The position numbers and the translations under genes were made by a program. Source: Desulfitobacterium dichloroeliminans LMG P-21439 (GTDB lineage Bacteria > Bacillota > Desulfitobacteriia > Desulfitobacteriales > Desulfitobacteriaceae). From it: a DNA stretch of 64,000 bases. Where the stretch lies: positions 1,030,001 to 1,094,000 of the forward strand of contig NC_019903.1 of the NCBI RefSeq assembly GCF_000243135.2, in the 5' to 3' direction. Below are positions 1 to 64,000 of this stretch, piece by piece. Position 1 is the stretch's first letter. Every line of letters begins with the position of its first letter. A model generated the notes under the pieces. The model did not search any database, had not been told where the DNA came from, and saw only the letters and a list, made by a program, of their open reading frames with translations.

Positions 1-159
1 CTATAGGAAAGAATAGATAAACTAAGATTTAGTCATTAAGAATACTATAATACAAGTTCCTTGCAGAGGCTAGTATTATTATTTAATATTTCCAGTGAGA
101 TTGAAGATAATAGAATAAGACAGAAGCTGGAAAAAAGTTAAGGAATAAAGGAGGAAAAT

Positions 160-756
160 ATGATGTCTCACCAACTCCCAGAACTACCCTATGCCTATAA
201 TGCCTTGGAGCCTGTTTATGACGAGGCTACTGTGCGCCTCCATCATGACGCCCATCACAAAACCTACGTGGACGGGCTAAATAATGCAGAGGCCAAGCTT
301 GCGGAAGCACGCGAAAAAGGAGATTTCTCCTTAGTTAAGCATTGGGAACGAGAATTGGCCTTCCATGGTTCCGGTCACCTACTGCACACCTTGTTCTGGA
401 TGAACATGAGTCCTCAAGGTGGAAGAACCCCAAGCGACGCTTTAGCAGCGAGAATCAATCAAGATTTCAACTCTTTTGAGGGTTTTAAGAACCAATTCTC
501 AGCAGCCGCCGTAGCCGTTGAAGGCTCAGGTTGGGCGGTCCTTGTCTGGAATCCAGAATTCCAGAAACTAGAGATATTACAAGCGGAAAAACACCAAAAC
601 CTTACCCAATGGGGCGTAGCGCCACTTTTGACGGTGGATGTCTGGGAGCATGCTTATTATCTTAAATACCAGAATAAGCGAGCAGCTTGGGTAGAAGCTT
701 GGTGGAGTCTTGTCAACTGGACGGATGTTGAAGAACGGTTTGCTAAGGTGAGATAA
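160..756 (+). CDS. sodA: Superoxide dismutase, Mn/Fe family
   Basis: Cytoplasmic dismutation of superoxide to oxygen and peroxide. The 198-residue length is normal for the single-domain Mn/Fe family. Visible metal ligands: His28 in the LHHDAHH helix, the His of LLHTLFW, and the Asp and His of DVWEHAYY. An AAGGAGG site lies at 148-154; ATG 160 or ATG 163 could both serve, and 160 is kept. The gene is monocistronic and closed by a strong terminator. Metal choice (Mn or Fe) cannot be settled by eye. A TATAAT-like -10 is visible at 46-51 without a convincing -35. Together with the catalase and cytochrome bd genes in this window it suggests regular oxygen exposure of an anaerobe. Confidence 0.95.
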   Translation: MMSHQLPELPYAYNALEPVYDEATVRLHHDAHHKTYVDGLNNAEAKLAEAREKGDFSLVKHWERELAFHGSGHLLHTLFWMNMSPQGGRTPSDALAARINQDFNSFEGFKNQFSAAAVAVEGSGWAVLVWNPEFQKLEILQAEKHQNLTQWGVAPLLTVDVWEHAYYLKYQNKRAAWVEAWWSLVNWTDVEERFAKVR

Positions 757-777
757 ATTATCCTGCGTTGACTCGAA

Positions 778-834
778 AAACAGAAAGGATGCCCTTTCAG
801 TTTAAACTGAAGGGGCATCCTTTCTGTTTTTATT
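778..834 (+). terminator. Rho-independent terminator after sodA
   Basis: A long near-perfect inverted repeat (left arm 778-800, right arm 807-829, loop TTTAAA) is followed by a T-rich tract. It separates sodA from the phosphate genes. Confidence 0.9.
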
Positions 835-901
835 ATATTATTAATCGATGCGGTCTTTTTAGGATTGAATGTGAAATCATCCCCGCCTTGGTAATCTTAA
901 C

Positions 902-953
902 TTAACAGTAACTTAACCTTAACTTCATTATAGTTTAACATGACCCAGATAAT
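902..953 (+). promoter_or_regulatory. Pho-type box and promoter ahead of the response regulator
   Basis: TTAACA (902), TTAACC (913), TTCATT (924) and TTAACA (935) recur at exactly 11-bp spacing, which is the pattern bound by PhoP/PhoB-type regulators of the OmpR family. A GATAAT -10-like hexamer follows at 948-953 and there is no good -35, as expected for an activated promoter. It suggests autoregulation of the adjacent regulator under phosphate limitation. Confidence 0.75.
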
Positions 954-1012
954 ATGAGAGTATGAAAACTAAAGAAGTTATGCGCGACTAAGGGATGTTA
1001 GTGGAGGATGTC

Positions 1013-1717
1013 ATGGTGAAAATTTTACTCGTCGAAGATGATAAGATGATTCAAGAGCTTATCACTTTTAATCTTGAGCGGGAGGGGTATATCGTAGAAA
1101 CCGTTGATGAGGGAAAAAGTGCGTTGGAGTTTCTGAAAAAAGAGAAACCCGATCTGATTCTCTTGGACGTTATGCTGCCTGAGTTGGATGGCTTTGAAGT
1201 TTGTAAGGCTATTCGAGGAAATATCGAGACGGCAAACCTACCCATTATTATGCTGAGTGCCCGTGATGAAATTACAGATAAAGTAGTTGGTTTAGAACTG
1301 GGTGCTGATGACTATGTCACCAAACCATTCAGCACACAGGAATTGCTAGCGAGAATCAAAGCGAGGATACGCGAAGGAAAACGAAATTTATATCCCGAAC
1401 CGATTTCACTTGCTTGGGGAGATCTAGAGATTTGGCCGGAAAGTTATTTGGCAACGATTAGAGGAGAATACGTAACACTTACGGGTAAGGAATTTGAGCT
1501 GCTTTATCTTTTTATTAAACGCCCTAATCAAGTATTCAACCGAGAGTACCTCTTGCAGAAGGTTTGGGGATATACTATCAGTGGAGATACGAGAACCGTC
1601 GATGTCCATATTAGTAATCTGAGGAGTAAGCTCAAAGGCGTTGCACCCATTATTGAATCTGTACGGGGTGTAGGGTATCGTTTAGAAGGCAGTCCATCGA
1701 AGACCAAAAACGGCTAA
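1013..1717 (+). CDS. phoP: OmpR/PhoB-family response regulator (phosphate regulon)
   Basis: Two-domain transcription factor: N-terminal receiver with acidic pocket (VEDD, residues 7-10), phosphorylated Asp52 in LILLDVMLPE and the YVTKPF lysine loop, then a C-terminal winged helix ending in VRGVGYRLEG. Start taken at ATG 1013, just after GGAGG 1003-1007; GTG 1016 is equally possible, and an upstream in-frame ATG at 995 would precede the ribosome site. Pho-type boxes in front and phoU-pstSCAB behind point to phosphate control. No histidine kinase gene sits next to it, so its PhoR partner must lie elsewhere. The symbol phoP (Bacillus usage) or phoB is by context. Confidence 0.85.
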   Translation: MVKILLVEDDKMIQELITFNLEREGYIVETVDEGKSALEFLKKEKPDLILLDVMLPELDGFEVCKAIRGNIETANLPIIMLSARDEITDKVVGLELGADDYVTKPFSTQELLARIKARIREGKRNLYPEPISLAWGDLEIWPESYLATIRGEYVTLTGKEFELLYLFIKRPNQVFNREYLLQKVWGYTISGDTRTVDVHISNLRSKLKGVAPIIESVRGVGYRLEGSPSKTKNG

Positions 1718-1819
1718 AACTTTACATTCGATGGTTTAAACATAGTATGGCCTGCACTTCTATACAAGTGCTAGGACTTGTTATCAGGTAACACAACTTA
1801 ATCAAAGGAGGAGCATAAA

Positions 1820-2479
1820 TTGAGTAATCGGAATGTATTTGATAATTCCTTGGAAGAGCTCAATCAAAAAGTATTTAGATTAGGCAAAATAGTAAATTCT
1901 CGGGTGGATGCTTCCATGCAATCTTTGGTTAAACAGGATTTAGAACTCGCCAATCAAGTGGTAACAGGAGATTTAGAAGTCAACGAAATTCAATCACAGA
2001 TAGAAGAAAGTTGTATGCTTTTGATTGCAACCCAGCAACCCATGGCTACGGATTTACGCAAAATAGTTGCTGCTTTTAAGCTATCTATTAATCTGGAGAG
2101 AATTGGCGATTTAGCTGTTGATATAGCAAAACATACGATTCGCACGGGAGAGCAAAAAGCTCTAAAGCCTTTGGTTGATTTGCCGAGAATGGCAGATATT
2201 GTCCAACAGATGGTTGTTTTAGGAATTGAAGCTTATAAGATGGAAGATGCAGAAGCCGCTATAGCCATGGCTAAAATGGATGATGAGGTAGATCATCTCT
2301 ATGCACAAGTCTTCCGTGAGTTGCTTGTGTTCATGATGGAAGACCCTAAAACGATTAGTCAAGCCACGTATCTTATTTTCGTTGGACGTTTTCTGGAAAG
2401 AATGGGAGATTATTGTACCAACATCGCCGAAGAAGTCGTATACGTGGAAACCGGGAAAAGGTCAGATCTTAATCTCTAG
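1820..2479 (+). CDS. phoU: Phosphate transport system regulator PhoU
   Basis: Cytoplasmic helical protein that links Pst transporter activity to the PhoR/PhoB signalling pair and restrains phosphate uptake. The 219 residues form the usual two three-helix repeats, each with the family's metal-binding signature: NLERIGDLAVDIA in the first half and FLERMGDYCTNIA in the second. TTG start at 1820, with AAAGGAGGAG at 1805-1812. It lies 102 bp after the regulator and 5' of pstSCAB; in many genomes phoU closes the pst operon instead. A terminator follows, so pstSCAB is probably a separate unit. Confidence 0.93.
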   Translation: MSNRNVFDNSLEELNQKVFRLGKIVNSRVDASMQSLVKQDLELANQVVTGDLEVNEIQSQIEESCMLLIATQQPMATDLRKIVAAFKLSINLERIGDLAVDIAKHTIRTGEQKALKPLVDLPRMADIVQQMVVLGIEAYKMEDAEAAIAMAKMDDEVDHLYAQVFRELLVFMMEDPKTISQATYLIFVGRFLERMGDYCTNIAEEVVYVETGKRSDLNL

Positions 2480-2530
2480 AAAGTGACTTTTTTTCAAGGA
2501 TTAGATATAGATGGAAAGTATGTTCGATTA

Positions 2531-2572
2531 GGGAGCTAAAACTTTTTTGTAGAAGTATTAGCTCTCTTTCTT
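2531..2572 (+). terminator. Terminator after phoU
   Basis: The stem 2531-2539 / 2558-2566 (GGGAGCTAA with TTAGCTCTC) is followed by a T-rich run. It isolates the regulator-phoU unit from pst. Confidence 0.7.
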
Positions 2573-2664
2573 ATTAATTAAGGGTGTGCGCGTGATAACA
2601 GCCATCCTGTTAAGTTGCAGAAAAACTGCCGCTTATTATAAAGCGACAACGATGTATCTAAAAG

Positions 2665-2738
2665 TTAACTATTGGATTTAAATATTAACCTAATCTTTAC
2701 AATAAGTTAACCTGCAAAAAACAATAGGAGCTTATACT
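2665..2738 (+). promoter_or_regulatory. Pho-type boxes and promoter of pstSCAB
   Basis: TTAACC (2685), TTTACA (2696) and TTAACC (2707) are spaced by 11 bp, with a further TTAACT at 2665. A TATACT -10 lies at 2733-2738, so the last box occupies the -35 position, as in activated Pho promoters. The remaining 260 bp up to the pstS start is an untranslated leader in which I see no clear gene or riboswitch. Confidence 0.7.
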
Positions 2739-2998
2739 TTGCTTATGCAAAGGAGTTGTACAATTTCATGTCATAGACTCATACTTCGTTTGCTGAATGA
2801 GGGAGCAAAAGTTCCAAGGTACGCTCTCAAAGTAAAAAGGGGGTAGTCAGTATCTAGAAGTAGGTAAACGGAAGGTATAAAATTTTCTAGCCAAAGAGAT
2901 TATTGTTAGATTATTTAATGGATAGTCAAACGGTGAGTAGATAATTGATTTTTTAAATCTATAAAAAGTTGTATTTAGATTTTAGGAGGGTTTATTTA

Positions 2999-4003
2999 AT
3001 GTTTAAAAAGAAAGTTCTTGCGGCAATCGTTAGCTTAGGTTTAGTTTTTAGTTTAGCCGGATGCGGACAGACTAGCGCACCAAAAGATCAGACAAATACT
3101 CCACCTGCAGAAGCTCTAGCTGAGAAGCTAAGCGGAAGCGTTATCATCGACGGTTCTGGTACTGTATTCCCCCTCATGGCCAATATAGCTGAAAACTATA
3201 TGACCGAAAAGCAACCAGATGTCAGTGTTCAGGTCGGACGCGCAGGATCCAGTGCTGGATTTAAAAAGTTCATTACTGGCGAAACTGATTTGTCCGATGC
3301 TTCCAGAAAAGTTAAAGATTCTGAAGTAGACGAACTCAAAGCCAAAGGCCTGGAAATGGGCGCCAATGTTATGGAAATCAAACTTGCTTATGACGGACTG
3401 ACCGTTGTAATCAATAAGGACAACACTTGGGCTAAAGAATTGACTAAAGACGAAGTCATTAAGATGTTTACCGCCAAAGCCGTGAAGGCAGATGACAAAG
3501 TTTTTTGGTCTGATATTCGTTCCGATTGGCCGAAAGAAGAGGTCAAGTTCTATGGACCGAATGAAAATCATGGGACCTATGAATTTTTCTATGAAAACAT
3601 CTTAAAGAAAAAAGATATGGTTGCTTCTGTTAACTTACAACAAGAATATTCCACCTTGGTTGACTTGGTTTCTCAAGATAAAAACGCGATTGCTTTCTTT
3701 GGCTATGGATACTACGCTAGCAACACTGATAAATTACAAGCTGTAGCGGTTGACTTCGGTCAAGGCCCTGTTGCTCCTGGCCTGGGAACAATCGGTGAAG
3801 ACCTTGGTTATGCTGGATTTACTAGACTTGTATACACTTATTTGAACCTGAACTATGCAAAAGAAAAACCACAAATACTTGATTATGCTAAATATGTAGT
3901 TTCCCCTGAAGGTGCTGCAAAATTAGCTGCAGAAAACGGATTTGCTCCCCTGCCTGAATCAGTTTATGCAGAGTACACCGCAGTTCTAGAAGCAGTTAAG
4001 TAG
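2999..4003 (+). CDS. pstS: Phosphate ABC transporter substrate-binding lipoprotein PstS
   Basis: Binds phosphate outside the membrane and delivers it to PstCA. A signal peptide ends in the lipobox LAGC, with Cys22 the likely lipidated residue. Ligand-loop motifs are seen in DGSGTVFPL and GSSAGFKKF. The start is ATG 2999, placed 9 nt after AGGAGG (2984-2989); a longer frame from TTG 2969 lacks a ribosome site and would put charged residues before the signal peptide. The length of 334 is normal. It is the first gene of pstSCAB, under Pho-type boxes. Confidence 0.94.
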   Translation: MFKKKVLAAIVSLGLVFSLAGCGQTSAPKDQTNTPPAEALAEKLSGSVIIDGSGTVFPLMANIAENYMTEKQPDVSVQVGRAGSSAGFKKFITGETDLSDASRKVKDSEVDELKAKGLEMGANVMEIKLAYDGLTVVINKDNTWAKELTKDEVIKMFTAKAVKADDKVFWSDIRSDWPKEEVKFYGPNENHGTYEFFYENILKKKDMVASVNLQQEYSTLVDLVSQDKNAIAFFGYGYYASNTDKLQAVAVDFGQGPVAPGLGTIGEDLGYAGFTRLVYTYLNLNYAKEKPQILDYAKYVVSPEGAAKLAAENGFAPLPESVYAEYTAVLEAVK

Positions 4004-4017
4004 AAAATTTAGACATT

Positions 4018-4062
4018 TAAACTATAGGGCGGGAGTTCAATGGATTCCCATCCTATAGTTTA
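4018..4062 (+). other. Intercistronic stem-loop between pstS and pstC
   Basis: The arms 4018-4034 and 4046-4062 pair over 15 or more bases (outer part TAAACTATAGG) with no T-tract behind. Such hairpins protect the 3' end of an upstream message or partly reduce read-through, giving more binding protein than permease. That role is inferred from position. Confidence 0.6.
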
Positions 4063-4096
4063 GGGTTCGGCAGAAGAATGTCGCAGAGGTGAAAAT

Positions 4097-5020
4097 ATGG
4101 ATGATAAAACAAAGGTAAGAGATATAATCCGGACGAATATTTCAACAAAAAGACAGACTTCTGACAAGGTGATGCCAAGCTTCTTTTTGCTAATGGCATC
4201 GGTATCTGTTATAACCACCCTTGGTATTATTGCAGTCTTGGTCGTGGATGCTTCGAAATTCTTTAGTGCAGTCCCCTTGACGGAAGTATTTAGCACAAAA
4301 CTAGCGCCACTAAGTGCAAATCCTTCATATGGCATTTTGCCTTTGATAACTGGAACCTTAATGACGACCATCATTGCCATGATTGTTGCTGTGCCGATAG
4401 GGCTTGGAGCGGCGATTTATTTAAGCCAATTTGCCTCTAGTAAGTTGCGCAGAATTTTAAAACCAATGATGGAGATTTTAGCGGGTATCCCAACCATAGT
4501 CTATGGTTTTTTTGCTTATTCTTTTGTTACTCCCTTGCTCATGAATGTGATTCCATCTCTCCAAGCTAAAAATGCCTTGAGTCCAGGAATTGTGATGGGG
4601 ATCATGATAATTCCCATGATTGCTTCCTTATCCGAGGATGCCATGAACTCGGTGCCGGAAATCATGAGGGAAGGTGCCCTCGGTTTGGGAGCGACAAAGT
4701 TGGAAACGACTTTCAATGTAGTTGTACCTGCGGCTATTTCAGGCATCATGGCTTCCATTGTCTTGGGGGTATCGAGAGCTATCGGCGAGACAATGATTGT
4801 GACCATTGCAAGCGGAAGCTCGAAGAATTTTACTTTTGATATTACCCAATCCATGCAGACCATGACCGCCTACATTGTAGAATTTACAAGCGGAGACGCA
4901 GGGGGCGGAACATTAGGGTACTACAGTCTCTATGCTGTAGGATTAGTGCTCTTTATCTTTACTTTGCTGATAAACCTCCTTGCCCAGTATATATCCCGTA
5001 AGTACAGAGAGGTGTATTGA
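4097..5020 (+). CDS. pstC: Phosphate ABC transporter permease PstC
   Basis: Inner-membrane channel subunit that pairs with PstA. The 307 residues contain about six hydrophobic helices and the permease coupling loop (region of DAMNSVPEIMREGALGLGAT), the EAA motif that contacts PstB. ATG 4097 follows GAGGTG. The stop overlaps the pstA start (TGATG), which indicates translational coupling. Confidence 0.93.
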   Translation: MDDKTKVRDIIRTNISTKRQTSDKVMPSFFLLMASVSVITTLGIIAVLVVDASKFFSAVPLTEVFSTKLAPLSANPSYGILPLITGTLMTTIIAMIVAVPIGLGAAIYLSQFASSKLRRILKPMMEILAGIPTIVYGFFAYSFVTPLLMNVIPSLQAKNALSPGIVMGIMIIPMIASLSEDAMNSVPEIMREGALGLGATKLETTFNVVVPAAISGIMASIVLGVSRAIGETMIVTIASGSSKNFTFDITQSMQTMTAYIVEFTSGDAGGGTLGYYSLYAVGLVLFIFTLLINLLAQYISRKYREVY

Positions 5021-5913
5021 TGATGAGTCAAGAAATACCGAGGGTAAAAATCGATAGTAAACTAATTGAGAAAAGAATAATGTTAAATAACATTTTCAAG
5101 TATATTTTCTCCTTTTCAACGGTATTTTCCATTTTGGTGTTGGGAGTTCTCTTATACGAAGTTGGAGCGGATAGTGTGGGCTGGCTTGACTTACAATTCC
5201 TTACGAGCAATCTTTCGATATTTCCTCACAAAGCTGGAATTTATGGAGCTATCATTGGCACTATCATGATGATGTTTATTGTTATCCCTGTAACGACGAT
5301 ATTAGGAGTCTCCACAGCCATATATCTGGAGGAATACGCTAAAAAGGGCAGGCTTCAGTATTTTATCAATGTTAACATTTCTAATCTTGCCAGTGTACCT
5401 TCTGTTATCTTTGGACTCCTCGGCTTAACCTTGTTTGGAAGACTCATGAATCTGGGTTCGAGTATTTTAGCTGGGGGACTTACCATGTCACTCTTAGTGT
5501 TGCCAATCGTAGTTGTTGCAGCTCAAGAAGCCATTCGAGCTGTTCCTGGTTTTTTAAGAGAAGCCTCTTATGCTATGGGTGCCGATAAATGGACCACCAT
5601 ACGCAAGGTTGTACTCCCCGTATCCTTGCCGGGGATTTTGACCGGTACGATTCTGGCAATGTCCAGAGCCATCGGCGAAACGGCTCCTTTGGTTGTCTTA
5701 GGAATCCCGACACTGATCATGAAGATTCCCTCTTCGGTAATGGATGATTTTACTATACTGCCGATTCAAATATATTACTGGACTCTGGATGCCGTGCTAA
5801 AACCAGAATATGCTAACCTAGCAGCGGCCACAGTCGTCGTTTTGCTTATAATACTGTTTCTCATGAACTCAGTCGCGATATTAATTCGAAACAAATTCCA
5901 ACAAAGATTCTAA
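5020..5913 (+). CDS. pstA: Phosphate ABC transporter permease PstA
   Basis: Second channel subunit. It has about six membrane helices and an EAA-type loop (AIRAVPGFLREASYAMGAD) near residues 170-190. Start chosen at ATG 5020, overlapping the pstC stop by one base after an AGAGAGGTG ribosome site; TTG 5017 and ATG 5023 are alternatives. It differs from PstC by its longer cytoplasmic N-terminus. Third gene of the operon. Confidence 0.93.
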   Translation: MMSQEIPRVKIDSKLIEKRIMLNNIFKYIFSFSTVFSILVLGVLLYEVGADSVGWLDLQFLTSNLSIFPHKAGIYGAIIGTIMMMFIVIPVTTILGVSTAIYLEEYAKKGRLQYFINVNISNLASVPSVIFGLLGLTLFGRLMNLGSSILAGGLTMSLLVLPIVVVAAQEAIRAVPGFLREASYAMGADKWTTIRKVVLPVSLPGILTGTILAMSRAIGETAPLVVLGIPTLIMKIPSSVMDDFTILPIQIYYWTLDAVLKPEYANLAAATVVVLLIILFLMNSVAILIRNKFQQRF

Positions 5914-5927
5914 CAGGAGGAATTTAA

Positions 5928-6707
5928 TTGACGAATACAATAAGTAAGGAAGAACATGTTGTTTTTGATGTTAAAGGACTTAACTTGTGGTATGGCGAGA
6001 ATCAAGCACTTAAAAATATTAATTTGAGAATTGAAGATAATAAGGTGACCGCAATCATCGGGCCTTCTGGTTGTGGTAAATCGACGTTTATTAAAACTCT
6101 GAACAGAATGATTGAGAATGTCCCAAGTGTTAAAACGACGGGTGCAATCATCTACCAAGGACAAAATATTTTTGACAAATCAATGCGAGTAGAAGAGCTT
6201 CGGACCAAGGTAGGCATGGTTTTTCAAAAACCGAATCCGTTTCCGAAGTCAGTTTTTGCCAATGTTGTCTATGGTCCGAGAATCCATGGTATCAAAGATA
6301 AGAAAGTACTCATGGAAATCGCCGAGAAGAGTTTAAGAGATGCAGCTCTGTGGGATGAAGTGAAGGATCGCTTAAATGATAATGCCTACGGTCTGTCTGG
6401 CGGTCAGCAACAGCGCTTGTGTATCGCTCGATGTTTAGCCGTGCAACCTGATGTCATATTGATGGATGAACCCACTTCGGCACTCGATCCTATTGCTACC
6501 TATAAGATTGAAGAACTTATGGAAAGTTTAAAGAGAGACTACACCATAGCCATCGTAACGCACTCGATGCAACAAGCGGCTAGGATATCTGACGAAACAG
6601 CTTTCTTCCTCATGGGCGATCTTATCGAATTTGATAAGACGACGGAGATTTTCTCTAACCCTAAAGATAAGCGAACCGAGGATTATATAACGGGAAGAAT
6701 TGGCTAA
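5928..6707 (+). CDS. pstB: Phosphate ABC transporter ATP-binding protein PstB
   Basis: ATPase that powers PstCA. Motifs in order: Walker [11 protein letters not shown]-loop [11 protein letters not shown] (typical of PstB), signature LSGGQQQR, Walker B VILMDEP and the switch His in IVTHSMQQA. The 259-residue length is normal. TTG start at 5928 with AGGAGG at 5915-5920. It is the last gene of the operon, followed by a terminator. Confidence 0.96.
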
Positions 6708-6718
6708 TGGCCCATTGC

Positions 6719-6760
6719 TTTAACCCATGAAATGTAGATTTTCATGGGTTAAAATTTTAG
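6719..6760 (+). terminator. Terminator after pstB
   Basis: The stem TTTAACCCATGAAA (6719-6732) pairs with 6739-6753 across a 6-base loop and runs into AAAATTTTAG. It ends the pst operon. Confidence 0.75.
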
Positions 6761-6809
6761 TTAAAATCGTATTTGAACTTTAACTATACTTAAAATAACA
6801 AAATGGTGT

Positions 6810-6857
6810 TTGAACTCGGATGGAAAATAGCTTATAATTTATTTATAATAATTTCAT
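6810..6857 (+). promoter_or_regulatory. Promoter of the catalase gene with a Per-like box
   Basis: TTGAAC (6810-6815), a 17-bp spacer and TATAAT (6833-6838) form a near-consensus vegetative promoter. At the expected transcription start lies TTATAATAATTTCAT (6843-6857), which fits 11 of 14 fixed positions of the PerR box TTATAATNATTATAA. Peroxide control by a PerR-type repressor is a reasonable inference; AT-richness makes chance similarity possible. Confidence 0.5.
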
Positions 6858-6904
6858 TTTTTCAAATAACTTAATTTACGAAAAAATTAGCAAGGAGGTA
6901 TAGT

Positions 6905-8365
6905 ATGAGCGAAGATCAAAACAAAAAACTTACGACTGTTGCTGGAGCCCCAGTGTCCGACAATCAGAACGCTTTAACCGCCGGCCCAAGAGGTCCCATG
7001 CTTTTGCAGGATGTTTGGTTTCTAGAAAAACTTGCATATTTTGATCGGGAAGTCATTCCGGAAAGACGGATGCATGCCAAAGGTTCAGGTGCATTTGGAA
7101 CCTTTACAGTAACTCATGATATTACTAAATACTCTAAAGCTAAAATCTTCTCGGAAATTGGTAAGCAAACAGATATGTTTGTGCGTTTCTCTACCGTAGC
7201 AGGTGAAAGAGGGGCTGCAGACGCTGAACGTGATATACGTGGTTTTGCTATGAAATTTTATACTGAGGAGGGTAACTGGGATCTAGTGGGTAATAACACC
7301 CCAGTGTTTTTCTTCCGTGATCCTCTCAAGTTCCCAGACCTAAATCATGCCATCAAGCGGGACCCCCGTACCAATATGCGGAGTGCTAATTCCAACTGGG
7401 ATTTCTGGACATCTCTTCCGGAAGCCCTCCACCAAGTAACGATTACCATGAGTGATCGAGGCCTTTCTAGTTCTTATCGGCATATGCATGGTTTTGGCAG
7501 TCATACATACAGCATGATCAATGCTGATAATGAGCGAGTCTGGGTAAAGTTCCATTTGGTTTGCCAGCAGGGCATTAAGAACTATACAGATGCAGAAGCC
7601 GAAGCGATTGTTGCGAAAGATCGAGAAAGCCATCAACGTGATCTTTATGAAAGCATCGAGCGCGGAGATTTTCCAAAATGGAAAATGTTCATTCAGGTGA
7701 TGACAGATGAGCAAGCTGTTAAGATGCCCTATAATCCCTTTGACCTTACAAAAGTATGGTATCATGGGGAATACCCCTTGATTGAAGTGGGTTATTTTGA
7801 ACTCAATCGCAATCCAGAGAATTATTTTGCAGATGTTGAACAAGCCGCCTTTAATCCGGCTAATATCGTTCCAGGCATCGGGTTTTCGCCGGATAAAATG
7901 CTTCAAGGTCGTTTGTTTTCTTATGGGGATGCGCAAAGATATCGCCTAGGTGTAAATCATCATCAGATTCCTGTCAATCAGCCTAGATGCCCAGTGACGA
8001 GCTTCCATAGGGACGGTCAAATGCGTGTTGATGGGAATGCCGGCAGCAAGATTTCTTATGAACCGAATAGCTATGGTGTCTGGGGGGAACAACCGGAATA
8101 TAAGGAACCACCACAGGCCTTAAATGGTGCCGCAGATCGTTGGAATTTTAGAGAAGATGACGATGATTACTATACACAACCGGGTAAGCTTTTCCGCCTG
8201 ATGAGCCCCGAACAGCAAAAGGCACTCTTTTCCAATACTGCTGGGGCGATGGGAGATGCTTCTAAAGAAGTTAAGCTGCGTCATATTGGCAATTGCCTAA
8301 AAGCTGATCCTGCCTATGGCAAAGGTGTCGCCGAAGCCCTCGGTATTTCCTTAGAAGATCTATAA
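6905..8365 (+). CDS. katA: Monofunctional haem catalase
   Basis: Cytoplasmic breakdown of hydrogen peroxide. The catalytic His is in [12 protein letters not shown], the Asn in [10 protein letters not shown], and the haem-ligand Tyr in the [12 protein letters not shown] motif. At 486 residues it is a small-subunit catalase with no C-terminal flavodoxin-like domain. ATG 6905 with AAGGAGG at 6892-6898. It is monocistronic, with its own promoter and a terminator shared with the convergent gene behind it. Confidence 0.96.
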
Positions 8366-8374
8366 TTAGAATTG

Positions 8375-8420
8375 AAAAGACCTTGTTGGAAAGTGAATAG
8401 CTTTCCAACAAGGTCTTTTT
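8375..8420. terminator. Bidirectional terminator
   Basis: A perfect 19-bp stem (8375-8393 with 8401-8419, loop TGAATAG) is flanked by A and T runs, so it can stop both katA and the convergent minus-strand gene. Confidence 0.9.
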
Positions 8421-8433
8421 TAACGCTGCTGTT

Positions 8434-8700
8434 TCAATCCCTTTCATGGATGGTCACCTTAGTTATGTCACCAGGTTGTTTGCCAATCTTTGCCCGAATA
8501 TCTTTGCGAATCCCGATGATATGGCAAGGGGTTCCCATTTTGACTAGACTTCCTCTATACACTTCGTCGTCGAAAGTCGCAGTAACAGCCACGCGGCCTT
8601 TTCCGAACTCCGCCTTCACATCGAAGGGAATTTCTACATAGGCCCCGTCGATATCCGGTACTTTTTTGATCTCGGCTTCAAATTCATAGATCTTACGCAT
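8434..8700 (-). CDS. DUF1905 family protein
   Basis: An 88-residue small beta-rich protein of the DUF1905 family (features such as [20 protein letters not shown] and GDITKVTI). The family's function is not established; it is often found alone or fused to YdeI-type domains. A GGGAGG ribosome site is directly upstream on the minus strand. It probably forms its own unit; the UvrC-like gene upstream (on the same strand) ends 66 bp away. Confidence 0.8.
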
Positions 8701-8766
8701 AAAGTTACCTCCCTGATTGCTAATTTAATATATCGGTCAAATTGCTATAAGGTTGCTGAAAAATAC

Positions 8767-9894
8767 TTATGGATTGAATGTTCTTTCGATCCGCTCAAGC
8801 ATTTTCTCGATGAAATCATCTTGCCTCAATGCTCTTTGGGTGACGCGAAAGGTAAAGACTCGGTCTTTGCGAAGATAGGAATCGAGGATCTGAGCCTCGT
8901 CCACTTCCTGTTGGGTTAGCAATCGAGGGCTTCCTTGGTCGGCAAGTAGCTTTTCTTGGGCTAATATGAGAAATTGCTTTATATCTGCATTATGTCCGGT
9001 TGGCATATGACCATCTCTGATAGACCTAGCAAAATCAATGACACTACTCGCCAGCAGCTTATTTCCTTTGATCAGGTATATTTTTGCGGTTGCCTTCTTG
9101 TCATCTAAGAATTCCAGCGCCAGCAGGTCTGTATTGCATCGCGTTGAGTTGAGGAACTTTTGACGACCTTGTATATAATACAACCCTAATTGATACTCAC
9201 GATAACGAGCTGCTTTCTCGAAGTCTAGATCCGCAATAGCCTTCACTAATTGGTTACTAATTTCCTTCTTGGTCTCTTTGTCACGTCCTTCAATGACCCG
9301 ACAAAGTGCCTGTAGATGAACCATATATTCTTCAGGGCTAACCCCAGCGGTGCATACTCCGAGACATGTGTTCAATTGCTGGTAGAGGCAGCCGCTGTTC
9401 CTTTTGACCAGACCTGGGCTGGCACACTTGCGGATCAAAAAGTTATCCTTTAAGTACAACATAGCTGTTTCAACTCGAGAGCGGCTATTAAAAGGACCGT
9501 AATAGATTGCTGAATCTTCTTTTCTTTCCTGTACAATCTCCGGCCTTGGAAAGGTTTCAGCAGGGATTTTGATATAAACATACTTTTGGTCGTTTTTCAT
9601 TTGCCGATTGTAGCGGGGCTTGATTTTTTTAATTGCTCGGCATTCCTCGAGGAGGGCGTCCAGCTCCGTATCTAAAACCCGATGCTCAAAACCCGCGATA
9701 TATTGAATCATCTCTTCTACTTTAGGGTCCCGATTTTTTGCTTTGCGAAAATATTGGCTGACTCTGCTCTTGAGGTTTTTGGCTTTACCCACATAGATAA
9801 TATTACCTAAAGAATCCAGCATCAGATAGATACCAGGTTTTTCTGGCAGGTACTTTGCTTTTTCTTTCAATATAGATTTATTGTTCATTGGCAT
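8767..9894 (-). CDS. Short UvrC-like GIY-YIG endonuclease (Cho-like)
   Basis: The N-terminal GIY-YIG nuclease domain (KPGIYLMLDSLGNIIYVGKA, residues about 19-38, then LKSRVSQYF) is followed by a cysteine-containing linker and a UVR motif (DLDFEKAARYREYQLG) that binds UvrB in true UvrC. At 375 residues it is well short of UvrC (about 600) and lacks the C-terminal RNase H-like nuclease and helix-hairpin-helix domains. It resembles Cho, the 3'-incising UvrC homologue. AGGAGG stands 13 nt before ATG 9894, a longer spacing than usual. A role in UvrAB-dependent excision repair is inferred. Confidence 0.8.
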   Translation of the reverse strand: MPMNNKSILKEKAKYLPEKPGIYLMLDSLGNIIYVGKAKNLKSRVSQYFRKAKNRDPKVEEMIQYIAGFEHRVLDTELDALLEECRAIKKIKPRYNRQMKNDQKYVYIKIPAETFPRPEIVQERKEDSAIYYGPFNSRSRVETAMLYLKDNFLIRKCASPGLVKRNSGCLYQQLNTCLGVCTAGVSPEEYMVHLQALCRVIEGRDKETKKEISNQLVKAIADLDFEKAARYREYQLGLYYIQGRQKFLNSTRCNTDLLALEFLDDKKATAKIYLIKGNKLLASSVIDFARSIRDGHMPTGHNADIKQFLILAQEKLLADQGSPRLLTQQEVDEAQILDSYLRKDRVFTFRVTQRALRQDDFIEKMLERIERTFNP

Positions 9895-10144
9895 TCAGAC
9901 ATCCCAACCTCCTAATGAACTTCAGTTAATGTAAGCGACAAGTATGAAAGAATTGCCTAATTCTCCCTCACCAGATATAATTTAGCTATTAGCAATCTGA
10001 ATCTTCAAGATAGTTTGATTTCCGCTAGCACAACTTCCCCTAGAAGGCGAAGTTCCTGATGCACCCTGGGACTTATTTTTCATGCCTATGGGGTGCGGCG
10101 CAAGTTATATAGAAGCCTGATATCCCTAGAAAGTAGGTAATTCT

Positions 10145-11215
10145 ATGTTCGATACTCAAGGTTGGAAACCGCATTTCCTTGCCACAGGGGTAGGAAGTCT
10201 ACCGTACGATAATCCCATGACAGCTTTAGAGCAAGTATGGAAAGCTGTACCTAAAGCACCCCATTGGGCACAACTTCCACGACTAGGAGCGGAAAGCTCC
10301 TTTGTCGGACAATATTTAAAGGTGCTCGTGGATACAGGTTGTATTGAAGGGTTTGAACACCCTCGCTTCCAGGGAGATGCTCCGGATTGGGCTGACCGTA
10401 TGGCAAGCTTCTATGAACGCTATCTCCAAGCCGAATCGGGGAATCAGGAGGCCCTAGAGGGATTCGGCTTCACTGCCGAAGGAGGATTTGCATTCAATGA
10501 ATTCTTCAAGGAGCTTAAGCACAAAGGGCCTCAAGGAGCGCAAATCTTAAAAGGTCAGCTAAGCGGTCCTGTCACCCTAGGAATGCAAATTACCGATCAA
10601 AATCGCAGAGCTGCTTACTATGATGAGTTTCAACGGGATATCCTTGTTAAGTCTTTAAGACTACACGCTCTTTGGCAGACCAGAATCCTAGCTCAGTTTG
10701 GATTACCTGTTTTGATGTCCATCGATGACCCCAGTCTCTATGGCTACGGTTCATCAACCTATCTTACGTTGGATCGGGGCACCCTCATAGGAGATATCAA
10801 TGAAATTGCTGAAGGGATTCTCAATGAAGGTGGGATACCGGGTGTTCATGTTTGCGCCGGGATGGATTGGACCTTGTTATTTGATTCCAAAATTAAAGTA
10901 ATTAACTTTGATGCTTATGAATACATGACAAGCATGGTTGTACTAGCCGAGCAGCTTGAGGTGTTTCTTCAACGAGGCGGTATTCTATCGTGGGGCATTG
11001 TACCTACTTCCACAAAAGCTTGGCAAGAATCTGTTGAAAGTCTGAAAGCGCGTCTTGAGACCCATATCAAGGAATTGGTCAAGCGAGGAGTTAGTGAAGA
11101 AAGCTTGCGGAGTCAGAGTATGCTTACCCCAAGCTGTGGTACGGGTACACTAAGTATCGATTTATCAGAAAGAATTTATGGGCTTTTGCAGGAATTAAGC
11201 TCGACTTATACTTAA
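10145..11215 (+). CDS. Core methionine-synthase-like protein (MetE C-terminal / UROD-like fold)
   Basis: A 356-residue protein related to the C-terminal catalytic barrel of cobalamin-independent methionine synthase. Its likely zinc ligands are visible: His and Cys of HVCAGMDW (near residues 234-236) and Cys of LTPSCGTGTLS near the end. The N-terminal MetE half (folate-binding duplicate) is absent, as in the short 'core' MetE proteins of archaea and anaerobes, some of which take methyl groups from corrinoid proteins. Methionine synthesis is therefore a plausible but unproven role. The ribosome site is weak (AGTAGGT). The gene stands alone. Confidence 0.65.
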   Translation: MFDTQGWKPHFLATGVGSLPYDNPMTALEQVWKAVPKAPHWAQLPRLGAESSFVGQYLKVLVDTGCIEGFEHPRFQGDAPDWADRMASFYERYLQAESGNQEALEGFGFTAEGGFAFNEFFKELKHKGPQGAQILKGQLSGPVTLGMQITDQNRRAAYYDEFQRDILVKSLRLHALWQTRILAQFGLPVLMSIDDPSLYGYGSSTYLTLDRGTLIGDINEIAEGILNEGGIPGVHVCAGMDWTLLFDSKIKVINFDAYEYMTSMVVLAEQLEVFLQRGGILSWGIVPTSTKAWQESVESLKARLETHIKELVKRGVSEESLRSQSMLTPSCGTGTLSIDLSERIYGLLQELSSTYT

Positions 11216-11292
11216 ACAGTATTACTTCACACAATACAGCGTTCCCGCAACCAGAGTATAATGAATGCCATTAAGAATGAGGAGGAGAGGCC

Positions 11293-11541
11293 TTGGCCAG
11301 TAAAAAGTATTCAACATGTAAAATTCAGATAGAGAAGGAGACAAAAGAGAAAATGGTGTCAGACATAAAAAACTATTTCTTAAAAGAACGAGATGAAGAA
11401 TTAGGAGATTTGGCAGCAAACTTTATTTTGGATTTTTTTCTTGAAGATTTAGCGCCTCATATTTACAATCAAGGAGTATACGACTCATACAAATACATGG
11501 GAGAAAGAACGGAAGATTTATTAGAAATTATTAAAAGTTAG
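11293..11541 (+). CDS. DUF2164 family protein
   Basis: An 82-residue acidic protein with the DUF2164 pattern (KDYF-like segment, then ELGDLAANFILDFFLEDLAPHIYNQGV). Function unknown. TTG start at 11293, placed after GGAGGAGAGG. No signal peptide or membrane segment. The following gene is 42 bp downstream on the same strand. Confidence 0.75.
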   Translation: MASKKYSTCKIQIEKETKEKMVSDIKNYFLKERDEELGDLAANFILDFFLEDLAPHIYNQGVYDSYKYMGERTEDLLEIIKS

Positions 11542-11583
11542 CTTAAGATTCAGGGCTAAATTAAATTAAAGAGGTGTTTTTTC

Positions 11584-12036
11584 GTGATTAGAGTTATTGC
11601 GGTCATTAAAGAACGTCATAGAACATTAGGCTACCGCTTACTTGATGAGATTACCTCCACGGTTCAGGATATGGGGGCGGCTGGCGCGTTTGAGTATATC
11701 AAAGAACATGGTTGTCGAAATGCCCATTTTAAAGGGGTAGCACTGACTGCCGATGAAGGCACGATAGAAATGCTGCCTATCATTGACTCTCATACTAAAA
11801 GCTGTATTAAAAATGATAAATATATTATCGTAGGTACTTTTAAAGAGGGAGATCGGATTACATCAATTCGAGTAACGGATTATACGGGAAGTATTTCAGA
11901 TATTGAAGTAAAGCAGCTCATGATGTTAGAGGATAAAGGGTTTTGCAATGCGAGAGTACAAAATGTGGGGGAAAAAAAGGCCATTAAGCCATTAGATTTG
12001 CCTTGGCCGGTCTTAAAGTGGTCGCCTGGGAAGTAA
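11584..12036 (+). CDS. Hypothetical protein, 150 residues
   Basis: I do not recognise this family. The protein is soluble, with a GTG start at 11584 after AAAGAGGTG. It has two cysteines in the middle (GCRNAHFKG and KSCIKND), one near the end (KGFCNARV), and a C-terminus rich in Pro and Trp (LPWPVLKWSPG). The predicted alternation of strands and helices suggests a compact alpha/beta fold. It lies between DUF2164 and DUF3786 genes on the same strand; no functional inference is made. Confidence 0.65.
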   Translation: MIRVIAVIKERHRTLGYRLLDEITSTVQDMGAAGAFEYIKEHGCRNAHFKGVALTADEGTIEMLPIIDSHTKSCIKNDKYIIVGTFKEGDRITSIRVTDYTGSISDIEVKQLMMLEDKGFCNARVQNVGEKKAIKPLDLPWPVLKWSPGK

Positions 12037-12129
12037 TCGTTACCCTTGCTTGTAAAGATTAATCTCAAATAACCTCACTACCGTCCGTATAAAGTTATTA
12101 TGATAATCATTGATCGGAGGGGGTTGAAG

Positions 12130-12747
12130 GTGGAAACAAATTACCGAGTTGCCTACGATAAGTTCTGGCAGGATATAAAGAATAGAGAACCTGAAGAGAT
12201 TACTTCAATGCGAACGGTATCTTATAACGGGGATACAAAGCAATTTGTGGTCTCATTTTTTGATCAAGAGCTAATAGTAGATAGCAACCATAAAACAGTT
12301 TATCGAAAAACCGATGGACATCACCTAAATATAATGGATGCAATCATTGTGCTTAATTATTTAGCCTATGCACAGCCGTTATCAGAATTAGAGCCTAGGT
12401 GGGTGAGTATCAAGGAAATCCCGGGAGGGATGATTTTTTATTCAGCCTTTCTAAAGACAGCGATTTCACCATTAATCAAGGCCTTTGGTCATCAGGCTGA
12501 GCTCTTAAAAACTGCGGGAGCCTTCTTAGGAGGTCGACCAGCACACATGGGAAATTGTTCAGCTGTTTTCAAGGCGTTTCCGGAAATCCCTGTGTGTGTA
12601 GTCATTTGGGAAGGGGACGAAGAGGTTAAAGCCAATGCCACAATTCTCTTTGATTCTTCGATAGAGCCCATGTTGCACAGCGAAAGCATTATCGGTCTCG
12701 GTATCTCCCTAGCAACTCATCTGCATAAGAAGGCAACTCGGATTTAG
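12130..12747 (+). CDS. DUF3786 family protein
   Basis: A 205-residue soluble protein of the DUF3786 family, common in anaerobic Firmicutes and Deltaproteobacteria and often near corrinoid or methyl-transfer genes. Features: GGMIFYSAF, GNCSAVFKAFPEIPVCVVIWEGDEE and FDSSIEPMLHSE. Function unknown. GTG 12130 is preferred because GGAGGGGG (12116-12123) sits just before it; ATG 12100 would leave the ribosome site inside the gene. Confidence 0.75.
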   Translation: METNYRVAYDKFWQDIKNREPEEITSMRTVSYNGDTKQFVVSFFDQELIVDSNHKTVYRKTDGHHLNIMDAIIVLNYLAYAQPLSELEPRWVSIKEIPGGMIFYSAFLKTAISPLIKAFGHQAELLKTAGAFLGGRPAHMGNCSAVFKAFPEIPVCVVIWEGDEEVKANATILFDSSIEPMLHSESIIGLGISLATHLHKKATRI

Positions 12748-12853
12748 TCGTTACTTAGGGCGCTTAAGAAAGAGTATGTACAACATGATGTTCGTCACCC
12801 TAAAGCGAAGCAGTAGTCGAGATTTGAAGTATAGAAAAGGGGACTAGAATTTA

Positions 12854-13480
12854 ATGAAGGTTGAATGGCGAAAACAGGAAAAGCAAATATATCTCCCTAA
12901 AGAAAAGCCTGAACTTATTTCCGTTCCTGAACAGAAGTTCTTTATGATTCGAGGCCAAGGTAATCCCAACCAAGATGATTTTGCAGAACGGGTGGCAGTT
13001 CTGTATTCTTTAGCCTATGCGGTCCGTATGATGCCTAAGCAAGGCTATACTCCTGAAGGGTACCTTGAGTATACAGTATATCCCTTGGAAGGTGTATGGG
13101 ATTTGACTGAAGAAGGAAGAAAGCTGGATGTCCTCAATAAGGATGAGTTAGTCTATACTATCATGATCAGACAGCCGGATTTTGTAACCGAAGAAGTGGT
13201 GGAGAGAGCATTTGAAAGCGTGAGAAAAAAGAAACCTCACCCATTACTGGATGAAGTCGTTTTCGATACCATGGAAGAAGGACTATCCCTGCAGATGCTC
13301 CATGTCGGTCCTTATGATGATGAACCGAGAAGCTTCGCCCTAATGAAAGAATTTATTGAGAATAACAATCTGGAGAGAACAACTTTGCTACACAAAGAAA
13401 TCTATCTGACTGATGCAAGAAAAGTCGATCTGGAGAAACAAAGAACGGTTCTAAGGTATTGGGTTAGGTCCGTCCATTAA
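12854..13480 (+). CDS. GyrI-like small-molecule-binding domain protein
   Basis: A 208-residue stand-alone GyrI-like domain, the ligand-binding fold found behind AraC/MerR regulators. Typical segments are FFMIRGQGNPN, YPLEGVWDL and LQMLHVGPYDDEP with EIYLTDARK near the end. No DNA-binding domain is attached, so it may bind or sequester a small molecule. AAGGGG lies upstream of ATG 12854. It ends directly before the hydrolase remnant. Confidence 0.75.
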   Translation: MKVEWRKQEKQIYLPKEKPELISVPEQKFFMIRGQGNPNQDDFAERVAVLYSLAYAVRMMPKQGYTPEGYLEYTVYPLEGVWDLTEEGRKLDVLNKDELVYTIMIRQPDFVTEEVVERAFESVRKKKPHPLLDEVVFDTMEEGLSLQMLHVGPYDDEPRSFALMKEFIENNNLERTTLLHKEIYLTDARKVDLEKQRTVLRYWVRSVH

Positions 13481-13653
13481 AACGCGGATTCCATAGGAAC
13501 TCAACTATTCCTAACGCTAAAGGTTATTTCGTCCAAGGTGTTGGCCATAACTTTAGTTTCGAAAATCCCCTGCTCTACAATAAGGTTCTGCGGGCTTGGT
13601 TCACAGAATGTCAGCGTCCCATGGACCAGCTCAGAGAGATCCTCGTGAGGTGA
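13480..13653 (+). pseudogene. C-terminal remnant of an alpha/beta hydrolase
   Basis: Read in the frame of codon 13510, 47 codons to TGA 13651-13653 give a typical alpha/beta-hydrolase tail: GVGHNFSFENP (catalytic His in GxGH) then LLYNKVLRAWF. No start codon, nucleophile elbow or acid residue is present upstream; the frame runs directly out of the end of the GyrI-like gene. The 5' part has been lost. A small terminator follows at 13718-13738. Confidence 0.7.
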
Positions 13654-13717
13654 GTTCATGGCTAATTACCTAGAAATCAAGAGTGTAGCTCTCAATACGT
13701 AAAAGGAATGTGAAGAT

Positions 13718-13738
13718 AAGCCCAAGGGGGCTTTTTTT
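13718..13738 (+). terminator. Short terminator
   Basis: AAGCCC (13718-13723) pairs with GGGCTT (13728-13733), followed by a seven-T run. It probably belonged to the now-truncated hydrolase gene. Confidence 0.65.
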
Positions 13739-13740
13739 CA

Positions 13741-13971
13741 TTAGCCTGCAAATTTATAACCTACACCCCAAACAGTCAGAACGTATTCGGGTCGACCAGG
13801 ATCCAACTCGATTTTTTCCCTAACTTTCCGTATAAAGACAGTGATGGTACCAGAGTCTCCGAGATACTTTTCTTCCCACAAGTTGTCAAAGAGCTGTTGA
13901 CGGGTAAACACTTGCCCTGGATGATTGGCCATAAAGGAAAGAAGTTCAAATTCTTTTGAAGTTAATAAGAT
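13741..13971 (-). pseudogene. OmpR-type response regulator, DNA-binding half only
   Basis: On the minus strand, the winged-helix domain of an OmpR-family regulator is intact from LTSKEFELLSF to its natural end WGVGYKFAG. It closely matches the tail of the intact regulator at 22744-23448 (for example FTRQQLFDNLWEEKYL against FTREQLFAHLWEDEYA). The receiver domain is missing: at about 13971 the frame passes into antisense of an oxidoreductase gene. The open frame to 14103 is therefore chimeric. No promoter or ribosome site is evident. Confidence 0.8.
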
Positions 13972-13972
13972 T
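13962..13972. other. Recombination breakpoint
   Basis: Homology to the response regulator (minus strand) runs up to about 13971, and homology to the oxidoreductase (plus strand, NKIAG matching NKLAG) begins at about 13964. The two matches overlap by a few bases, so the joint carries a short shared sequence. This is consistent with an illegitimate deletion or inversion. Confidence 0.7.
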
Positions 13973-14779
13973 GCTGGTAGCAAAGTGACTCTGCCCGATG
14001 GGAAGAAGAAAACTCCCTTAGTGACAATCACAGCTGCTGACATTGCGGAATGGGGAGTAGAGGGTGAGCCACAAGAAGGGCAAATCACACTCAACGAATT
14101 CAAGGAAAAAGGTCTTTATCAGGTAGAGAGGAAACCTGGGGACAATTATGGCTTTATCGCTTATAAGAGCTTCAGAGATGACCCGCTAGCGAATCCTTTG
14201 GAAACGGAAAGCGGCAAAATGGAGATTTATTCTCGTGCCCTTGCCAAGAGAATTAACAACATGGGCTATAGCAAGATTGAAGCTATCCCAACCTATATCC
14301 CACCAGTTGAAGGGTATCAGGCTACCTTTAGTAATTGGAAGAGCAAGGAAAAAGGCGACTATTCTTTCCAAGTTATTAATCCCCATTATCTTCGTCGTTC
14401 GCACTCGGTTTTCGATAATGTTCAGTGGCTCAGAGAGACTTGGCCTAACCCAGTATTCATCAACTCCGATGATGCCATGAAGCTAGGGATTATGGATGGG
14501 GATACGGTCATGTTGACCAGTCAACATGGGAAGGTTTTACGAACTGCCTTGGTTACTCAGCGTTTTATGCCAGGCGTTATAGGGCTGCCCCATGGTTCTT
14601 GGGTGGATATGGACGAAAAGACTGGAATTGATCGGGGTGGCGCAGACAATATTCTGTGTGGTCCAGTGTCAACAGGTCAAGGCGCCTCAGGCTGGAATAC
14701 CTGCGTTGTGAACCTCGAGAAATACACCGCTGCTCCATTAATTCCGGATGTAGAAAAACCACAAAGAATCATTTTTTAG
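13964..14779 (+). pseudogene. C-terminal fragment of a DMSO-reductase-type molybdopterin oxidoreductase
   Basis: About 270 codons equivalent to residues 590-865 of the intact enzyme at 15382-17979, including the molydopterin-binding C-terminal barrel (TESGKMEIYSRAL, INPHYLRRSHS, GQGASGWNTCVVNLEKY). The N-terminal two thirds (Tat signal, 4Fe-4S site, Mo ligand region) are gone. An ATG at 13925 opens this frame, but it lies in antisense regulator sequence and has no ribosome site. The frame beyond the joint is otherwise undamaged, so the event may be recent. A ferredoxin subunit gene follows after 17 bp. Confidence 0.85.
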
Positions 14780-14796
14780 AAGGGAGTGTGTAGATC

Positions 14797-15372
14797 ATGG
14801 GATACTTGGGATTCTATTTTGATATGACGGCCTGTATCGGCTGTAGAACGTGTCAAGTCGCCTGCAAGGATAAAAACGACTTAAAAGTCGGGACGATATT
14901 TAGGCAAGCCAGAACCTACGAAACTGGGGCCTATCCGGCTCCCGGTGTCTATCACTATTCTGGAACGTGTAACCATTGTGCAAGCCCTAAGTGTGTGGAA
15001 GGCTGTCCTACTGGAGCGATGCATGTGGCTGAGGACGGCACTGTCCAACATGATAAAAACAAATGTATTGGCTGTCGTTACTGTACATGGGCATGCCCTT
15101 ACGGTGTACCCCAATTCATTAAGGACCTTGGGAAAGTGGGCAAGTGTGACAGCTGTAAGGACTTGCGCGACGAGGGGGCAAATCCCGTCTGTGTGGATGC
15201 TTGTCCCATGCGAGCCATAGAGTGGGGAGATACGGATGAATTGAGAATGAAATACAGTAATACGACCAGTGATCTAGCGATTCTCGCTGAATCCTCTCGG
15301 ACTAAACCATCTTTGGTCATTAAACCCAAAGCAATTGCCCAGCAAAAAGACTTTAAGTATAAGGAGGTATAG
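14797..15372 (+). CDS. DmsB-like ferredoxin subunit, first copy
   Basis: Electron-transfer subunit with four 4Fe-4S clusters: CIGCRTCQVAC, CNHCASPKCVEGCP, CIGCRYCTWACP and CDSCKDL...CVDACP. The 191 residues match DmsB/PhsB-type partners of molybdopterin oxidoreductases. No signal peptide; the family is co-exported with the catalytic subunit. AGGGAGTG precedes ATG 14797. It was the partner of the truncated oxidoreductase just upstream, and now precedes the intact catalytic gene by 9 bp, so it may serve either as a spare subunit or in the same complex. Confidence 0.9.
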   Translation: MGYLGFYFDMTACIGCRTCQVACKDKNDLKVGTIFRQARTYETGAYPAPGVYHYSGTCNHCASPKCVEGCPTGAMHVAEDGTVQHDKNKCIGCRYCTWACPYGVPQFIKDLGKVGKCDSCKDLRDEGANPVCVDACPMRAIEWGDTDELRMKYSNTTSDLAILAESSRTKPSLVIKPKAIAQQKDFKYKEV

Positions 15373-15381
15373 ACACCACTC

Positions 15382-17979
15382 ATGACAAGATTTATCGATA
15401 AGACGAACGAATTAACGATTAGCCGTAGAAGTTTCATTAAGGCGAGCGCGGCAGCAGCAGCCAGCCTGTCCTTGGTGGGATGTGGAAATAGCTTAACCAC
15501 GACCAATGCAGGTCAGGCGGCAGCGCAAGAAGGTCAATGGATTACAGCTGCCTGCTGGCATAACTGCGGTGGACGATGTCTTAACAAAGCTCTGGTAGTC
15601 GACGGTATTGTCATCCGTCAAAAAACCGATGATACCCATCCGGATACCCCGGATTACCCACAACAAAGGGGTTGTGCAAGAGGAAGATCCCAACGCCAGC
15701 AGATTTTTGGTGCGGATCGCTTGAGATATCCTATGAAACGAAAGAATTGGAACCCGGGTGACGGCGGGAAAAAAGAGCTCAGAGGTAAGGATGAGTGGGT
15801 GAGAATTTCTTGGGAAGAGGCCCTCGATCATGTGGCTTCAGAGCTCAAGCGAGTCAAAGAAAACTATGGCAATCAATCAATTCTTGCCAAAAGTACTGGT
15901 CCGGCCCTCAACACATACGGCGGAGCTATGACCTATTGGGGATGCACTTCTGATGGAGCATGGCCGAAGCCTCAACAGTTCATGAATGGCAATCGTTCGA
16001 GAGGGTCAAATGACCGACTGGACCTAAGAAATTCAAAGCTGATTGTTCTGTGGGGATCGAACCCTGTATGGAGTAGCGCCGGTAATCCAGCGTATAACTT
16101 TAAACAGGCTAAAGATGCTGGGGCAAAATTTATTGTGGTGGATCCTCTCTATAGCGATACTGCCCAGATCCTTGCTGATCAATGGATTCCAGTAAGACCC
16201 GGTACAGACACGGCTCTTTTGTTAGGGATGGCCCACTATATGATCACCAATAACCTTCATGATCAAGAGTTTTTGGACAAATATTGTGTAGGCTTTGATA
16301 CTGATCATATGCCCGAAGGTGCTGACCCTAAAGAAAACTTTAAAGACTACGTTTTAGGTACTTATGATGGCACGCCGAAAACTCCAGAATGGGCTTCAGA
16401 GCACTGTGGCACTGATCCGGATCTTATCCGCTCTTTCGCTCACGAGATTGCAGTAACGAAACCCATGACCTTCACCAGCTCCTCCGCAGCAGCTAGAACC
16501 TCCGTGGGTGAGCAGTTCTGCCAAGCGTTCTTGACGGTAGGCTGGATGACAGGTAATGTGGGAAAACCAGGTGCCAGCGTCTGTTCAAACAATCGGCATA
16601 ATACCCAAAGCTATGGGGGACCAACTCTCGTCAAAGCTGGCGGCGATAAAAGTCCAAAGTCAACTAACCCTATTTATAAAGAAGCGACCTTCCCAGGGCC
16701 AGATCCATTCAAGACCGACTGGCAGGGAATCGTCATTGACGAAGCCTGGGATGCCGTAATCAATGGTGAATACACTGCTGGTGTGCGAGGTAAGCAACCT
16801 TGCGATATTAAGATGATCTGGAATATCGGATCGGGTAATACCTTGAATCAAAACACGGATTTGATGAAAGGCATTGAAGCCTTCCGCAAAGTTGAATTCG
16901 TGGTGACCTCGGCTCATTTCCTCACAGCCACTGCTCAATACTCTGATATCGTACTTCCGGCAACTACAGAGTGGGAGAGAGTGGGCGGATTCCTAAGTGG
17001 CAACCCAGAAATGCTCATTTTCTACAGTCAAATCACCCAGCCCATGTATGAAGCTAAAGATGATGAATGGATGTATCGAGAGATTGGAAAGCGACTAGGC
17101 TTAGACCCTGCTGAATTCGACCCTCTCTCCCCAGAACAAAAGCTCTTTAATAAACTAGCTGGCTGCACCGTAATGAAAGAAGACGGTTCGGGTTTCGAGA
17201 CGCTTGTAACCATAACTGCACAAGACATCGCAGAGATGGGTGTGAAAGGTAAACCTCAAGAAGGGCGTATTACCTATAAGGAATTTAAAGAAAAAGGGAT
17301 CTATCAAGTGCCCCGTTCACCTGGAGACCAGTATGTATATATTGATTACAAAGATTTCATTGAGGATCCAGAGAAGAATCCTCTCGAGACAGAAAGCGGA
17401 AAATTCCAGATCCATAGTCAAGGCTTAGCAGATACGATCAATGCTTATGGATGGAATACCTTAGCACCTATTGCCAAATACCAATATGTTACTGAAGGGT
17501 ATGAAGAGACCTTCGCCAACTTTGAGAAAAAGGAAAAAAATGAATACCCGCTTCAGCTGACCACGATCCACTATGCACGTCGTAGCCACTCTTCCTTAGA
17601 TAACATCTCCTGGCTAAGAGAGGCTTTCCAAAACAAACTCTATATTCACCCGATGGATGCACAAGCACGAGGTATCAGCAAAAAAGACATTGTAAAAGTC
17701 AGCAGCCGACATGGAGCGGTGATTCGACCCGTGTATATCACGGAAAGAATCATGCCAGGAACCCTTACCTTGGGTCAAGGAGCTTGGGCGGAAGTCAATG
17801 ATGACACCGGACTTTGTATGGCGGGTGCCACCAATGTGTTAAACGGTGGACTTCCCACCGGTCAAGGGGTGCAGGCTTATAACACCTGTATCGTCGACGT
17901 AGAAAAGTATGAGGGCAAGCTACAAGCTGATTATTTGTGGCCAAAAAGGATTGTTGCAGCGCAAGGGGGGGATAAATAA
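15382..17979 (+). CDS. DMSO-reductase-family molybdopterin oxidoreductase, catalytic subunit
   Basis: An 865-residue exported enzyme. The N-terminus has a Tat motif (SRRSFIK, residues 14-20) followed by an Ala-rich segment and a lipobox-like LVGC with Cys34, so it is probably membrane-anchored as a lipoprotein on the outer face. A 4Fe-4S site is seen in CWHNCGGRC with the fourth Cys in QRGCARG. The molybdopterin domains follow (LIVLWGSNPVWSSAG, FIVVDPLYSDTA, DIVLPATTEWER, GQGVQAYNTCIVDVEKY). Gene order A-B-C indicates quinol-linked reduction; the substrate (sulfoxide, N-oxide, polysulfide or other) cannot be told from sequence alone. AAGGAGG lies before ATG 15382. Confidence 0.88.
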   Translation: MTRFIDKTNELTISRRSFIKASAAAAASLSLVGCGNSLTTTNAGQAAAQEGQWITAACWHNCGGRCLNKALVVDGIVIRQKTDDTHPDTPDYPQQRGCARGRSQRQQIFGADRLRYPMKRKNWNPGDGGKKELRGKDEWVRISWEEALDHVASELKRVKENYGNQSILAKSTGPALNTYGGAMTYWGCTSDGAWPKPQQFMNGNRSRGSNDRLDLRNSKLIVLWGSNPVWSSAGNPAYNFKQAKDAGAKFIVVDPLYSDTAQILADQWIPVRPGTDTALLLGMAHYMITNNLHDQEFLDKYCVGFDTDHMPEGADPKENFKDYVLGTYDGTPKTPEWASEHCGTDPDLIRSFAHEIAVTKPMTFTSSSAAARTSVGEQFCQAFLTVGWMTGNVGKPGASVCSNNRHNTQSYGGPTLVKAGGDKSPKSTNPIYKEATFPGPDPFKTDWQGIVIDEAWDAVINGEYTAGVRGKQPCDIKMIWNIGSGNTLNQNTDLMKGIEAFRKVEFVVTSAHFLTATAQYSDIVLPATTEWERVGGFLSGNPEMLIFYSQITQPMYEAKDDEWMYREIGKRLGLDPAEFDPLSPEQKLFNKLAGCTVMKEDGSGFETLVTITAQDIAEMGVKGKPQEGRITYKEFKEKGIYQVPRSPGDQYVYIDYKDFIEDPEKNPLETESGKFQIHSQGLADTINAYGWNTLAPIAKYQYVTEGYEETFANFEKKEKNEYPLQLTTIHYARRSHSSLDNISWLREAFQNKLYIHPMDAQARGISKKDIVKVSSRHGAVIRPVYITERIMPGTLTLGQGAWAEVNDDTGLCMAGATNVLNGGLPTGQGVQAYNTCIVDVEKYEGKLQADYLWPKRIVAAQGGDK

Positions 17980-18557
17980 TGGCTCAATATGGATTTTACT
18001 TTGATATGACCGCTTGCGGGGGCTGTAAAACATGTCAAATTGCTTGCAATGATCGAAACGATTTAAAGCCTGGTGTTTTATTTAGAAAGGTCAAGGGGTT
18101 TGAAGGTGGCAAATTCCCTATGCCTTGGATCTACTATCTGTCCATCAGTTGTAACCATTGCCAAGAACCTAAGTGTGTAGAAGGTTGTCCAACACAGGCC
18201 ATGCATAAGCTCGATAATGGTATCGTTGCCCATGATAAGGAAAAATGCATCGGTTGCCGCTACTGCACCTGGAGCTGCCCCTACGGACATCCTCAATTCA
18301 TCGAAGAAACGGGTCGGGTCAATAAATGCGATTTTTGTAAGGACTTAGTGGAAGCAGGGGAAAACCCAGCTTGTGTGGATGCCTGTACGATGCGGGCTAT
18401 CCATTGGGGTGATCTCGAAGAATTACGAGCACAATATGGGGCGGAGGCAGTCAGTGATTTGCCGGTGTTGCCGAATTCTTCGAAAACAACTCCATCTGTT
18501 CTCATTAAGCCAAAGTCTGTGGCACTTCTTAAAGATTTCATGTTGAAGGAGGATTAA
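17979..18557 (+). CDS. DmsB-like ferredoxin subunit, second copy
   Basis: A 192-residue subunit with four 4Fe-4S motifs (CGGCKTCQIAC, CNHCQEPKCVEGCP, CIGCRYCTWSCP, CDFCKDL...CVDACT). It is a clear paralogue of the copy at 14797. The ATG overlaps the stop of the catalytic gene (TAATG) after AAGGGGGG, which indicates tight coupling; this is the cognate partner of the intact enzyme. The last cluster has CVDACT where the first copy has CVDACP. Confidence 0.92.
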   Translation: MAQYGFYFDMTACGGCKTCQIACNDRNDLKPGVLFRKVKGFEGGKFPMPWIYYLSISCNHCQEPKCVEGCPTQAMHKLDNGIVAHDKEKCIGCRYCTWSCPYGHPQFIEETGRVNKCDFCKDLVEAGENPACVDACTMRAIHWGDLEELRAQYGAEAVSDLPVLPNSSKTTPSVLIKPKSVALLKDFMLKED

Positions 18558-18559
18558 TC

Positions 18560-19399
18560 ATGGGAGATATGGCATTATTGGTGTTTTCGTTTTGTATGCA
18601 AGCGGCTATTGGGATGATGTTTTTTATGACCCTAAGTCATCAGCTATATAAAGGAAAAGCTTTTAAAGGTGCAGCTGCAACTGCTGCTGGATTAAGCATC
18701 GTTGGGGTTCTGGCTTCTTTGGCCCATCTGGGTCAACCTCTCCACGCCTTGAATTCTCTATTGAACTTGGGTAGTTCATGGCTAAGCCGAGAAGTTCTAT
18801 TTAGTGGCTTATTTATGGGTATTGCCGTCCTTTATGCATTGGTTCAATGGTATAAATCGGATGCTTTAGCTTTGAGTGCAGGGTTACGGTGGATTGGTAG
18901 CGGCGTTGGTCTGATTGCCGTGTTCTCCATGGGCAAACTTTATACGACATCTTCAGTACCTGTCTGGCAGGGAATCAATACCTTCGTGGATTTTTATGCT
19001 ACAACTATAGCGGTAGGTGCACTCTTATTCTTAGTGTTAAGCCTGAAAGAGCTGCAGGGTGTCGATAAGAAAGTTTACGGATTTGCCGTGTTAGCTGCCG
19101 TTATTCTCCAGGCTGCAGTAGCTATTCCCTACGCCATAGCCTTAGGTCTTGGGGGTTCTGCTGCTCAAGCCAGCGCGGAAATTCTCAGTGGAATGAGCGT
19201 TATGATTAGTCTTAAATGGATTCTTGTTTTAGGAGGAGCGGTGGTTCTACTTTGGCCAACCCTTCAGAAATCCATAAAGACGGAGGGACAATCTTCAATT
19301 TTAATCTACGCTTCACTCGGGGCCCTGATATGCGGACAATTCATTGGAAGATATGTGTTTTACGCAGGAATGGTTGCTTCAACAATTGGACTGACTTAA
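18560..19399 (+). CDS. DmsC-like membrane anchor subunit, first copy
   Basis: A 279-residue protein with about eight hydrophobic helices, of the DmsC type that oxidises menaquinol and passes electrons to DmsB. The conserved segment SWLSREVLFSGLF is visible near residues 73-85, and SLAHLGQPLHALNS just before it. AAGGAGG precedes ATG 18560, 2 bp after the ferredoxin gene. It closes the B-A-B-C unit and is followed by a terminator. Confidence 0.88.
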   Translation: MGDMALLVFSFCMQAAIGMMFFMTLSHQLYKGKAFKGAAATAAGLSIVGVLASLAHLGQPLHALNSLLNLGSSWLSREVLFSGLFMGIAVLYALVQWYKSDALALSAGLRWIGSGVGLIAVFSMGKLYTTSSVPVWQGINTFVDFYATTIAVGALLFLVLSLKELQGVDKKVYGFAVLAAVILQAAVAIPYAIALGLGGSAAQASAEILSGMSVMISLKWILVLGGAVVLLWPTLQKSIKTEGQSSILIYASLGALICGQFIGRYVFYAGMVASTIGLT

Positions 19400-19437
19400 G
19401 TAATCTCTAGTTACCCTACTAGTGCAATATCTTTCAT

Positions 19438-19477
19438 AATCCTGCTTTCTTTAATCTTGGAAAGTAGGATTCTTTTT
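19438..19477 (+). terminator. Terminator after the first dmsC-like gene
   Basis: AATCCTGCTTTC (19438-19449) pairs with GAAAGTAGGATT (19460-19471), followed by CTTTTT. Confidence 0.8.
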
Positions 19478-19592
19478 ATAATTTCACAAAACACAAATAT
19501 ATCACAGTTTTCTAAATCTTTGTCTGTTAGAATCATCTTAAACAACGAGATATATTAGACAGTAATAATCATCAACAAGAGGAGGAATACGA

Positions 19593-20408
19593 ATGGCTAA
19601 CGGAGAATGGGCTTTAATAATCTTCAGCATTTTAACTCAATGTGCGGTAGGAATCTGGGTAGTCGCCATTGGGCTCAGGACGTTTACAAAAAGGGCAGAG
19701 CCAAATATTATAGCTCAACTTACTTGGCGTTCCCTCTTGGTGGTTGGCCCTCTCATGTGTATTGCCTTAGTGATCTCGATATTTCACCTTGGTTCTCCAA
19801 TGCAGGCCTATGCATCAGTAGCCAATTTACTGACGTCTTGGTTAAGCCGGGAAATTGTCTTTAGTGGGTTGTTTTTATTTTTCTGGGTAATCTCTATTTT
19901 GGTTTATCGGCGAGGGGCTTCAAGTATGACATTGGGATGGGTTACTTCTTTTTTTGGGTTAATCGCAGTGTTTAGTATGTCGAGTATTTACTATACAACG
20001 CCAATTTCCGCCTGGGCCTCTCCTAATACCTACATTAGTTTCTTTGCCACAATGATTATCCTAGGCTCCCTAGCCTGCACAATGTTCATGGACACAATCA
20101 AAGATTTCACAGCTCATCAAGGAGTACGTACCTTGCTTTGGAGACTCTCGCTTTTTACCATGGGAGTACTCCTTGTCCAGGGGGTGTTTTTCATCGTTAG
20201 CTCGGAGGTATATTCCTTCTTTCCTGTACTTTACTGCACCTTTCTTTTTATAGGGGGAATTACTTTTCTGGTCTATGGCTTTCAAGGACACAAAAATCCA
20301 GGTAAAGGTTTACGCCCCGTGTTTTATCTAAGCTTAGTCTTACTCTTTAGCGCACAGATTCTTGGACGCTACTTATTTTACAGTAGTGCAGCATCTATCA
20401 TGAGCTAA
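19593..20408 (+). CDS. DmsC-like membrane anchor subunit, second copy
   Basis: A 271-residue, eight-helix paralogue of the preceding anchor (shared SWLSREIVFSGLF and GLIAVFSM). GAGGAGG-type site before ATG 19593. It is separated from the first unit by a terminator and about 190 bp, so it is a different transcript. With the orphan ferredoxin at 14797 and the truncated catalytic fragment it makes up a second, now incomplete, A-B-C set. Confidence 0.85.
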   Translation: MANGEWALIIFSILTQCAVGIWVVAIGLRTFTKRAEPNIIAQLTWRSLLVVGPLMCIALVISIFHLGSPMQAYASVANLLTSWLSREIVFSGLFLFFWVISILVYRRGASSMTLGWVTSFFGLIAVFSMSSIYYTTPISAWASPNTYISFFATMIILGSLACTMFMDTIKDFTAHQGVRTLLWRLSLFTMGVLLVQGVFFIVSSEVYSFFPVLYCTFLFIGGITFLVYGFQGHKNPGKGLRPVFYLSLVLLFSAQILGRYLFYSSAASIMS

Positions 20409-20445
20409 GAAATGGTATAGGATTTAACTTTAATGAGGTGATTGC

Positions 20446-20952
20446 GTGCTATCCCTTAACCGCTTGACAAAAACATACCAAAAGATACTCTTTGCTTTAT
20501 TTTTATCGGTAGTTTTCCTATTAATCACAGCAGTGACCAGAAGCTCTGTCAAACAAGCTGGTGGAATTGCCTGTTTCTTTATTGCTGGGATTCTTATGCT
20601 AGCAGTTCTAAAGGTTCTATTCTTAGAGTTTGTCCAAGACCAGGAATTGAGCAAAAAGGGCAAAAAGATCTTTGAATTCCTGCATATGAGTTTTGGATGG
20701 ATTACTTTTGTACTCGTCATCTACCATAGCTTGTATTTCTTGTCCTTAGCCTTCTGGCCAGAGAATAATATATCCCCCAATTATTATGTGACAGGGGCCG
20801 TAGCCTTAATTCCCATGAGCTTAGTAATTACATCTGGTCTGGACAAAAACATTATGGCTAAAAGTAAAGAAGTTAAATCCGTTTATTTCAATCATTTAAT
20901 GATGACCATTGTGTTGGCTGTACTGATTATCATTCATATCAATTTCCAGTAA
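20446..20952 (+). CDS. Four-helix membrane protein, possible b-type haem protein
   Basis: A 168-residue protein with four clear membrane helices. Histidines lie in or near the helices: HMSFGW, IYHSLYF, FNHLMM and IIHINF, a pattern that could bind haem b as in ferric-reductase-like or cytochrome b561-like proteins. I cannot name the family. GTG start at 20446 with TGAGGTG, 37 bp after the second DmsC-like gene and ahead of the sensor kinase. It may be a quinol or haem-linked partner of that anchor (inference). Confidence 0.65.
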   Translation: MLSLNRLTKTYQKILFALFLSVVFLLITAVTRSSVKQAGGIACFFIAGILMLAVLKVLFLEFVQDQELSKKGKKIFEFLHMSFGWITFVLVIYHSLYFLSLAFWPENNISPNYYVTGAVALIPMSLVITSGLDKNIMAKSKEVKSVYFNHLMMTIVLAVLIIIHINFQ

Positions 20953-21058
20953 GGAAAGCATTGTCTTCCTTTCTGTGGGATAATTGTCTATAATTACTTG
21001 TATCGGTTATGTTACTTTAGAAATATAGATTGTATTAGATGATAAGTGAGCTGATGGG

Positions 21059-22747
21059 ATGAGAGATAGTCTGACATATCGCTTTATGATGTTCACTACT
21101 TTTGTTGTTGTGTTCATCATGCTTATTAACTTTGCCTGGGATTATCATACCCAAAGAGATCAAGCGATCTTGGAGATGCACGAAAAAGCACAAGTAATTA
21201 CGAAACAACTGATTGCTACCCGAGAAGTCATAGCAAAAAATCAGGATCGAATCAATTATGATTCTGAGGGAAATTTTGAGTTTAAGCATTTTAATCCTGC
21301 TGCTGTGGGCATGGAGATTGGTGACATTTTTGGCGAACTCACCAATTATTCCATCAAGCAGACTCGAATCGACTACCGAGACAGCCGTAATACCCCGGAT
21401 GTTTTTGAGTATCAAGGGATTCAAACGTTTAGCCAGCAACCTCAACTTACAGAGATCTGGGGAGAAGATGTCGTGGAGGGGAAACGGGTTTTTCGGTATA
21501 TGGTCCCTCTCCAGATTAAGAGTGAATGCCTTACTTGTCATGGCGAGCCCAGAGGCGTAATCGATGTCAGTGGCCACCCTAAAGAAGGTTATCAAGTGGG
21601 GGATCTGGGTGGCGCCATCAGTCTGGTTATGCCCATGGAGCTATTCTTGCAGGGTATCAAAACGGATATCTATCGACAATTAGCTTTTTCGCTTTTATTG
21701 ATAGCTGTCATACTGGTTTCCATGTATTTACTAGTCACCCGCCTTGTTCTGCGATCTTTAGGAGAAGTAAAGATGGCTACCGCTCAAGTGGGAAAGGGTA
21801 AATTTGATATTGATTTAAGTCAGATTAAGGCTAGGGGCGAAATAAAGGGGCTGGCAGAGCATATCCAGGATATGACTAATCAACTGAAGGATATGTATCA
21901 AAATCTTGAAAGCAAGGTAGAGAAACGGACCTTGCAACTAGGATTGGCGAATGATGTCTTAAGAATCAAGCAGGAAGAGCTTGAAGCCGCCAATGTGAAA
22001 TTAAGCGAAATCAATACATATAAATCGGAAATTCTGGCGATCATGAGTCATGAGCTAAGGACTCCTTTAACCTCCATCATGGCTTTTACGGATCTACTGC
22101 TGCAGGATATCCCCCCGGATTGGGATCAGGAACGGCAGAATCTGAAGTATATAAAAAAGAACAGCGAAAATCTCCTGAAATTAATTAATAATATCCTCGA
22201 TCTAGCAAAGATTGAAGCTGGCCGTCAGGAATTGATGTTAGAATATGTGGATATGGCCGATGTTCTGGGGGCGATAGATAGTGTGATTGCGCCTCTGGCG
22301 AAAGAAAAGGGAATCAACTGGAAGATCAATTTGTCACCTGAAGTTTCTTTGCTTCGTGCCGATCCGGAGAAACTTCGGCGGGCGATTGAAAATTTGGTGG
22401 GGAATGCTATTAAATTCACACCTTCAGGAGGCAGCGTAGAGATTAATGTAGATAACGCCCCTAAGCAGGACTGGATTTCCATACGCGTGGTCGATACGGG
22501 GATAGGTATTCCCAAAGAAGACCAGGAGGCAATTTTTGAGCGGTTTACCCAAATGGATAGTTCTAATTCTCGAAAATATGGTGGAACAGGACTAGGTTTG
22601 GCTTTAGCTCAGGAATTGGTGATGCTTCATAAAGGAAATATATGGGTTGAGAGCGAACTGAGTAAAGGGAGTGCTTTTGTGGTTTATTTACCCAAAGACC
22701 CTGAAAAGTTACCCACTGAGAAGCTACACAAGGAGGAAAAGGAATGA
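21059..22747 (+). CDS. Sensor histidine kinase with periplasmic c-type haem (DUF3365/Tll0287-like) domain
   Basis: A 562-residue sensor. TM1 is at residues 10-27. The extracytoplasmic domain of DUF3365 type carries CLTCH (Cys157, Cys160, His161), a covalent haem c motif. TM2 is at about 209-231, then HAMP, coiled coil (about 270-320), HisKA with MSHELRTPLTSI (His331) and HATPase (NLVGNAIKFTP, DTGIGIP, GGTGLGLAL). The haem suggests sensing of redox state, oxygen, NO or nitrite. The stop overlaps the regulator start (ATGA). It sits between dms-like and nap genes and probably controls one or both. The ribosome site is weak. Confidence 0.88.
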   Translation: MRDSLTYRFMMFTTFVVVFIMLINFAWDYHTQRDQAILEMHEKAQVITKQLIATREVIAKNQDRINYDSEGNFEFKHFNPAAVGMEIGDIFGELTNYSIKQTRIDYRDSRNTPDVFEYQGIQTFSQQPQLTEIWGEDVVEGKRVFRYMVPLQIKSECLTCHGEPRGVIDVSGHPKEGYQVGDLGGAISLVMPMELFLQGIKTDIYRQLAFSLLLIAVILVSMYLLVTRLVLRSLGEVKMATAQVGKGKFDIDLSQIKARGEIKGLAEHIQDMTNQLKDMYQNLESKVEKRTLQLGLANDVLRIKQEELEAANVKLSEINTYKSEILAIMSHELRTPLTSIMAFTDLLLQDIPPDWDQERQNLKYIKKNSENLLKLINNILDLAKIEAGRQELMLEYVDMADVLGAIDSVIAPLAKEKGINWKINLSPEVSLLRADPEKLRRAIENLVGNAIKFTPSGGSVEINVDNAPKQDWISIRVVDTGIGIPKEDQEAIFERFTQMDSSNSRKYGGTGLGLALAQELVMLHKGNIWVESELSKGSAFVVYLPKDPEKLPTEKLHKEEKE

Positions 22748-23448
22748 AGTGCGCCTATAAGATTCTATTGGTCGATGACGAAGAGAGTATTTATAAAGTC
22801 GTCGAGCAAGTCCTAAGGAGGGATGCTTGCGAGTTGATTTATGCGGATAATGGGGAAGTAGCTTTGGAATGTTTTCAATCAGAAAATCCTGATTTAATCA
22901 TTCTCGATGTGATGCTTCCTTTGATTGATGGTTATGAGGTGTGCAAAACCATCAGAGAGACGAGTCGGGTACCGATTCTCATGCTTTCCGCCAAAGGTGA
23001 GATTATCGATAAAAGTGTGGGGTTTAACCTTGGGGCCGATGATTATCTCGTGAAGCCTTTTAGTCCCGTAGAATTGGGATTGCGCATCAAGGCTCTTTTG
23101 CGTAGAACCTTTGACAAAGAACAGGTACCTCCTAATGTAAGACTAAATAAGGAAATTTGTCATGGCGATTTAGTAATCAAATGTGAAAGCCATGAGGTAT
23201 TTGTCCGTGGCAAACCAATTTATTTAACGCCCAAGGAGTTTGAGTTACTCAGCTTTATGGCTGAACACCCTGCCCATGTATTTACCCGTGAACAGCTCTT
23301 CGCTCATTTGTGGGAGGATGAATATGCCAGTGATACAAGTACGATTACCGTATTTATTCGCAAGCTTCGTGAAAAGATAGAATGCGATCCATCAAAGCCC
23401 CAATATATCCAAACCGTTTGGGGAATAGGCTATAAATATTGTGAATAG
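22744..23448 (+). CDS. OmpR-family response regulator, partner of the haem sensor
   Basis: A 234-residue regulator: receiver with Asp55 (LIILDVMLP) and VKPF lysine loop, and C-terminal winged helix ending in WGIGYKYCE. It starts inside the kinase stop (ATGA), so the pair is co-translated. Its DNA-binding half is closely similar to the isolated fragment at 13741-13971. The 11-bp phased repeats directly behind it (23454-23504) are good candidates for its own binding sites ahead of nap. Confidence 0.92.
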   Translation: MKCAYKILLVDDEESIYKVVEQVLRRDACELIYADNGEVALECFQSENPDLIILDVMLPLIDGYEVCKTIRETSRVPILMLSAKGEIIDKSVGFNLGADDYLVKPFSPVELGLRIKALLRRTFDKEQVPPNVRLNKEICHGDLVIKCESHEVFVRGKPIYLTPKEFELLSFMAEHPAHVFTREQLFAHLWEDEYASDTSTITVFIRKLREKIECDPSKPQYIQTVWGIGYKYCE

Positions 23449-23453
23449 GCCAG

Positions 23454-23504
23454 TGGTTAACGATTTGTTAATATATTGTTAAGAATTTGTGAACAACTGA
23501 CTAA
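23454..23504 (+). promoter_or_regulatory. Phased 11-bp direct repeats, likely OmpR-type operator of nap
   Basis: TGGTTAA (23454), TTGTTAA (23465), TTGTTAA (23476), TTGTGAA (23487) and a weaker TGACTAA (23498) are spaced at exactly 11 bp. This is the signature of cooperative OmpR-family binding on one DNA face. A TATAAT hexamer follows at 23527-23532 without a -35. TGTTAA is also the complement of the Pho-box TTAACA, so PhoP binding in reverse is an alternative. Confidence 0.65.
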
Positions 23505-23510
23505 CAACCT

Positions 23511-23560
23511 GAAAAGAAATACTTGCTATAATTTAAAATAGCAAGTACTTCTTTTCTTTT
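23511..23560 (+). terminator. Strong stem-loop between regulator and napD
   Basis: A 19-bp stem with one mismatch (23511-23529 with 23538-23556, loop AATTTAAA) ends in a T-rich tract. It should terminate the kinase-regulator transcript. A TATAAT sequence lies within the hairpin at 23527-23532, so terminator and nap promoter may overlap. Confidence 0.75.
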
Positions 23561-23592
23561 GTTTTAATGGCAGAGTTAAAAGGGGGTGGACT

Positions 23593-23631
23593 ATGGTTAA
23601 CTGGGCTTGTGCAAAGGTTCTCATCGAATAA
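23593..23631 (+). CDS. Possible 12-residue leader peptide before napD
   Basis: ATG 23593 is preceded by AAAAGGGGGTGG and reads MVNWACAKVLIE before TAA. Its good ribosome site, 46 bp before napD, makes it a candidate leader peptide, but 12 codons could arise by chance. No attenuator hairpin is evident between it and napD. Confidence 0.25.
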   Translation: MVNWACAKVLIE

Positions 23632-23677
23632 TTAATCGCATCGTAAAAAATGAAGTGATAAGTGAGGAGTTTAGTTT

Positions 23678-23929
23678 ATGGTGATTTCCAGCGTGTTAGT
23701 AAAATGTATGGACGGCACGGAGAACGCGCTTCTCGTTCAATTGAAAAAGATTGAAGGGGTTTCGGTGGAGGCTGTTATAAATGGAGACATCATTCTTGTT
23801 ATTGAAAGCGAGTCGGCCAACGCTTCCGTTCAAATTATCGAAACCGGAATCCAATCATTGCCGGGGGTTGTGGGAGTTTATCCTGTCTACATTCATATGG
23901 ATGCAGACTTCCTTGCAAAGGGGGTGTGA
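23678..23929 (+). CDS. napD: NapD-like chaperone for nitrate reductase maturation
   Basis: An 83-residue protein with the NapD ferredoxin-like fold pattern (ISSVLVKC at the start, LPGVVGVYPVYIH near the end). NapD binds the Tat signal of NapA in the cytoplasm and delays export until the cofactor is inserted. GTGAGGAG lies before ATG 23678. It is the first sizeable gene of the nap unit. Confidence 0.82.
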   Translation: MVISSVLVKCMDGTENALLVQLKKIEGVSVEAVINGDIILVIESESANASVQIIETGIQSLPGVVGVYPVYIHMDADFLAKGV

Positions 23930-23953
23930 ATTCTGCAAGTTGAAGATGAACCC

Positions 23954-24493
23954 ATGGGCCGAAGGGAGTTTTTTGGGACCGTTTTTAATAAAGTCGGGAA
24001 CTTAGTGATGACAATGAAGGATACAACGATAAAGAAGCAGCTTATCAGACCTCCTGGGGCCATGGAGGAAATTGCTTTTCTGGCTGGATGTCAACGCTGC
24101 GGAAAGTGTAGCTCAGTTTGTGAAGAAGGGGCCATTCACATTGCCGGTCCTGACCAAGGGATACTAGTTGGAACACCTTATCTTGTTCCTGATCAACAGC
24201 CTTGTACATTTTGTCTGAAGTGTATTGAAGCTTGCCCTAGTGGAGTTCTTGAGAACCGAGGGCCCCAAAAATCTTATTCTATAGGAGTGGCAAAAATACA
24301 CCAAGATATCTGTTTAGCCTATCATGACCAGCTTTGCAGCTCTTGCCTTTATGCTTGTCCGCTGGGGATAAAGGCCATAGAATTAAGAGATTTTCGCTAT
24401 CCTACAATTCGGACGGAATACTGCATTGGGTGCGGTCAATGTATCAAGGCATGTATTGCAGAAGGTTCTGCAATCACTGTTATCTCATGTTAA
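23954..24493 (+). CDS. NapG-like polyferredoxin (four 4Fe-4S clusters)
   Basis: A 179-residue iron-sulfur protein with cysteine groups CQRCGKCSSVC, CTFCLKCIEACP, CSSCLYACP (with an extra upstream Cys in DICLAY) and CIGCGQCIKAC. It is clearly related to the C-terminal half of the fused protein at 27152-28564 (RPPGA opening, GTPYLVPDQQPC). GRREFFG at the N-terminus resembles a Tat motif, but no proper hydrophobic region follows. ATG 23954 has a poor ribosome site, whereas AAGGGGGTG (23918-23926) precedes in-frame ATT 23930 and CTG 23933; a non-standard start is possible. Confidence 0.78.
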   Translation: MGRREFFGTVFNKVGNLVMTMKDTTIKKQLIRPPGAMEEIAFLAGCQRCGKCSSVCEEGAIHIAGPDQGILVGTPYLVPDQQPCTFCLKCIEACPSGVLENRGPQKSYSIGVAKIHQDICLAYHDQLCSSCLYACPLGIKAIELRDFRYPTIRTEYCIGCGQCIKACIAEGSAITVISC

Positions 24494-24524
24494 CCGAAGA
24501 AAGAAAAAATGATAAGGAGAGAAA

Positions 24525-24824
24525 ATGATGGGTAGTTCGAAAAAGTCGTCAAAAGTCCTGCTCTTAGCGCTTCTTGTTTTAATGCTTAGTGTAGTTATGT
24601 TAGCCGGTTGCGAAAGTCAACCTGCGAATACATCGGCTCCCGTTGGGGGCCAAGAGGCCGGGGCTGCAGTAGTAGAAAGTACAACGGTAGAAGGTTTTCC
24701 TGTGCAAATTCCCCATGCTATTGAGGGAAGAGAAGATTGCGCTATGTGTCATAACGAGGGTGTTGGCGGTGCGCCAAAGACACCTCATCCGGAGCTTACT
24801 GTCTGCCGTCAGTGTCACGTATAG
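24525..24824 (+). CDS. Small diheme c-type cytochrome lipoprotein (NapB-like role)
   Basis: A 99-residue protein: lipoprotein signal ending LAGC (Cys29), a flexible Ala/Gly/Ser linker, and a short C-terminal domain with two haem sites, CAMCH (72-76) and CRQCH (94-98), plus extra His residues (FPVQIPHAIEGRE, TPHPEL) that may serve as distal ligands. The segment resembles the haem part of NapB, which passes electrons to NapA. It lies immediately before napA. It is much smaller than classical NapB and is anchored rather than periplasmic. Confidence 0.8.
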   Translation: MMGSSKKSSKVLLLALLVLMLSVVMLAGCESQPANTSAPVGGQEAGAAVVESTTVEGFPVQIPHAIEGREDCAMCHNEGVGGAPKTPHPELTVCRQCHV

Positions 24825-24857
24825 TCAGGTAAGCTATTTTTTAAAGGAGGTAGGAAC

Positions 24858-27134
24858 ATGGAATTCAGTAGGAGAAACTTTCTTAAAACCTGTGCAATTT
24901 CTGCAGCCATGATGGCAACGGGTTGTACTAGCCAAACAAAGACTGTTCAAGTTGACCCTAGCAATGTAAATCCTAGTACACCCAAACAAAATGAAGTCGA
25001 TAAATGGGTTAAATCTGTCTGTAGATACTGTGGGACCGGTTGCGGAATACTTATCGGTGTGAAGGATGGGAAAGTAACCGTTGTTAAAGGTGATCCCGAT
25101 AACGAGGGAAATAAAGGACTGCTTTGTGCAAAAGGGTATTTTTTACCTCAAGTTATTACTCATAATGAACGGGTTACAAAACCTTTGATTCGTAAGAATG
25201 GTAAGTTAGAGCCAAGTACTTGGGACGAGGCTATGGAACTTATTACCGCGAAATTTAAAGAATCTATCGAAATGAACGGTCCGGATTCTGTAGGTTTTTA
25301 CGGTTCCGGGCAGCAGCTGGCGGAAGAAGGATATGTTGCCAATAAACTTTTCAAAGGGGCAATCGGTACCAATAACGTGGATGGAAACCCACGACTTTGC
25401 ATGGCTAGTGCGGTAGGTGGATATACAACTACCTTTGGGGCCGATGAGCCCATGGGTTGTCTAGACGATTTTGAACATGCGGATGTGTTCTTTATTATTG
25501 GCTCGAATATTGCGGAGGCCCACCCGGTTCTGTTTGGAAGGTTGACAGATAAAAAGAAGAAAGTCCCCAATACTAAGATCATCATCGCCGATCCGAGACG
25601 GCATCGTTCCCACGAAATTGCTGATATTTCTATGCAGTTTGTTCCGGGGACAGATATGGCTCTACTCCACGCCATGGCCAATGTTATCATCGAAGAAGGA
25701 ATGGCTGATGAAGAATTTATCGCCAAGCACACTAGCTTTTCTAATGGCAAAGAGGCCATAACCTTTGAAGCCTATAAGGATTTTCTGAAAGAGTTCACTC
25801 CAGAAAAGGCTGAAAAAGTAACAGGTCTTCCAGCTGACCAAATTAGAGAGGTTGCACGCTTGTTTGGTGAAAAGGGCAAGAATACAATGTCCATGTGGAC
25901 CATGGGAATTAATCAACGTGTCGCCGGCGTTTGGGCTAATAATCTCATTCATAACCTTCACCTGATTACCGGCAAGATTTGCAAACCGGGCTCAACTCCT
26001 TTTTCTTTGACCGGTCAGCCCAGTGCCTGTGGAAGTGTCCGAGAAACCGGAGCCTTGTCTCATTTGCTACCCGGGCATCGTGTAATTGCTAATGAGAAGC
26101 ACAGAAAAGAAATGGCAGAGCTTTGGGGCGTGCCCGCCGATCGGATTAGCCCTAAAGTCGGTCTTCACACCATGGAGTTATTTAAAGCCTGTGGGGATGG
26201 AAGGATTAAGTGTTTATATGTGATGTGTACTAATCCGGCCCATTCCTTACCCAATGTCAATGCTTACCAAGAAGGATTTGAAAAGGTATTTATGGTCGTT
26301 GCCGAAGCCTTCCATCCGACCGCTACCACCAAGTATGCTGATGTAGTTCTTCCGGCAGCCTTCTGGTGTGAAAAGGAAGGGGTGTATGGCAATACCGATC
26401 GCCGCACCCAACACTTGGCCAAAGCCATCGAACCACTCGGTGAGGCTAAGCCTGACTTAGATATCCTTCTTGATTTGGCTCATCGTTTAGGTCATGGTGA
26501 TCTTTTCCCCTTCAAAACCCCTGAGGATGTTTGGAATGAGTATCTTAAGTGCACAACTGGAACCCATATGGAACTTGCCACCTATCCGGAATTAAGAGAG
26601 GCTCATGGTATCCAGTGGCCGGTTAAGGATCATCAGGGCAATAAAGGTGCTATTCGTCGTTATGTGGCTCCCGACGATCCGTATGTGAAGGAAGGAATTG
26701 ATTTTTATTCTGCAAAGAATCATAAAGCAGTAATTTTTGCCAGACCCTATTTGGGGCCTGCCGAGGTAGTCGATAAGGAATACCCATATTATCTTACTAC
26801 CGGTCGTATTCTTGAACACTGGCATACTATGACCATGACGGGTAAATGTCCCTCGATTATGAAAGCTGTACCGAAGCAATATGTGGAGTTGAATCCCAAA
26901 GATGCCATAGAATTAGGCATCAAAGAGGGGGATAGGGTACGATTGGTTTCTCGTCGGGGGAAAGTTGAAATTTCAGTTAAAGTAGGAAGACCAGGAGAAC
27001 CAAGACCCGGTCTGCTCTTTGCCCTCTGGTTCGAACCAGATCCCTTGGTCAATGCTGTAACGATAGATGCCGTTGATGCAGCTTCCAAAGAACCCGAATT
27101 TAAGATTTGTGCAGTAAAGATTGAAAAAGTGTAA
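24858..27134 (+). CDS. napA: Periplasmic-type nitrate reductase catalytic subunit NapA
   Basis: A 758-residue molybdoenzyme. Tat motif SRRNFLK (4-10) and a following ATGC lipobox (Cys23) suggest an outward-facing lipoprotein. 4Fe-4S ligands are Cys55, Cys58, Cys62 and Cys90. The Mo ligand is Cys181 in GNPRLCMASAV, the residue and context that separate NapA and formate-dehydrogenase-like enzymes from DmsA types. The C-terminal pterin barrel contains LTTGRILEHWHTMTMTG. NapD, a haem protein and NapH/G neighbours support nitrate reduction; some NapA-like enzymes use other oxyanions. AAAGGAGG lies before ATG 24858. Confidence 0.88.
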   Translation: MEFSRRNFLKTCAISAAMMATGCTSQTKTVQVDPSNVNPSTPKQNEVDKWVKSVCRYCGTGCGILIGVKDGKVTVVKGDPDNEGNKGLLCAKGYFLPQVITHNERVTKPLIRKNGKLEPSTWDEAMELITAKFKESIEMNGPDSVGFYGSGQQLAEEGYVANKLFKGAIGTNNVDGNPRLCMASAVGGYTTTFGADEPMGCLDDFEHADVFFIIGSNIAEAHPVLFGRLTDKKKKVPNTKIIIADPRRHRSHEIADISMQFVPGTDMALLHAMANVIIEEGMADEEFIAKHTSFSNGKEAITFEAYKDFLKEFTPEKAEKVTGLPADQIREVARLFGEKGKNTMSMWTMGINQRVAGVWANNLIHNLHLITGKICKPGSTPFSLTGQPSACGSVRETGALSHLLPGHRVIANEKHRKEMAELWGVPADRISPKVGLHTMELFKACGDGRIKCLYVMCTNPAHSLPNVNAYQEGFEKVFMVVAEAFHPTATTKYADVVLPAAFWCEKEGVYGNTDRRTQHLAKAIEPLGEAKPDLDILLDLAHRLGHGDLFPFKTPEDVWNEYLKCTTGTHMELATYPELREAHGIQWPVKDHQGNKGAIRRYVAPDDPYVKEGIDFYSAKNHKAVIFARPYLGPAEVVDKEYPYYLTTGRILEHWHTMTMTGKCPSIMKAVPKQYVELNPKDAIELGIKEGDRVRLVSRRGKVEISVKVGRPGEPRPGLLFALWFEPDPLVNAVTIDAVDAASKEPEFKICAVKIEKV

Positions 27135-27151
27135 AGCGGTTAATTAGGGCA

Positions 27152-28564
27152 ATGCTTAAGAATTCATGGAATCGGCGTCGGCGCGCTGTGCAAATAGTGA
27201 TGATCCTAATCTTTCTCTTACCGCTTATGGCAGTTAACCAAGTAATCGGGTCACTGAGTTCAAGTCGGATTTTGGGAGTAACCCTAACCGATCCCTTGGC
27301 TTTCCTAGAAGTAGTGTTAGCTTCAAAAACAATGACGCTTAGTTTCTTAGTCAGCGCCTTATTGATTGTGGGTGCTTATCTGGCCCTAGGCAAAGTATTC
27401 TGCTCTTGGGCATGTCCTGTGGGATTCTTAATCGAAGAAGTTGATGCGCTGCTTGATACCCTAAAGGGGAAATCGAAACATGAGCAAAAACAATACTACT
27501 GGGCCTTGCCGTTCTTTTTAATGCTTAGCTTTGCTGCAGGTATTCCGGTATTCCAAACTCTATCACCTATAGGTATCGTTTATAGAACTCTTTTGTTTGG
27601 ATTAGGGTTAGAAGCTTTAGTCATTTTAATTATTATTGCTATGGAGCTGGTGGGCTTTAGAAGAGGTTGGTGTCGGATGGTTTGCCCTATCGGTGCATTC
27701 TATACCCTAATCGCCCGCTGGAGCCCCATTAAGATCCGTTGTGATCTTGACAAGTGTATCCTATGTCATAAATGTACAAAGGCATGTGCTTACACTGCCG
27801 ATAGCTTGGAAAAGGTGATTTCGGGAGGATGTGATTTTTCAGTTTCAGCCTTATGCACTCGCTGTGGATGTTGTATCGATGCTTGTCCTACAGGAGCCTT
27901 ACAATTCTCTTTGAAATCAGGTGCCAATCAAATTGGGAAAAGTAACGCTATCGAGTCAAATGTGGTTGCTGCTACTAATTCACAAGGATTCTCTCGCAGA
28001 GATGCTTTGCAAGGTGCAGGATTGATTGCCTTGGCAGGTTTAGCTTATAAGCCTTCCCAAGTTCTTGCGGCTGCTACCCCTGAGCTTTTTCGGCCACCGG
28101 GTGCGGTGGGGAAAGAAGAGTTTTTAGCAAAATGTCTGCGCTGTGGCAAATGTATTGAAATATGCCCGGATAAGACATTGCTAAGTGCGCATCTCGACCT
28201 AGGGTTAAACCTTGGCACACCCTATTTTATTCCTCGCGAAGTACCGTGCTCACTGTGTATGGAATGTCCCGAGGTATGCCCAAGCGGAGCTCTTGTGCCT
28301 TTAGATATGAGGGAGGTTAGAATTGGCGTTGCCGAGGTCGATAAAGACCTATGTTATGCTTATCAGGGTGATGTATGCCGCACCTGCTACAACAACTGTC
28401 CCCTAAGCGATGAGGCAATTAAGATGGAAGGATTTCAATATCCAGTGGTCGATTCGGAGATTTGCACTGGCTGTGGAATTTGCGAATATGTTTGTGTTAT
28501 GGAGTTCCCGGCTATCGAAATTAAAAGAAAAGATCGGAGCGAGTCCGATAAAAAGCTGAATTAG
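27152..28564 (+). CDS. NapH-NapG fusion: quinol dehydrogenase membrane ferredoxin
   Basis: A 470-residue fusion. Residues 1-195 are NapH-like: four membrane helices and the paired motifs CSWACPVG (84-91) and CRMVCPIG (174-181). Residues 197-250 hold two 4Fe-4S sites (CDLDKCILCHKC, CTRCGCCIDACP). At 281-306 there is an internal Tat-like motif, SRRDALQGAG with a hydrophobic stretch and an Ala-rich cleavage-like site. Residues 310-460 are NapG-like with four further 4Fe-4S sites. In other bacteria NapG and NapH are separate and pass electrons from menaquinol to NapB/NapA. The ribosome site is weak, 17 bp after napA. Confidence 0.85.
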   Translation: MLKNSWNRRRRAVQIVMILIFLLPLMAVNQVIGSLSSSRILGVTLTDPLAFLEVVLASKTMTLSFLVSALLIVGAYLALGKVFCSWACPVGFLIEEVDALLDTLKGKSKHEQKQYYWALPFFLMLSFAAGIPVFQTLSPIGIVYRTLLFGLGLEALVILIIIAMELVGFRRGWCRMVCPIGAFYTLIARWSPIKIRCDLDKCILCHKCTKACAYTADSLEKVISGGCDFSVSALCTRCGCCIDACPTGALQFSLKSGANQIGKSNAIESNVVAATNSQGFSRRDALQGAGLIALAGLAYKPSQVLAAATPELFRPPGAVGKEEFLAKCLRCGKCIEICPDKTLLSAHLDLGLNLGTPYFIPREVPCSLCMECPEVCPSGALVPLDMREVRIGVAEVDKDLCYAYQGDVCRTCYNNCPLSDEAIKMEGFQYPVVDSEICTGCGICEYVCVMEFPAIEIKRKDRSESDKKLN

Positions 28565-28578
28565 ATTTTCAATAAGAA

Positions 28579-28627
28579 AACGGGAGCATCTCTAGCTACA
28601 CAAGTGTAGTTTACAGATGCTCCCGTT
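28579..28627. terminator. Terminator between nap and cls
   Basis: AACGGGAGCATC (28579-28590) pairs with GATGCTCCCGTT (28616-28627), with an inner CTACA/TGTAG stem. It lies between convergent genes and may act on both. Confidence 0.8.
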
Positions 28628-28656
28628 AATGTTGAAAAGACATGTATGATAAGCCC

Positions 28657-30186
28657 CTACATCAGTGGAGCAAAAATGCGCAGAATTGTGCGGCCTAATC
28701 GCCGATACCACTTAACCCGGTAACAATCATCTAATGTAATGTTTTGGCATAGCTCTAGGGTTGTCACATAATCTTCTTTAATATCTATAACACTCTGAGT
28801 ATTGTAGACATAAACACCGCACTCAAAATGCAAGTAAAGACTTCGATAATCCATATTGATGGTACCGACTACAGCGTGCCTATCATCAACAACAATGGAT
28901 TTCGCATGGATGAAGCCGGGAGAATATTCATAGATTTTCACACCACTTTCAATCAGTAACCGATAATTGGAACGAGTCATGGAGTGAACAAACCAGCGAT
29001 CTCCGCGATAGGGGGTAACGATACGAACATCGATGCTCCGTTTGGCGGCGGAGCTGAGGGCGGAAAGCATGCTATTATTAAGGATGAGATAAGGGGTATT
29101 GATAAAGATATAGTGTTCCGCTTGGGCGATGAGATTGAGATAGACAGTTTCTCCGAGCGGTTCATCATCTAAGGGGCTATCCCCGAAGGGTTGTACATAT
29201 CCATCCGAAGTGATTGCTGTAGCTCCTTCAGTATAGGACTTATATTGAGTATAATCCTCATTTGTTTCAGTCTCATATCCCCATAAGGATAAAAACATGA
29301 CAGTAAAATTTAAGACAGCTTCCCCTTGGATAAGGATGGCAGTATCCTTCCAATGTCCAAATCGGTCAAAGGCATTGATATATTCATCAGAAAGATTAAT
29401 TCCGCCTGTAAAGGCGGTTTTTCCATCGATTACGGCAATTTTACGATGATCTCGATTGTTCATATGAATAGAGAGAACAGGGATAAGGCGATTAAAGACG
29501 CGGCATTTTATCCCTTTTGCCTCCAGTTCCTTTTCATAACCAAAAGGTAACTTGAAGAGACTACCTACATCATCGTAAAGAACCCGTACATCTACTCCCT
29601 GCTTTACTTTTTTCTCAAGGATAGCCAGTACGGAATCCCATAACAGGCCTTCGCCAATTATAAAATATTCTAAGAAAATAAACTTCTCAGCTGTTTCTAA
29701 TTCTATCAAAAGTCGTTCATACATTTTCTCGCCAATTGGAAAATATTCAGAATGAGTGTTTTGACAGACAGGGCAAAAGGAGTACTTTTCGATATAGCGT
29801 GCAAGATTGGCTGCCCGTAAATCTTCGGACGTAAGCTTCTGGATGGTTTCTTCCTTTTGAACCAAAAGTTGAATCATCTTATCGTTAACGATTTGCATCT
29901 TTCGTCTTTTACGCTTACTTAGCTTTGTGCGACCAAACATAAGGTAGAAGAGCCCCCCAAAGATGGGGAATAGAAGTATTGCGATAACCCAGGCAATTTT
30001 ATAAGCGGGATCGGTCTTGAGGTTCATTATATAAAGCAAAGCAATAATGCTCAACAAAAAACTGAATATGTAAAAGTAGATAAAGAAGTTACTAAATCTC
30101 CAAATGATCATAACCAAGGCAAAGATCTGGAGAAGGAGAAGTAAAGCGATAAATGCTACTCGATAAAACATGGGTAAGTTTTTCAT
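28657..30186 (-). CDS. cls: Cardiolipin synthase (phospholipase D family)
   Basis: A 509-residue membrane enzyme joining two phosphatidylglycerols into cardiolipin. Two N-terminal helices (about residues 8-55, then 60-85) are followed by two HKD catalytic motifs: HRKIAVID near 246 and HAKSIVVDD near 430. The length is normal. GGGAGG ribosome site before the ATG on the minus strand. Convergent with the nap operon and unrelated to it. An atypical CPVC pair (FCPVCQN) lies between the helices and the first catalytic domain. Confidence 0.92.
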   Translation of the reverse strand: MKNLPMFYRVAFIALLLLLQIFALVMIIWRFSNFFIYFYIFSFLLSIIALLYIMNLKTDPAYKIAWVIAILLFPIFGGLFYLMFGRTKLSKRKRRKMQIVNDKMIQLLVQKEETIQKLTSEDLRAANLARYIEKYSFCPVCQNTHSEYFPIGEKMYERLLIELETAEKFIFLEYFIIGEGLLWDSVLAILEKKVKQGVDVRVLYDDVGSLFKLPFGYEKELEAKGIKCRVFNRLIPVLSIHMNNRDHRKIAVIDGKTAFTGGINLSDEYINAFDRFGHWKDTAILIQGEAVLNFTVMFLSLWGYETETNEDYTQYKSYTEGATAITSDGYVQPFGDSPLDDEPLGETVYLNLIAQAEHYIFINTPYLILNNSMLSALSSAAKRSIDVRIVTPYRGDRWFVHSMTRSNYRLLIESGVKIYEYSPGFIHAKSIVVDDRHAVVGTINMDYRSLYLHFECGVYVYNTQSVIDIKEDYVTTLELCQNITLDDCYRVKWYRRLGRTILRIFAPLM

Positions 30187-30487
30187 TTTTATCTCCCTCC
30201 CTCTTTACATTAGTATATGACGAATTAGATAGTTTAGCATGAAAACCTAGTCAGACCCCGGCTGAGGCCTATTGACTAAATCAAGTATAAACTATAACAT
30301 ACCTAGATTCTACGTCAGTACTTCAAAAAGCATAATCAAAGCCTTGATAAATATGCGTTCCTTCGAAATTCAGCTTTCACCCATTGGGTGAAAGAAAAGT
30401 GCTCAAAAATATGTTAAATTATCAGCTTTTATGACTCGATATATGGTAAAATAATAGTAAGAAAAGTAGTAAAAAGGGGTTCTAATT
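30187..30487. other. Intergenic region between cls and the transposase
   Basis: AT-rich, with no convincing gene. It holds the 21-base palindrome at 30374-30394 (arms CTTTCACCCA and TGGGTGAAAG), probably part of or next to the left end of the insertion sequence. The right part carries the transposase promoter region. Confidence 0.5.
30374..30394. repeat. 21-base palindrome
   Basis: Arms CTTTCACCCA and TGGGTGAAAG around a single central T are a perfect inverted repeat. It may block outside transcription into the transposase, as hairpins near IS ends often do. Confidence 0.6.
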
Positions 30488-31927
30488 ATGATTAATAAAA
30501 TTGATTTCAAAGCTAAGAATCTAACATCAAATGCAGGTCTTTTTCTGCTCCTTGAGAATGCAAAAAGCAATGGGATTTTTGATTTTATTGAAAATGACCT
30601 CGTATTTGATAATGACTCAACAAATAAAATCAAGATGAATCATATAAAGACCATGCTCTGCGGTCACTTCATTGGCATTGATAAGTTAGAACGTCTAAAG
30701 CTACTTCAAAATGATCCCCTCGTCAACGAGTTTGATATTTCCGTAAAAGAACCTGAAACAGTGTCACGGTTTCTAGGAAACTTCAACTTCAAGACAACCC
30801 AAATGTTTAGAGACATTAATTTTAAAGTCTTTAAAAAACTGCTCACTAAAAGTAAATTGACATCCATTACGATTGATATTGATAGTAGTGTAATTAACGT
30901 AGAAGGTCATCAAGAAGGTGCGTCAAAAGGATATAATCCTAAGAAACTGGGAAACCGATGCTACAATATCCAATTTGCATTTTGCGACGAATTAAAAGCA
31001 TATGTTACCGGATTTGTAAGAAGTGGCAATACTTACACTGCAAACGGTGCTGCGGAAATGATCAAAGAAATTGTTGCTAACATCAAATCAGACGATTTAG
31101 AAATTTTATTTCGAATGGATAGTGGCTACTTTGATGAAAAAATTATCGAAACGATAGAATCTCTTGGATGCAAATATTTAATTAAAGCCAAAAGTTATTC
31201 TACACTCACCTCACAAGCAACGAATTCATCAATTGTATTCGTTAAAGGAGAAGAAGGTAGAGAAACTACAGAACTGTATACAAAATTAGTTAAATGGGAA
31301 AAAGACAGAAGATTTGTCGTATCTCGCGTACTGAAACCAGAAAAAGAAAGAGCACAATTATCACTTTTAGAAGGTTCCGAATACGACTACTTTTTCTTTG
31401 TAACAAATACTACCTTGCTTTCTGAAAAAGTAGTTATATACTATGAAAAGCGTGGTAATGCTGAAAACTATATCAAAGAAGCCAAATACGACATGGCGGT
31501 GGGTCATCTCTTGCTAAAGTCATTTTGGGCGAATGAAGCCGTGTTTCAAATGATGATGCTTTCATATAACCTATTTTTGTTGTTCAAGTTTGATTCCTTG
31601 GACTCTTCAGAATACAGACAGCAAATAAAGACCTTTCGTTTGAAGTATGTATTTCTTGCAGCAAAAATAATCAAAACCGCAAGATATGTAATCATGAAGT
31701 TGTCGGAAAACTATCCGTACAAGGGAGTGTATGAAAAATGTCTGGTATAATAAGAATATCATCAATAAAATTGAGTGTTGCTCTGTGGATAACTTGCAGA
31801 GTTTATTAAGTATCATTGCAGCAAAGATGAAATCAATGATTTATCAAAAATGATTGAAAGGTGGTTGTAAATAATGTTACAATGTGTGAGAAGCAGTCTA
31901 AATTCTTCGTGAAATAGTGATTTTTGA
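30403..31927 (+). mobile_element. IS1380-family insertion sequence (ends tentative)
   Basis: The element is defined by the intact transposase at 30488-31750. Ends are uncertain: the best short inverted match I can see is TCAAAAAT at 30403-30410 with ATTTTTGA at 31920-31927, only 8 bases. Target duplications were not found. Insertion lies between cls and the MarR regulator gene. Confidence 0.45.
30488..31750 (+). CDS. IS1380-family transposase
   Basis: A 420-residue DDE transposase. Acidic residues fit the family: TIDIDSSV (first Asp), FRMDSGYF (second Asp) and EKRGNAENYIKEAK (Glu). The N-terminal NAGLFLLLENAKSNGIFDF and the SRFLGNF segment also fit IS1380. The frame is complete, with AAAAGGGG upstream of ATG 30488, so the element may still be active. 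It is lower in GC than its neighbours, as expected for an acquired element. Confidence 0.9.
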   Translation: MINKIDFKAKNLTSNAGLFLLLENAKSNGIFDFIENDLVFDNDSTNKIKMNHIKTMLCGHFIGIDKLERLKLLQNDPLVNEFDISVKEPETVSRFLGNFNFKTTQMFRDINFKVFKKLLTKSKLTSITIDIDSSVINVEGHQEGASKGYNPKKLGNRCYNIQFAFCDELKAYVTGFVRSGNTYTANGAAEMIKEIVANIKSDDLEILFRMDSGYFDEKIIETIESLGCKYLIKAKSYSTLTSQATNSSIVFVKGEEGRETTELYTKLVKWEKDRRFVVSRVLKPEKERAQLSLLEGSEYDYFFFVTNTTLLSEKVVIYYEKRGNAENYIKEAKYDMAVGHLLLKSFWANEAVFQMMMLSYNLFLLFKFDSLDSSEYRQQIKTFRLKYVFLAAKIIKTARYVIMKLSENYPYKGVYEKCLV

Positions 31928-32006
31928 AGCTAATAAAAAACACACGTGGAATTTAGGACATATATGGCGTAAAGAAGTTATTTGTTTGGCTTTGGAGGCA
32001 GTATCG

Positions 32007-32462
32007 ATGAGAAGTATGGTGTTTGAGAATGAGATTTGGGATTTTTTAAGGACGATTAGTGAGAGTATGGCCAATGCTTTCCGCCCGATCGTTGAAAAAT
32101 ACGATTTAACTTTGATGCAAACTCGTATTTTGGTTGAAGTTAAGGAAGGTGGCCCCCACACTGTAGGTACTTTAGGAAGTATCATCGGCCTTTCCAGTGG
32201 TAATGCGTCATCAATGTGTAAGAAATTAGAATCAGCTGGCTTCTTAAGGCGTGTACGAGATCCTGAAGATGAGCGTTATGTAAAAATAGCTCTTACCAAG
32301 CATGGAGAAGAGACCATTTTTCAGATAGAAAAAGCCCTCGAACATCGCTGTGGTGCGTTTCTGGAAACCAAGGGTGAAGAGGAATATCAGCGCTTTGCCG
32401 AATGCATGGGTCAAGTGCGGTTGTTTATTAAAGAAATGTATGAATTTGACTCCCAAAAGTAA
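32007..32462 (+). CDS. MarR-family transcriptional regulator
   Basis: A 151-residue winged-helix regulator with LMQTRILVEVKEGGP, the recognition region GLSSGNASSMCKKLESAGF and wing RDPEDERYVKIALT. ATG 32007 follows GGAGG (31994-31998); an open frame from 31917 has no ribosome site. It lies directly behind the insertion sequence and 44 bp before cbiD on the same strand, so the two may be co-transcribed. Its ligand is unknown. Confidence 0.85.
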   Translation: MRSMVFENEIWDFLRTISESMANAFRPIVEKYDLTLMQTRILVEVKEGGPHTVGTLGSIIGLSSGNASSMCKKLESAGFLRRVRDPEDERYVKIALTKHGEETIFQIEKALEHRCGAFLETKGEEEYQRFAECMGQVRLFIKEMYEFDSQK

Positions 32463-32506
32463 ATTTAAGTTACTAGGCTAATACCAAGAAAGTTAGGACG
32501 GCAGAT

Positions 32507-33652
32507 ATGAGAAAAGAGAAGAAGGAAAGGCATTCTTGGAAAACGGGATATACCACAGGAAGCTGTGCAGCCGGAGCAGCGAAAGCCGCGTGTCTATGGC
32601 TCCAAGGAATAGACCCGGGTCCGAAGATCGAGATTACTCTGCCTCGAGGAGAACAGCTTCCCCTACCAATTCACAATAGAGAAAAGGAGAATGATTGGGC
32701 GCGGGTAGGAATAATAAAGGATGCAGGAGATGATCCGGACGTTACCCATGGTCTAGAAATACAAGCCCAGGTGCGAATCCTTTCCGACCAAGGAAAAATC
32801 CATATCTGCGGTGGTCGGGGAATAGGTGTCGTCACCAAAAAGGGACTTCAAGTCCCTCAGGGAGAGCCTGCCATCAATCCTGTGCCACACCAAATGATTG
32901 AAGCGGCTGTACGTGAAGTTTTTCCTCGGGAAGAAGTCCAGGTTGTGATTGAAGCGCCTGAAGGAGAGAGTATTGCCCAAAAGACTCTCAATCCCCGTTT
33001 AGGAATCATCGGGGGAATATCTATCTTAGGAACCACAGGGATTGTTCGCCCGATGTCAGAAGAAGCGTTTAAGAATTCGATCCTTCCGGAGTTGGATCAA
33101 GCGATGGGCTATGGTCATAAAGCTATTATTTTGACCCCAGGCAACTATGGGTTTAAGGTAGCCAGCGGACAACTGAGGGTGCCCGAGGAAGCTATTGTGC
33201 AGATGAGCAACTTTGTGGGTTTTTTATTGGAAGAAGCCGCTTATCGCAAGTTTGAGAAGGTGGTACTTTTGGGCCATATCGGAAAGCTTATTAAAGTTGC
33301 TGGTGGAATATTTCATACCCATACCCATGTGGCCGATGCTCGCATGGAGATTCTTGTGGCACATGCGGCACTGGCCGGGGTTCCCCAAGAGTCATTGCTA
33401 AAGTTCGCTGAATTTCCTACAGTTGAAGGGGCTGCTGAAGAAGTACTGGCTCAGGGATGGGGCGATTTGCTCTTCCATTTAGCGAATCGGGCAAGTGAGC
33501 GGGCTCGGGAGCATGTTCGTGGGGATTTGCTGGTGGGTACAGCATTCACCTTGCTTAATGGTGAGATTATTGCTTGGGATGCTCGAGCTGAGGATATTAT
33601 CAAGGAATTTTGGTATTGGCCGGAAGCCAAGCAGGATTTACGGGAAAAATAG
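32507..33652 (+). CDS. cbiD: Cobalt-precorrin-5B C1-methyltransferase CbiD
   Basis: SAM-dependent methylation at C1 in the anaerobic cobalamin pathway. The 381 residues begin with the hallmark KTGYTTGSCAAGAAKAA, and contain GGRGIGVVTKKGL, GIIGGISILGTTGIVRPMS and VLLGHIGKLIKVAGG. The ribosome site is weak (TAGGACGG). Unlike the rest of the pathway it lies upstream of the cobalamin riboswitch and next to a MarR gene, so its control should differ from that of cbiET onward. Confidence 0.95.
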   Translation: MRKEKKERHSWKTGYTTGSCAAGAAKAACLWLQGIDPGPKIEITLPRGEQLPLPIHNREKENDWARVGIIKDAGDDPDVTHGLEIQAQVRILSDQGKIHICGGRGIGVVTKKGLQVPQGEPAINPVPHQMIEAAVREVFPREEVQVVIEAPEGESIAQKTLNPRLGIIGGISILGTTGIVRPMSEEAFKNSILPELDQAMGYGHKAIILTPGNYGFKVASGQLRVPEEAIVQMSNFVGFLLEEAAYRKFEKVVLLGHIGKLIKVAGGIFHTHTHVADARMEILVAHAALAGVPQESLLKFAEFPTVEGAAEEVLAQGWGDLLFHLANRASERAREHVRGDLLVGTAFTLLNGEIIAWDARAEDIIKEFWYWPEAKQDLREK

Positions 33653-33700
33653 AGAATTCAAGGATAAGGAATAGAGAAAAGAGTCAGAATTAAATAAAAG

Positions 33701-33917
33701 TTCAAGGTTCCTCTTTGAGGATGAAAAGGGAAGTCGGTGAAAATCCGGCGCGGTCCCGCCACTGTGAACCATGAGTGCCCCTCAATAACCCACTAGATAA
33801 TTCCGGGAAGGGAAGGGGCGTGATGACTGGAAGCCAGGAGACCTGCCTTGAATTGTTATATTCACACCTACGAGCGATGGGTGTTGTAAAAGAGCCGCTC
33901 AAGGCTCTTTTTATTTT
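33701..33917 (+). promoter_or_regulatory. Cobalamin riboswitch with terminator
   Basis: Conserved core elements are present: GAAAATCCGGCGCGGTCCCG and CCACTGTGA in the middle and the B12 box AAGCCAGGAGACCTGCC at 33831-33847. A terminator hairpin (33888-33896 with 33902-33910, then a T run) follows. Adenosylcobalamin binding should promote termination and lower expression of the genes from 33940 onward. Confidence 0.95.
33888..33917 (+). terminator. Riboswitch expression-platform terminator
   Basis: AAAAGAGCC (33888-33896), loop GCTCA, AGGCTCTTT (33902-33910) and a T-rich tail, 20 bp before the next start codon. Confidence 0.85.
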
Positions 33918-33939
33918 TATACGGAAGGGAAGATAAGGG

Positions 33940-35172
33940 ATGATCCGAATCGTGGGAATGGGTCCGGGAACGCCAGAGTGGGTTGCCCCAGCAATCCGAG
34001 ACAGTGTAAAGCAATGCGGTGTTTTACTGGGTGGCTCTCGGGCGCTCAAGCTATTTCCTGATTTTAAGGGAGATACATACCAAATCAGTGGTAATTTATC
34101 AGAGACCCTAGAAAAGCTACAAAGAGCGATAGAGCAAGGAAAGCAGGCTGGAGTGTTGGTCTCAGGAGATCCGGGTTATTATAGCCTTCTTCCCTTGTTA
34201 AAGAGAGAATTTCCCCATGAGGAGATTCAAGTGTTCCCTGGAATCAGCTCGATTCAATTCGCTTTTGCCCGTGCTGGAATCCCTTGGCAGGAGGCGGAGC
34301 TGCTCAGTGTCCATGGACGTTCGTTGAATTCATTGCCTCTGAATCTTAAGCAAACCATAGGGATATTGACCGGTGGCGAGAACACTCCCCAAGCGGTCGC
34401 TCGTTACTATCAGAGGTATGGATTTAATCCGAGGATTTCTGTGGGAAATGCACTGTCTTATCCTGAGGAGAGGTGGTTAAATACAGATGCCCAAGAACTG
34501 ATGGACTCAGCAGGGGATTTTACGAATGCAGTGATGCTTCTCTACCCTGAAGAGACTAAGCTCGCCGGGGATGCATCGCTTCTTGCCTGTCCTAAAGGGT
34601 TTGGTATTAATGATGAGGAGTTTATCCGAGGGAATGTGCCTATGACCAAGAGTGAAATTCGGATTCAGGTTTTGGCGAAGGCCGAGATTACAGCTTCCAC
34701 GAGAATCCTCGATGTGGGAGCGGGGACAGGCAGTATCGGTATTGAAGCAGCTCTTCTGGCCCAGCGGGGGTGTGTCTACGCCGTCGAGGAGAATCCAGAG
34801 GCACAGGAACTCATTCTCCTAAATCAAGAAAAATTTCAAATCAGAAATCTTCGGCTGATTCGAGGGGCAGCCCCGGTCGCTTTGCAAGGTATCCCCCCCA
34901 TGGACGTGTGTATTATCGGCGGGAGTCACGGCCAAATTCAACAGATATTGCAACAAGCTCCCCTTGTACCGGGGGGTAGGGTAGTAATGACTGCTGTAAC
35001 AATAGAGACCTTGGCTAGTGGTATGGAAGCCCTGAAAAGTTTGGCTTATCAAGATATTGATGTGGTATCCATTCAAGCAGTGCGTTGGAAGGGGATGGGG
35101 ATAAAGGATATTCATCTTGCCCAAGCACAAAATCCGGTATTTATCATCTCAGGGCGGAAGAAAACTAACTAG
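33940..35172 (+). CDS. cbiET: CbiE-CbiT fusion, precorrin-6Y C5,15-methyltransferase (decarboxylating)
   Basis: A 410-residue bifunctional enzyme. Residues 1-200 are CbiE, a tetrapyrrole methylase opening with GMGPGTPEW and adding the C5 methyl. Residues about 225-410 are CbiT (SAM motif DVGAGTGSIGIEAA), which methylates C15 and removes the C12 acetate carboxyl. The fusion corresponds to CobL. First gene under the cobalamin riboswitch. GGAAGGGAAG lies before ATG 33940. Confidence 0.93.
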   Translation: MIRIVGMGPGTPEWVAPAIRDSVKQCGVLLGGSRALKLFPDFKGDTYQISGNLSETLEKLQRAIEQGKQAGVLVSGDPGYYSLLPLLKREFPHEEIQVFPGISSIQFAFARAGIPWQEAELLSVHGRSLNSLPLNLKQTIGILTGGENTPQAVARYYQRYGFNPRISVGNALSYPEERWLNTDAQELMDSAGDFTNAVMLLYPEETKLAGDASLLACPKGFGINDEEFIRGNVPMTKSEIRIQVLAKAEITASTRILDVGAGTGSIGIEAALLAQRGCVYAVEENPEAQELILLNQEKFQIRNLRLIRGAAPVALQGIPPMDVCIIGGSHGQIQQILQQAPLVPGGRVVMTAVTIETLASGMEALKSLAYQDIDVVSIQAVRWKGMGIKDIHLAQAQNPVFIISGRKKTN

Positions 35173-35208
35173 AGTGAAATTGAATTTTCAGAACGGAGGA
35201 GAACCATA

Positions 35209-35955
35209 ATGCAGCAAGAACAAAATGAACGAACAATTCCTCAGAGTACAAGGAAAGCTAAGTTGTATGGGGTGGGTGTTGGCCCAGGGGATCCGAGCCT
35301 AATCACTCTGCGGGCCGTGGAAATCCTGCAAGGGATGCAGGTCATAGCCATACCCAAGTCCAAGATGGAGCGGGAAAGTGTTGCCTGGGAAATAGCACAA
35401 GCCCACTGCCCTTCTGGGGTGAGAATTTTGGAGTTGGAGATGCCCATGACCGCGGATAAAGAAATACTTCAAGCGGCCTGGCATCAAGCAGCAGTGAAAA
35501 TTAAAGCTGAGCTTGATCTAGGGCATTCGGTCGCTTTTCTTACTTTAGGAGATCCTTCTTTATATAGTACCTACAGTTACCTGCTGGCGATTCTTAAAAG
35601 TCAGCTTGAACCGGATCAGATCGAGACTATTCCGGGCATCACTGCGATGTCAGCTGCAGCAGCTCGGGTAAACTGGCCCTTAGCCATTGGCGACGACCCT
35701 TTAATAGTTTTACCAGGTATCGAGGGATTAGAAGAGTATGAGCAATACCCTAATCTCGTATTGATGAAAGTATCACGAAATCTGCCGGATGTACTTAATC
35801 ATATTCAGAAGACAGGAGCGCAAGCTGTTTTAGCAACACGTGTCAGTCAAACAGGAGAAGAGATCCGTCTGCTTAGTCCAGGAGAAGTGATAGAGAAAGT
35901 GGATTATTTAAGTCTTGTGCTATACAAGAAGGATAGGAGTGAAGATCTTGGTTGA
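35209..35955 (+). CDS. cbiL: Cobalt-precorrin-2 C20-methyltransferase CbiL
   Basis: A 248-residue tetrapyrrole methylase: N-terminal GVGVGPGDPSLITLRAVEI, the central LGDPSLYSTY and GITAMSAAAA are typical of CbiL/CobI. It adds the first ring methyl after cobalt insertion. CGGAGGAG lies before ATG 35209. It overlaps the next gene by 8 bp. Confidence 0.93.
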   Translation: MQQEQNERTIPQSTRKAKLYGVGVGPGDPSLITLRAVEILQGMQVIAIPKSKMERESVAWEIAQAHCPSGVRILELEMPMTADKEILQAAWHQAAVKIKAELDLGHSVAFLTLGDPSLYSTYSYLLAILKSQLEPDQIETIPGITAMSAAAARVNWPLAIGDDPLIVLPGIEGLEEYEQYPNLVLMKVSRNLPDVLNHIQKTGAQAVLATRVSQTGEEIRLLSPGEVIEKVDYLSLVLYKKDRSEDLG

Positions 35956-36733
35956 TCAGGTGAAAGTTGACTTGGGTCAAGTCCTTTTCGTAGGAGCAGG
36001 CCCTGGAGATCCGGATTTGATTACCTTGAAAGGCAAAAAGGCACTTGAAGAAGCTGACCGAGTCATCTATGCGGGATCATTAGTCAATCCGGAAATCCTA
36101 AAGCACTGCCGAGAAGGGATTGCTCTTTTTGATAGCGCCAGTTTGACCTTGGAAGAAACCATCACTATTATGGCGGAAGGAGTACGCAAGGGTGAAAAGG
36201 TTGTGCGCTTACATACTGGTGATCCCAGTGTTTATGGTGCAATTCAAGAGCAAATGCAACAGTTGGACGCCTTGGCAATGACTTATGGGGTGATCCCAGG
36301 GGTAAGTTCTGTGTTCGCTGCCGCGGCAGCTGTCAAGAGAGAGTTCACCTTACCCGAAGTCAGTCAAACTTTAATCCTTACGCGTTTAGCCGGAAGAACT
36401 CCTGTACCAGAAAAAGAAGATCTTGCCTTATTGGCACAGCATCGGGCCAGTATGGCGATTTTTCTTAGTGTGCAGGAGATTGGTGAAGTGGTAGAATCTC
36501 TTGGCCAAAGTTATCCCCCGAATACGCCGGTCGCCGTTGTATATCGGGCCAGTTGGCCTGATGAACAGATTCTGGAGGGGACCTTGGCAACGATTGAACA
36601 GCGAGTCAAAGAGGCAGGGATTCGAAAGCACGCCCAAATCTTAGTGGGGGATTTTCTCAGAGATAAAGGAGCACGTTCAAAGCTCTATGACCCTGAATTT
36701 ACCCATGAGTATCGGCAAGGAAATTTGGTATGA
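35948..36733 (+). CDS. cbiF: Cobalt-precorrin-4 C11-methyltransferase CbiF
   Basis: Tetrapyrrole methylase of 261 residues with GAGPGDPDLITLKGKKAL, HTGDPSVYGAIQEQ and the CbiF-type LTRLAGRTPVP. TTG 35948 is preferred: AGGAG (35935-35939) lies 8 nt before it and the product starts close to the known family start. ATG 35915 would overlap cbiL by 41 bp without a ribosome site. Its stop overlaps cbiG (ATGA). Confidence 0.92.
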   Translation: MVDQVKVDLGQVLFVGAGPGDPDLITLKGKKALEEADRVIYAGSLVNPEILKHCREGIALFDSASLTLEETITIMAEGVRKGEKVVRLHTGDPSVYGAIQEQMQQLDALAMTYGVIPGVSSVFAAAAAVKREFTLPEVSQTLILTRLAGRTPVPEKEDLALLAQHRASMAIFLSVQEIGEVVESLGQSYPPNTPVAVVYRASWPDEQILEGTLATIEQRVKEAGIRKHAQILVGDFLRDKGARSKLYDPEFTHEYRQGNLV

Positions 36734-37833
36734 AAGTAGCCCTCGTGGCGCTCACCGGTCAAGGCCTCAGCACAGCTCGCAATATTGTGGAGAGATGGTC
36801 CGACGAGGAACCACTGAAGCCGGAGTTATGGCTTAACCAGCGACTCAAAGGTCAGTATACTGATGGAGCGCAGACCGTGCATCCTCACTACTTTGAGCTA
36901 TTAAAAGAAGTCGTGCCGAGGATATGGCAGAGCGGCTCGCTTTTGATTTTCATTATGGCTACAGGGATTGTAGTTCGGCAGATTGCTCCCTATCTACAGG
37001 GGAAAGATCGGGACCCGGCAGTCTTGGTGCTGGATGAAAAGGGGGAGTTTGTCATCTCTTTGTTATCCGGCCATTTAGGGGGAGCAAATGCCTGGACAAG
37101 AACTGTGGCCCAGTGGCTTGATGCACAACCGGTGGTGACGACAGCCACTGATGGACAGGGATTAATCGCACCTGATGAGTATGCGCGGCAGTTCGGCTGG
37201 GCAATAGAGCCTTTAGCAGGATTAAAATATATCAATCGAATCTTACTAGAGGAAAGTTGTCTACGGGTATGGACGGATTGTCTACAGGAGGAACATCCGC
37301 TTCGTCAAGACGCCGCTTACTGCTTTGTAAAGGATGAAGAAAAGGCACATGCCCATCTATGGATTACCCCTCGAGATAGCCAGTGGGAAAAGGATCCGAT
37401 CGATCTGTGCACTGACAAGAGCCATCCAGTAAGTCTAATTCCTAGGATTTATAGTATCGGTGTCGGGTGTCGCAAGGGAGCAAGTCTAGACCAGATTAGC
37501 AAAGCCGTTGCTCAAAGTCTCCGGCAGCTGGGGATTTCTTCTCAGAGCATTCTTGGTCTATATAGCATCGACTTAAAAGCTGAGGAGGCTGGACTGATTG
37601 AGACAGCCCATCACCTCGGAGTGCCCTTTAGAACATTTTCAGCCCAGCAGATTCAAGAGTTGAATGAAAAGTTTAGGCTAAGTTCTTCAGACTATGTCAA
37701 AGAGATGATTGGAGTGGATGGGGTATGCGAAGCAGCGAGTTTACTGGGAACGAAAGAGGGGGAATTGATTCTCCCCAAACTGAAGCTGAACGGGGTCACA
37801 GTGGCCATCAGCAAGGAAAGATTTTTGTCGTAG
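36730..37833 (+). CDS. cbiG: Cobalt-precorrin-5A hydrolase CbiG
   Basis: A 367-residue enzyme that opens the ring lactone and releases acetaldehyde from C20. The N-terminal part has MATGIVVRQIAPYL and LLSGHLGGANAWT; the C-terminal domain (GVGCRKGASLDQISKAV, from about residue 240) is the conserved CbiG tail. ATGA overlap with cbiF. The 3' end overlaps the cbiH frame by up to 109 bp. Confidence 0.93.
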   Translation: MKVALVALTGQGLSTARNIVERWSDEEPLKPELWLNQRLKGQYTDGAQTVHPHYFELLKEVVPRIWQSGSLLIFIMATGIVVRQIAPYLQGKDRDPAVLVLDEKGEFVISLLSGHLGGANAWTRTVAQWLDAQPVVTTATDGQGLIAPDEYARQFGWAIEPLAGLKYINRILLEESCLRVWTDCLQEEHPLRQDAAYCFVKDEEKAHAHLWITPRDSQWEKDPIDLCTDKSHPVSLIPRIYSIGVGCRKGASLDQISKAVAQSLRQLGISSQSILGLYSIDLKAEEAGLIETAHHLGVPFRTFSAQQIQELNEKFRLSSSDYVKEMIGVDGVCEAASLLGTKEGELILPKLKLNGVTVAISKERFLS

Positions 37834-38546
37834 GGATTGGCCCCGGGGATGAAGAGCATATGACAAAGCGTGTTTTAGATCTCTGGAGCGAAGTGGATGT
37901 AATTGCTGGGTATAAAACCTATATTGATTTGATTCGTCCTTGGGTTGCCGGGAAAAAGTTAGTCTCCACAGGAATGCGGCAGGAGATCGACCGCTGTCGC
38001 GAGGTTGTCGAAATCGCCCTAGAGGGACAGCGAATTGCTTTGGTCAGTAGCGGCGATGCTGGGGTCTATGGTATGGCGGGGATTTTGATTGAATGTTTAG
38101 AAGAAAAAGACGCCCTAGATACCCCTTTGGAGATTATTCCAGGAATCAGTGCCGCCAATGCTGCAGCGTCTTTGTTGGGTGCACCATTGATGCATGATTA
38201 TGCTGTGCTTAGTCTCAGTGACTTGCTTACCCCCTGGGAAGTTATCCAGAAGCGCGTTAAGCTGGCAGCAGAGGGAGATTTTGTCATGGCCATCTATAAT
38301 CCTAAGAGCAAGGGACGTCAGGACCAGATTGAATGGGTTCGCAAAGCGGTGCTGGAATATCGTTCCCCAGCCACTCCCGTGGGCATTGTCCGTGAAGCAT
38401 TGCGGGGAGAATCCCAAGTGGTCATCACGACCCTAGAAGAGTTTACTCAATCTCCGATTGATATGTTGACCACAGTTATAATTGGTAATTCGAATACCCG
38501 CGTGGTGGGTCCTTATATGGTTACTCCCAGGGGATATGTGCTATGA
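37725..38546 (+). CDS. cbiH: Precorrin-3B C17-methyltransferase (ring contraction) CbiH
   Basis: Tetrapyrrole methylase with GIGPGDEEHMTKRVLDLW, SSGDAGVYGMAG and IYNPKSKGRQDQ; it methylates C17 and contracts the ring. The only normal in-frame start is ATG 37725, which overlaps cbiG by 109 bp and adds about 31 residues before the conserved KIFVVGIGPG. A start nearer 37800 would fit the family better, but no ATG, GTG or TTG is available there. The upstream GGAGTGGATGGGG could serve ATG 37725. Confidence 0.88.
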   Translation: MRSSEFTGNERGGIDSPQTEAERGHSGHQQGKIFVVGIGPGDEEHMTKRVLDLWSEVDVIAGYKTYIDLIRPWVAGKKLVSTGMRQEIDRCREVVEIALEGQRIALVSSGDAGVYGMAGILIECLEEKDALDTPLEIIPGISAANAAASLLGAPLMHDYAVLSLSDLLTPWEVIQKRVKLAAEGDFVMAIYNPKSKGRQDQIEWVRKAVLEYRSPATPVGIVREALRGESQVVITTLEEFTQSPIDMLTTVIIGNSNTRVVGPYMVTPRGYVL

Positions 38547-39343
38547 ACCTCTTCATCTTGGCCGGGACGGAGGATGGTAGAGAACTAGCCTCTGCATTCC
38601 AGAAGCGAGGTTATCAGGTGTTGGTTTCTACCTTAACGGAATATGGTTCTGAAATTGCGCAAGAGCAAGGACTTACGGTCCGCTTCGGTGCTTTGGACGA
38701 AGATTCCTTAAGGAGGATTCTGAGAGAACAGGAGATGAGCGCGCTGATTGATGCTACTCACCCCTATGCTCAGGAGATTCATGGCTTAGCTCAGCGTATT
38801 GCCAGTGAATGTGGGCGACCCTATTTTCGTTGGGAACGTCCTTTAGGAGAGTATCCTCCTCATCAGCTTATTTATTTTGTATCGAGTCTCGAAGAAGCAG
38901 CTGAAAGGGCAGCCCAATTGGGCGGACGCATCTTTTTAAGTACGGGAAGCAAAAATCTCAGTGAATGGTTGGCACAGCCTGTTTTTCAAGGTTGTGAGGT
39001 ATTCGTTAGGATACTCCCTACGGCTCAAGTATTAAGCCAATGTGAAACTGCGGGATTGAAACCCTATCAGATAATTGCCATGCAGGGGCCATTTACTAGT
39101 AAGTTTAATGAGGCCCTTTGGGAGCAAATGGAAATCGAGGTCGTTATATCGAAGGAAAGCGGGTCCTTCGGTGGAACCGGGGAGAAAGTCCAAGCCTGTC
39201 TGCAGTTGGGAATCCCTATTATTCTTTTGGAACGGCCGGCTTCTGCTCAGGCAGAGCTGAATACCGATGTAAATGACCCTCATGCCATGCCGACAACGAT
39301 CGGAGACTTTGTCAGAAAGGTGGAGGATACAATTGGATTATGA
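38543..39343 (+). CDS. cbiJ: Cobalt-precorrin-6A reductase CbiJ
   Basis: A 266-residue NAD(P)H-dependent reductase of the macrocycle. Features: ILAGTEDGRELA, LIDATHPYAQEI and FLSTGSKNLSEW, then VVISKESGSFGGTGEKV. ATGA overlap with cbiH and 11-bp overlap with cbiX indicate translational coupling along the operon. Confidence 0.92.
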   Translation: MNLFILAGTEDGRELASAFQKRGYQVLVSTLTEYGSEIAQEQGLTVRFGALDEDSLRRILREQEMSALIDATHPYAQEIHGLAQRIASECGRPYFRWERPLGEYPPHQLIYFVSSLEEAAERAAQLGGRIFLSTGSKNLSEWLAQPVFQGCEVFVRILPTAQVLSQCETAGLKPYQIIAMQGPFTSKFNEALWEQMEIEVVISKESGSFGGTGEKVQACLQLGIPIILLERPASAQAELNTDVNDPHAMPTTIGDFVRKVEDTIGL

Positions 39344-39701
39344 ATTGATTCTTTTAGGACATGGAAGTCGTCGGAAAGAGGCGAATCAAGGATTGCTAGA
39401 GGTGGCTCGTAAAGTGAGCGATATTTTGGGAGAAGAAGTGACCCCGGTGTTTATGGCTCATCAAGCCCCCAGCTTACCTGAAGGTGTACTGGCAAAGATT
39501 AACAAAGGCGCGAAGAAGATTATCATTATGCCCCTCTTTTTATTTCGAGGAGTGCATGTTACCGTCGATGTTCATGAAGAGATCTGTGAGATTAAGGAAA
39601 AATATCCTGAGGTTGAGATTGTGTTTACCAATGAGTTAGGAGCAGATGATGTTATTGCCCAGTTAGCAAGCCTGAGAATTAGGGAGGCATTAGGGGCATG
39701 A
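39333..39701 (+). CDS. cbiX: Sirohydrochlorin cobaltochelatase, short CbiX
   Basis: Inserts cobalt into sirohydrochlorin at the start of the anaerobic pathway. The 122 residues form a single chelatase half, as in archaeal-type CbiX, which works as a dimer. The likely metal-site His is in LILLGHGSRR and a second in GVHVTVDVHEEI. TTG 39333 is chosen because GGAGG (39322-39326) precedes it; ATG 39273 would overlap cbiJ by 71 bp. Confidence 0.9.
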   Translation: MDYELILLGHGSRRKEANQGLLEVARKVSDILGEEVTPVFMAHQAPSLPEGVLAKINKGAKKIIIMPLFLFRGVHVTVDVHEEICEIKEKYPEVEIVFTNELGADDVIAQLASLRIREALGA

Positions 39702-40336
39702 AGGAATTTTTAACGGATCCGCACCAGATTGAGCGTGAGAGTATGCGCATCATTCAGGGGCATTTACAACTGGATTGGACTGAACAGGAGCTAAAGATTG
39801 TGGAGCGCTGCATCCATACCAGCGGCGATCCTTCCTTGGAACCGGTCATCCGCATTCATTCTCAGGCCATTGAGGCTGGGCTTGAGGCCTTAAAGCGAGG
39901 AGCTTTGGTCATAACCGATGTGGAAATGGTCAGAGCAGGGATTGCCAAGAAGCAATTAGCCCAGTTGGGCAGCACGGTAGAGTGCTTCCTTAGTGATTTT
40001 CAAGTGGCGGCTCAGGCGGCTGAATGGGGAATAACTCGTTCCATGGCTGCCTTGCGTATGAACAAAGAGCGGTTAAAAGGGGCTATCGTGGCCATCGGCA
40101 ACGCGCCCACTGCCTTGCTGGAAGTACTGGAGCTCGCCAAAGATCCCCAAACACGGCCGGCCTTGATCGTGGGGATTCCGGTGGGCTTTGTGGGAGCTAA
40201 GGAGTCTAAAGACCTCCTCTGGGAAGAGCATCAAGAACTCCCTTCGATTACGATCCTCGGGAATCGTGGGGGAAGTCCCTTAGCGGCAACCTGTGTCAAT
40301 GCTTTGATTTATTTAGCTGTAAAACGAGAGATCTGA
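39698..40336 (+). CDS. cbiC: Cobalt-precorrin-8 methylmutase CbiC
   Basis: Moves the methyl group from C11 to C12, giving cobyrinate. The 212-residue protein has the active-site region IHTSGDPSLEP (His) and GNAPTALLEVLEL, VGIPVGFVGAKESK and GNRGGSPLAATCVNAL. ATGA-type overlap with cbiX. Confidence 0.95.
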   Translation: MKEFLTDPHQIERESMRIIQGHLQLDWTEQELKIVERCIHTSGDPSLEPVIRIHSQAIEAGLEALKRGALVITDVEMVRAGIAKKQLAQLGSTVECFLSDFQVAAQAAEWGITRSMAALRMNKERLKGAIVAIGNAPTALLEVLELAKDPQTRPALIVGIPVGFVGAKESKDLLWEEHQELPSITILGNRGGSPLAATCVNALIYLAVKREI

Positions 40337-40368
40337 AGCTAATGAAAGTCTTAGATGGAGGTGAGAGG

Positions 40369-41940
40369 ATGAGCGGAAATGAAACGTCCGGTGCAGAGAG
40401 GCAGAGGAGTAAGCAGGCTACTCGGTTGATGATTCAGGGCACATCGTCTAATGTGGGGAAAAGCGTCTTGGCGGCTGCCTTTTGTCGGATTTTCTATCAA
40501 GAGGGCTATCAGGTAGCTCCTTTTAAGGCACAAAATATGGCCTTGAATTCCTTTGTTACGCGATCAGGAGGAGAGATGGGCAGAGCCCAGGTTGTGCAGG
40601 CTCAAGCTGCGGGGTTAGAGCCTGATGTACGTATGAATCCTGTGTTGTTAAAGCCAACAGGGCATACCGGCTCCCAGGTAATTATACTCGGTAAATCCCA
40701 GGGAACACTTTCCGCCTTGAAGTATCACGGTGAGTATCAAAGAAGAACGTGGCCCATCGTGGAAACGGCTCTTCATGAGCTTCTTGAAGAAAACGAAATC
40801 GTGGTCATCGAAGGGGCAGGAAGTCCCGCCGAAGTCAACCTCAAGCAAAACGATATCGTCAATATGCGTGTGGCGATGGAAGCCCAAGCCCCTGTGCTTT
40901 TGGTAGCAGATATTGATCGGGGAGGAGCGTTAGCTTCCGTGGTGGGTACGCTTGAACTTCTGGAGCCAGAGGAGCGTCAGTTGGTTCGAGGTATCGTGAT
41001 GAACAAATTCCGGGGAGATATTAAGCTCTTGCAGCCTGCTCTTGATTTTCTCGAAGAAAGAACTGGAATTCCCGTGGTGGGAGTGGTCCCTTTCTATGAT
41101 CAATTTAAGATCCCGGAGGAAGACTCTGTGGTTCTGGAAGAGCAAAATAGCAAACACCACAAGGGGAAAAACCGTGCAGAAGCCTTAGATGTTGTTGTGA
41201 TACGTCTACCGTATTTGTCAAACTTCACGGATTTTGATCCTTTCGAAGATGAGCCTGATATCAACCTGCGCTATGTGAGAGAAGTAGCAGAAGTTGGTCA
41301 GCCGGATTGTGTGATTCTTCCTGGGAGTAAAAATACCCTATCCGATCTGCGCTTTGTATGGGATAGTGGTTTGGGAGAGAAGATTCTCGATCTCTGGCGA
41401 GAGAATGTTCCTATTATTGGCATCTGTGGAGGCTATCAAATGCTGGGCAGGGTGGTTCATGATCCCCTCGGTACAGAATCGGATCTAGTGGAAATGAACG
41501 GGCTAGGCATTCTTCCCATGAAGACGGAATTTGCCATCGATAAACATACGGTGCAAAGTCATGGTAAGGTTATAGGAACAGAGTTATTCTTCCAACGCTG
41601 CCAAGGGACAGAGATAACAGGCTATGAAATCCATATGGGCAGTTCCCAAGGGGAGGGGGAGCCCCTCTTTGCAATCGAAGCCCAAGGAGAAACCTATGGG
41701 GATGGCTTACTAGTAGGTAGTGCCTTTGGAACCTATCTCCATGGAATATTTGATAATGACCCACTGCGGACCGCTCTTCTAGAATGGCTTTGGGAGAAAA
41801 GAGGAGCACAGCGACCTGTAGGAAAGACCTTGTCACAGGCGGCTATCCGTGAACAAGCCTTTAATGAATTGGCTGAGTGGGTAAGAAATAGCATGGATAT
41901 GGAGAAAATTCGTTCTATCATGGGTCTGAAAAAGGGATGA
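40369..41940 (+). CDS. cbiP: Cobyric acid synthase CbiP/CobQ
   Basis: Glutamine-dependent amidation of four carboxyl groups on adenosylcobyrinate diamide. The N-terminal P-loop-type domain (MIQGTSSNVGKSVLAAAFCR) and C-terminal glutaminase domain with Cys in GICGGYQMLG and His in GTYLHGIFDND are both present; 523 residues. ATG 40369 follows GGAGGTGAG; ATG 40342 lies upstream of that site. Overlaps cbiB by ATGA. Confidence 0.95.
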   Translation: MSGNETSGAERQRSKQATRLMIQGTSSNVGKSVLAAAFCRIFYQEGYQVAPFKAQNMALNSFVTRSGGEMGRAQVVQAQAAGLEPDVRMNPVLLKPTGHTGSQVIILGKSQGTLSALKYHGEYQRRTWPIVETALHELLEENEIVVIEGAGSPAEVNLKQNDIVNMRVAMEAQAPVLLVADIDRGGALASVVGTLELLEPEERQLVRGIVMNKFRGDIKLLQPALDFLEERTGIPVVGVVPFYDQFKIPEEDSVVLEEQNSKHHKGKNRAEALDVVVIRLPYLSNFTDFDPFEDEPDINLRYVREVAEVGQPDCVILPGSKNTLSDLRFVWDSGLGEKILDLWRENVPIIGICGGYQMLGRVVHDPLGTESDLVEMNGLGILPMKTEFAIDKHTVQSHGKVIGTELFFQRCQGTEITGYEIHMGSSQGEGEPLFAIEAQGETYGDGLLVGSAFGTYLHGIFDNDPLRTALLEWLWEKRGAQRPVGKTLSQAAIREQAFNELAEWVRNSMDMEKIRSIMGLKKG

Positions 41941-42902
41941 CGATTATGATGCTAATACTGTACCCACTATCGATTGGCTTGGGATTCCTTTGGGATCAGA
42001 TCGTTGGCGATCCGCCCAAATGGCCCCATCCCGTTATTTTTATGGGAAGAATTATTAGTTGGTATGAAGTGCGCTTTAATCAGGGCAATCACCGGAAGCG
42101 CCGCCTTAAGGGTGCCCTCTTAACTCTGATTTTAGTGACAGGGAGTTTTGCCTTGACAGCAGGGTTAATCGGTGTTGCTCAAGAAATCTCCTTCGGTTTA
42201 GGCTTGATCATCGAAGTGCTTCTCATCTCTTCTACTCTGGCCGGAAAGTCTCTCCTTGAGGCTGGTAGTCAAGTACTTCAACCTTTAAGGGAAGGTAATT
42301 TGGAGGGAGCGCGAAATAAGCTCGGTTGGTTTGTCAGTAGGGATACCGCAAACTTGTCAGAAGGAGAAGTCGCTAGGGGTACCATCGAGACCTTGGCAGA
42401 GAATTTCGTTGATGGAATTCTCTCACCACTGTTTTTTCTACTCCTCGGCGGTGCTCCCTTGGCCATGGCCTTTAAAGCTGTCAGCACGCTGGATTCTATG
42501 ATTGGCTACCGCAATGAGCGTTATGAAGACTTCGGTTGCTTCGCGGCCCGTACCGACGATTGGGCTAATTATATTCCGGCTCGCCTCTCTATTGGCATTC
42601 TCGGTTTGGCGGGATGGTTTTATAAGCTTCCTGTTCGTCAGGCTCTAAGGATCTGGCGCAGAGACGCCAAAGCCCATCCCAGCCCAAATGGAGGCAATCC
42701 CGAGAGTATGGTAGCAGGATTACTGGGAATTCAACTGGGGGGGACTAACATCTATCACGGAAAAGTTCACCACCGGGCTGAGATGGGGGATCCCCTGCAT
42801 GAATTGACCTGGCAGGATATCGAGCGGTGCCAGAAATTAATTCGACTGGGGACCTGGATTAGTTTTGTGATTATATTTGGAGTTGCGGTGTTTATCAATT
42901 GA
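41937..42902 (+). CDS. cbiB: Adenosylcobinamide-phosphate synthase CbiB
   Basis: Integral membrane enzyme joining aminopropanol phosphate to adenosylcobyric acid. The 321 residues carry about four hydrophobic helices and the family motifs DQIVGDPPKWPHPVIFMGR, SRDTANLSEGEVARGTIE and HPSPNGGNPESMVAGLLG. ATG 41937 overlaps the cbiP stop; ATG 41946 is a possible alternative start. Confidence 0.94.
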   Translation: MTIMMLILYPLSIGLGFLWDQIVGDPPKWPHPVIFMGRIISWYEVRFNQGNHRKRRLKGALLTLILVTGSFALTAGLIGVAQEISFGLGLIIEVLLISSTLAGKSLLEAGSQVLQPLREGNLEGARNKLGWFVSRDTANLSEGEVARGTIETLAENFVDGILSPLFFLLLGGAPLAMAFKAVSTLDSMIGYRNERYEDFGCFAARTDDWANYIPARLSIGILGLAGWFYKLPVRQALRIWRRDAKAHPSPNGGNPESMVAGLLGIQLGGTNIYHGKVHHRAEMGDPLHELTWQDIERCQKLIRLGTWISFVIIFGVAVFIN

Positions 42903-42931
42903 TAACCGTCATGAGAAAGAGGTGAAAACAC

Positions 42932-44407
42932 ATGCTCCATCATATGCCCCCACGGATCCTTATCTCAGGAACCCACAGTGGGGTAGGCAAAACGACCATA
43001 GCCACCGGGATCATGGCAGCCCTGGCTCAGAAAGAGCTCCCCGTTCAACCCTATAAGGTGGGTCCGGATTATATCGACCCTAGTTATCATACCTTGGCTA
43101 CAGGCCGTCCGTCGCGGAACTTAGATCGCTGGATGCTTAGGGAAGAGCTTGTCCCCGTTTTTTTGCGAAGTTCGCTAGATCACTGGGTGGTCATCGAAGG
43201 GGTCATGGGGCTATTTGATGGGGTATCCGGAACAAAGGGGTATGGGAGCAGTGCAGATATTGCCAAGCTCCTCAACACACCAGTGGTTTTGATTGTGGAC
43301 GCAGGCAATTTATCACGCAGTGTAGCAGCCATGGTTCATGGCTTTTCTACATTTGATCCGGATTTAAGGATTGCTGGAGTCATTCTCAATCGGGTAAAAT
43401 CTCCAGCTCAAGAAAATATATTACGCGAAGCTTTAAAAGAGATTGAGATTCCTATTTTCGGAGTACTGCCGAAAGAAGAGGGAATTCGCTTGCCTGAAAG
43501 GCATTTAGGGTTGGTCCCTTCCCAAGAGAAAGCCTTTCAGGAGGGTTTTTTTGAGGAATTAATCGATGTTGTTTCACGAACTATTGACCTGGATGCGATT
43601 CAAAGGATCATGCAGGAAACACCGCAAAATGACAAGGTGTATGAACAGAACATTGCGTTATTTCCTGAAAAGGTGTCGGAAGATGTTGATGCTAATAAAC
43701 CTGCTAAGCTCGAAATCCAAGACACAGCACCAAGCAAGGGCAATAAAAGACACAAAAAAGTGGACCGTCAATTGCGTTTAGGAGTGGCTTGGGATGAGGC
43801 CTTTTCCTTTTATTATCAAGATGCCTTTGATCTCGCCAATAACTTAGGTTTTGTAGTTATCCCCTTTAGCCCTTTACAGGATCAGGGTTTACCCGAGAGA
43901 TTAGATGGGCTTTTCTTTGGTGGAGGGTTCCCTGAGTTACACTTGGAGAGACTCAGCCAGAACCTTAGTTTTCTAGAATCCTTGAAGAAGTTTCACCGCT
44001 CTGGGAAAACGATCTATGGCGAGTGCGGGGGATATATGTACCTCGGTCAACAAATAACAGACTTTGAAGGAAAGACCTACCCCATGGCCGATCTTATTCC
44101 GATTACGGCGGAGATGACTCGGAAGCTAAGAGGAATGGGCTACCGGGAAGGGGTTTTTCAGCAGGACAATTTTTTAGGGGTAGCAGGAAATAGGGTCTAT
44201 GGTCATGAATTTCATTATTCCGAGGTAAGATACATAGATGCAGAGAATAGTAGGTCTTCTGCCTTTGAGCTTCTCAAGGGAGGAGAGTCTTTGCGGCTTG
44301 ATGGTTATGCACGGGATAATATCGTCGCTTCCTATCTCCATCTGAACTTTGCGGGGCATCCTGAGCTTTTGCAACACTGGGCAGAGTACCTAAGGCAAGG
44401 GGTATAA
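42932..44407 (+). CDS. cbiA: Cobyrinate a,c-diamide synthase CbiA
   Basis: Glutamine-dependent amidation of the a and c carboxylates. The 491 residues have a P-loop (ISGTHSGVGKTTIA), DYIDPSYH, and a C-terminal glutaminase with GECGGYMYLG (Cys) and YLHLNF (His). A hydrophilic linker (residues about 230-285, Lys/Glu-rich) joins the two domains. AAGAGGTG lies before ATG 42932. Confidence 0.95.
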   Translation: MLHHMPPRILISGTHSGVGKTTIATGIMAALAQKELPVQPYKVGPDYIDPSYHTLATGRPSRNLDRWMLREELVPVFLRSSLDHWVVIEGVMGLFDGVSGTKGYGSSADIAKLLNTPVVLIVDAGNLSRSVAAMVHGFSTFDPDLRIAGVILNRVKSPAQENILREALKEIEIPIFGVLPKEEGIRLPERHLGLVPSQEKAFQEGFFEELIDVVSRTIDLDAIQRIMQETPQNDKVYEQNIALFPEKVSEDVDANKPAKLEIQDTAPSKGNKRHKKVDRQLRLGVAWDEAFSFYYQDAFDLANNLGFVVIPFSPLQDQGLPERLDGLFFGGGFPELHLERLSQNLSFLESLKKFHRSGKTIYGECGGYMYLGQQITDFEGKTYPMADLIPITAEMTRKLRGMGYREGVFQQDNFLGVAGNRVYGHEFHYSEVRYIDAENSRSSAFELLKGGESLRLDGYARDNIVASYLHLNFAGHPELLQHWAEYLRQGV

Positions 44408-44409
44408 AT

Positions 44410-44970
44410 ATGATTCGAGTGTATACCGGAAAAGGAAAAGGGAAAACCACCTCAGCCTTGGGAGAAGCCCTTTTAGCCCGGGGGCGAGGGGTTGAAGTAC
44501 TAATTATTCAGTTTTTAAAGGGAAGTACTTATATGGGAGAACTCTATGGTTTGGGTCGTTTAGGTATACCTATCATCCAATTCGGGATAGGGTGTCGCTG
44601 GTCGGCTATGATCCGGACGGGTTTGCGACATTGTACTGGGTGTGGGGAATGTTTTCGCCAGAATAGAGACCCCAATATCGCCTTACCCCTTGTGGCTCAG
44701 GGGGTTGAGTTTCTTAAAGAACAGATCAGGAATCCTCATTTAAGCTTGGTCATTCTTGATGAAGTAAGCCACGCCCTCAATAAAGGGTTCTTAGAGTTAG
44801 AAGTACTGATAGAAATAATGGGACAACGCCCAGATGATTTGGATTGGATATTGACGGGGAGAGACATGCCCACGGACCTAACTAATATTGTGGATGAATG
44901 GTGGGAACTTCAGCCGGAAAAGCATCCATTCCAAGCAGGAATACGTAGCCGGAGGGGGATTGAATACTGA
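44410..44970 (+). CDS. cobO: Corrinoid adenosyltransferase, CobO/BtuR type
   Basis: Adds the 5'-deoxyadenosyl group from ATP to cob(I)alamin or its precursors. The 186 residues start with the P-loop GKGKGKTTSALGEAL and contain the Walker B LVILDEVSHAL and LTGRDMP. Unusual: a cysteine cluster, Cys62 and CTGCGEC (75, 78, 81), which could bind a metal ion. 2 bp after cbiA. Confidence 0.92.
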   Translation: MIRVYTGKGKGKTTSALGEALLARGRGVEVLIIQFLKGSTYMGELYGLGRLGIPIIQFGIGCRWSAMIRTGLRHCTGCGECFRQNRDPNIALPLVAQGVEFLKEQIRNPHLSLVILDEVSHALNKGFLELEVLIEIMGQRPDDLDWILTGRDMPTDLTNIVDEWWELQPEKHPFQAGIRSRRGIEY

Positions 44971-45947
44971 TGAAAGGAATAATCGGTTGGGCAAGATGTC
45001 CGGGATCCTGTGGTGAATGGATTCAAGGGGCTAAAGAAGGTATTCCTTTTTTAATCGGTTGTCCTGTAAACCGGTTTGTGGAAGCGAGGGCGAAGATTCA
45101 TTTTGCTGGTCCTCAAGCTATGGATGAGAGCCCCTTGGCACAGGGAGAAGGAGACTGGCTATGGAAGCTTCCCGAGGGTAAAGAGAAGACGCGCCAGGCC
45201 TTACAAAGGTTTGTGAGGGAGTATGCCAATAGACGGCAACTATCCCCAAGTGTAGTAGAGATTCAGATGGAATCTCAATTACAAGTCGGTAAAGGCATGG
45301 CCAGCTCAACAGCGGATATGGTTGCGGCAGTGGGTGCTATGGCTCATGCTTTAGGTATTTCCTTGGGACCGGAGGAATTGGCAAATTTGGTCTTAGCGAT
45401 TGAGCCTAGCGATCCGGTCATGTTTCACGGAGTTACTGAATTTGCTCATCGGGACGGGTCCTTTATGAGAGCTCTTGGGCCGAGAGTTGAGGCACACTTG
45501 CTAATGCTGGATGGGGGGGGAGTTCTTGACACCCAAACTTTCAACGCCAGAGGAGAGCTGTCAGGGCATTATCGAAGGAATGAACAAGCCATAGGTTATG
45601 CGCTATCCTTATTCTATGAAGGTTTAGCCCAAGACGATTTGGAAAAGATTGCAAAGGCCAGCACTATCAGTGCTCACTGCAATCAAGAGATTAATCCCAA
45701 GCCGCTTTTTGAAGAGTTTCTTGCCTGGGTAAAAGCAAGGGGAGGGCTTGGGGTCATTACCGCCCATAGCGGAACTTTGTTAGCGGGTGTTTTTCCGATA
45801 CAACTTCCCATGGCGGAACAAAGTAAAATTCTTAGAGAAAGTCACCAACGTTTTTGTCCTAATAGGGTTGATTGGGTTCAGACCTGTGATGGTGGTGTGG
45901 AAGGGGGAATTGAAGATGCACGGCGGCAATCTGTTAGAAGCTGTTGA
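44970..45947 (+). CDS. pduX: L-threonine kinase, PduX-like (GHMP family)
   Basis: Makes L-threonine O-3-phosphate for the aminopropanol linker. The 325-residue protein opens with CPGSCGEWIQG and carries the GHMP ATP-binding motif VGKGMASSTADMVAA near residues 109-123 and a C-terminal GGLGVITAHSGTLLAG. It starts at the cobO stop (TGATG) and overlaps cobD by 32 bp, directly upstream of the decarboxylase that uses its product. Confidence 0.9.
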   Translation: MKGIIGWARCPGSCGEWIQGAKEGIPFLIGCPVNRFVEARAKIHFAGPQAMDESPLAQGEGDWLWKLPEGKEKTRQALQRFVREYANRRQLSPSVVEIQMESQLQVGKGMASSTADMVAAVGAMAHALGISLGPEELANLVLAIEPSDPVMFHGVTEFAHRDGSFMRALGPRVEAHLLMLDGGGVLDTQTFNARGELSGHYRRNEQAIGYALSLFYEGLAQDDLEKIAKASTISAHCNQEINPKPLFEEFLAWVKARGGLGVITAHSGTLLAGVFPIQLPMAEQSKILRESHQRFCPNRVDWVQTCDGGVEGGIEDARRQSVRSC

Positions 45948-47043
45948 ACAGTATGGCAGAGATAGTTTTACTGATTTGTCTGCTAATATCAATGCCTTTG
46001 GTCCTCCCGAGGCGGTCTGGAGGGCAATTGAGCAATCGCTAAAAGCGATTATTCACTACCCTGATCCGGAATATAGGCGTCTCCGGCGCAAAATGGCTCA
46101 ACGTTACTCTTTAACAGAAGAAGAAATCCTGCTGGGGAATGGGGCAGGGGAATTGATATTTTTGCTTTTGCACGCCCTAAAGCCTGGGAGAGTGCTGATT
46201 CCTCAGCCGGCCTTTAGCGAATATGAACGGGCAGCACTTGCCTGTGGAGCAGAAGTAAACAAGATTTTTCTAGGGGTTGAAGGATGGGATTCGCTGGATT
46301 TTGACCGCCCTGAAACCCAAAGGGCGTGGGAAAAAGCAATGGCTGAGAATGACCTTATTTTTATCAATTCTCCCCATAATCCAACAGGAAGCTCTTTAAG
46401 AAGAGAGCAATTCGAGACGATAATTGCCTTAGCCCACAAATCTAAAACATGGGTTGTTCTTGATGAATCCTTTGTTGACTTTCTGGAGGATAAAATTCGC
46501 TGGTCCGGAAAGGAATATTTAAGTGACTTTCCAAACTTGCTGGTGTTATATTCCTTAACCAAGTTTTATTCGATACCGGGACTCCGCCTAGGGTGCATAT
46601 TTGCTGATCCGAGCCTTCTTGGCCGACTGAAAAAGCAGAGAGATCCTTGGGCTGTGAATGCCTTGGCTGAGGAAGCAGGGCTAGCGGCTTTGACAGATGA
46701 AAGCTATGCTGAGCAAGTCAGGGAACGTCTAGGGGAGAGTAAGGCCTTTTTTTATAAGGAGTTTCAGAGCAGGATAAAGGAAGGAAAGTTATCAGGTATC
46801 GAAGTCTATCCTAGTACTGTGAATTTTGCCTTGATCGAAATCCTCGATACGCAAGGTGCTAAAGATAGTTTGGGAGCAAAGCTTAGGAAAAAGGAAATCC
46901 TCCAAAGGCTTGGGCAAAAGGGGATTCTTGTCAGAGACTGTGATAATTTCCAAGGCCTTAGCGGTGAGTTTATCCGTGTGGCCATTAAAGCGCAAGAAAG
47001 TATGGAGGCACTATTGGAAGGCCTCCAGATGAGGGTAAAATAA
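45916..47043 (+). CDS. cobD: Threonine-phosphate decarboxylase CobD
   Basis: PLP enzyme that turns threonine phosphate into aminopropanol phosphate for CbiB. The 375-residue protein has HGGN at the start, INSPHNPTGS, VLDESFVDF and the PLP lysine in SLTKFYSIPGLRLG. ATG 45916 follows AGGGGG; the longer frame from 45787 lies inside pduX. Last gene of the cluster. The cobU, cobS and cobT genes for the lower loop and a cobalt transporter are not in the window. Confidence 0.92.
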   Translation: MHGGNLLEAVEQYGRDSFTDLSANINAFGPPEAVWRAIEQSLKAIIHYPDPEYRRLRRKMAQRYSLTEEEILLGNGAGELIFLLLHALKPGRVLIPQPAFSEYERAALACGAEVNKIFLGVEGWDSLDFDRPETQRAWEKAMAENDLIFINSPHNPTGSSLRREQFETIIALAHKSKTWVVLDESFVDFLEDKIRWSGKEYLSDFPNLLVLYSLTKFYSIPGLRLGCIFADPSLLGRLKKQRDPWAVNALAEEAGLAALTDESYAEQVRERLGESKAFFYKEFQSRIKEGKLSGIEVYPSTVNFALIEILDTQGAKDSLGAKLRKKEILQRLGQKGILVRDCDNFQGLSGEFIRVAIKAQESMEALLEGLQMRVK

Positions 47044-47046
47044 ATA

Positions 47047-47088
47047 GTTCACAAATGTCTAGACTTCCAAAACGCTTAGACTTATAAT
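47047..47088 (+). promoter_or_regulatory. Promoter of cydABDC with a possible Rex half-site
   Basis: TAGACT (47060-47065), 17-bp spacer and TATAAT (47083-47088) make a plausible vegetative promoter. TTCACAA (47047-47053) just upstream matches one half of the redox repressor Rex operator, but the other half is poor. Confidence 0.4.
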
Positions 47089-47151
47089 AAGTATAAAGAA
47101 GACGTGGGTTGTATAAAGTTATAGAAAAGATAGCGATGGGAGGAAACAAAG

Positions 47152-48540
47152 TTGAGCGAACTAATCTTATCTAGGTTACAGTTTGGGGTGACCACATCAT
47201 ATCACTTTTTATTTGTCCCGCTCACCTTAGGATTAGCAGTCTTAATTGCGCTCATGGAGACTTGGTATGTGAAGACTGGTGATGAGACCTACAAGAAAAT
47301 GACCAAGTTTTGGGGCAAGCTCTTCTTAATTAACTTTGCCATGGGTGTGGCTACAGGACTAGTTCAAGAATTTCAATTCGGGATGAACTGGTCTGAGTAT
47401 TCGCGTTTTATGGGGGATATCTTCGGGGCGCCCTTGGCGATTGAAGCTCTCTTAGCATTTTTTATTGAATCGACATTCTTAGGGGTTTGGATCTTTGGCT
47501 GGGATAAACTATCCAAGAAGGTCCATTTGTTGAGCATTTGGCTCGTCGCTATTGCCGGCAACTTATCAGCTTTGTGGATTCTGATTGCCAACTCTTTTAT
47601 GCAAGAGCCGGTGGGCTATGTGCTTCGCAATGGTCGTGCGGAAATGGTGGATTTTTTAGCGTTAATAACCAATCCGCATATTTTCTATCAATTTCCTCAT
47701 ACCGTACTTAGTGGATTTACCACAGCAGCCTTTTTTGTCCTAGGGATTAGCGCTTATCATCTTTTAAAGAAACAATACACTGATATTTTTCTGCGCTCAG
47801 CCAAGTTTGCCTTGGTATTCGGGATTATTAGTGTTTTCGGTGTGACTGGGATAGGTCACTCACAAGGTATGCATCTAGTAGAATCTCAACCTATGAAAAT
47901 GGCGGCAACAGAGGCCCATTGGGAGACAGAAGACCCCGCTGGCTTAAGCCTATTAGCCATTGTAGACAATGAAAATAAGGAAAATAGTTTTGAAATTAAA
48001 GTACCAAGAATGCTCAGTTTTATGTCCTATGGGACCTTTACCGGGGAAGTGAAAGGGATTAACGATTTGCAGGAAGAGGCTGTCCAACAGTATGGAGAGG
48101 GCAATTATGTTCCGCCGGTCACTTCACTCTTTTGGTCATTCCGCATCATGGTGGGTGTGGGTAGTTTATTGGTATTGGTTGTTTTGGTAGGTGCCTTTTT
48201 GTTCAAGACAAAGCGATTTGCCAATGCCCATTGGTTTTTAAGACTTCTTCCTTGGATGATTCCCCTTCCTTATCTCGCGAATCTGATGGGATGGTATATG
48301 ACAGAAGCTGGACGACAACCATGGATCGTGTATGGTTTGCAGAAAACCGCGGATGGGGTTTCCACGGCAGTGTCGGCAGGATACATCTGGACCAGTTTGA
48401 TTGGATTTACTTTACTTTACGGTATCTTAGCCATTGCTGATGTGTATTTGATCCTAAAGTTCGTCAAACGGGGGCCTGTAGAGGCTGAGGATGAAGATTC
48501 CTCCACAGATGTAGGGAAGGGGGCATCATTATGGACTTAA
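47152..48540 (+). CDS. cydA: Cytochrome bd quinol oxidase subunit I CydA
   Basis: Haem-bearing subunit of the high-affinity terminal oxidase. The 462 residues include the N-terminal His in TSYHFLFVPLTLG (haem b595 ligand region), GWIFGWD-like helices, and the conserved quinol-loop end GRQPWIVYG. The Q-loop is short, as in Firmicutes. TTG start at 47152 with GGGAGG upstream. It overlaps cydB by 10 bp. Confidence 0.95.
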   Translation: MSELILSRLQFGVTTSYHFLFVPLTLGLAVLIALMETWYVKTGDETYKKMTKFWGKLFLINFAMGVATGLVQEFQFGMNWSEYSRFMGDIFGAPLAIEALLAFFIESTFLGVWIFGWDKLSKKVHLLSIWLVAIAGNLSALWILIANSFMQEPVGYVLRNGRAEMVDFLALITNPHIFYQFPHTVLSGFTTAAFFVLGISAYHLLKKQYTDIFLRSAKFALVFGIISVFGVTGIGHSQGMHLVESQPMKMAATEAHWETEDPAGLSLLAIVDNENKENSFEIKVPRMLSFMSYGTFTGEVKGINDLQEEAVQQYGEGNYVPPVTSLFWSFRIMVGVGSLLVLVVLVGAFLFKTKRFANAHWFLRLLPWMIPLPYLANLMGWYMTEAGRQPWIVYGLQKTADGVSTAVSAGYIWTSLIGFTLLYGILAIADVYLILKFVKRGPVEAEDEDSSTDVGKGASLWT

Positions 48541-49535
48541 ACATTTTGTGGTTTATCCTGATTTCCGTATTGTTTGTAGGTTTCTTTTTCTTGGAAGGCT
48601 TTGACTATGGGGTGGGGATTCTTCTTCCCTTCATGGGTAAAAATGACTCTGAACGAAGAATAGTCATTAATACGATTGGCCCTGTCTGGGATGGAAACGA
48701 AGTCTGGTTGATTACCGCTGGCGGTGCCATATTTGCAGCTTTTCCTAACTGGTATGCTACACTCTTCAGTGGTTTTTATCTCGCACTTTTCTTTATTCTT
48801 GTGGCCTTGATCATTCGCGGGGTAGCCTTTGAGTTTCGTAGTAGCGATCGCTCGCCACGCTGGCGTTCCACATGGGATGTGGGAATTTTTGTCGGCAGTC
48901 TTCTCAACGCTATTCTTTGGGGAGTGGCTGTAACCAATTTACTTAAGGGTGTACCCATCAATGGGGAAATGCAATATGTGGGAACCTTCTTTGATTTGCT
49001 TTCACCCTATACCCTGATTGGCGGCCTGACGACTCTTCTCTTATTTACCTTGCACGGGGCTCTCTATCTTACCTTAAAGACTGAGGGGGGAATGGTTCAA
49101 CGGGCGTGGGGAATTGCCAAAACGGTAAGTGGTGCGGCGTTGGTAGTTCTTGTGATCTTGGCAGTCATGACCTATTTCCAGACGGATCTTTATGCAAGTC
49201 TTGGGGCGACCTTAGGAATTGTCATCTGTGCAGTGGCCATGATACTAACCGTGATGTTTACCTATCAGAAAAAGAGCGGTAAAGCATTTATCACCAGCGG
49301 GGTGACCATTGCTTCGTTAGTAATCTCAGTATTCCTAGGCTTATTTCCGAGGGTTATGGTCTCTAACTTAAATCCAGAGTGGAGCCTGAATATCTATAAT
49401 GCTTCATCAAGTCCCTATACTCTAAAAATTATGACCATCGTGGCCTTAACTACGGTTCCTATAGTTATAGCCTATCAGGCCTGGAGCTATTGGATTTTTA
49501 GAAAACGTGTGACAGCAAAAAATATTCATTATTAA
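48531..49535 (+). CDS. cydB: Cytochrome bd quinol oxidase subunit II CydB
   Basis: A 334-residue membrane partner of CydA with about eight helices; opens with the typical LEGFDYGVGILLPFMGK and contains GPVWDGNEVWLITAGGAIFAAFP. The start lies in the 3' end of cydA. Followed by the exporter genes cydD and cydC. Confidence 0.95.
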   Translation: MDLNILWFILISVLFVGFFFLEGFDYGVGILLPFMGKNDSERRIVINTIGPVWDGNEVWLITAGGAIFAAFPNWYATLFSGFYLALFFILVALIIRGVAFEFRSSDRSPRWRSTWDVGIFVGSLLNAILWGVAVTNLLKGVPINGEMQYVGTFFDLLSPYTLIGGLTTLLLFTLHGALYLTLKTEGGMVQRAWGIAKTVSGAALVVLVILAVMTYFQTDLYASLGATLGIVICAVAMILTVMFTYQKKSGKAFITSGVTIASLVISVFLGLFPRVMVSNLNPEWSLNIYNASSSPYTLKIMTIVALTTVPIVIAYQAWSYWIFRKRVTAKNIHY

Positions 49536-49563
49536 ATCCTCATTATTACTAAAACGAATAAGG

Positions 49564-51393
49564 ATGAATGAAATAGCCAAGGGGGGATGGGGCAAGTTAG
49601 TCTTGCCCCTTAAATTTATGCTTGATAAGCGATTGATGCGGGAAGCAACACAGGTCAAGGGTCATCTTATGGGGGCGATAGCACTGGGGGTAGGCATTGC
49701 CTTTTTGGCGATTGCTCAAGCGTATCTATTATCCCAGGTCATTGCGCAAGTATTTTTGGAAAACGCCCCTTTTTCTCAAGTGAAGGGTTATGTTTTGGGC
49801 ATTCTAGGCATCGTGGGTCTGAGGGCCATTTTCCAATACTTTAGTGAAGTCACGGCCCGTGAGGCGTCCATCCGAGCAAAGGAAAGGGTGAGGGAGAATT
49901 TTCTGCAGGAAATTATCTCCCTTGGTCCCGTATACGCTCGTGGCGAACGGGCGGGGGAACTCCTCAATACGTCAGTTGAAGGCATTGAGTCCTTGGATGA
50001 TTATTTTGCTCGCTATATCCCGCAGCTCATTCTGGCTTTGATCGTACCGATCATGATGTTAGCTTTCGTTATTCCTGAAGATTTCACGTCGGCTTTAGTT
50101 TTAATGATTACCGGTCCCCTCATTCCCTTTTTTATGCTCTTAATTGGTAAACTAGCTGAGAAAAAGTCTCTACGACAATGGCAAAGCTTAAGTCGCATGA
50201 GCGCCCATTTTCTCGATATGCTGCAAGGCTTAGCGACTCTAAAAGTGTTCGGTCGGAGTAAGGATCAAGCGAAAGTCATTGGTCGGGTAAGTGAAGCCTT
50301 TCGGAAAAATACCCTTAGTGTGATGCAGGTAGCGTTCCTTTCGGCCTTTGTACTGGAATTTATGGGTATGATCAGCACGGCGATTATCGCAGTCACTTTA
50401 GGACTACGTTTGATTAATGGGACAATTCCTTATTCAGAAGCACTCTTTGTCTTGATTCTCGCACCTGAATTTTATCTGCCTTTGCGAACCTTAGGGTTAT
50501 ATTTTCATGCCAGGCTCTCCGGGGCTAATGCAGCTAACCGAATTTTTGAAGTCCTCGAGATAGAGAAAGGATCGGCTGAAAGAGGCAAACCACAAGCAGT
50601 ACAGCAAGAATTAGTGGCCAAAATTGACCAAGAGAAGCTAGCGGTCGGCAAGGGGAGTCCTTGGCTCAGATTTAATCAAGTGGAACTTCGTTATGAAAAA
50701 GACGGCGAAAGGGCCTTGAAGGATGTCCGCTTTGATGTTCAATGGGGTGAACACATTGCGCTTATCGGACCAAGTGGTGCCGGTAAAAGCTCGATCCTTC
50801 AGATATTACTCCGTTTTGTAAAGCCGACCGGGGGCGAGGTACTGGTTAATGGCACAAATATAGAGGCCCACTCCGTTGAAGATTGGCGAGGGATGCTATC
50901 TTATGTTCCACAGAAGCCATATCTATTTGCCGGAACAATTGTGGAAAACCTTCGCTTTGGCCGAGCGGATGCTTCTTTTGACGATGTCATCAAGGCTGCT
51001 CAGATGGCTAAGGCTCATGAATTCATTCTGTCACTCCCACAAGGTTATGAAACGCCTATCGGCGAAGGTGGAGCTCGACTAAGTGGTGGACAAGCTCAGC
51101 GTTTAGCTATAGCGAGAGCCTTCCTTATGGATTCTCCGCTGTTATTATTGGATGAAATCACCAGCGGACTTGACGCAGAAAATGAAAAGGATCTGCTGGT
51201 GGCATTAGAAGACCTTGGTAGGGGCAGGACGGTCATCTTTACTACTCATCGGATGCAGACGACGATTCAAGCGGATAGAATTATCGTCCTTGAAAAGGGG
51301 AGAATCATCGAGCAAGGTTCTCCTCAGAAGTTAATGGAGACAACAGGATTATATGCTCGTTTCCTAAGGACGTATCGGAGGGAAGTGGAATGA
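49564..51393 (+). CDS. cydD: Heterodimeric ABC exporter CydD (thiol reductant/haem)
   Basis: Needed to assemble cytochrome bd; in E. coli CydDC exports glutathione and cysteine and binds haem. The 609 residues comprise a six-helix membrane domain (about 25-330) and an ATPase with Walker A GPSGAGKSS, signature LSGGQAQR and LLLLDEITSGLD. TAAGG is the only ribosome site near ATG 49564. ATGA overlap with cydC. Confidence 0.9.
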   Translation: MNEIAKGGWGKLVLPLKFMLDKRLMREATQVKGHLMGAIALGVGIAFLAIAQAYLLSQVIAQVFLENAPFSQVKGYVLGILGIVGLRAIFQYFSEVTAREASIRAKERVRENFLQEIISLGPVYARGERAGELLNTSVEGIESLDDYFARYIPQLILALIVPIMMLAFVIPEDFTSALVLMITGPLIPFFMLLIGKLAEKKSLRQWQSLSRMSAHFLDMLQGLATLKVFGRSKDQAKVIGRVSEAFRKNTLSVMQVAFLSAFVLEFMGMISTAIIAVTLGLRLINGTIPYSEALFVLILAPEFYLPLRTLGLYFHARLSGANAANRIFEVLEIEKGSAERGKPQAVQQELVAKIDQEKLAVGKGSPWLRFNQVELRYEKDGERALKDVRFDVQWGEHIALIGPSGAGKSSILQILLRFVKPTGGEVLVNGTNIEAHSVEDWRGMLSYVPQKPYLFAGTIVENLRFGRADASFDDVIKAAQMAKAHEFILSLPQGYETPIGEGGARLSGGQAQRLAIARAFLMDSPLLLLDEITSGLDAENEKDLLVALEDLGRGRTVIFTTHRMQTTIQADRIIVLEKGRIIEQGSPQKLMETTGLYARFLRTYRREVE

Positions 51394-53135
51394 AGAATCT
51401 AGGATGGATCATTAAAGAGATCATTCCCTTCTGGCCCCGAGTTTGCTTAGCGCTGCTACTCAGTGCGCTTACGATTACCAGTCATGTTGGCTTAATGGCT
51501 ACTTCTTCCTATCTGCTGGCCAGAGCAGCTCTTCATCCCCCTCTTATGGATTTGATGGTGACGATCGTGGGGGTTCGTTTCTTTGGTATATCTCGGGCGG
51601 TTTTTCGCTATTTTGAACGTCTGGTCTCTCACGATGTGACCTTTCGAGTCTTGAGCCGGATCCGGGTCATTGTCTATGAAGGTATTGAGCCCTTGCTTCC
51701 CGCCTATTTAAAGGATCTACGAAAGGGAGATTTGCTCAGTCGTATTGTTGGTGATGTGGAAGTTCAGCAAAATTTATTTTTGCGGGTGCTGGCTCCCCCT
51801 CTCGTGGCAGTGTTGGTTTTGATTGGGTACGGAGGGTTTCTGGCTCACATCGACCTAGGCTTCACCTATATCCTTGCAGCTGTTTTTCTAACTGCAGGGG
51901 TAGCCTTGCCTTTTTTGATTCGGATCATAGGCCAAGGTATTGGTCAGAGAAAAGTTCAAGCCAAGGCCAAGATGCACACCTTTGTTTTAGATATGTTACA
52001 AGGGATGCCGGAGATGCTGGCTTTTGGGCAGACCCAAGCGATGGTGCGGAAAATCAGGGAAGCACAAAATGACCTCAGTCAGTCGGATCGCAAAATGGCC
52101 CGTGTGACCGGAATTTCCAATGCACTCATGGGGATGTCCGCAAATTTAGGAATGTTGGCAGTTTTGGTGCTAGGAATTCTCTTCGTAGAAAAGGAGCAAC
52201 TTGATGGAATTTTGCTAGGTATGTTAGCCTTAGGGGTTTTAAGCAGTTTTGAAGCTTTGTCGACTATGCCAGTCATTCCACATTATTATGAAGAGAGTAT
52301 CGTGGCTGGACAACGACTAAAGAACCTGGTCGATGAGGGGCAAAAGCTACTTGAGCAGGAAACCCATGAAAGGATTGACTATAAGCAGGCAGCTAAGGCA
52401 CACTCTGTACACAGTCCAGTCATTGAATTTAGGAATGTTAGTTTTCGGTATCATGCGGATGAGCCACAGGTCTTACACAACCTATCTTTCAAAATTCCGA
52501 TAGGCAGTAGGGTTGCTATTGTAGGCCCTAGCGGTGCAGGGAAAAGTAGTGTTGTCAATTTACTGCTACGGTTCTGGGAACCGGATTCAGGAGAGATTTA
52601 CATAGATGGTGTAAATATTAAAGAACTAAGTTCCCAAGAGGTCAGAGCAAGGATGGGGGTAGTAACCCAAACGCCCCACCTTTTTCATGCTACCGTTAAA
52701 GAGAATTTGTTGTTGGCAAAACCTGAGGCCACGGATGAAGAGATTCAAGAGGCGGCTCGTCGGGCAAAGATTCATGAATCTGTTCATACCCTCCCTCAAG
52801 GGTATGATAGCTTAATCGGGGAAGAAGGAATGAAGCTTTCCGGTGGACAGCAGCAGCGTCTGGCCATCGCCCGAGCATTATTAAAAGATGCGCCTATCCT
52901 TATCTTAGATGAGGCAACCACCGGGCTTGACCCAGTGACAGAACAGGAGCTTAGAAAAGAAATACTTGCTTTGATGAAGGGGAAAACCCTCATCGTAATT
53001 ACACATCAACTAGAACTGGCTAAGGATATGGATGAAATACTAGTGTTTAAGCAAGGAAGTATAAGCGAACGAGGAAATCATGACGATCTCCTTAGACTGG
53101 ATAGGGACTATAAGCACTTATGGACTGATTCGTAG
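51390..53135 (+). CDS. cydC: Heterodimeric ABC exporter CydC
   Basis: The partner half-transporter, 581 residues. Membrane domain at about 15-310 (SSYLLARAALHPP, ISRAVFRYFERLVSHD typical of CydC), ATPase with Walker A GPSGAGKSS, signature LSGGQQQR and LILDEATTGLD. Last gene of the cyd operon; no strong terminator seen before the antiporter gene. Confidence 0.9.
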   Translation: MKNLGWIIKEIIPFWPRVCLALLLSALTITSHVGLMATSSYLLARAALHPPLMDLMVTIVGVRFFGISRAVFRYFERLVSHDVTFRVLSRIRVIVYEGIEPLLPAYLKDLRKGDLLSRIVGDVEVQQNLFLRVLAPPLVAVLVLIGYGGFLAHIDLGFTYILAAVFLTAGVALPFLIRIIGQGIGQRKVQAKAKMHTFVLDMLQGMPEMLAFGQTQAMVRKIREAQNDLSQSDRKMARVTGISNALMGMSANLGMLAVLVLGILFVEKEQLDGILLGMLALGVLSSFEALSTMPVIPHYYEESIVAGQRLKNLVDEGQKLLEQETHERIDYKQAAKAHSVHSPVIEFRNVSFRYHADEPQVLHNLSFKIPIGSRVAIVGPSGAGKSSVVNLLLRFWEPDSGEIYIDGVNIKELSSQEVRARMGVVTQTPHLFHATVKENLLLAKPEATDEEIQEAARRAKIHESVHTLPQGYDSLIGEEGMKLSGGQQQRLAIARALLKDAPILILDEATTGLDPVTEQELRKEILALMKGKTLIVITHQLELAKDMDEILVFKQGSISERGNHDDLLRLDRDYKHLWTDS

Positions 53136-53279
53136 TTACTAATAGAAGTTGTCTCTGAGTACAAGCAGAATGTTTAGTTAATTAAGAAAATTAATATTGT
53201 GAAATTCAACATTATGGAATAGAATAGTAAGTAAAGTTAAAAAATTTCAAAAGCTAAATTCTGCACAATAGGAGGACAA

Positions 53280-54674
53280 ATGGAACATTCGTTAGGTACA
53301 CAATTGCCCTTATTCTCGGCTATACCCTTTGTAGGCATGCTACTATCCATCGCTCTCGGTCCCGTTTTGTTTTCTAAGTTTTGGCATCATCATTTTGGAA
53401 AGGTATCGGCAGCTTGGGCAGCTCTATTAGCTATCCCTTTAATCGTCGCGTTTGGAAAACAGGGCGTGGATGAACTACTACATCTTTTGATTGTTGATTA
53501 TATCCCTTTCATTATTCTAATTGGTTCCCTGTTTACGGTCGGTGGGGGCATTTTAGTCCGTACCACTTTAAAGGGAACGACTTGGGTTAATGCAAGTTTT
53601 TTAACGGTGGGGGCTATTATTGCGTCCTGGATGGGGACCACTGGGGCGGCAATGCTTTTAATTCGACCTTTTTTACGCGTGAATAAAGACCGTAAGTATC
53701 GGGCCTTTATGGTTGTATTCTTCATCTTTATGGTTGCTAACGTAGGTGGAGCTCTTACCCCGTTGGGGGATCCGCCGTTATTTCTTGGCTTCTTACATGG
53801 CGTACCCTTCTTTTGGACCTTGCGACTTATCACTCCGATGATTGTCGTGCTGCTTGGTCTTCTCTTGATTTATATTGCCTTTGATAAGTATTATCTAGCT
53901 AAGGAGCAAAAGGAAGGCAGCTTAGCTACATCCACGGGGGATCGGTTGGAATCCCAATCACCTTCTAGCAGCCCAGCCACAGGCAAGAGATTAGAGATAT
54001 TAGGTTCTCAGAACTTTATCCTTTTAGCAGTGATTATTGGCGTTATTCTTTTTAGCGGTTATGTTAAGATGAGCGAAGTATCCATCTTGGGTGTACACCT
54101 TGGATGGCAGGATCTCATACGTAATATAGTGTTGGTCGCGATTATTGTTCTATCGATGAAAATCACCCCTAAAGCTCTACGCGAGGAAAATGAGTACTCT
54201 TGGGGTCCTATTTTGGAGATAGTGTATCTATTCTTCGGAATCTTTGTGACCATGGCCCCCGTTCTTGCCATTTTGAAAGCTGGTGAATCCGGAGCTTTGT
54301 CTTTTATCACAAATGCCGTGAAGGAACCTACTCAGTATTTCTGGATTACCGGTGCCTTATCCAGTTTCCTTGACAATGCTCCCACGTATTTGACCTTCTT
54401 TAGCACCGCTTTGGGCCAATTCTACCCCGGTGTCGCTGAAGCCCCGGCAGTGGCTCAATTTTTAGTTAATCAACCCATCTACCTTTTGGCGATTTCTGCT
54501 GGTTCTGTGTTCTTTGGGGCAGTTACGTATATTGGTAATGCACCGAATTTCATGGTCCGTTCGATCGCCGAGGAATCCGGGGTAAAAATGCCTAGCTTTT
54601 TCGGTTATATGGTTTACAGCATTTGTATCTTGTTACCGCTCTTTGCGCTGGTAACTTGGCTATTCTTCTTCTAA
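53280..54674 (+). CDS. nhaD: NhaD-type sodium/proton antiporter (ion transporter superfamily)
   Basis: A 464-residue membrane protein with about 11-12 helices. Features of the NhaD/ArsB-like group: MGTTGAAMLLIRPFLR, GGALTPLGDPPLFLGF and SSFLDNAPTYLTF, GAVTYIGNAPNFMV. It probably exports sodium in exchange for protons, though related transporters carry other anions. GGAGG is 4 bp before ATG 53280. A terminator follows. Confidence 0.8.
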   Translation: MEHSLGTQLPLFSAIPFVGMLLSIALGPVLFSKFWHHHFGKVSAAWAALLAIPLIVAFGKQGVDELLHLLIVDYIPFIILIGSLFTVGGGILVRTTLKGTTWVNASFLTVGAIIASWMGTTGAAMLLIRPFLRVNKDRKYRAFMVVFFIFMVANVGGALTPLGDPPLFLGFLHGVPFFWTLRLITPMIVVLLGLLLIYIAFDKYYLAKEQKEGSLATSTGDRLESQSPSSSPATGKRLEILGSQNFILLAVIIGVILFSGYVKMSEVSILGVHLGWQDLIRNIVLVAIIVLSMKITPKALREENEYSWGPILEIVYLFFGIFVTMAPVLAILKAGESGALSFITNAVKEPTQYFWITGALSSFLDNAPTYLTFFSTALGQFYPGVAEAPAVAQFLVNQPIYLLAISAGSVFFGAVTYIGNAPNFMVRSIAEESGVKMPSFFGYMVYSICILLPLFALVTWLFFF

Positions 54675-54729
54675 TAAGGAACATTGGTTGCGTTATTCTA
54701 TCAATCGAATAATTTGCATTCTAATACCA

Positions 54730-54782
54730 AAAACAAGTACTCTCCCAGCTGTTCTGAACAACTAGGAGAGTACTTGTTTTTT
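54730..54782. terminator. Terminator between the antiporter and the secreted protein gene
   Basis: A perfect outer stem (54730-54744 with 54766-54780, arms built on AACAAGTACTCTCC) with further inner pairing and T/A flanks on both sides; works for both convergent genes. Confidence 0.85.
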
Positions 54783-54804
54783 AATTATAATTGCTGTGTG
54801 TTTC

Positions 54805-55356
54805 CTAGAGTAGACTCCGGAGATTCGAGAATGCAACGGGATCCTCTTCGAGTATATCGTTGATTCGCCAAGCCCCATCTTCATTTTTGAGTTCTAAAGT
54901 CGTGCTATAGCGGTTCAAGGTCTCTATTTCATGAGTTAAAACTTTGGCTTTAAATTGCATCTTGATTACACCGGTATCAGGGGCAGTCTTCTCGATCCCC
55001 ATGATGAAAGCGCTAACTACAGAAGATTCCGCTTGTACAGCTTTGGCAGCAGTATAACTTTTTTCAAGTGAGGTACGGTAAGTCTCTTGATAGTTCTTCG
55101 TTAAAAGGGGAAGGAGGCTTTGACCTTCTTGCAAATAATTGTCCAAAGTATATGTGTAATACACTTTAGTAAAGCCTAGTGCTAGAGATTCCATTTCTTT
55201 GCGTTCAGCAGGGTTAATCGCATTACTTACGGTGGAAGCTAGTACAGATTGCGCAGGGGAGACGAGATTAGAAGTTGTTGAAAACTCGGGAATCCAATGT
55301 CCAAGAAGAAATAAGGAAGCTAAGACAACAGAAAAACCCCAAATGTTGCGATTCAT
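54805..55356 (-). CDS. Secreted or membrane-anchored protein of unknown function
   Basis: A 183-residue protein with an N-terminal hydrophobic helix (residues 7-23), a Ser/Thr-rich segment, then a mostly helical domain and a C-terminal beta section (QFKAKVLTHEIET, STTLELKNEDGAWRINDI) resembling NTF2-like or Mce-associated folds. I cannot name the family. A GGAGTGAGAAG site precedes the ATG on the minus strand. Confidence 0.7.
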   Translation of the reverse strand: MNRNIWGFSVVLASLFLLGHWIPEFSTTSNLVSPAQSVLASTVSNAINPAERKEMESLALGFTKVYYTYTLDNYLQEGQSLLPLLTKNYQETYRTSLEKSYTAAKAVQAESSVVSAFIMGIEKTAPDTGVIKMQFKAKVLTHEIETLNRYSTTLELKNEDGAWRINDILEEDPVAFSNLRSLL

Positions 55357-55510
55357 TTTCTTCTCACTCCTGTCGTTTGTTGTTTACATAATTATTCTGC
55401 AAAAAGTTGAGATTACCTTCTGAGAATTGAAAACCTTTAGAAAAGTGTACTAATTTAAAAATAGTTTTTGGATAGTCTTGGTTAGATGATTAGTCTATCG
55501 AGGAGAAGAT

Positions 55511-55546
55511 TACAATATATAATACAATATGTAATACAATATATAA
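55511..55546. repeat. Three 12-bp tandem repeats before the SLH protein gene
   Basis: TACAATATATAA (55511), TACAATATGTAA (55523) and TACAATATATAA (55535) are contiguous. They lie about 90 bp before the start codon and may form a regulatory site or promoter; the repeated ATATAA and ATGTAA also resemble -10 hexamers. Confidence 0.6.
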
Positions 55547-55637
55547 AAAGATTATCTTGCACGTCATATCTAGGCAGGATTTTGCGTCTATTATGGCAAA
55601 TGAGGTTGATAAAGCTAATGAAAGAAGGGGATGGAAA

Positions 55638-57860
55638 ATGAGTAAGAAATTTCGTAAACTAGCAATTCCAATGGCAGTTGCTTTATTGGTCCAGGGCACA
55701 CTACCTGCCTCGATATTGGCAGCGGAACTCAGTGCAAAACCTATGAACGTGGTGGAGACTATTGCAGCTCCTACCCAAGTAAAAGTGACTCTGGAAGACG
55801 CGATAAAACTAGTGAAAAAGAACTTTGCAGTTCCGGCAGCTTTTACCGAATTTACATCGGGTTATAATAACTATAACGGAAGGCAAACCTGGTCCTTATT
55901 CTGGAATTCAAAGGAGGAATCAGGTGGGAGCTTTAATGCGCAAGTTGATGTAGATACCGGTGAAATCATTTATATGAACAGCTGGAACAACATAAGTCCA
56001 GCCAATCAAGGTAGTGTTCCTAAGTATACATACGAAGAGGCACAAGTTGTCGCCCGAAGTTTAGTAGAAGGTATTCTCGGCGATCGACTCAGTCAATTAG
56101 AGCTTAAGCCAGAAAATACGCAAATTATCCCTGCCATAGACTATGGATATACCACCTATTCCGTGCAATGGCAGCGAGTTGTCAATGGTGTTCCATTCCC
56201 TAGTAATGGAGTTAACGTCCAAGTGAATGCATATGATGGTACCGTTACAAGCTATTCTTTTAATTGGAGTAAGGAAACTATCCCAAGTCTTACGGGTGTC
56301 ATCGTGGAAACTAAGGCACGAGATGCCTTCGTCAATCATAAGCTTCTGGAACTACAGTATTTCCTGAGTTCAGGTGTTAGACCACTGGATAGCAAGATGA
56401 GCGATGCCAAAAAAAGTGCCCTGTTGGTCTATCAATTGAGTAATGATGCTTTTAACGGTATGATCGATGCTAAAACAGGTGAACCAATCAAGCTTAACTC
56501 GGGGGAGTGGCTCCAAGATTCGTCCTTTGATGCCATAGGTGGTTTGGGGGGCATGGCTAAATCTGCTGCGGAGAATGCTATCACACCTGAGGAGCAGAAA
56601 GAAGTCGACAATAACGCCAAGCTCCTTTCACAAGAAAAGGCCGTTGAAAGTGTCAAGAAGTGGGTGGAGATACCTGAGGGACTTACCTTGCGTAGTGCCA
56701 ATCTAGGCAGACAAGGAGATCTTGATCAAAAACAAGTTTGGTCCTTCGATTGGAGCAGTGAGGATAGCGCCGAAGGATATAACTCTGTGTATGCTCGTGT
56801 GGATGCAGCCACCGGAGAAGTCATGGGCTTTAATCTCTATTCCTCCACTCAACCCCCGAAAGGTGCGGATGCCTTAAATCGAGTCGGGGCCAAAGCAGTT
56901 GCGGATGCTTTCTTAAAGGAAATTCAACCCAACCGCCTTCTACAAGTTGAATACTTAGAGAATCTAGATAATGGACAAAAGTATCCGGAAGACCAACCCA
57001 GCCATGATTATCGTTATCAACGTCTAGTGAATGGGATTCCTGTGCCTGGTAATGGATTCTCCGTCACTGTGGATCGTAATAGTAAAAAAGTGATTGGCTT
57101 CGATATGAATTTTGCCGATGTGAACTTCCCCAGCACTTCTGTAGCCATGAGTCAAAAACAAGGTGAAGACACTTTTCTCAATAAAAGAGCTCTAGAGCTA
57201 AAATACGTACAAATTAACAAGAATGGCCAATTGTCCGATATACTAATCGTTTATCAACCCAAAATAGAATATAATAACACGGTCTCCAATCTAATGGATG
57301 CCAAAACCGGCGAATTTCTTGATTGGCAGGGTAAACCCATCAAGGAACAACCAAGACCATATAACTTCACTGATAGCTCGGGGAGCTTTGCCGAAGAAGA
57401 GATCAAACTCCTCGGTCAAGCCGGAGCATTTGGCGAATATGAGAATGAATTCAGACCCACTGAAAATGTCACTGTTGAATCCTTGTTAAGAGCTATGTTC
57501 GTTGCCAAAAATGGTGCCTGGTCTTATCAAGGAATGACGGATGAAGAACTTCTGAAACAAGCGAAGGAACTCGGGTGGCTGAAAGAAAATTTGTCACTTA
57601 ATGATCAAGTCAGTCGCGAGTTGCATGCCAAATTAGTCATTCGGATGCTCCAGCTCGACAAAATTGCTCAGATGGAAGAGCTTTTCCAAGCTCCTTATGA
57701 AGATTCAGAGGCATTTAACACCGGAAGCCTTGGCTATATCGCCCTTACCAAGGGTTTGGATGTTATGTACATCGAAGGTGATAAATTTGACCCAACGGAA
57801 AAAGTGACCCGTGAAGAAGCGGCTTATACCCTTGTAAAATCACTGATGGCTAATCGCTAA
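55638..57860 (+). CDS. Cell-surface protein with YcdB/YcdC repeats and an SLH domain
   Basis: A 740-residue exported protein: signal peptide (MSKKFRK, hydrophobic stretch, cleavage near ILAAE), two related YcdB/YcdC (PepSY-like) units marked by DVDTGEIIYMNSWNN / DAATGEVMGFNLYSS and RVVNGVPFPSNGVNVQV / RLVNGIPVPGNGFSVTV, and a C-terminal SLH motif (GYIALTKGLDVMY, DKFDPTEKVTREEAAYTLV) that anchors it to wall polymer. Function unknown; PepSY-type domains often inhibit or guide proteases. ATG 55638 follows GAAGGGGATGG; the frame extends back to 55557 without a ribosome site. Confidence 0.85.
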   Translation: MSKKFRKLAIPMAVALLVQGTLPASILAAELSAKPMNVVETIAAPTQVKVTLEDAIKLVKKNFAVPAAFTEFTSGYNNYNGRQTWSLFWNSKEESGGSFNAQVDVDTGEIIYMNSWNNISPANQGSVPKYTYEEAQVVARSLVEGILGDRLSQLELKPENTQIIPAIDYGYTTYSVQWQRVVNGVPFPSNGVNVQVNAYDGTVTSYSFNWSKETIPSLTGVIVETKARDAFVNHKLLELQYFLSSGVRPLDSKMSDAKKSALLVYQLSNDAFNGMIDAKTGEPIKLNSGEWLQDSSFDAIGGLGGMAKSAAENAITPEEQKEVDNNAKLLSQEKAVESVKKWVEIPEGLTLRSANLGRQGDLDQKQVWSFDWSSEDSAEGYNSVYARVDAATGEVMGFNLYSSTQPPKGADALNRVGAKAVADAFLKEIQPNRLLQVEYLENLDNGQKYPEDQPSHDYRYQRLVNGIPVPGNGFSVTVDRNSKKVIGFDMNFADVNFPSTSVAMSQKQGEDTFLNKRALELKYVQINKNGQLSDILIVYQPKIEYNNTVSNLMDAKTGEFLDWQGKPIKEQPRPYNFTDSSGSFAEEEIKLLGQAGAFGEYENEFRPTENVTVESLLRAMFVAKNGAWSYQGMTDEELLKQAKELGWLKENLSLNDQVSRELHAKLVIRMLQLDKIAQMEELFQAPYEDSEAFNTGSLGYIALTKGLDVMYIEGDKFDPTEKVTREEAAYTLVKSLMANR

Positions 57861-57887
57861 GGTTTATAACTGAATAGTTCTAAGTAG

Positions 57888-57933
57888 AGAAAGACTGAGA
57901 ACGGCTACGCCTTCTTCGGGTCTTTCTTTTTTT
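57888..57933 (+). terminator. Terminator after the SLH protein gene
   Basis: AGAAAGAC (57888-57895) pairs with GTCTTTCT (57920-57927), inner GGC/GCC pair, then a run of T. Confidence 0.8.
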
Positions 57934-58130
57934 ACTTAACTAAAATTCCGTGTTTCACTCGCCTCTTTAGGAGTCGGGTCCCAAAGGGGGTTGAGTTTAG
58001 TCCAATGAAAAGTGCTAAACATAATGGAATAAAAAGGAATGAGATTTGAGGTTGCTAGACTGTGTAGTTCTGAATATGCTGTGTCAGAAATACTTTGTGC
58101 ATGGGGCGTTGATGGAAAGGAGTTGCCTTT

Positions 58131-59096
58131 ATGAGTACCCTGCCAATGACCGGCGATATTCTGCGAGAATCTTTGGAACTTCATCTTTTCTGGGCGAGGA
58201 TTATGAAAGAGCATGCCATCTTTTTGGAGAGCGGTTTTATGTGTAAAGATGGCGAGTGGATGCAGGAGGCGGACTCATACAAATGCCAGTTTGAAGAAAT
58301 CCTTCATGAGGCAAATTGCTTAGCTGATGGAAATGTCAGTATTGAAGTCATGAGATCCGGAGAGTTATTTACCAATAAGACCATTAAGGCAGAGCAAACG
58401 ACCCAAGAGATGACATGTATCCCAATAGCGACCCAGTTGACGGTCGAAACTATGAGTCTACACCCCTCCATGGGTGGGGGAATGGGAATGATTCCTTATG
58501 AACAAGAGATTGTCGAGCAGGTACGCCTACTCAATGAAAAAGCTCTCGCTTGTGCCTGTTCCATGTATGAATATATAGACCGTGCATTGAAGGAAATCAG
58601 TCGGTGTTGTATTGTCAGTCATAATTTCCCGTCGATCTATGAACATCAGATGGAAGAAACAGAAATGTATATGAAACAGATCAAGAGGTTGCAGAATAAT
58701 CAGCATCTAGACACTACCTATTATATAGTGGAGATGCAAATGTTTTGGGATCATATCATGAAAGAGCATGCTGAAGTGATTAGCCATCTGTTGGATCCCA
58801 AGGAAAAGGTCATGATTGCCCAAGCTGATCATTTTGCATTGATTTATGAGCAGATATTAAGCAAGTTTAGCGATGGAATGGTGCCTCGCCCTAATCTTAG
58901 ACAGATTACCAATGAGACTATAAGAGTGACAGAAGAGTTTAAAGACTTTAAAGGGGCGGGTACTGAAGCAATCTTGGCTTGTCGATTAAAATCTCTAATT
59001 ATTCCCTTATTAGCGGATCACGTCTTACGAGAGGCGATTCATTTCCTGAGGATTCTTGGTCTGCCCATACCAGAGTTCAAAGGCGGAAAAGGGTAA
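58131..59096 (+). CDS. DUF2935 family protein (duplicated helical bundle)
   Basis: A 321-residue soluble protein made of two similar four-helix units: LELHLFWARIMKEHAIFLE near residue 15 and VEMQMFWDHIMKEHAEVIS near 200. The paired E/H patterns suggest a ferritin- or hemerythrin-like metal-binding fold, but function is not known. The linker has a Met/Gly-rich segment (SMGGGMGMIPYEQ). GAAAGGAG lies before ATG 58131. Confidence 0.82.
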   Translation: MSTLPMTGDILRESLELHLFWARIMKEHAIFLESGFMCKDGEWMQEADSYKCQFEEILHEANCLADGNVSIEVMRSGELFTNKTIKAEQTTQEMTCIPIATQLTVETMSLHPSMGGGMGMIPYEQEIVEQVRLLNEKALACACSMYEYIDRALKEISRCCIVSHNFPSIYEHQMEETEMYMKQIKRLQNNQHLDTTYYIVEMQMFWDHIMKEHAEVISHLLDPKEKVMIAQADHFALIYEQILSKFSDGMVPRPNLRQITNETIRVTEEFKDFKGAGTEAILACRLKSLIIPLLADHVLREAIHFLRILGLPIPEFKGGKG

Positions 59097-59102
59097 TTTC
59101 TT

Positions 59103-59150
59103 AGCAAATAGCCATGGTGGGATTGTAAAAATCAACCATGGCTATTTGCT
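59103..59150 (+). terminator. Perfect 16-bp stem-loop after the DUF2935 gene
   Basis: AGCAAATAGCCATGGT (59103-59118) is exactly complementary to 59135-59150. There is only a short CTCTT behind it, so it may be a weak terminator or an mRNA end protector. Confidence 0.6.
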
Positions 59151-59255
59151 CTTGGGAAGCCGGGTTTTCCTTCAAAAGGACAAGCTGTTATAATAAAAAG
59201 TGATTTACTAAATAATTACGGAGACAGACTAGATTAAGTGAAGGGAGTTAAAACA

Positions 59256-60137
59256 ATGAAGGATAGTACAGTTAAGCATCAGATAGGTTTTATAGGTACA
59301 GGCGTTATGGGGAGAAGTATGGTTAAAAATCTATTGAATGCAGGATATTCCGTATCGGTATATAACCGGACTAAAGCTAGTGCGGAAGAACTTTTCGCTT
59401 TAGGTGCTGTATGGGTGGATACGGTGGCCGAGTTAGCGCAACAATCCGATGTAATTATCACTATGGTAGGCTACCCTAAGGATGTAGAAGAGGTGTACCT
59501 TAACAAAGAGGGATTGATTCCTCATGCCAAACCGGGAAGTGTTTTAATTGATATGACCACGTCTAGCCCGATCTTGGCCAAGAAGATTGCCGAGCAAGGT
59601 AAAGCGCGAAGGATAGACACCCTCGATGCGCCAGTATCAGGTGGAGATGTGGGAGCAAAAAATGGTACCCTCGTGATCATGGTTGGCGGAGAAGAAAAGG
59701 TTTTCCACTCTGTCAAACCCGTTCTAGAAGCCATGGGAAAAAATATTATCCTTCAGGGACCAGCCGGTGCAGGACAATATACAAAAATGTCCAACCAAGT
59801 CACGATTGCCGCTGGCATGGTTGGAGTTTGTGAAGCAATCGCGTATGCACAGAAGGCCGGCTTAGATCCTACAAGAGTTCTGGAAAGTATTGCTGGAGGT
59901 GCAGCAGGAAGCTGGTCTTTAAGCAACCTTGGTCCACGGATGATTGCCGGGAATTTTGAACCGGGCTTTTATGTGAAGCATTTTATCAAAGACATGAAGA
60001 TCGCTTTGGAATCTGCCCAAGAAATGGGTTTGTTGACTCCCGGCCTGGAGCTGGCAAAATCTCTCTATGAGCGATTGGCTGCTGAGGGCGAAGAAAATAG
60101 CGGTACCCATGCCTTATACAAGCTCTATATAAAGTAA
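59256..60137 (+). CDS. NAD(P)-dependent beta-hydroxyacid dehydrogenase (3-hydroxyisobutyrate dehydrogenase family)
   Basis: A 293-residue cytoplasmic oxidoreductase. Motifs: dinucleotide fold GFIGTGVMGRSM, substrate-binding DAPVSGGDVGAKNGTL, catalytic Lys region GAGQYTKMSNQ, and the C-terminal KDMKIALESAQEMGL. The substrate could be 3-hydroxyisobutyrate, tartronate semialdehyde or a related acid. ATG 59256 follows AAGGGAG (59241-59247); GTG 59238 lies before that site. Monocistronic. Confidence 0.88.
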   Translation: MKDSTVKHQIGFIGTGVMGRSMVKNLLNAGYSVSVYNRTKASAEELFALGAVWVDTVAELAQQSDVIITMVGYPKDVEEVYLNKEGLIPHAKPGSVLIDMTTSSPILAKKIAEQGKARRIDTLDAPVSGGDVGAKNGTLVIMVGGEEKVFHSVKPVLEAMGKNIILQGPAGAGQYTKMSNQVTIAAGMVGVCEAIAYAQKAGLDPTRVLESIAGGAAGSWSLSNLGPRMIAGNFEPGFYVKHFIKDMKIALESAQEMGLLTPGLELAKSLYERLAAEGEENSGTHALYKLYIK

Positions 60138-60156
60138 GTTATGAACGATGGCCTGA

Positions 60157-60642
60157 TTAGCGGCGAAGGATAATCAATAATCCGCTGACGATGAGAATAA
60201 GGGGAATGATTAAGCCTAGATTAACTGTGACAGCTAGGGCATTATAGATAAATGATAAATACGCAATCACAGCAATACTGCTCAATATTGCGATAGGAAA
60301 AAGGAGCCCTCGCGGGCGATCTGAAGCAAAATAGAGTTGGAGGAGGCCAAAGGCTACTGCTAAGAGGTAAATCGGCCATGTATATTCGGAAAAACGCCAA
60401 TGGGTCAACATTTCGAACTCAAAGAGAAAACCAATAACGAGTAAGATCCCCCCGGGAACAAGCATTCCGGGGGCTTTCTTGTCGGCAAGATAAGCTCCTT
60501 CAAAGAACAAACCCAAGAGAATAAGCAAGAGCGGCCAATGAGTGGCTATCATTCCAAATTGAAATCCGAGGAGATTAGCGCTCAATAGGATACCACCCAC
60601 CCCGATAAGGAGAATTCCCAAAAACGACTTGTTTCTTTCCAT
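60157..60642 (-). CDS. LiaI/LiaF-like multi-pass membrane protein
   Basis: A 161-residue protein with about six hydrophobic helices and glycine-rich LIGVGGILLSANLLGF at the start, typical of the LiaI-LiaF-like transmembrane region used in envelope-stress systems. Start at the Met of MERNK because AAGGAGGT is 7-8 nt before it; the frame extends a few codons further. It is divergent from the PspC-domain gene, which carries the same membrane unit, suggesting linked roles. Confidence 0.72.
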   Translation of the reverse strand: MERNKSFLGILLIGVGGILLSANLLGFQFGMIATHWPLLLILLGLFFEGAYLADKKAPGMLVPGGILLVIGFLFEFEMLTHWRFSEYTWPIYLLAVAFGLLQLYFASDRPRGLLFPIAILSSIAVIAYLSFIYNALAVTVNLGLIIPLILIVSGLLIILRR

Positions 60643-60823
60643 CAAATTTACCTCCTTAGCACTCATATGAATTCATCCTTTAACTAGGTGAAACCTTTTA
60701 AGGCCAATTACGTATTAAGAAATGAAGGAAGTGTTTAAATAGTAAAGTATTACTATCATCATTATAAATGGTAGTAACAAAACAAGAAAGTGAATTGGGA
60801 AGATAAACAGGGAGGAAATCAAC

Positions 60824-61309
60824 ATGACAAATCGTTTGTATCGTTCCTCGAGGGAAAAGATGATTGGCGGCGTGTGTGGAGGGTTGGCAGACTATTTCGA
60901 TGTGGATGTAACCTTAGTGCGGATAGTCGCACTGATTACCTTATTTATGGGAGGGGCAGGTATTCTACTTTATCTTGCCGCGTTAGTTATTATCCCCAGT
61001 GATCGGCATGATCGCCCCATTTCTTATGGTGGGCAAGGAGATCATGTTCAAGATATTATGGATGAGGTCGTACAAAATGTTAAGAATACGGCAAGAGATT
61101 TTGGAGTCGACTCTCATACGTACACTACAAGTAAAAAGGATTACCCGCGACGCGGCAGAACAGCAGGAATCATCCTAGTTGCCCTTGGTGTACTATTTCT
61201 GCTGAATCAATGGTTTCCGATCTGGGATACCTTGTCTTTTATCCTAAGTAAAATGTGGCCCCTAGTTTTAATTATTCTTGGGGCCACGATGATTTGGAAA
61301 AGATCCTAA
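60824..61309 (+). CDS. PspC-domain protein with LiaI-like C-terminus
   Basis: A 161-residue membrane protein. Residues 1-60 are a PspC domain ([21 protein letters not shown], one long hydrophobic helix). A hydrophilic linker follows (70-110), then two helices with [16 protein letters not shown] and [13 protein letters not shown], as in LiaI/DUF5668 proteins. Likely part of envelope-stress sensing. AGGGAGG lies before ATG 60824. Its 3' end overlaps the convergent gene by 4 bp. Confidence 0.85.
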
Positions 61310-61893
61310 AAACCGATTCGTTTCAAAACGAGTCCGCCCAATTTTTTTGCTAACGGTAGGCCAACCCTTTTAGCCAAGGGAAAGCCTACCTTTTTTATTA
61401 GGGGAAGAGTTACTTTGTCGGCGAGGGCTGGACCTAATCGCTGAGCGAGTTGTGGCGCGAAGTTTCGAGCGAAAGGTGTCCCCAATTCTCGGGCAAGGGT
61501 AGGACCGTAATTTTGGAGAAGCCTTAAGCCTTGTTGTTGAAGAAGAGAACTTAGAGATAAGTTGCTGTTTTCAAGAGCATTTTCAGAAGATTTCGCTGGG
61601 GAATTCTGAGAAGGCTTTGGTTTTCCAGTCGGCCTTATGATATTAGGTGTTTTTTGATTAACTGTTGTCTGGGGGGTGCTTTGCAATCTTTTATCCGTAC
61701 TGGACTGTGGTGCACTATTAGGATTTGCGGGTAGGGGATTAGAACTTAGCGGGGATTGTTGCTGAGAAGTTAGTGAAGACGGTGTAGATGGTGCAAGCGG
61801 AAGATTATATATATTATTTTGAAAGAATCGAGAGTTGGCTTGAGGGGTGCCCAAGGAATTGCCTTGTGGTTTGGCTGGCGAGAAAAGGTGCAT
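61306..61893 (-). CDS. Low-complexity protein with C-terminal octapeptide repeats
   Basis: A 195-residue protein of unknown family. Residues about 1-105 are rich in Pro, Ser, Gln and Asn with no predicted fold. Residues 130-193 are eight tandem octapeptides with consensus G-x-P-L-A-K/R-K/R-V/L (for example GFPLAKRV and GLPLAKKL). This gives a basic, amphipathic tail that could bind membrane or anionic polymer. No signal peptide. AAGGAGGGA precedes the ATG on the minus strand, so the gene looks real. Convergent with the PspC-domain gene. Confidence 0.75.
61315..61506 (-). repeat. Eight degenerate 24-bp repeats coding for octapeptides
   Basis: The codons for residues 130-193 of the minus-strand gene form eight units of 24 bp. 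The last three copies before the end are the most alike; earlier copies have drifted. Confidence 0.75.
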
Positions 61894-62224
61894 ATTTATT
61901 CCCTCCTTATGGAAAACACCATTGTCGACTTACCCAATGTTCTAATCCACAATATTCGAGTTATATGGTAAAGGTTACCAATGGACTTAGCAGTACAACT
62001 ATAATTCGTAATGAATGCTTCGAGATATATCTCACAATCGTTTCCAGAAAAACACTAATGACTTTATAGGTGCATCTGATATATCATTGGTATTGCGGAC
62101 AGGCAATCATTAAGTATATCAACAGTGTATATTATAATTAGCAGATTTAGATATACTGTGTACTTCGTGATTTGCATGCAGCAATAATCATAAATAATTA
62201 CAATTATAGGGGGAAATTCTTCGA
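61894..62224. other. Intergenic region before the cell-wall-binding protein
   Basis: AT-rich, 331 bp between divergent genes. A TATAAT hexamer at 62133-62138 with a poor -35 (TTAAGT near 62110) could drive the plus-strand gene. I see no RNA gene, riboswitch or terminator in it. Confidence 0.5.
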
Positions 62225-64000
62225 ATGAAAAAGACAAGAGCTCGTGTTTTATCCAGTGCAATTGTTGCAACTATGGTATTAGGCACTGCATTTCCGGCTG
62301 CTGTTTTAGCCGACACCCAGGTTCCTGCCGGTGAAACAAAGAGTTCCGTTGATCGTTTATATGGTGAGAATCGTTTTGAGACAGCAGCAAAAGTAGCAAT
62401 TGAAGGATGGGAAGATTCTAAAGTTGCAATCCTGGCTTCTGGTAAAAAAGAGAACCTCGTGGATGCCCTGACTGCCGCACCCTTTGCTAAGTCTGTGGAT
62501 GCACCTATTCTATTGACCGATGGGGCAAAGATTCCTGAGGCCACTATCAAGGCGCTTAAGGCCTTAAAAGTTGAAGAAGTTTATACTGTAAGCGGTGCAA
62601 TTAAAAAGGAAGCTTTAGAGAAGGCTTTCAAAGATAATGAGTTAGAAATTGTAGTTAAAGAGGAGTTAGGTGGCAAGGACCGCTTTGAAACGGCAAAAAA
62701 TATTGCAGAACAGCTTGAAGGGGTACAAGGGGTTATGGTAACCACAGCCTTTAAGAATGCTGATGCTCTTTCTGTTGCCTCTATAGCGGCTGCGAAGAAT
62801 ATGCCGATTCTTTTAGCCCATCCGAATCAAGGTTTGGAAGCACAGGCAGAATATTTGGATAGCATCAAAGATCAAGTGAAGAAAACCTACGTTCTCGGTG
62901 GGGAAACCTTGGTCAGTAAAAAAGTTTATGAGGAATTGCCAGGAAAAGATGGCGAAAGTAAGATTCGTATTTTTGGGGATGATCGTTTCGATACGAACCT
63001 GAAAGTTTTAAAGACCTTTTCGGATCTGAAATATGACAAGGTTTATGTAGGCAATGGTTTTGATAACCATCTTGTGGATGCTCTGGTTGTATCTGCTCTT
63101 GCAGCAAAAACAAATTCTCCGATTGTCTTGACTGATAATAGTCTCAGCAAAAAAGTAGAAGACTTCTTGCTTCCTAAACTAGGGCAAAAGAGCATCGTAG
63201 CCCTCGGTGGATCGACGGTTGTCACTGATAAAGCTCTCACCTTTAATCATGTTCGTCCCCAAGACTTCGGTGTTATGCAGTTTTCGGGTGTGAATGGCTA
63301 TAATGTTGGTCTCCAAATTGTTGATGGAACTGCAAGGGATTTAAAGAGTGTTGAAGTTACCCTTTATAAGGGGGACAACATCCTTGCAAAAAACACCAGC
63401 TTGGATAAACTCTTTAACTCATACCCTGATGCTACACAACTTTCTACTCCCTTTAATATTGACGGAAACTTCGCTGCTGATGGATTCTGGACCTATGGCA
63501 AGTATAATGGGACAGTTCTTGATGTTCCCAATAAAGCTGTCATTAAAGTGACCTATTCTGATGATCGTGTTTTCGAAATAGTGAATACCAATCTTACTGG
63601 AAATCCTGAAGATCTGAACAAAGAAGCTCTCAACCATGTTAAGGCTGAAGATTTCGGTGTAATGCAAAGCTCTGGAGTTAACGGATACAGTGTTGGCTTC
63701 TCCTTAGTGGACAAACTCCCTGTAGATTTAAAGAGCATTGAAGTGAGTTTGGTTAAAGTAGAAACCAGCAAAGATGAAAAAACAGAAGAAGAGCAAGTTA
63801 CCGAGACAGTCTTGGTTACCAACATGGCTACTCGTGCTAAGAACGCAAAGCTCTTCGAATTGACTGGTAAACAACTTTCTTCTCCCTTTAACATTGATGG
63901 ATCCTTTGAGGAGGATGGTTACTGGACTTATGGTGAGTTTAAGGGAACAGTTGAAGATGTCCCAACCAAAGCTGTAATCACCATCGAATATCAGGATGGA
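62225..64000 (+). CDS. Exported protein with cell-wall-binding repeat 2 domains (incomplete at window end)
   Basis: The frame is open from ATG 62225 (AGGGGGA upstream) to the window end, 592 codons. It has a signal peptide (KKTRARVL..., cleavage near VLADT) and three PF04122-type cell-wall-binding repeats, marked by RLYGENRFETAAKVA, LGGKDRFETAKNIAEQ and FGDDRFDTNLKVL, each with an LGG- or SG-containing end. From about 63250 a different unit appears twice: DFGVMQFSGVNGYNVG...FNIDGNFAADGFWTYG and DFGVMQSSGVNGYSVG...FNIDGSFEEDGYWTYG. The first domain anchors to wall polymers; the C-terminal units are unknown to me. Confidence 0.85.
   Translation, partial: MKKTRARVLSSAIVATMVLGTAFPAAVLADTQVPAGETKSSVDRLYGENRFETAAKVAIEGWEDSKVAILASGKKENLVDALTAAPFAKSVDAPILLTDGAKIPEATIKALKALKVEEVYTVSGAIKKEALEKAFKDNELEIVVKEELGGKDRFETAKNIAEQLEGVQGVMVTTAFKNADALSVASIAAAKNMPILLAHPNQGLEAQAEYLDSIKDQVKKTYVLGGETLVSKKVYEELPGKDGESKIRIFGDDRFDTNLKVLKTFSDLKYDKVYVGNGFDNHLVDALVVSALAAKTNSPIVLTDNSLSKKVEDFLLPKLGQKSIVALGGSTVVTDKALTFNHVRPQDFGVMQFSGVNGYNVGLQIVDGTARDLKSVEVTLYKGDNILAKNTSLDKLFNSYPDATQLSTPFNIDGNFAADGFWTYGKYNGTVLDVPNKAVIKVTYSDDRVFEIVNTNLTGNPEDLNKEALNHVKAEDFGVMQSSGVNGYSVGFSLVDKLPVDLKSIEVSLVKVETSKDEKTEEEQVTETVLVTNMATRAKNAKLFELTGKQLSSPFNIDGSFEEDGYWTYGEFKGTVEDVPTKAVITIEYQDG
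63251..64000 (+). repeat. Two copies of an unrecognised beta-rich domain
   Basis: Copy 1 spans about 63251-63563 and copy 2 about 63638 to the window end. Shared anchors are DFGVMQ-SGVNGY-VG, DLKS-EV-L, L-TPFNIDG or L-SPFNIDG, WTYG and a VP-KAVI end. Copy 2 has a charged Glu/Lys insert (near 63765-63810). Confidence 0.8.

Follow-up and report, generated by a model that had tools for sequence, protein, structure and literature searches.

Near one end of the 64,000-nt stretch of Desulfitobacterium dichloroeliminans DNA analysed here (the window), a gene encoding eight tandem octapeptides converges with a PspC-domain gene, and the question is whether its product serves the envelope-stress response, as a sequence-only reading had proposed, or some other process. 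The answer that we favour, with a probability of about 0.66, is that this protein is a late mother-cell product of the sigma-K regulon laid down on the spore as it forms, most likely in its coat. The gene and its parts lie as follows.

61306..61893, minus strand: coding sequence (195 aa, ATG start) of the octapeptide-array protein, with relatives in 48 of the 61 related genomes and a dN/dS of about 0.1
61902..61907, minus strand: putative ribosome-binding site AGGAGG, 8 nt upstream of the ATG, recognised from sequence
61579..61893, minus strand: predicted disordered arm, residues 1–105, rich in Pro, Ser, Gln, Asn and Thr (composition and AlphaFold2)
61318..61509, minus strand: residues 129–192, eight octapeptide units, basic, amphipathic and predicted to be helical

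The open reading frame is a real gene, conserved as a single-gene unit and present in one copy in the genome (3.62 Mb, one contig). The sequence-only reading had placed the frame exactly and counted its eight tandem octapeptides correctly, and the period is unmistakable: identity within the array reaches 0.37 at lag 8, or 0.68 when residues are compared by class, no other lag between 2 and 15 exceeds 0.12 (0.33 by class), and none of 20,000 shuffles attained this periodicity. Since TRF detected no DNA-level tandem repeat in the window gene, the 8-residue period is maintained by selection at the protein level. The array is followed by the residues IGF, its units 1 and 8 are degenerate, and the unit consensus refined over 17 members reads hydrophobic-G-[P/L/I/F]-P-L-A-[RK]-[RK]. 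The disordered half and the basic amphipathic character of the repeat, both claimed earlier, hold as well: P, S, Q, N and T make up 63% of residues 1–110, pLDDT is low over residues 1–105, and composition together with the hydrophobic moment agrees with an amphipathic basic array.

AlphaFold2 modelled the full protein with a single helix that spans roughly residues 106–193 (pLDDT about 61–78, pTM 0.21) and left residues 1–105 with no secondary structure (pLDDT 40–50); the array alone gave a mean pLDDT of 70.5 and a pTM of 0.34. The structure prediction recommended by the sequence-only reading has yielded a helical array and a disordered arm, the former as a model of moderate confidence only. 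With prolines recurring at 8-residue intervals, it is doubtful that the array forms a straight, regular alpha-helix. In the window array and in one array of g6 the hydrophobic moment is maximal at 90 degrees per residue, which corresponds to 4.0 residues per turn, and low at 100, a peak that arises partly because the 8-residue period is exact. No membrane span was found (19-residue stretches reach a hydrophobicity of 0.9 at most), and no signal peptide or export signal is apparent in the protein.

The proposed search for the repeat in other genomes produced relatives that preserve the 8-residue period, so that the objection foreseen at the outset, a want of such homologues, does not arise. There is one relative per genome except in G046, which has two, and most apparent second matches in the profile search are two halves of a single array. 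Within the class, profile A1 registers the array family in 56 of 82 genomes, all of them in f1, to which the window belongs, or in the sister family f3; the same kind of search in a 398-genome draw of the phylum gave nothing credible outside these two. Weak profile matches in G094, G186 and G353 were rejected as unrelated low-complexity or out-of-frame octapeptides, for instance FGQPCFER. A Cys-containing octapeptide protein from another family of the phylum (L107, about 1501–1665) repeats FGQPCFER about 8 times and is likewise unrelated.

In f1 the disordered half is N-terminal and the array C-terminal, while in f3 the array comes first and is followed by a basic low-complexity region, most members terminating in an S-L-F-x-R-R-R-like motif. 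Most length differences between arrays are multiples of the 8-residue unit, while those of a few f3 members amount to 4 residues. Comparison of the window gene with two congeners gave for the array a dN of about 0.10 and a dS of 0.9–1.3, and within g6 a dN of 0.06 against a dS of 1.0; these rates indicate that purifying selection acts on the array, and the inheritance of the gene, judged from its distribution, is vertical and single-copy. A side observation concerns the protein ends. The C-termini in f3 (L043–L061) mostly read S-L-F-x-R-R-R-x-x-Y and the N-termini in g6 (L006–L028) read M-x-S-L-M-G-Q-R-G, which may represent a single short motif placed at either end of a swapped architecture.

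The repeat had been said to resemble no known family, and this stands: searches of Pfam, NCBIfam, PHROG and, by sequence, PDB gave no match. A phage search gave none either, viral contigs were not confirmed, a related-locus search of the genome contig collection returned no relative, and in the literature searched no description of the family was found. Based on these data, the family is previously unnamed, its repeat is absent from the libraries searched, and by profile it is confined to one order of spore-forming anaerobes. It could nevertheless be among the candidate coat families compiled in supplementary Table S3 of PMC3533761.

An indication of function comes from the upstream regions, which align across the family on a conserved block. 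In the window this block reads GGTAAC-N17-AATATTGTGGATTA (minus strand, 61979–61943), in g6 AAC-N16-CATACCGTGTATTA, and it contains the following feature.

61949..61975, minus strand: variant of a sigma-K-type promoter, with AC at 61975–61974, a 17-nt spacer and AATATTGT at 61956–61949

A strict sigma-K pattern, AC-N16/17-CATA-N3-T no more than 120 nt from the start codon, occurs before 36 of 42 family genes in 13 of 16 genera and, among 262 neighbouring genes, before only 5 (with genera as the counting unit, Fisher p is about 6e-16). Patterns of other sigma factors are not enriched among these 42 genes (sigma-G 0, sigma-E 4, sigma-A 1). As a control, spoIVA, which is transcribed by sigma-E in B. 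subtilis, showed the sigma-K pattern in none of 26 cases. For dpaA, which is a sigma-K gene in C. difficile (PMC3789822), it was registered in 28 of 29 loci (27 of 28 plus the own genome, where the site is ACCGCACTCAACTTTCCCTCATATACT). The pattern itself accords with the sigma-K consensus, in which the -35 element is AC and the -10 element resembles that of sigma-E (PMC3789822). The promoter remains with the gene while the neighbours change, and the genome encodes a full-score sigK (TIGR02846, 321.6 bits against a cut-off of 298.65; G000:C1:2504860-2505561). Sigma-70-type sites between 60800 and 62300 are near the shuffle level, with none immediately before the array gene, and an Rfam search of 60500–62300 returned nothing.

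For the window gene the promoter departs from the rule. Here and in its congeners AATA replaces CATA, the -10 element being AATATTGT, and none of the four members of the genus matches the strict pattern; they match a relaxed one only, which was devised after the alignment had been seen and is also satisfied by 5.7% of background regions. With CATA missing, the assignment of this particular gene to sigma-K rests on the position and flanking bases that it shares with the other family members, and its support is weaker than that for the family, at the level of which sigma-K control is well supported. Taken together, these upstream sequences make it very probable that the array gene is under sigma-K control.

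The phyletic pattern points to sporulation as well. SpoIVA is absent from 7 of the 82 genomes of the class, and 6 of these 7 also lack the array family: five from genus g16 (G048, G052, G054, G059 and G071) and G015, a congener of which, G007, has both. In the seventh, G055, the array family and DpaA are present, and because of the latter the absence of SpoIVA is probably an assembly gap. Restriction to genomes with sporulation genes, as would be required of a coat protein, is therefore what was found. The association has a Fisher p of 1.4e-4 within f1 and f3 with phylogeny ignored, and the co-absence amounts to about two independent losses, in g16 and in G015. These genomes lack SpoIVA, and DpaA too where tested, and have apparently lost sporulation. 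SpoIVA-positive genomes that are devoid of the array gene also exist (eight from f1 and f3 together, three from f2 and every one of the nine from f4), so the gene is not needed for sporulation as such. Apart from this, the final 70 nt before spoIVA (L162 in the own genome, L148–L176) carry a leader, GGTGGGGGCCCTTCCCC...GGGACAGCACTCAAAAGGGAGGGAA, which is strongly conserved across the order; it resembles a hairpin and may act as a regulatory RNA or a binding site.

A promoter shows when and where a protein is made, not its destination, and any anionic surface might be a target for an array that is basic and amphipathic. The product might, therefore, be a sigma-K-dependent mother-cell protein that works outside the coat, for example on membranes or nucleic acid in mother-cell lysis or maturation. 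We consider this unlikely: searches in Pfam and NCBIfam found no enzymatic domain, and a disordered low-complexity arm, lineage restriction and a single-gene unit are typical of coat proteins (PMC3533761).

Much less probable is the envelope-stress role suggested by the neighbourhood, in which the protein would partner the PspC-domain product and its array would bind the cytoplasmic membrane of growing cells. The neighbour is genuine (PF04024, E 2e-24) and convergent as the sequence-only reading had it, its 3' end overlapping the array gene by 4 nt; such a PspC/LiaI-LiaF-type gene adjoins the array gene in the window and its congeners, and a basic amphipathic array would suit a membrane. In 40 loci compared, however, the array gene mostly stands alone amid varying neighbours (by names read from sequence, UspA-like in g6, and nrdD-like, dehydrogenase-like and metH-like in f3). 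PspC adjoins it within the genus only and is nearby in one other genome, G010, so that the envelope-stress context is only local; nearly all other genera lack this neighbour, and the convergent genes share no operon, which sets the protein apart from a Psp-Lia system. The conserved promoter is of sigma-K type, with a sigma-A type in a single family gene, and the family is missing where sporulation genes are missing. The envelope-stress link is thus not supported, and the evidence favours sporulation. On the other side of the locus, from 62226 to about 64000 and beyond on the plus strand, lies a gene for a large exported-looking protein with RLYGENRFETAAKVA-type segments like cell-wall-binding repeats, which is found beside the array gene in the genus and in G009.

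Some antimicrobial peptides are amphipathic and contain Lys, Arg and Pro. A secreted or cell-associated antimicrobial-like or adhesin-like protein with no sporulation role is, despite this likeness of the array, the least probable alternative, given the absence of an apparent signal peptide and, in the 40 loci, of conserved neighbours with roles in export, immunity or maturation, the vertical single-copy inheritance and the sporulation-type promoter.

According to the preferred reading of a spore-surface protein, sigma-K would drive synthesis late in the mother cell and the product would be added to the spore as it develops, most likely to its coat, a location that carries the same weight as the reading as a whole. 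Lineage-restricted low-complexity proteins are described as typical of spore coats (PMC3533761). The C-terminal array would form a helix with Gly/Pro breaks at 8-residue intervals, one face being hydrophobic and the opposite face rich in Lys and Arg, and attach the protein to the negatively charged outer membrane of the forespore or to basal coat layers. We infer attachment to the forespore surface from the amphipathic basic array combined with the lack of a transmembrane stretch and export signal; the array may bind a membrane or a polymer, as the sequence-only reading had suggested, direct membrane binding being less likely than not. The Pro/Gln/Ser-rich arm may be a flexible spacer or a matrix former. 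In f3 identical parts are found in reversed order.

A bolder version is rather doubtful: the array may be a new membrane- or layer-binding device, in which Gly/Pro breaks set 4.0 residues per turn, so that an extended, straight amphipathic stripe results and, late in development, fastens the coat to the surface of the forespore, as a multivalent counterpart of SpoVM usable in either domain order by two bacterial families. A hydrophobic stripe of such pitch would be an unusual amphipathic-helix design. Clostridia lack SpoVID, SafA and CotE, which are morphogenetic proteins of the Bacillus coat (PMC3533761). The clostridial spore coats of this order are largely uncharacterised, and the array family offers a widespread single-copy candidate with a sigma-K-type promoter and a distinctive repeat, hence a testable handle on how outer spore layers are built and attached.

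Among known proteins, YqfQ/VrrA (PF14181) is a low-complexity protein of spore formers with a similar size and GP-containing segments. PF14181 matched none of 27 array sequences and nothing in 21 related genomes, among them that of the window, whereas the profile does recognise B. subtilis, and membership of the array protein in this family was therefore rejected. CotG, the C-terminus of CotB and CotC of Bacillus are lineage-restricted, repetitive, basic, low-complexity products of the late mother cell, features that the array protein shares, the last by prediction. Their repeats are hydrophilic and rich in Ser, Lys, Arg and Tyr, whereas the array repeat is hydrophobic-basic with Gly and Pro at fixed places. 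SpoVM, the 26-aa coat anchor of B. subtilis, is an amphipathic mother-cell peptide whose helix-breaking proline is required for localisation to the forespore membrane (PMC12004969), and the likeness to the array is one of possible mechanism only. SpoVM is one short helix that acts when coat assembly begins, whereas the array protein combines about eight tandem Gly/Pro-interrupted units with a disordered arm and a sigma-K-type promoter.
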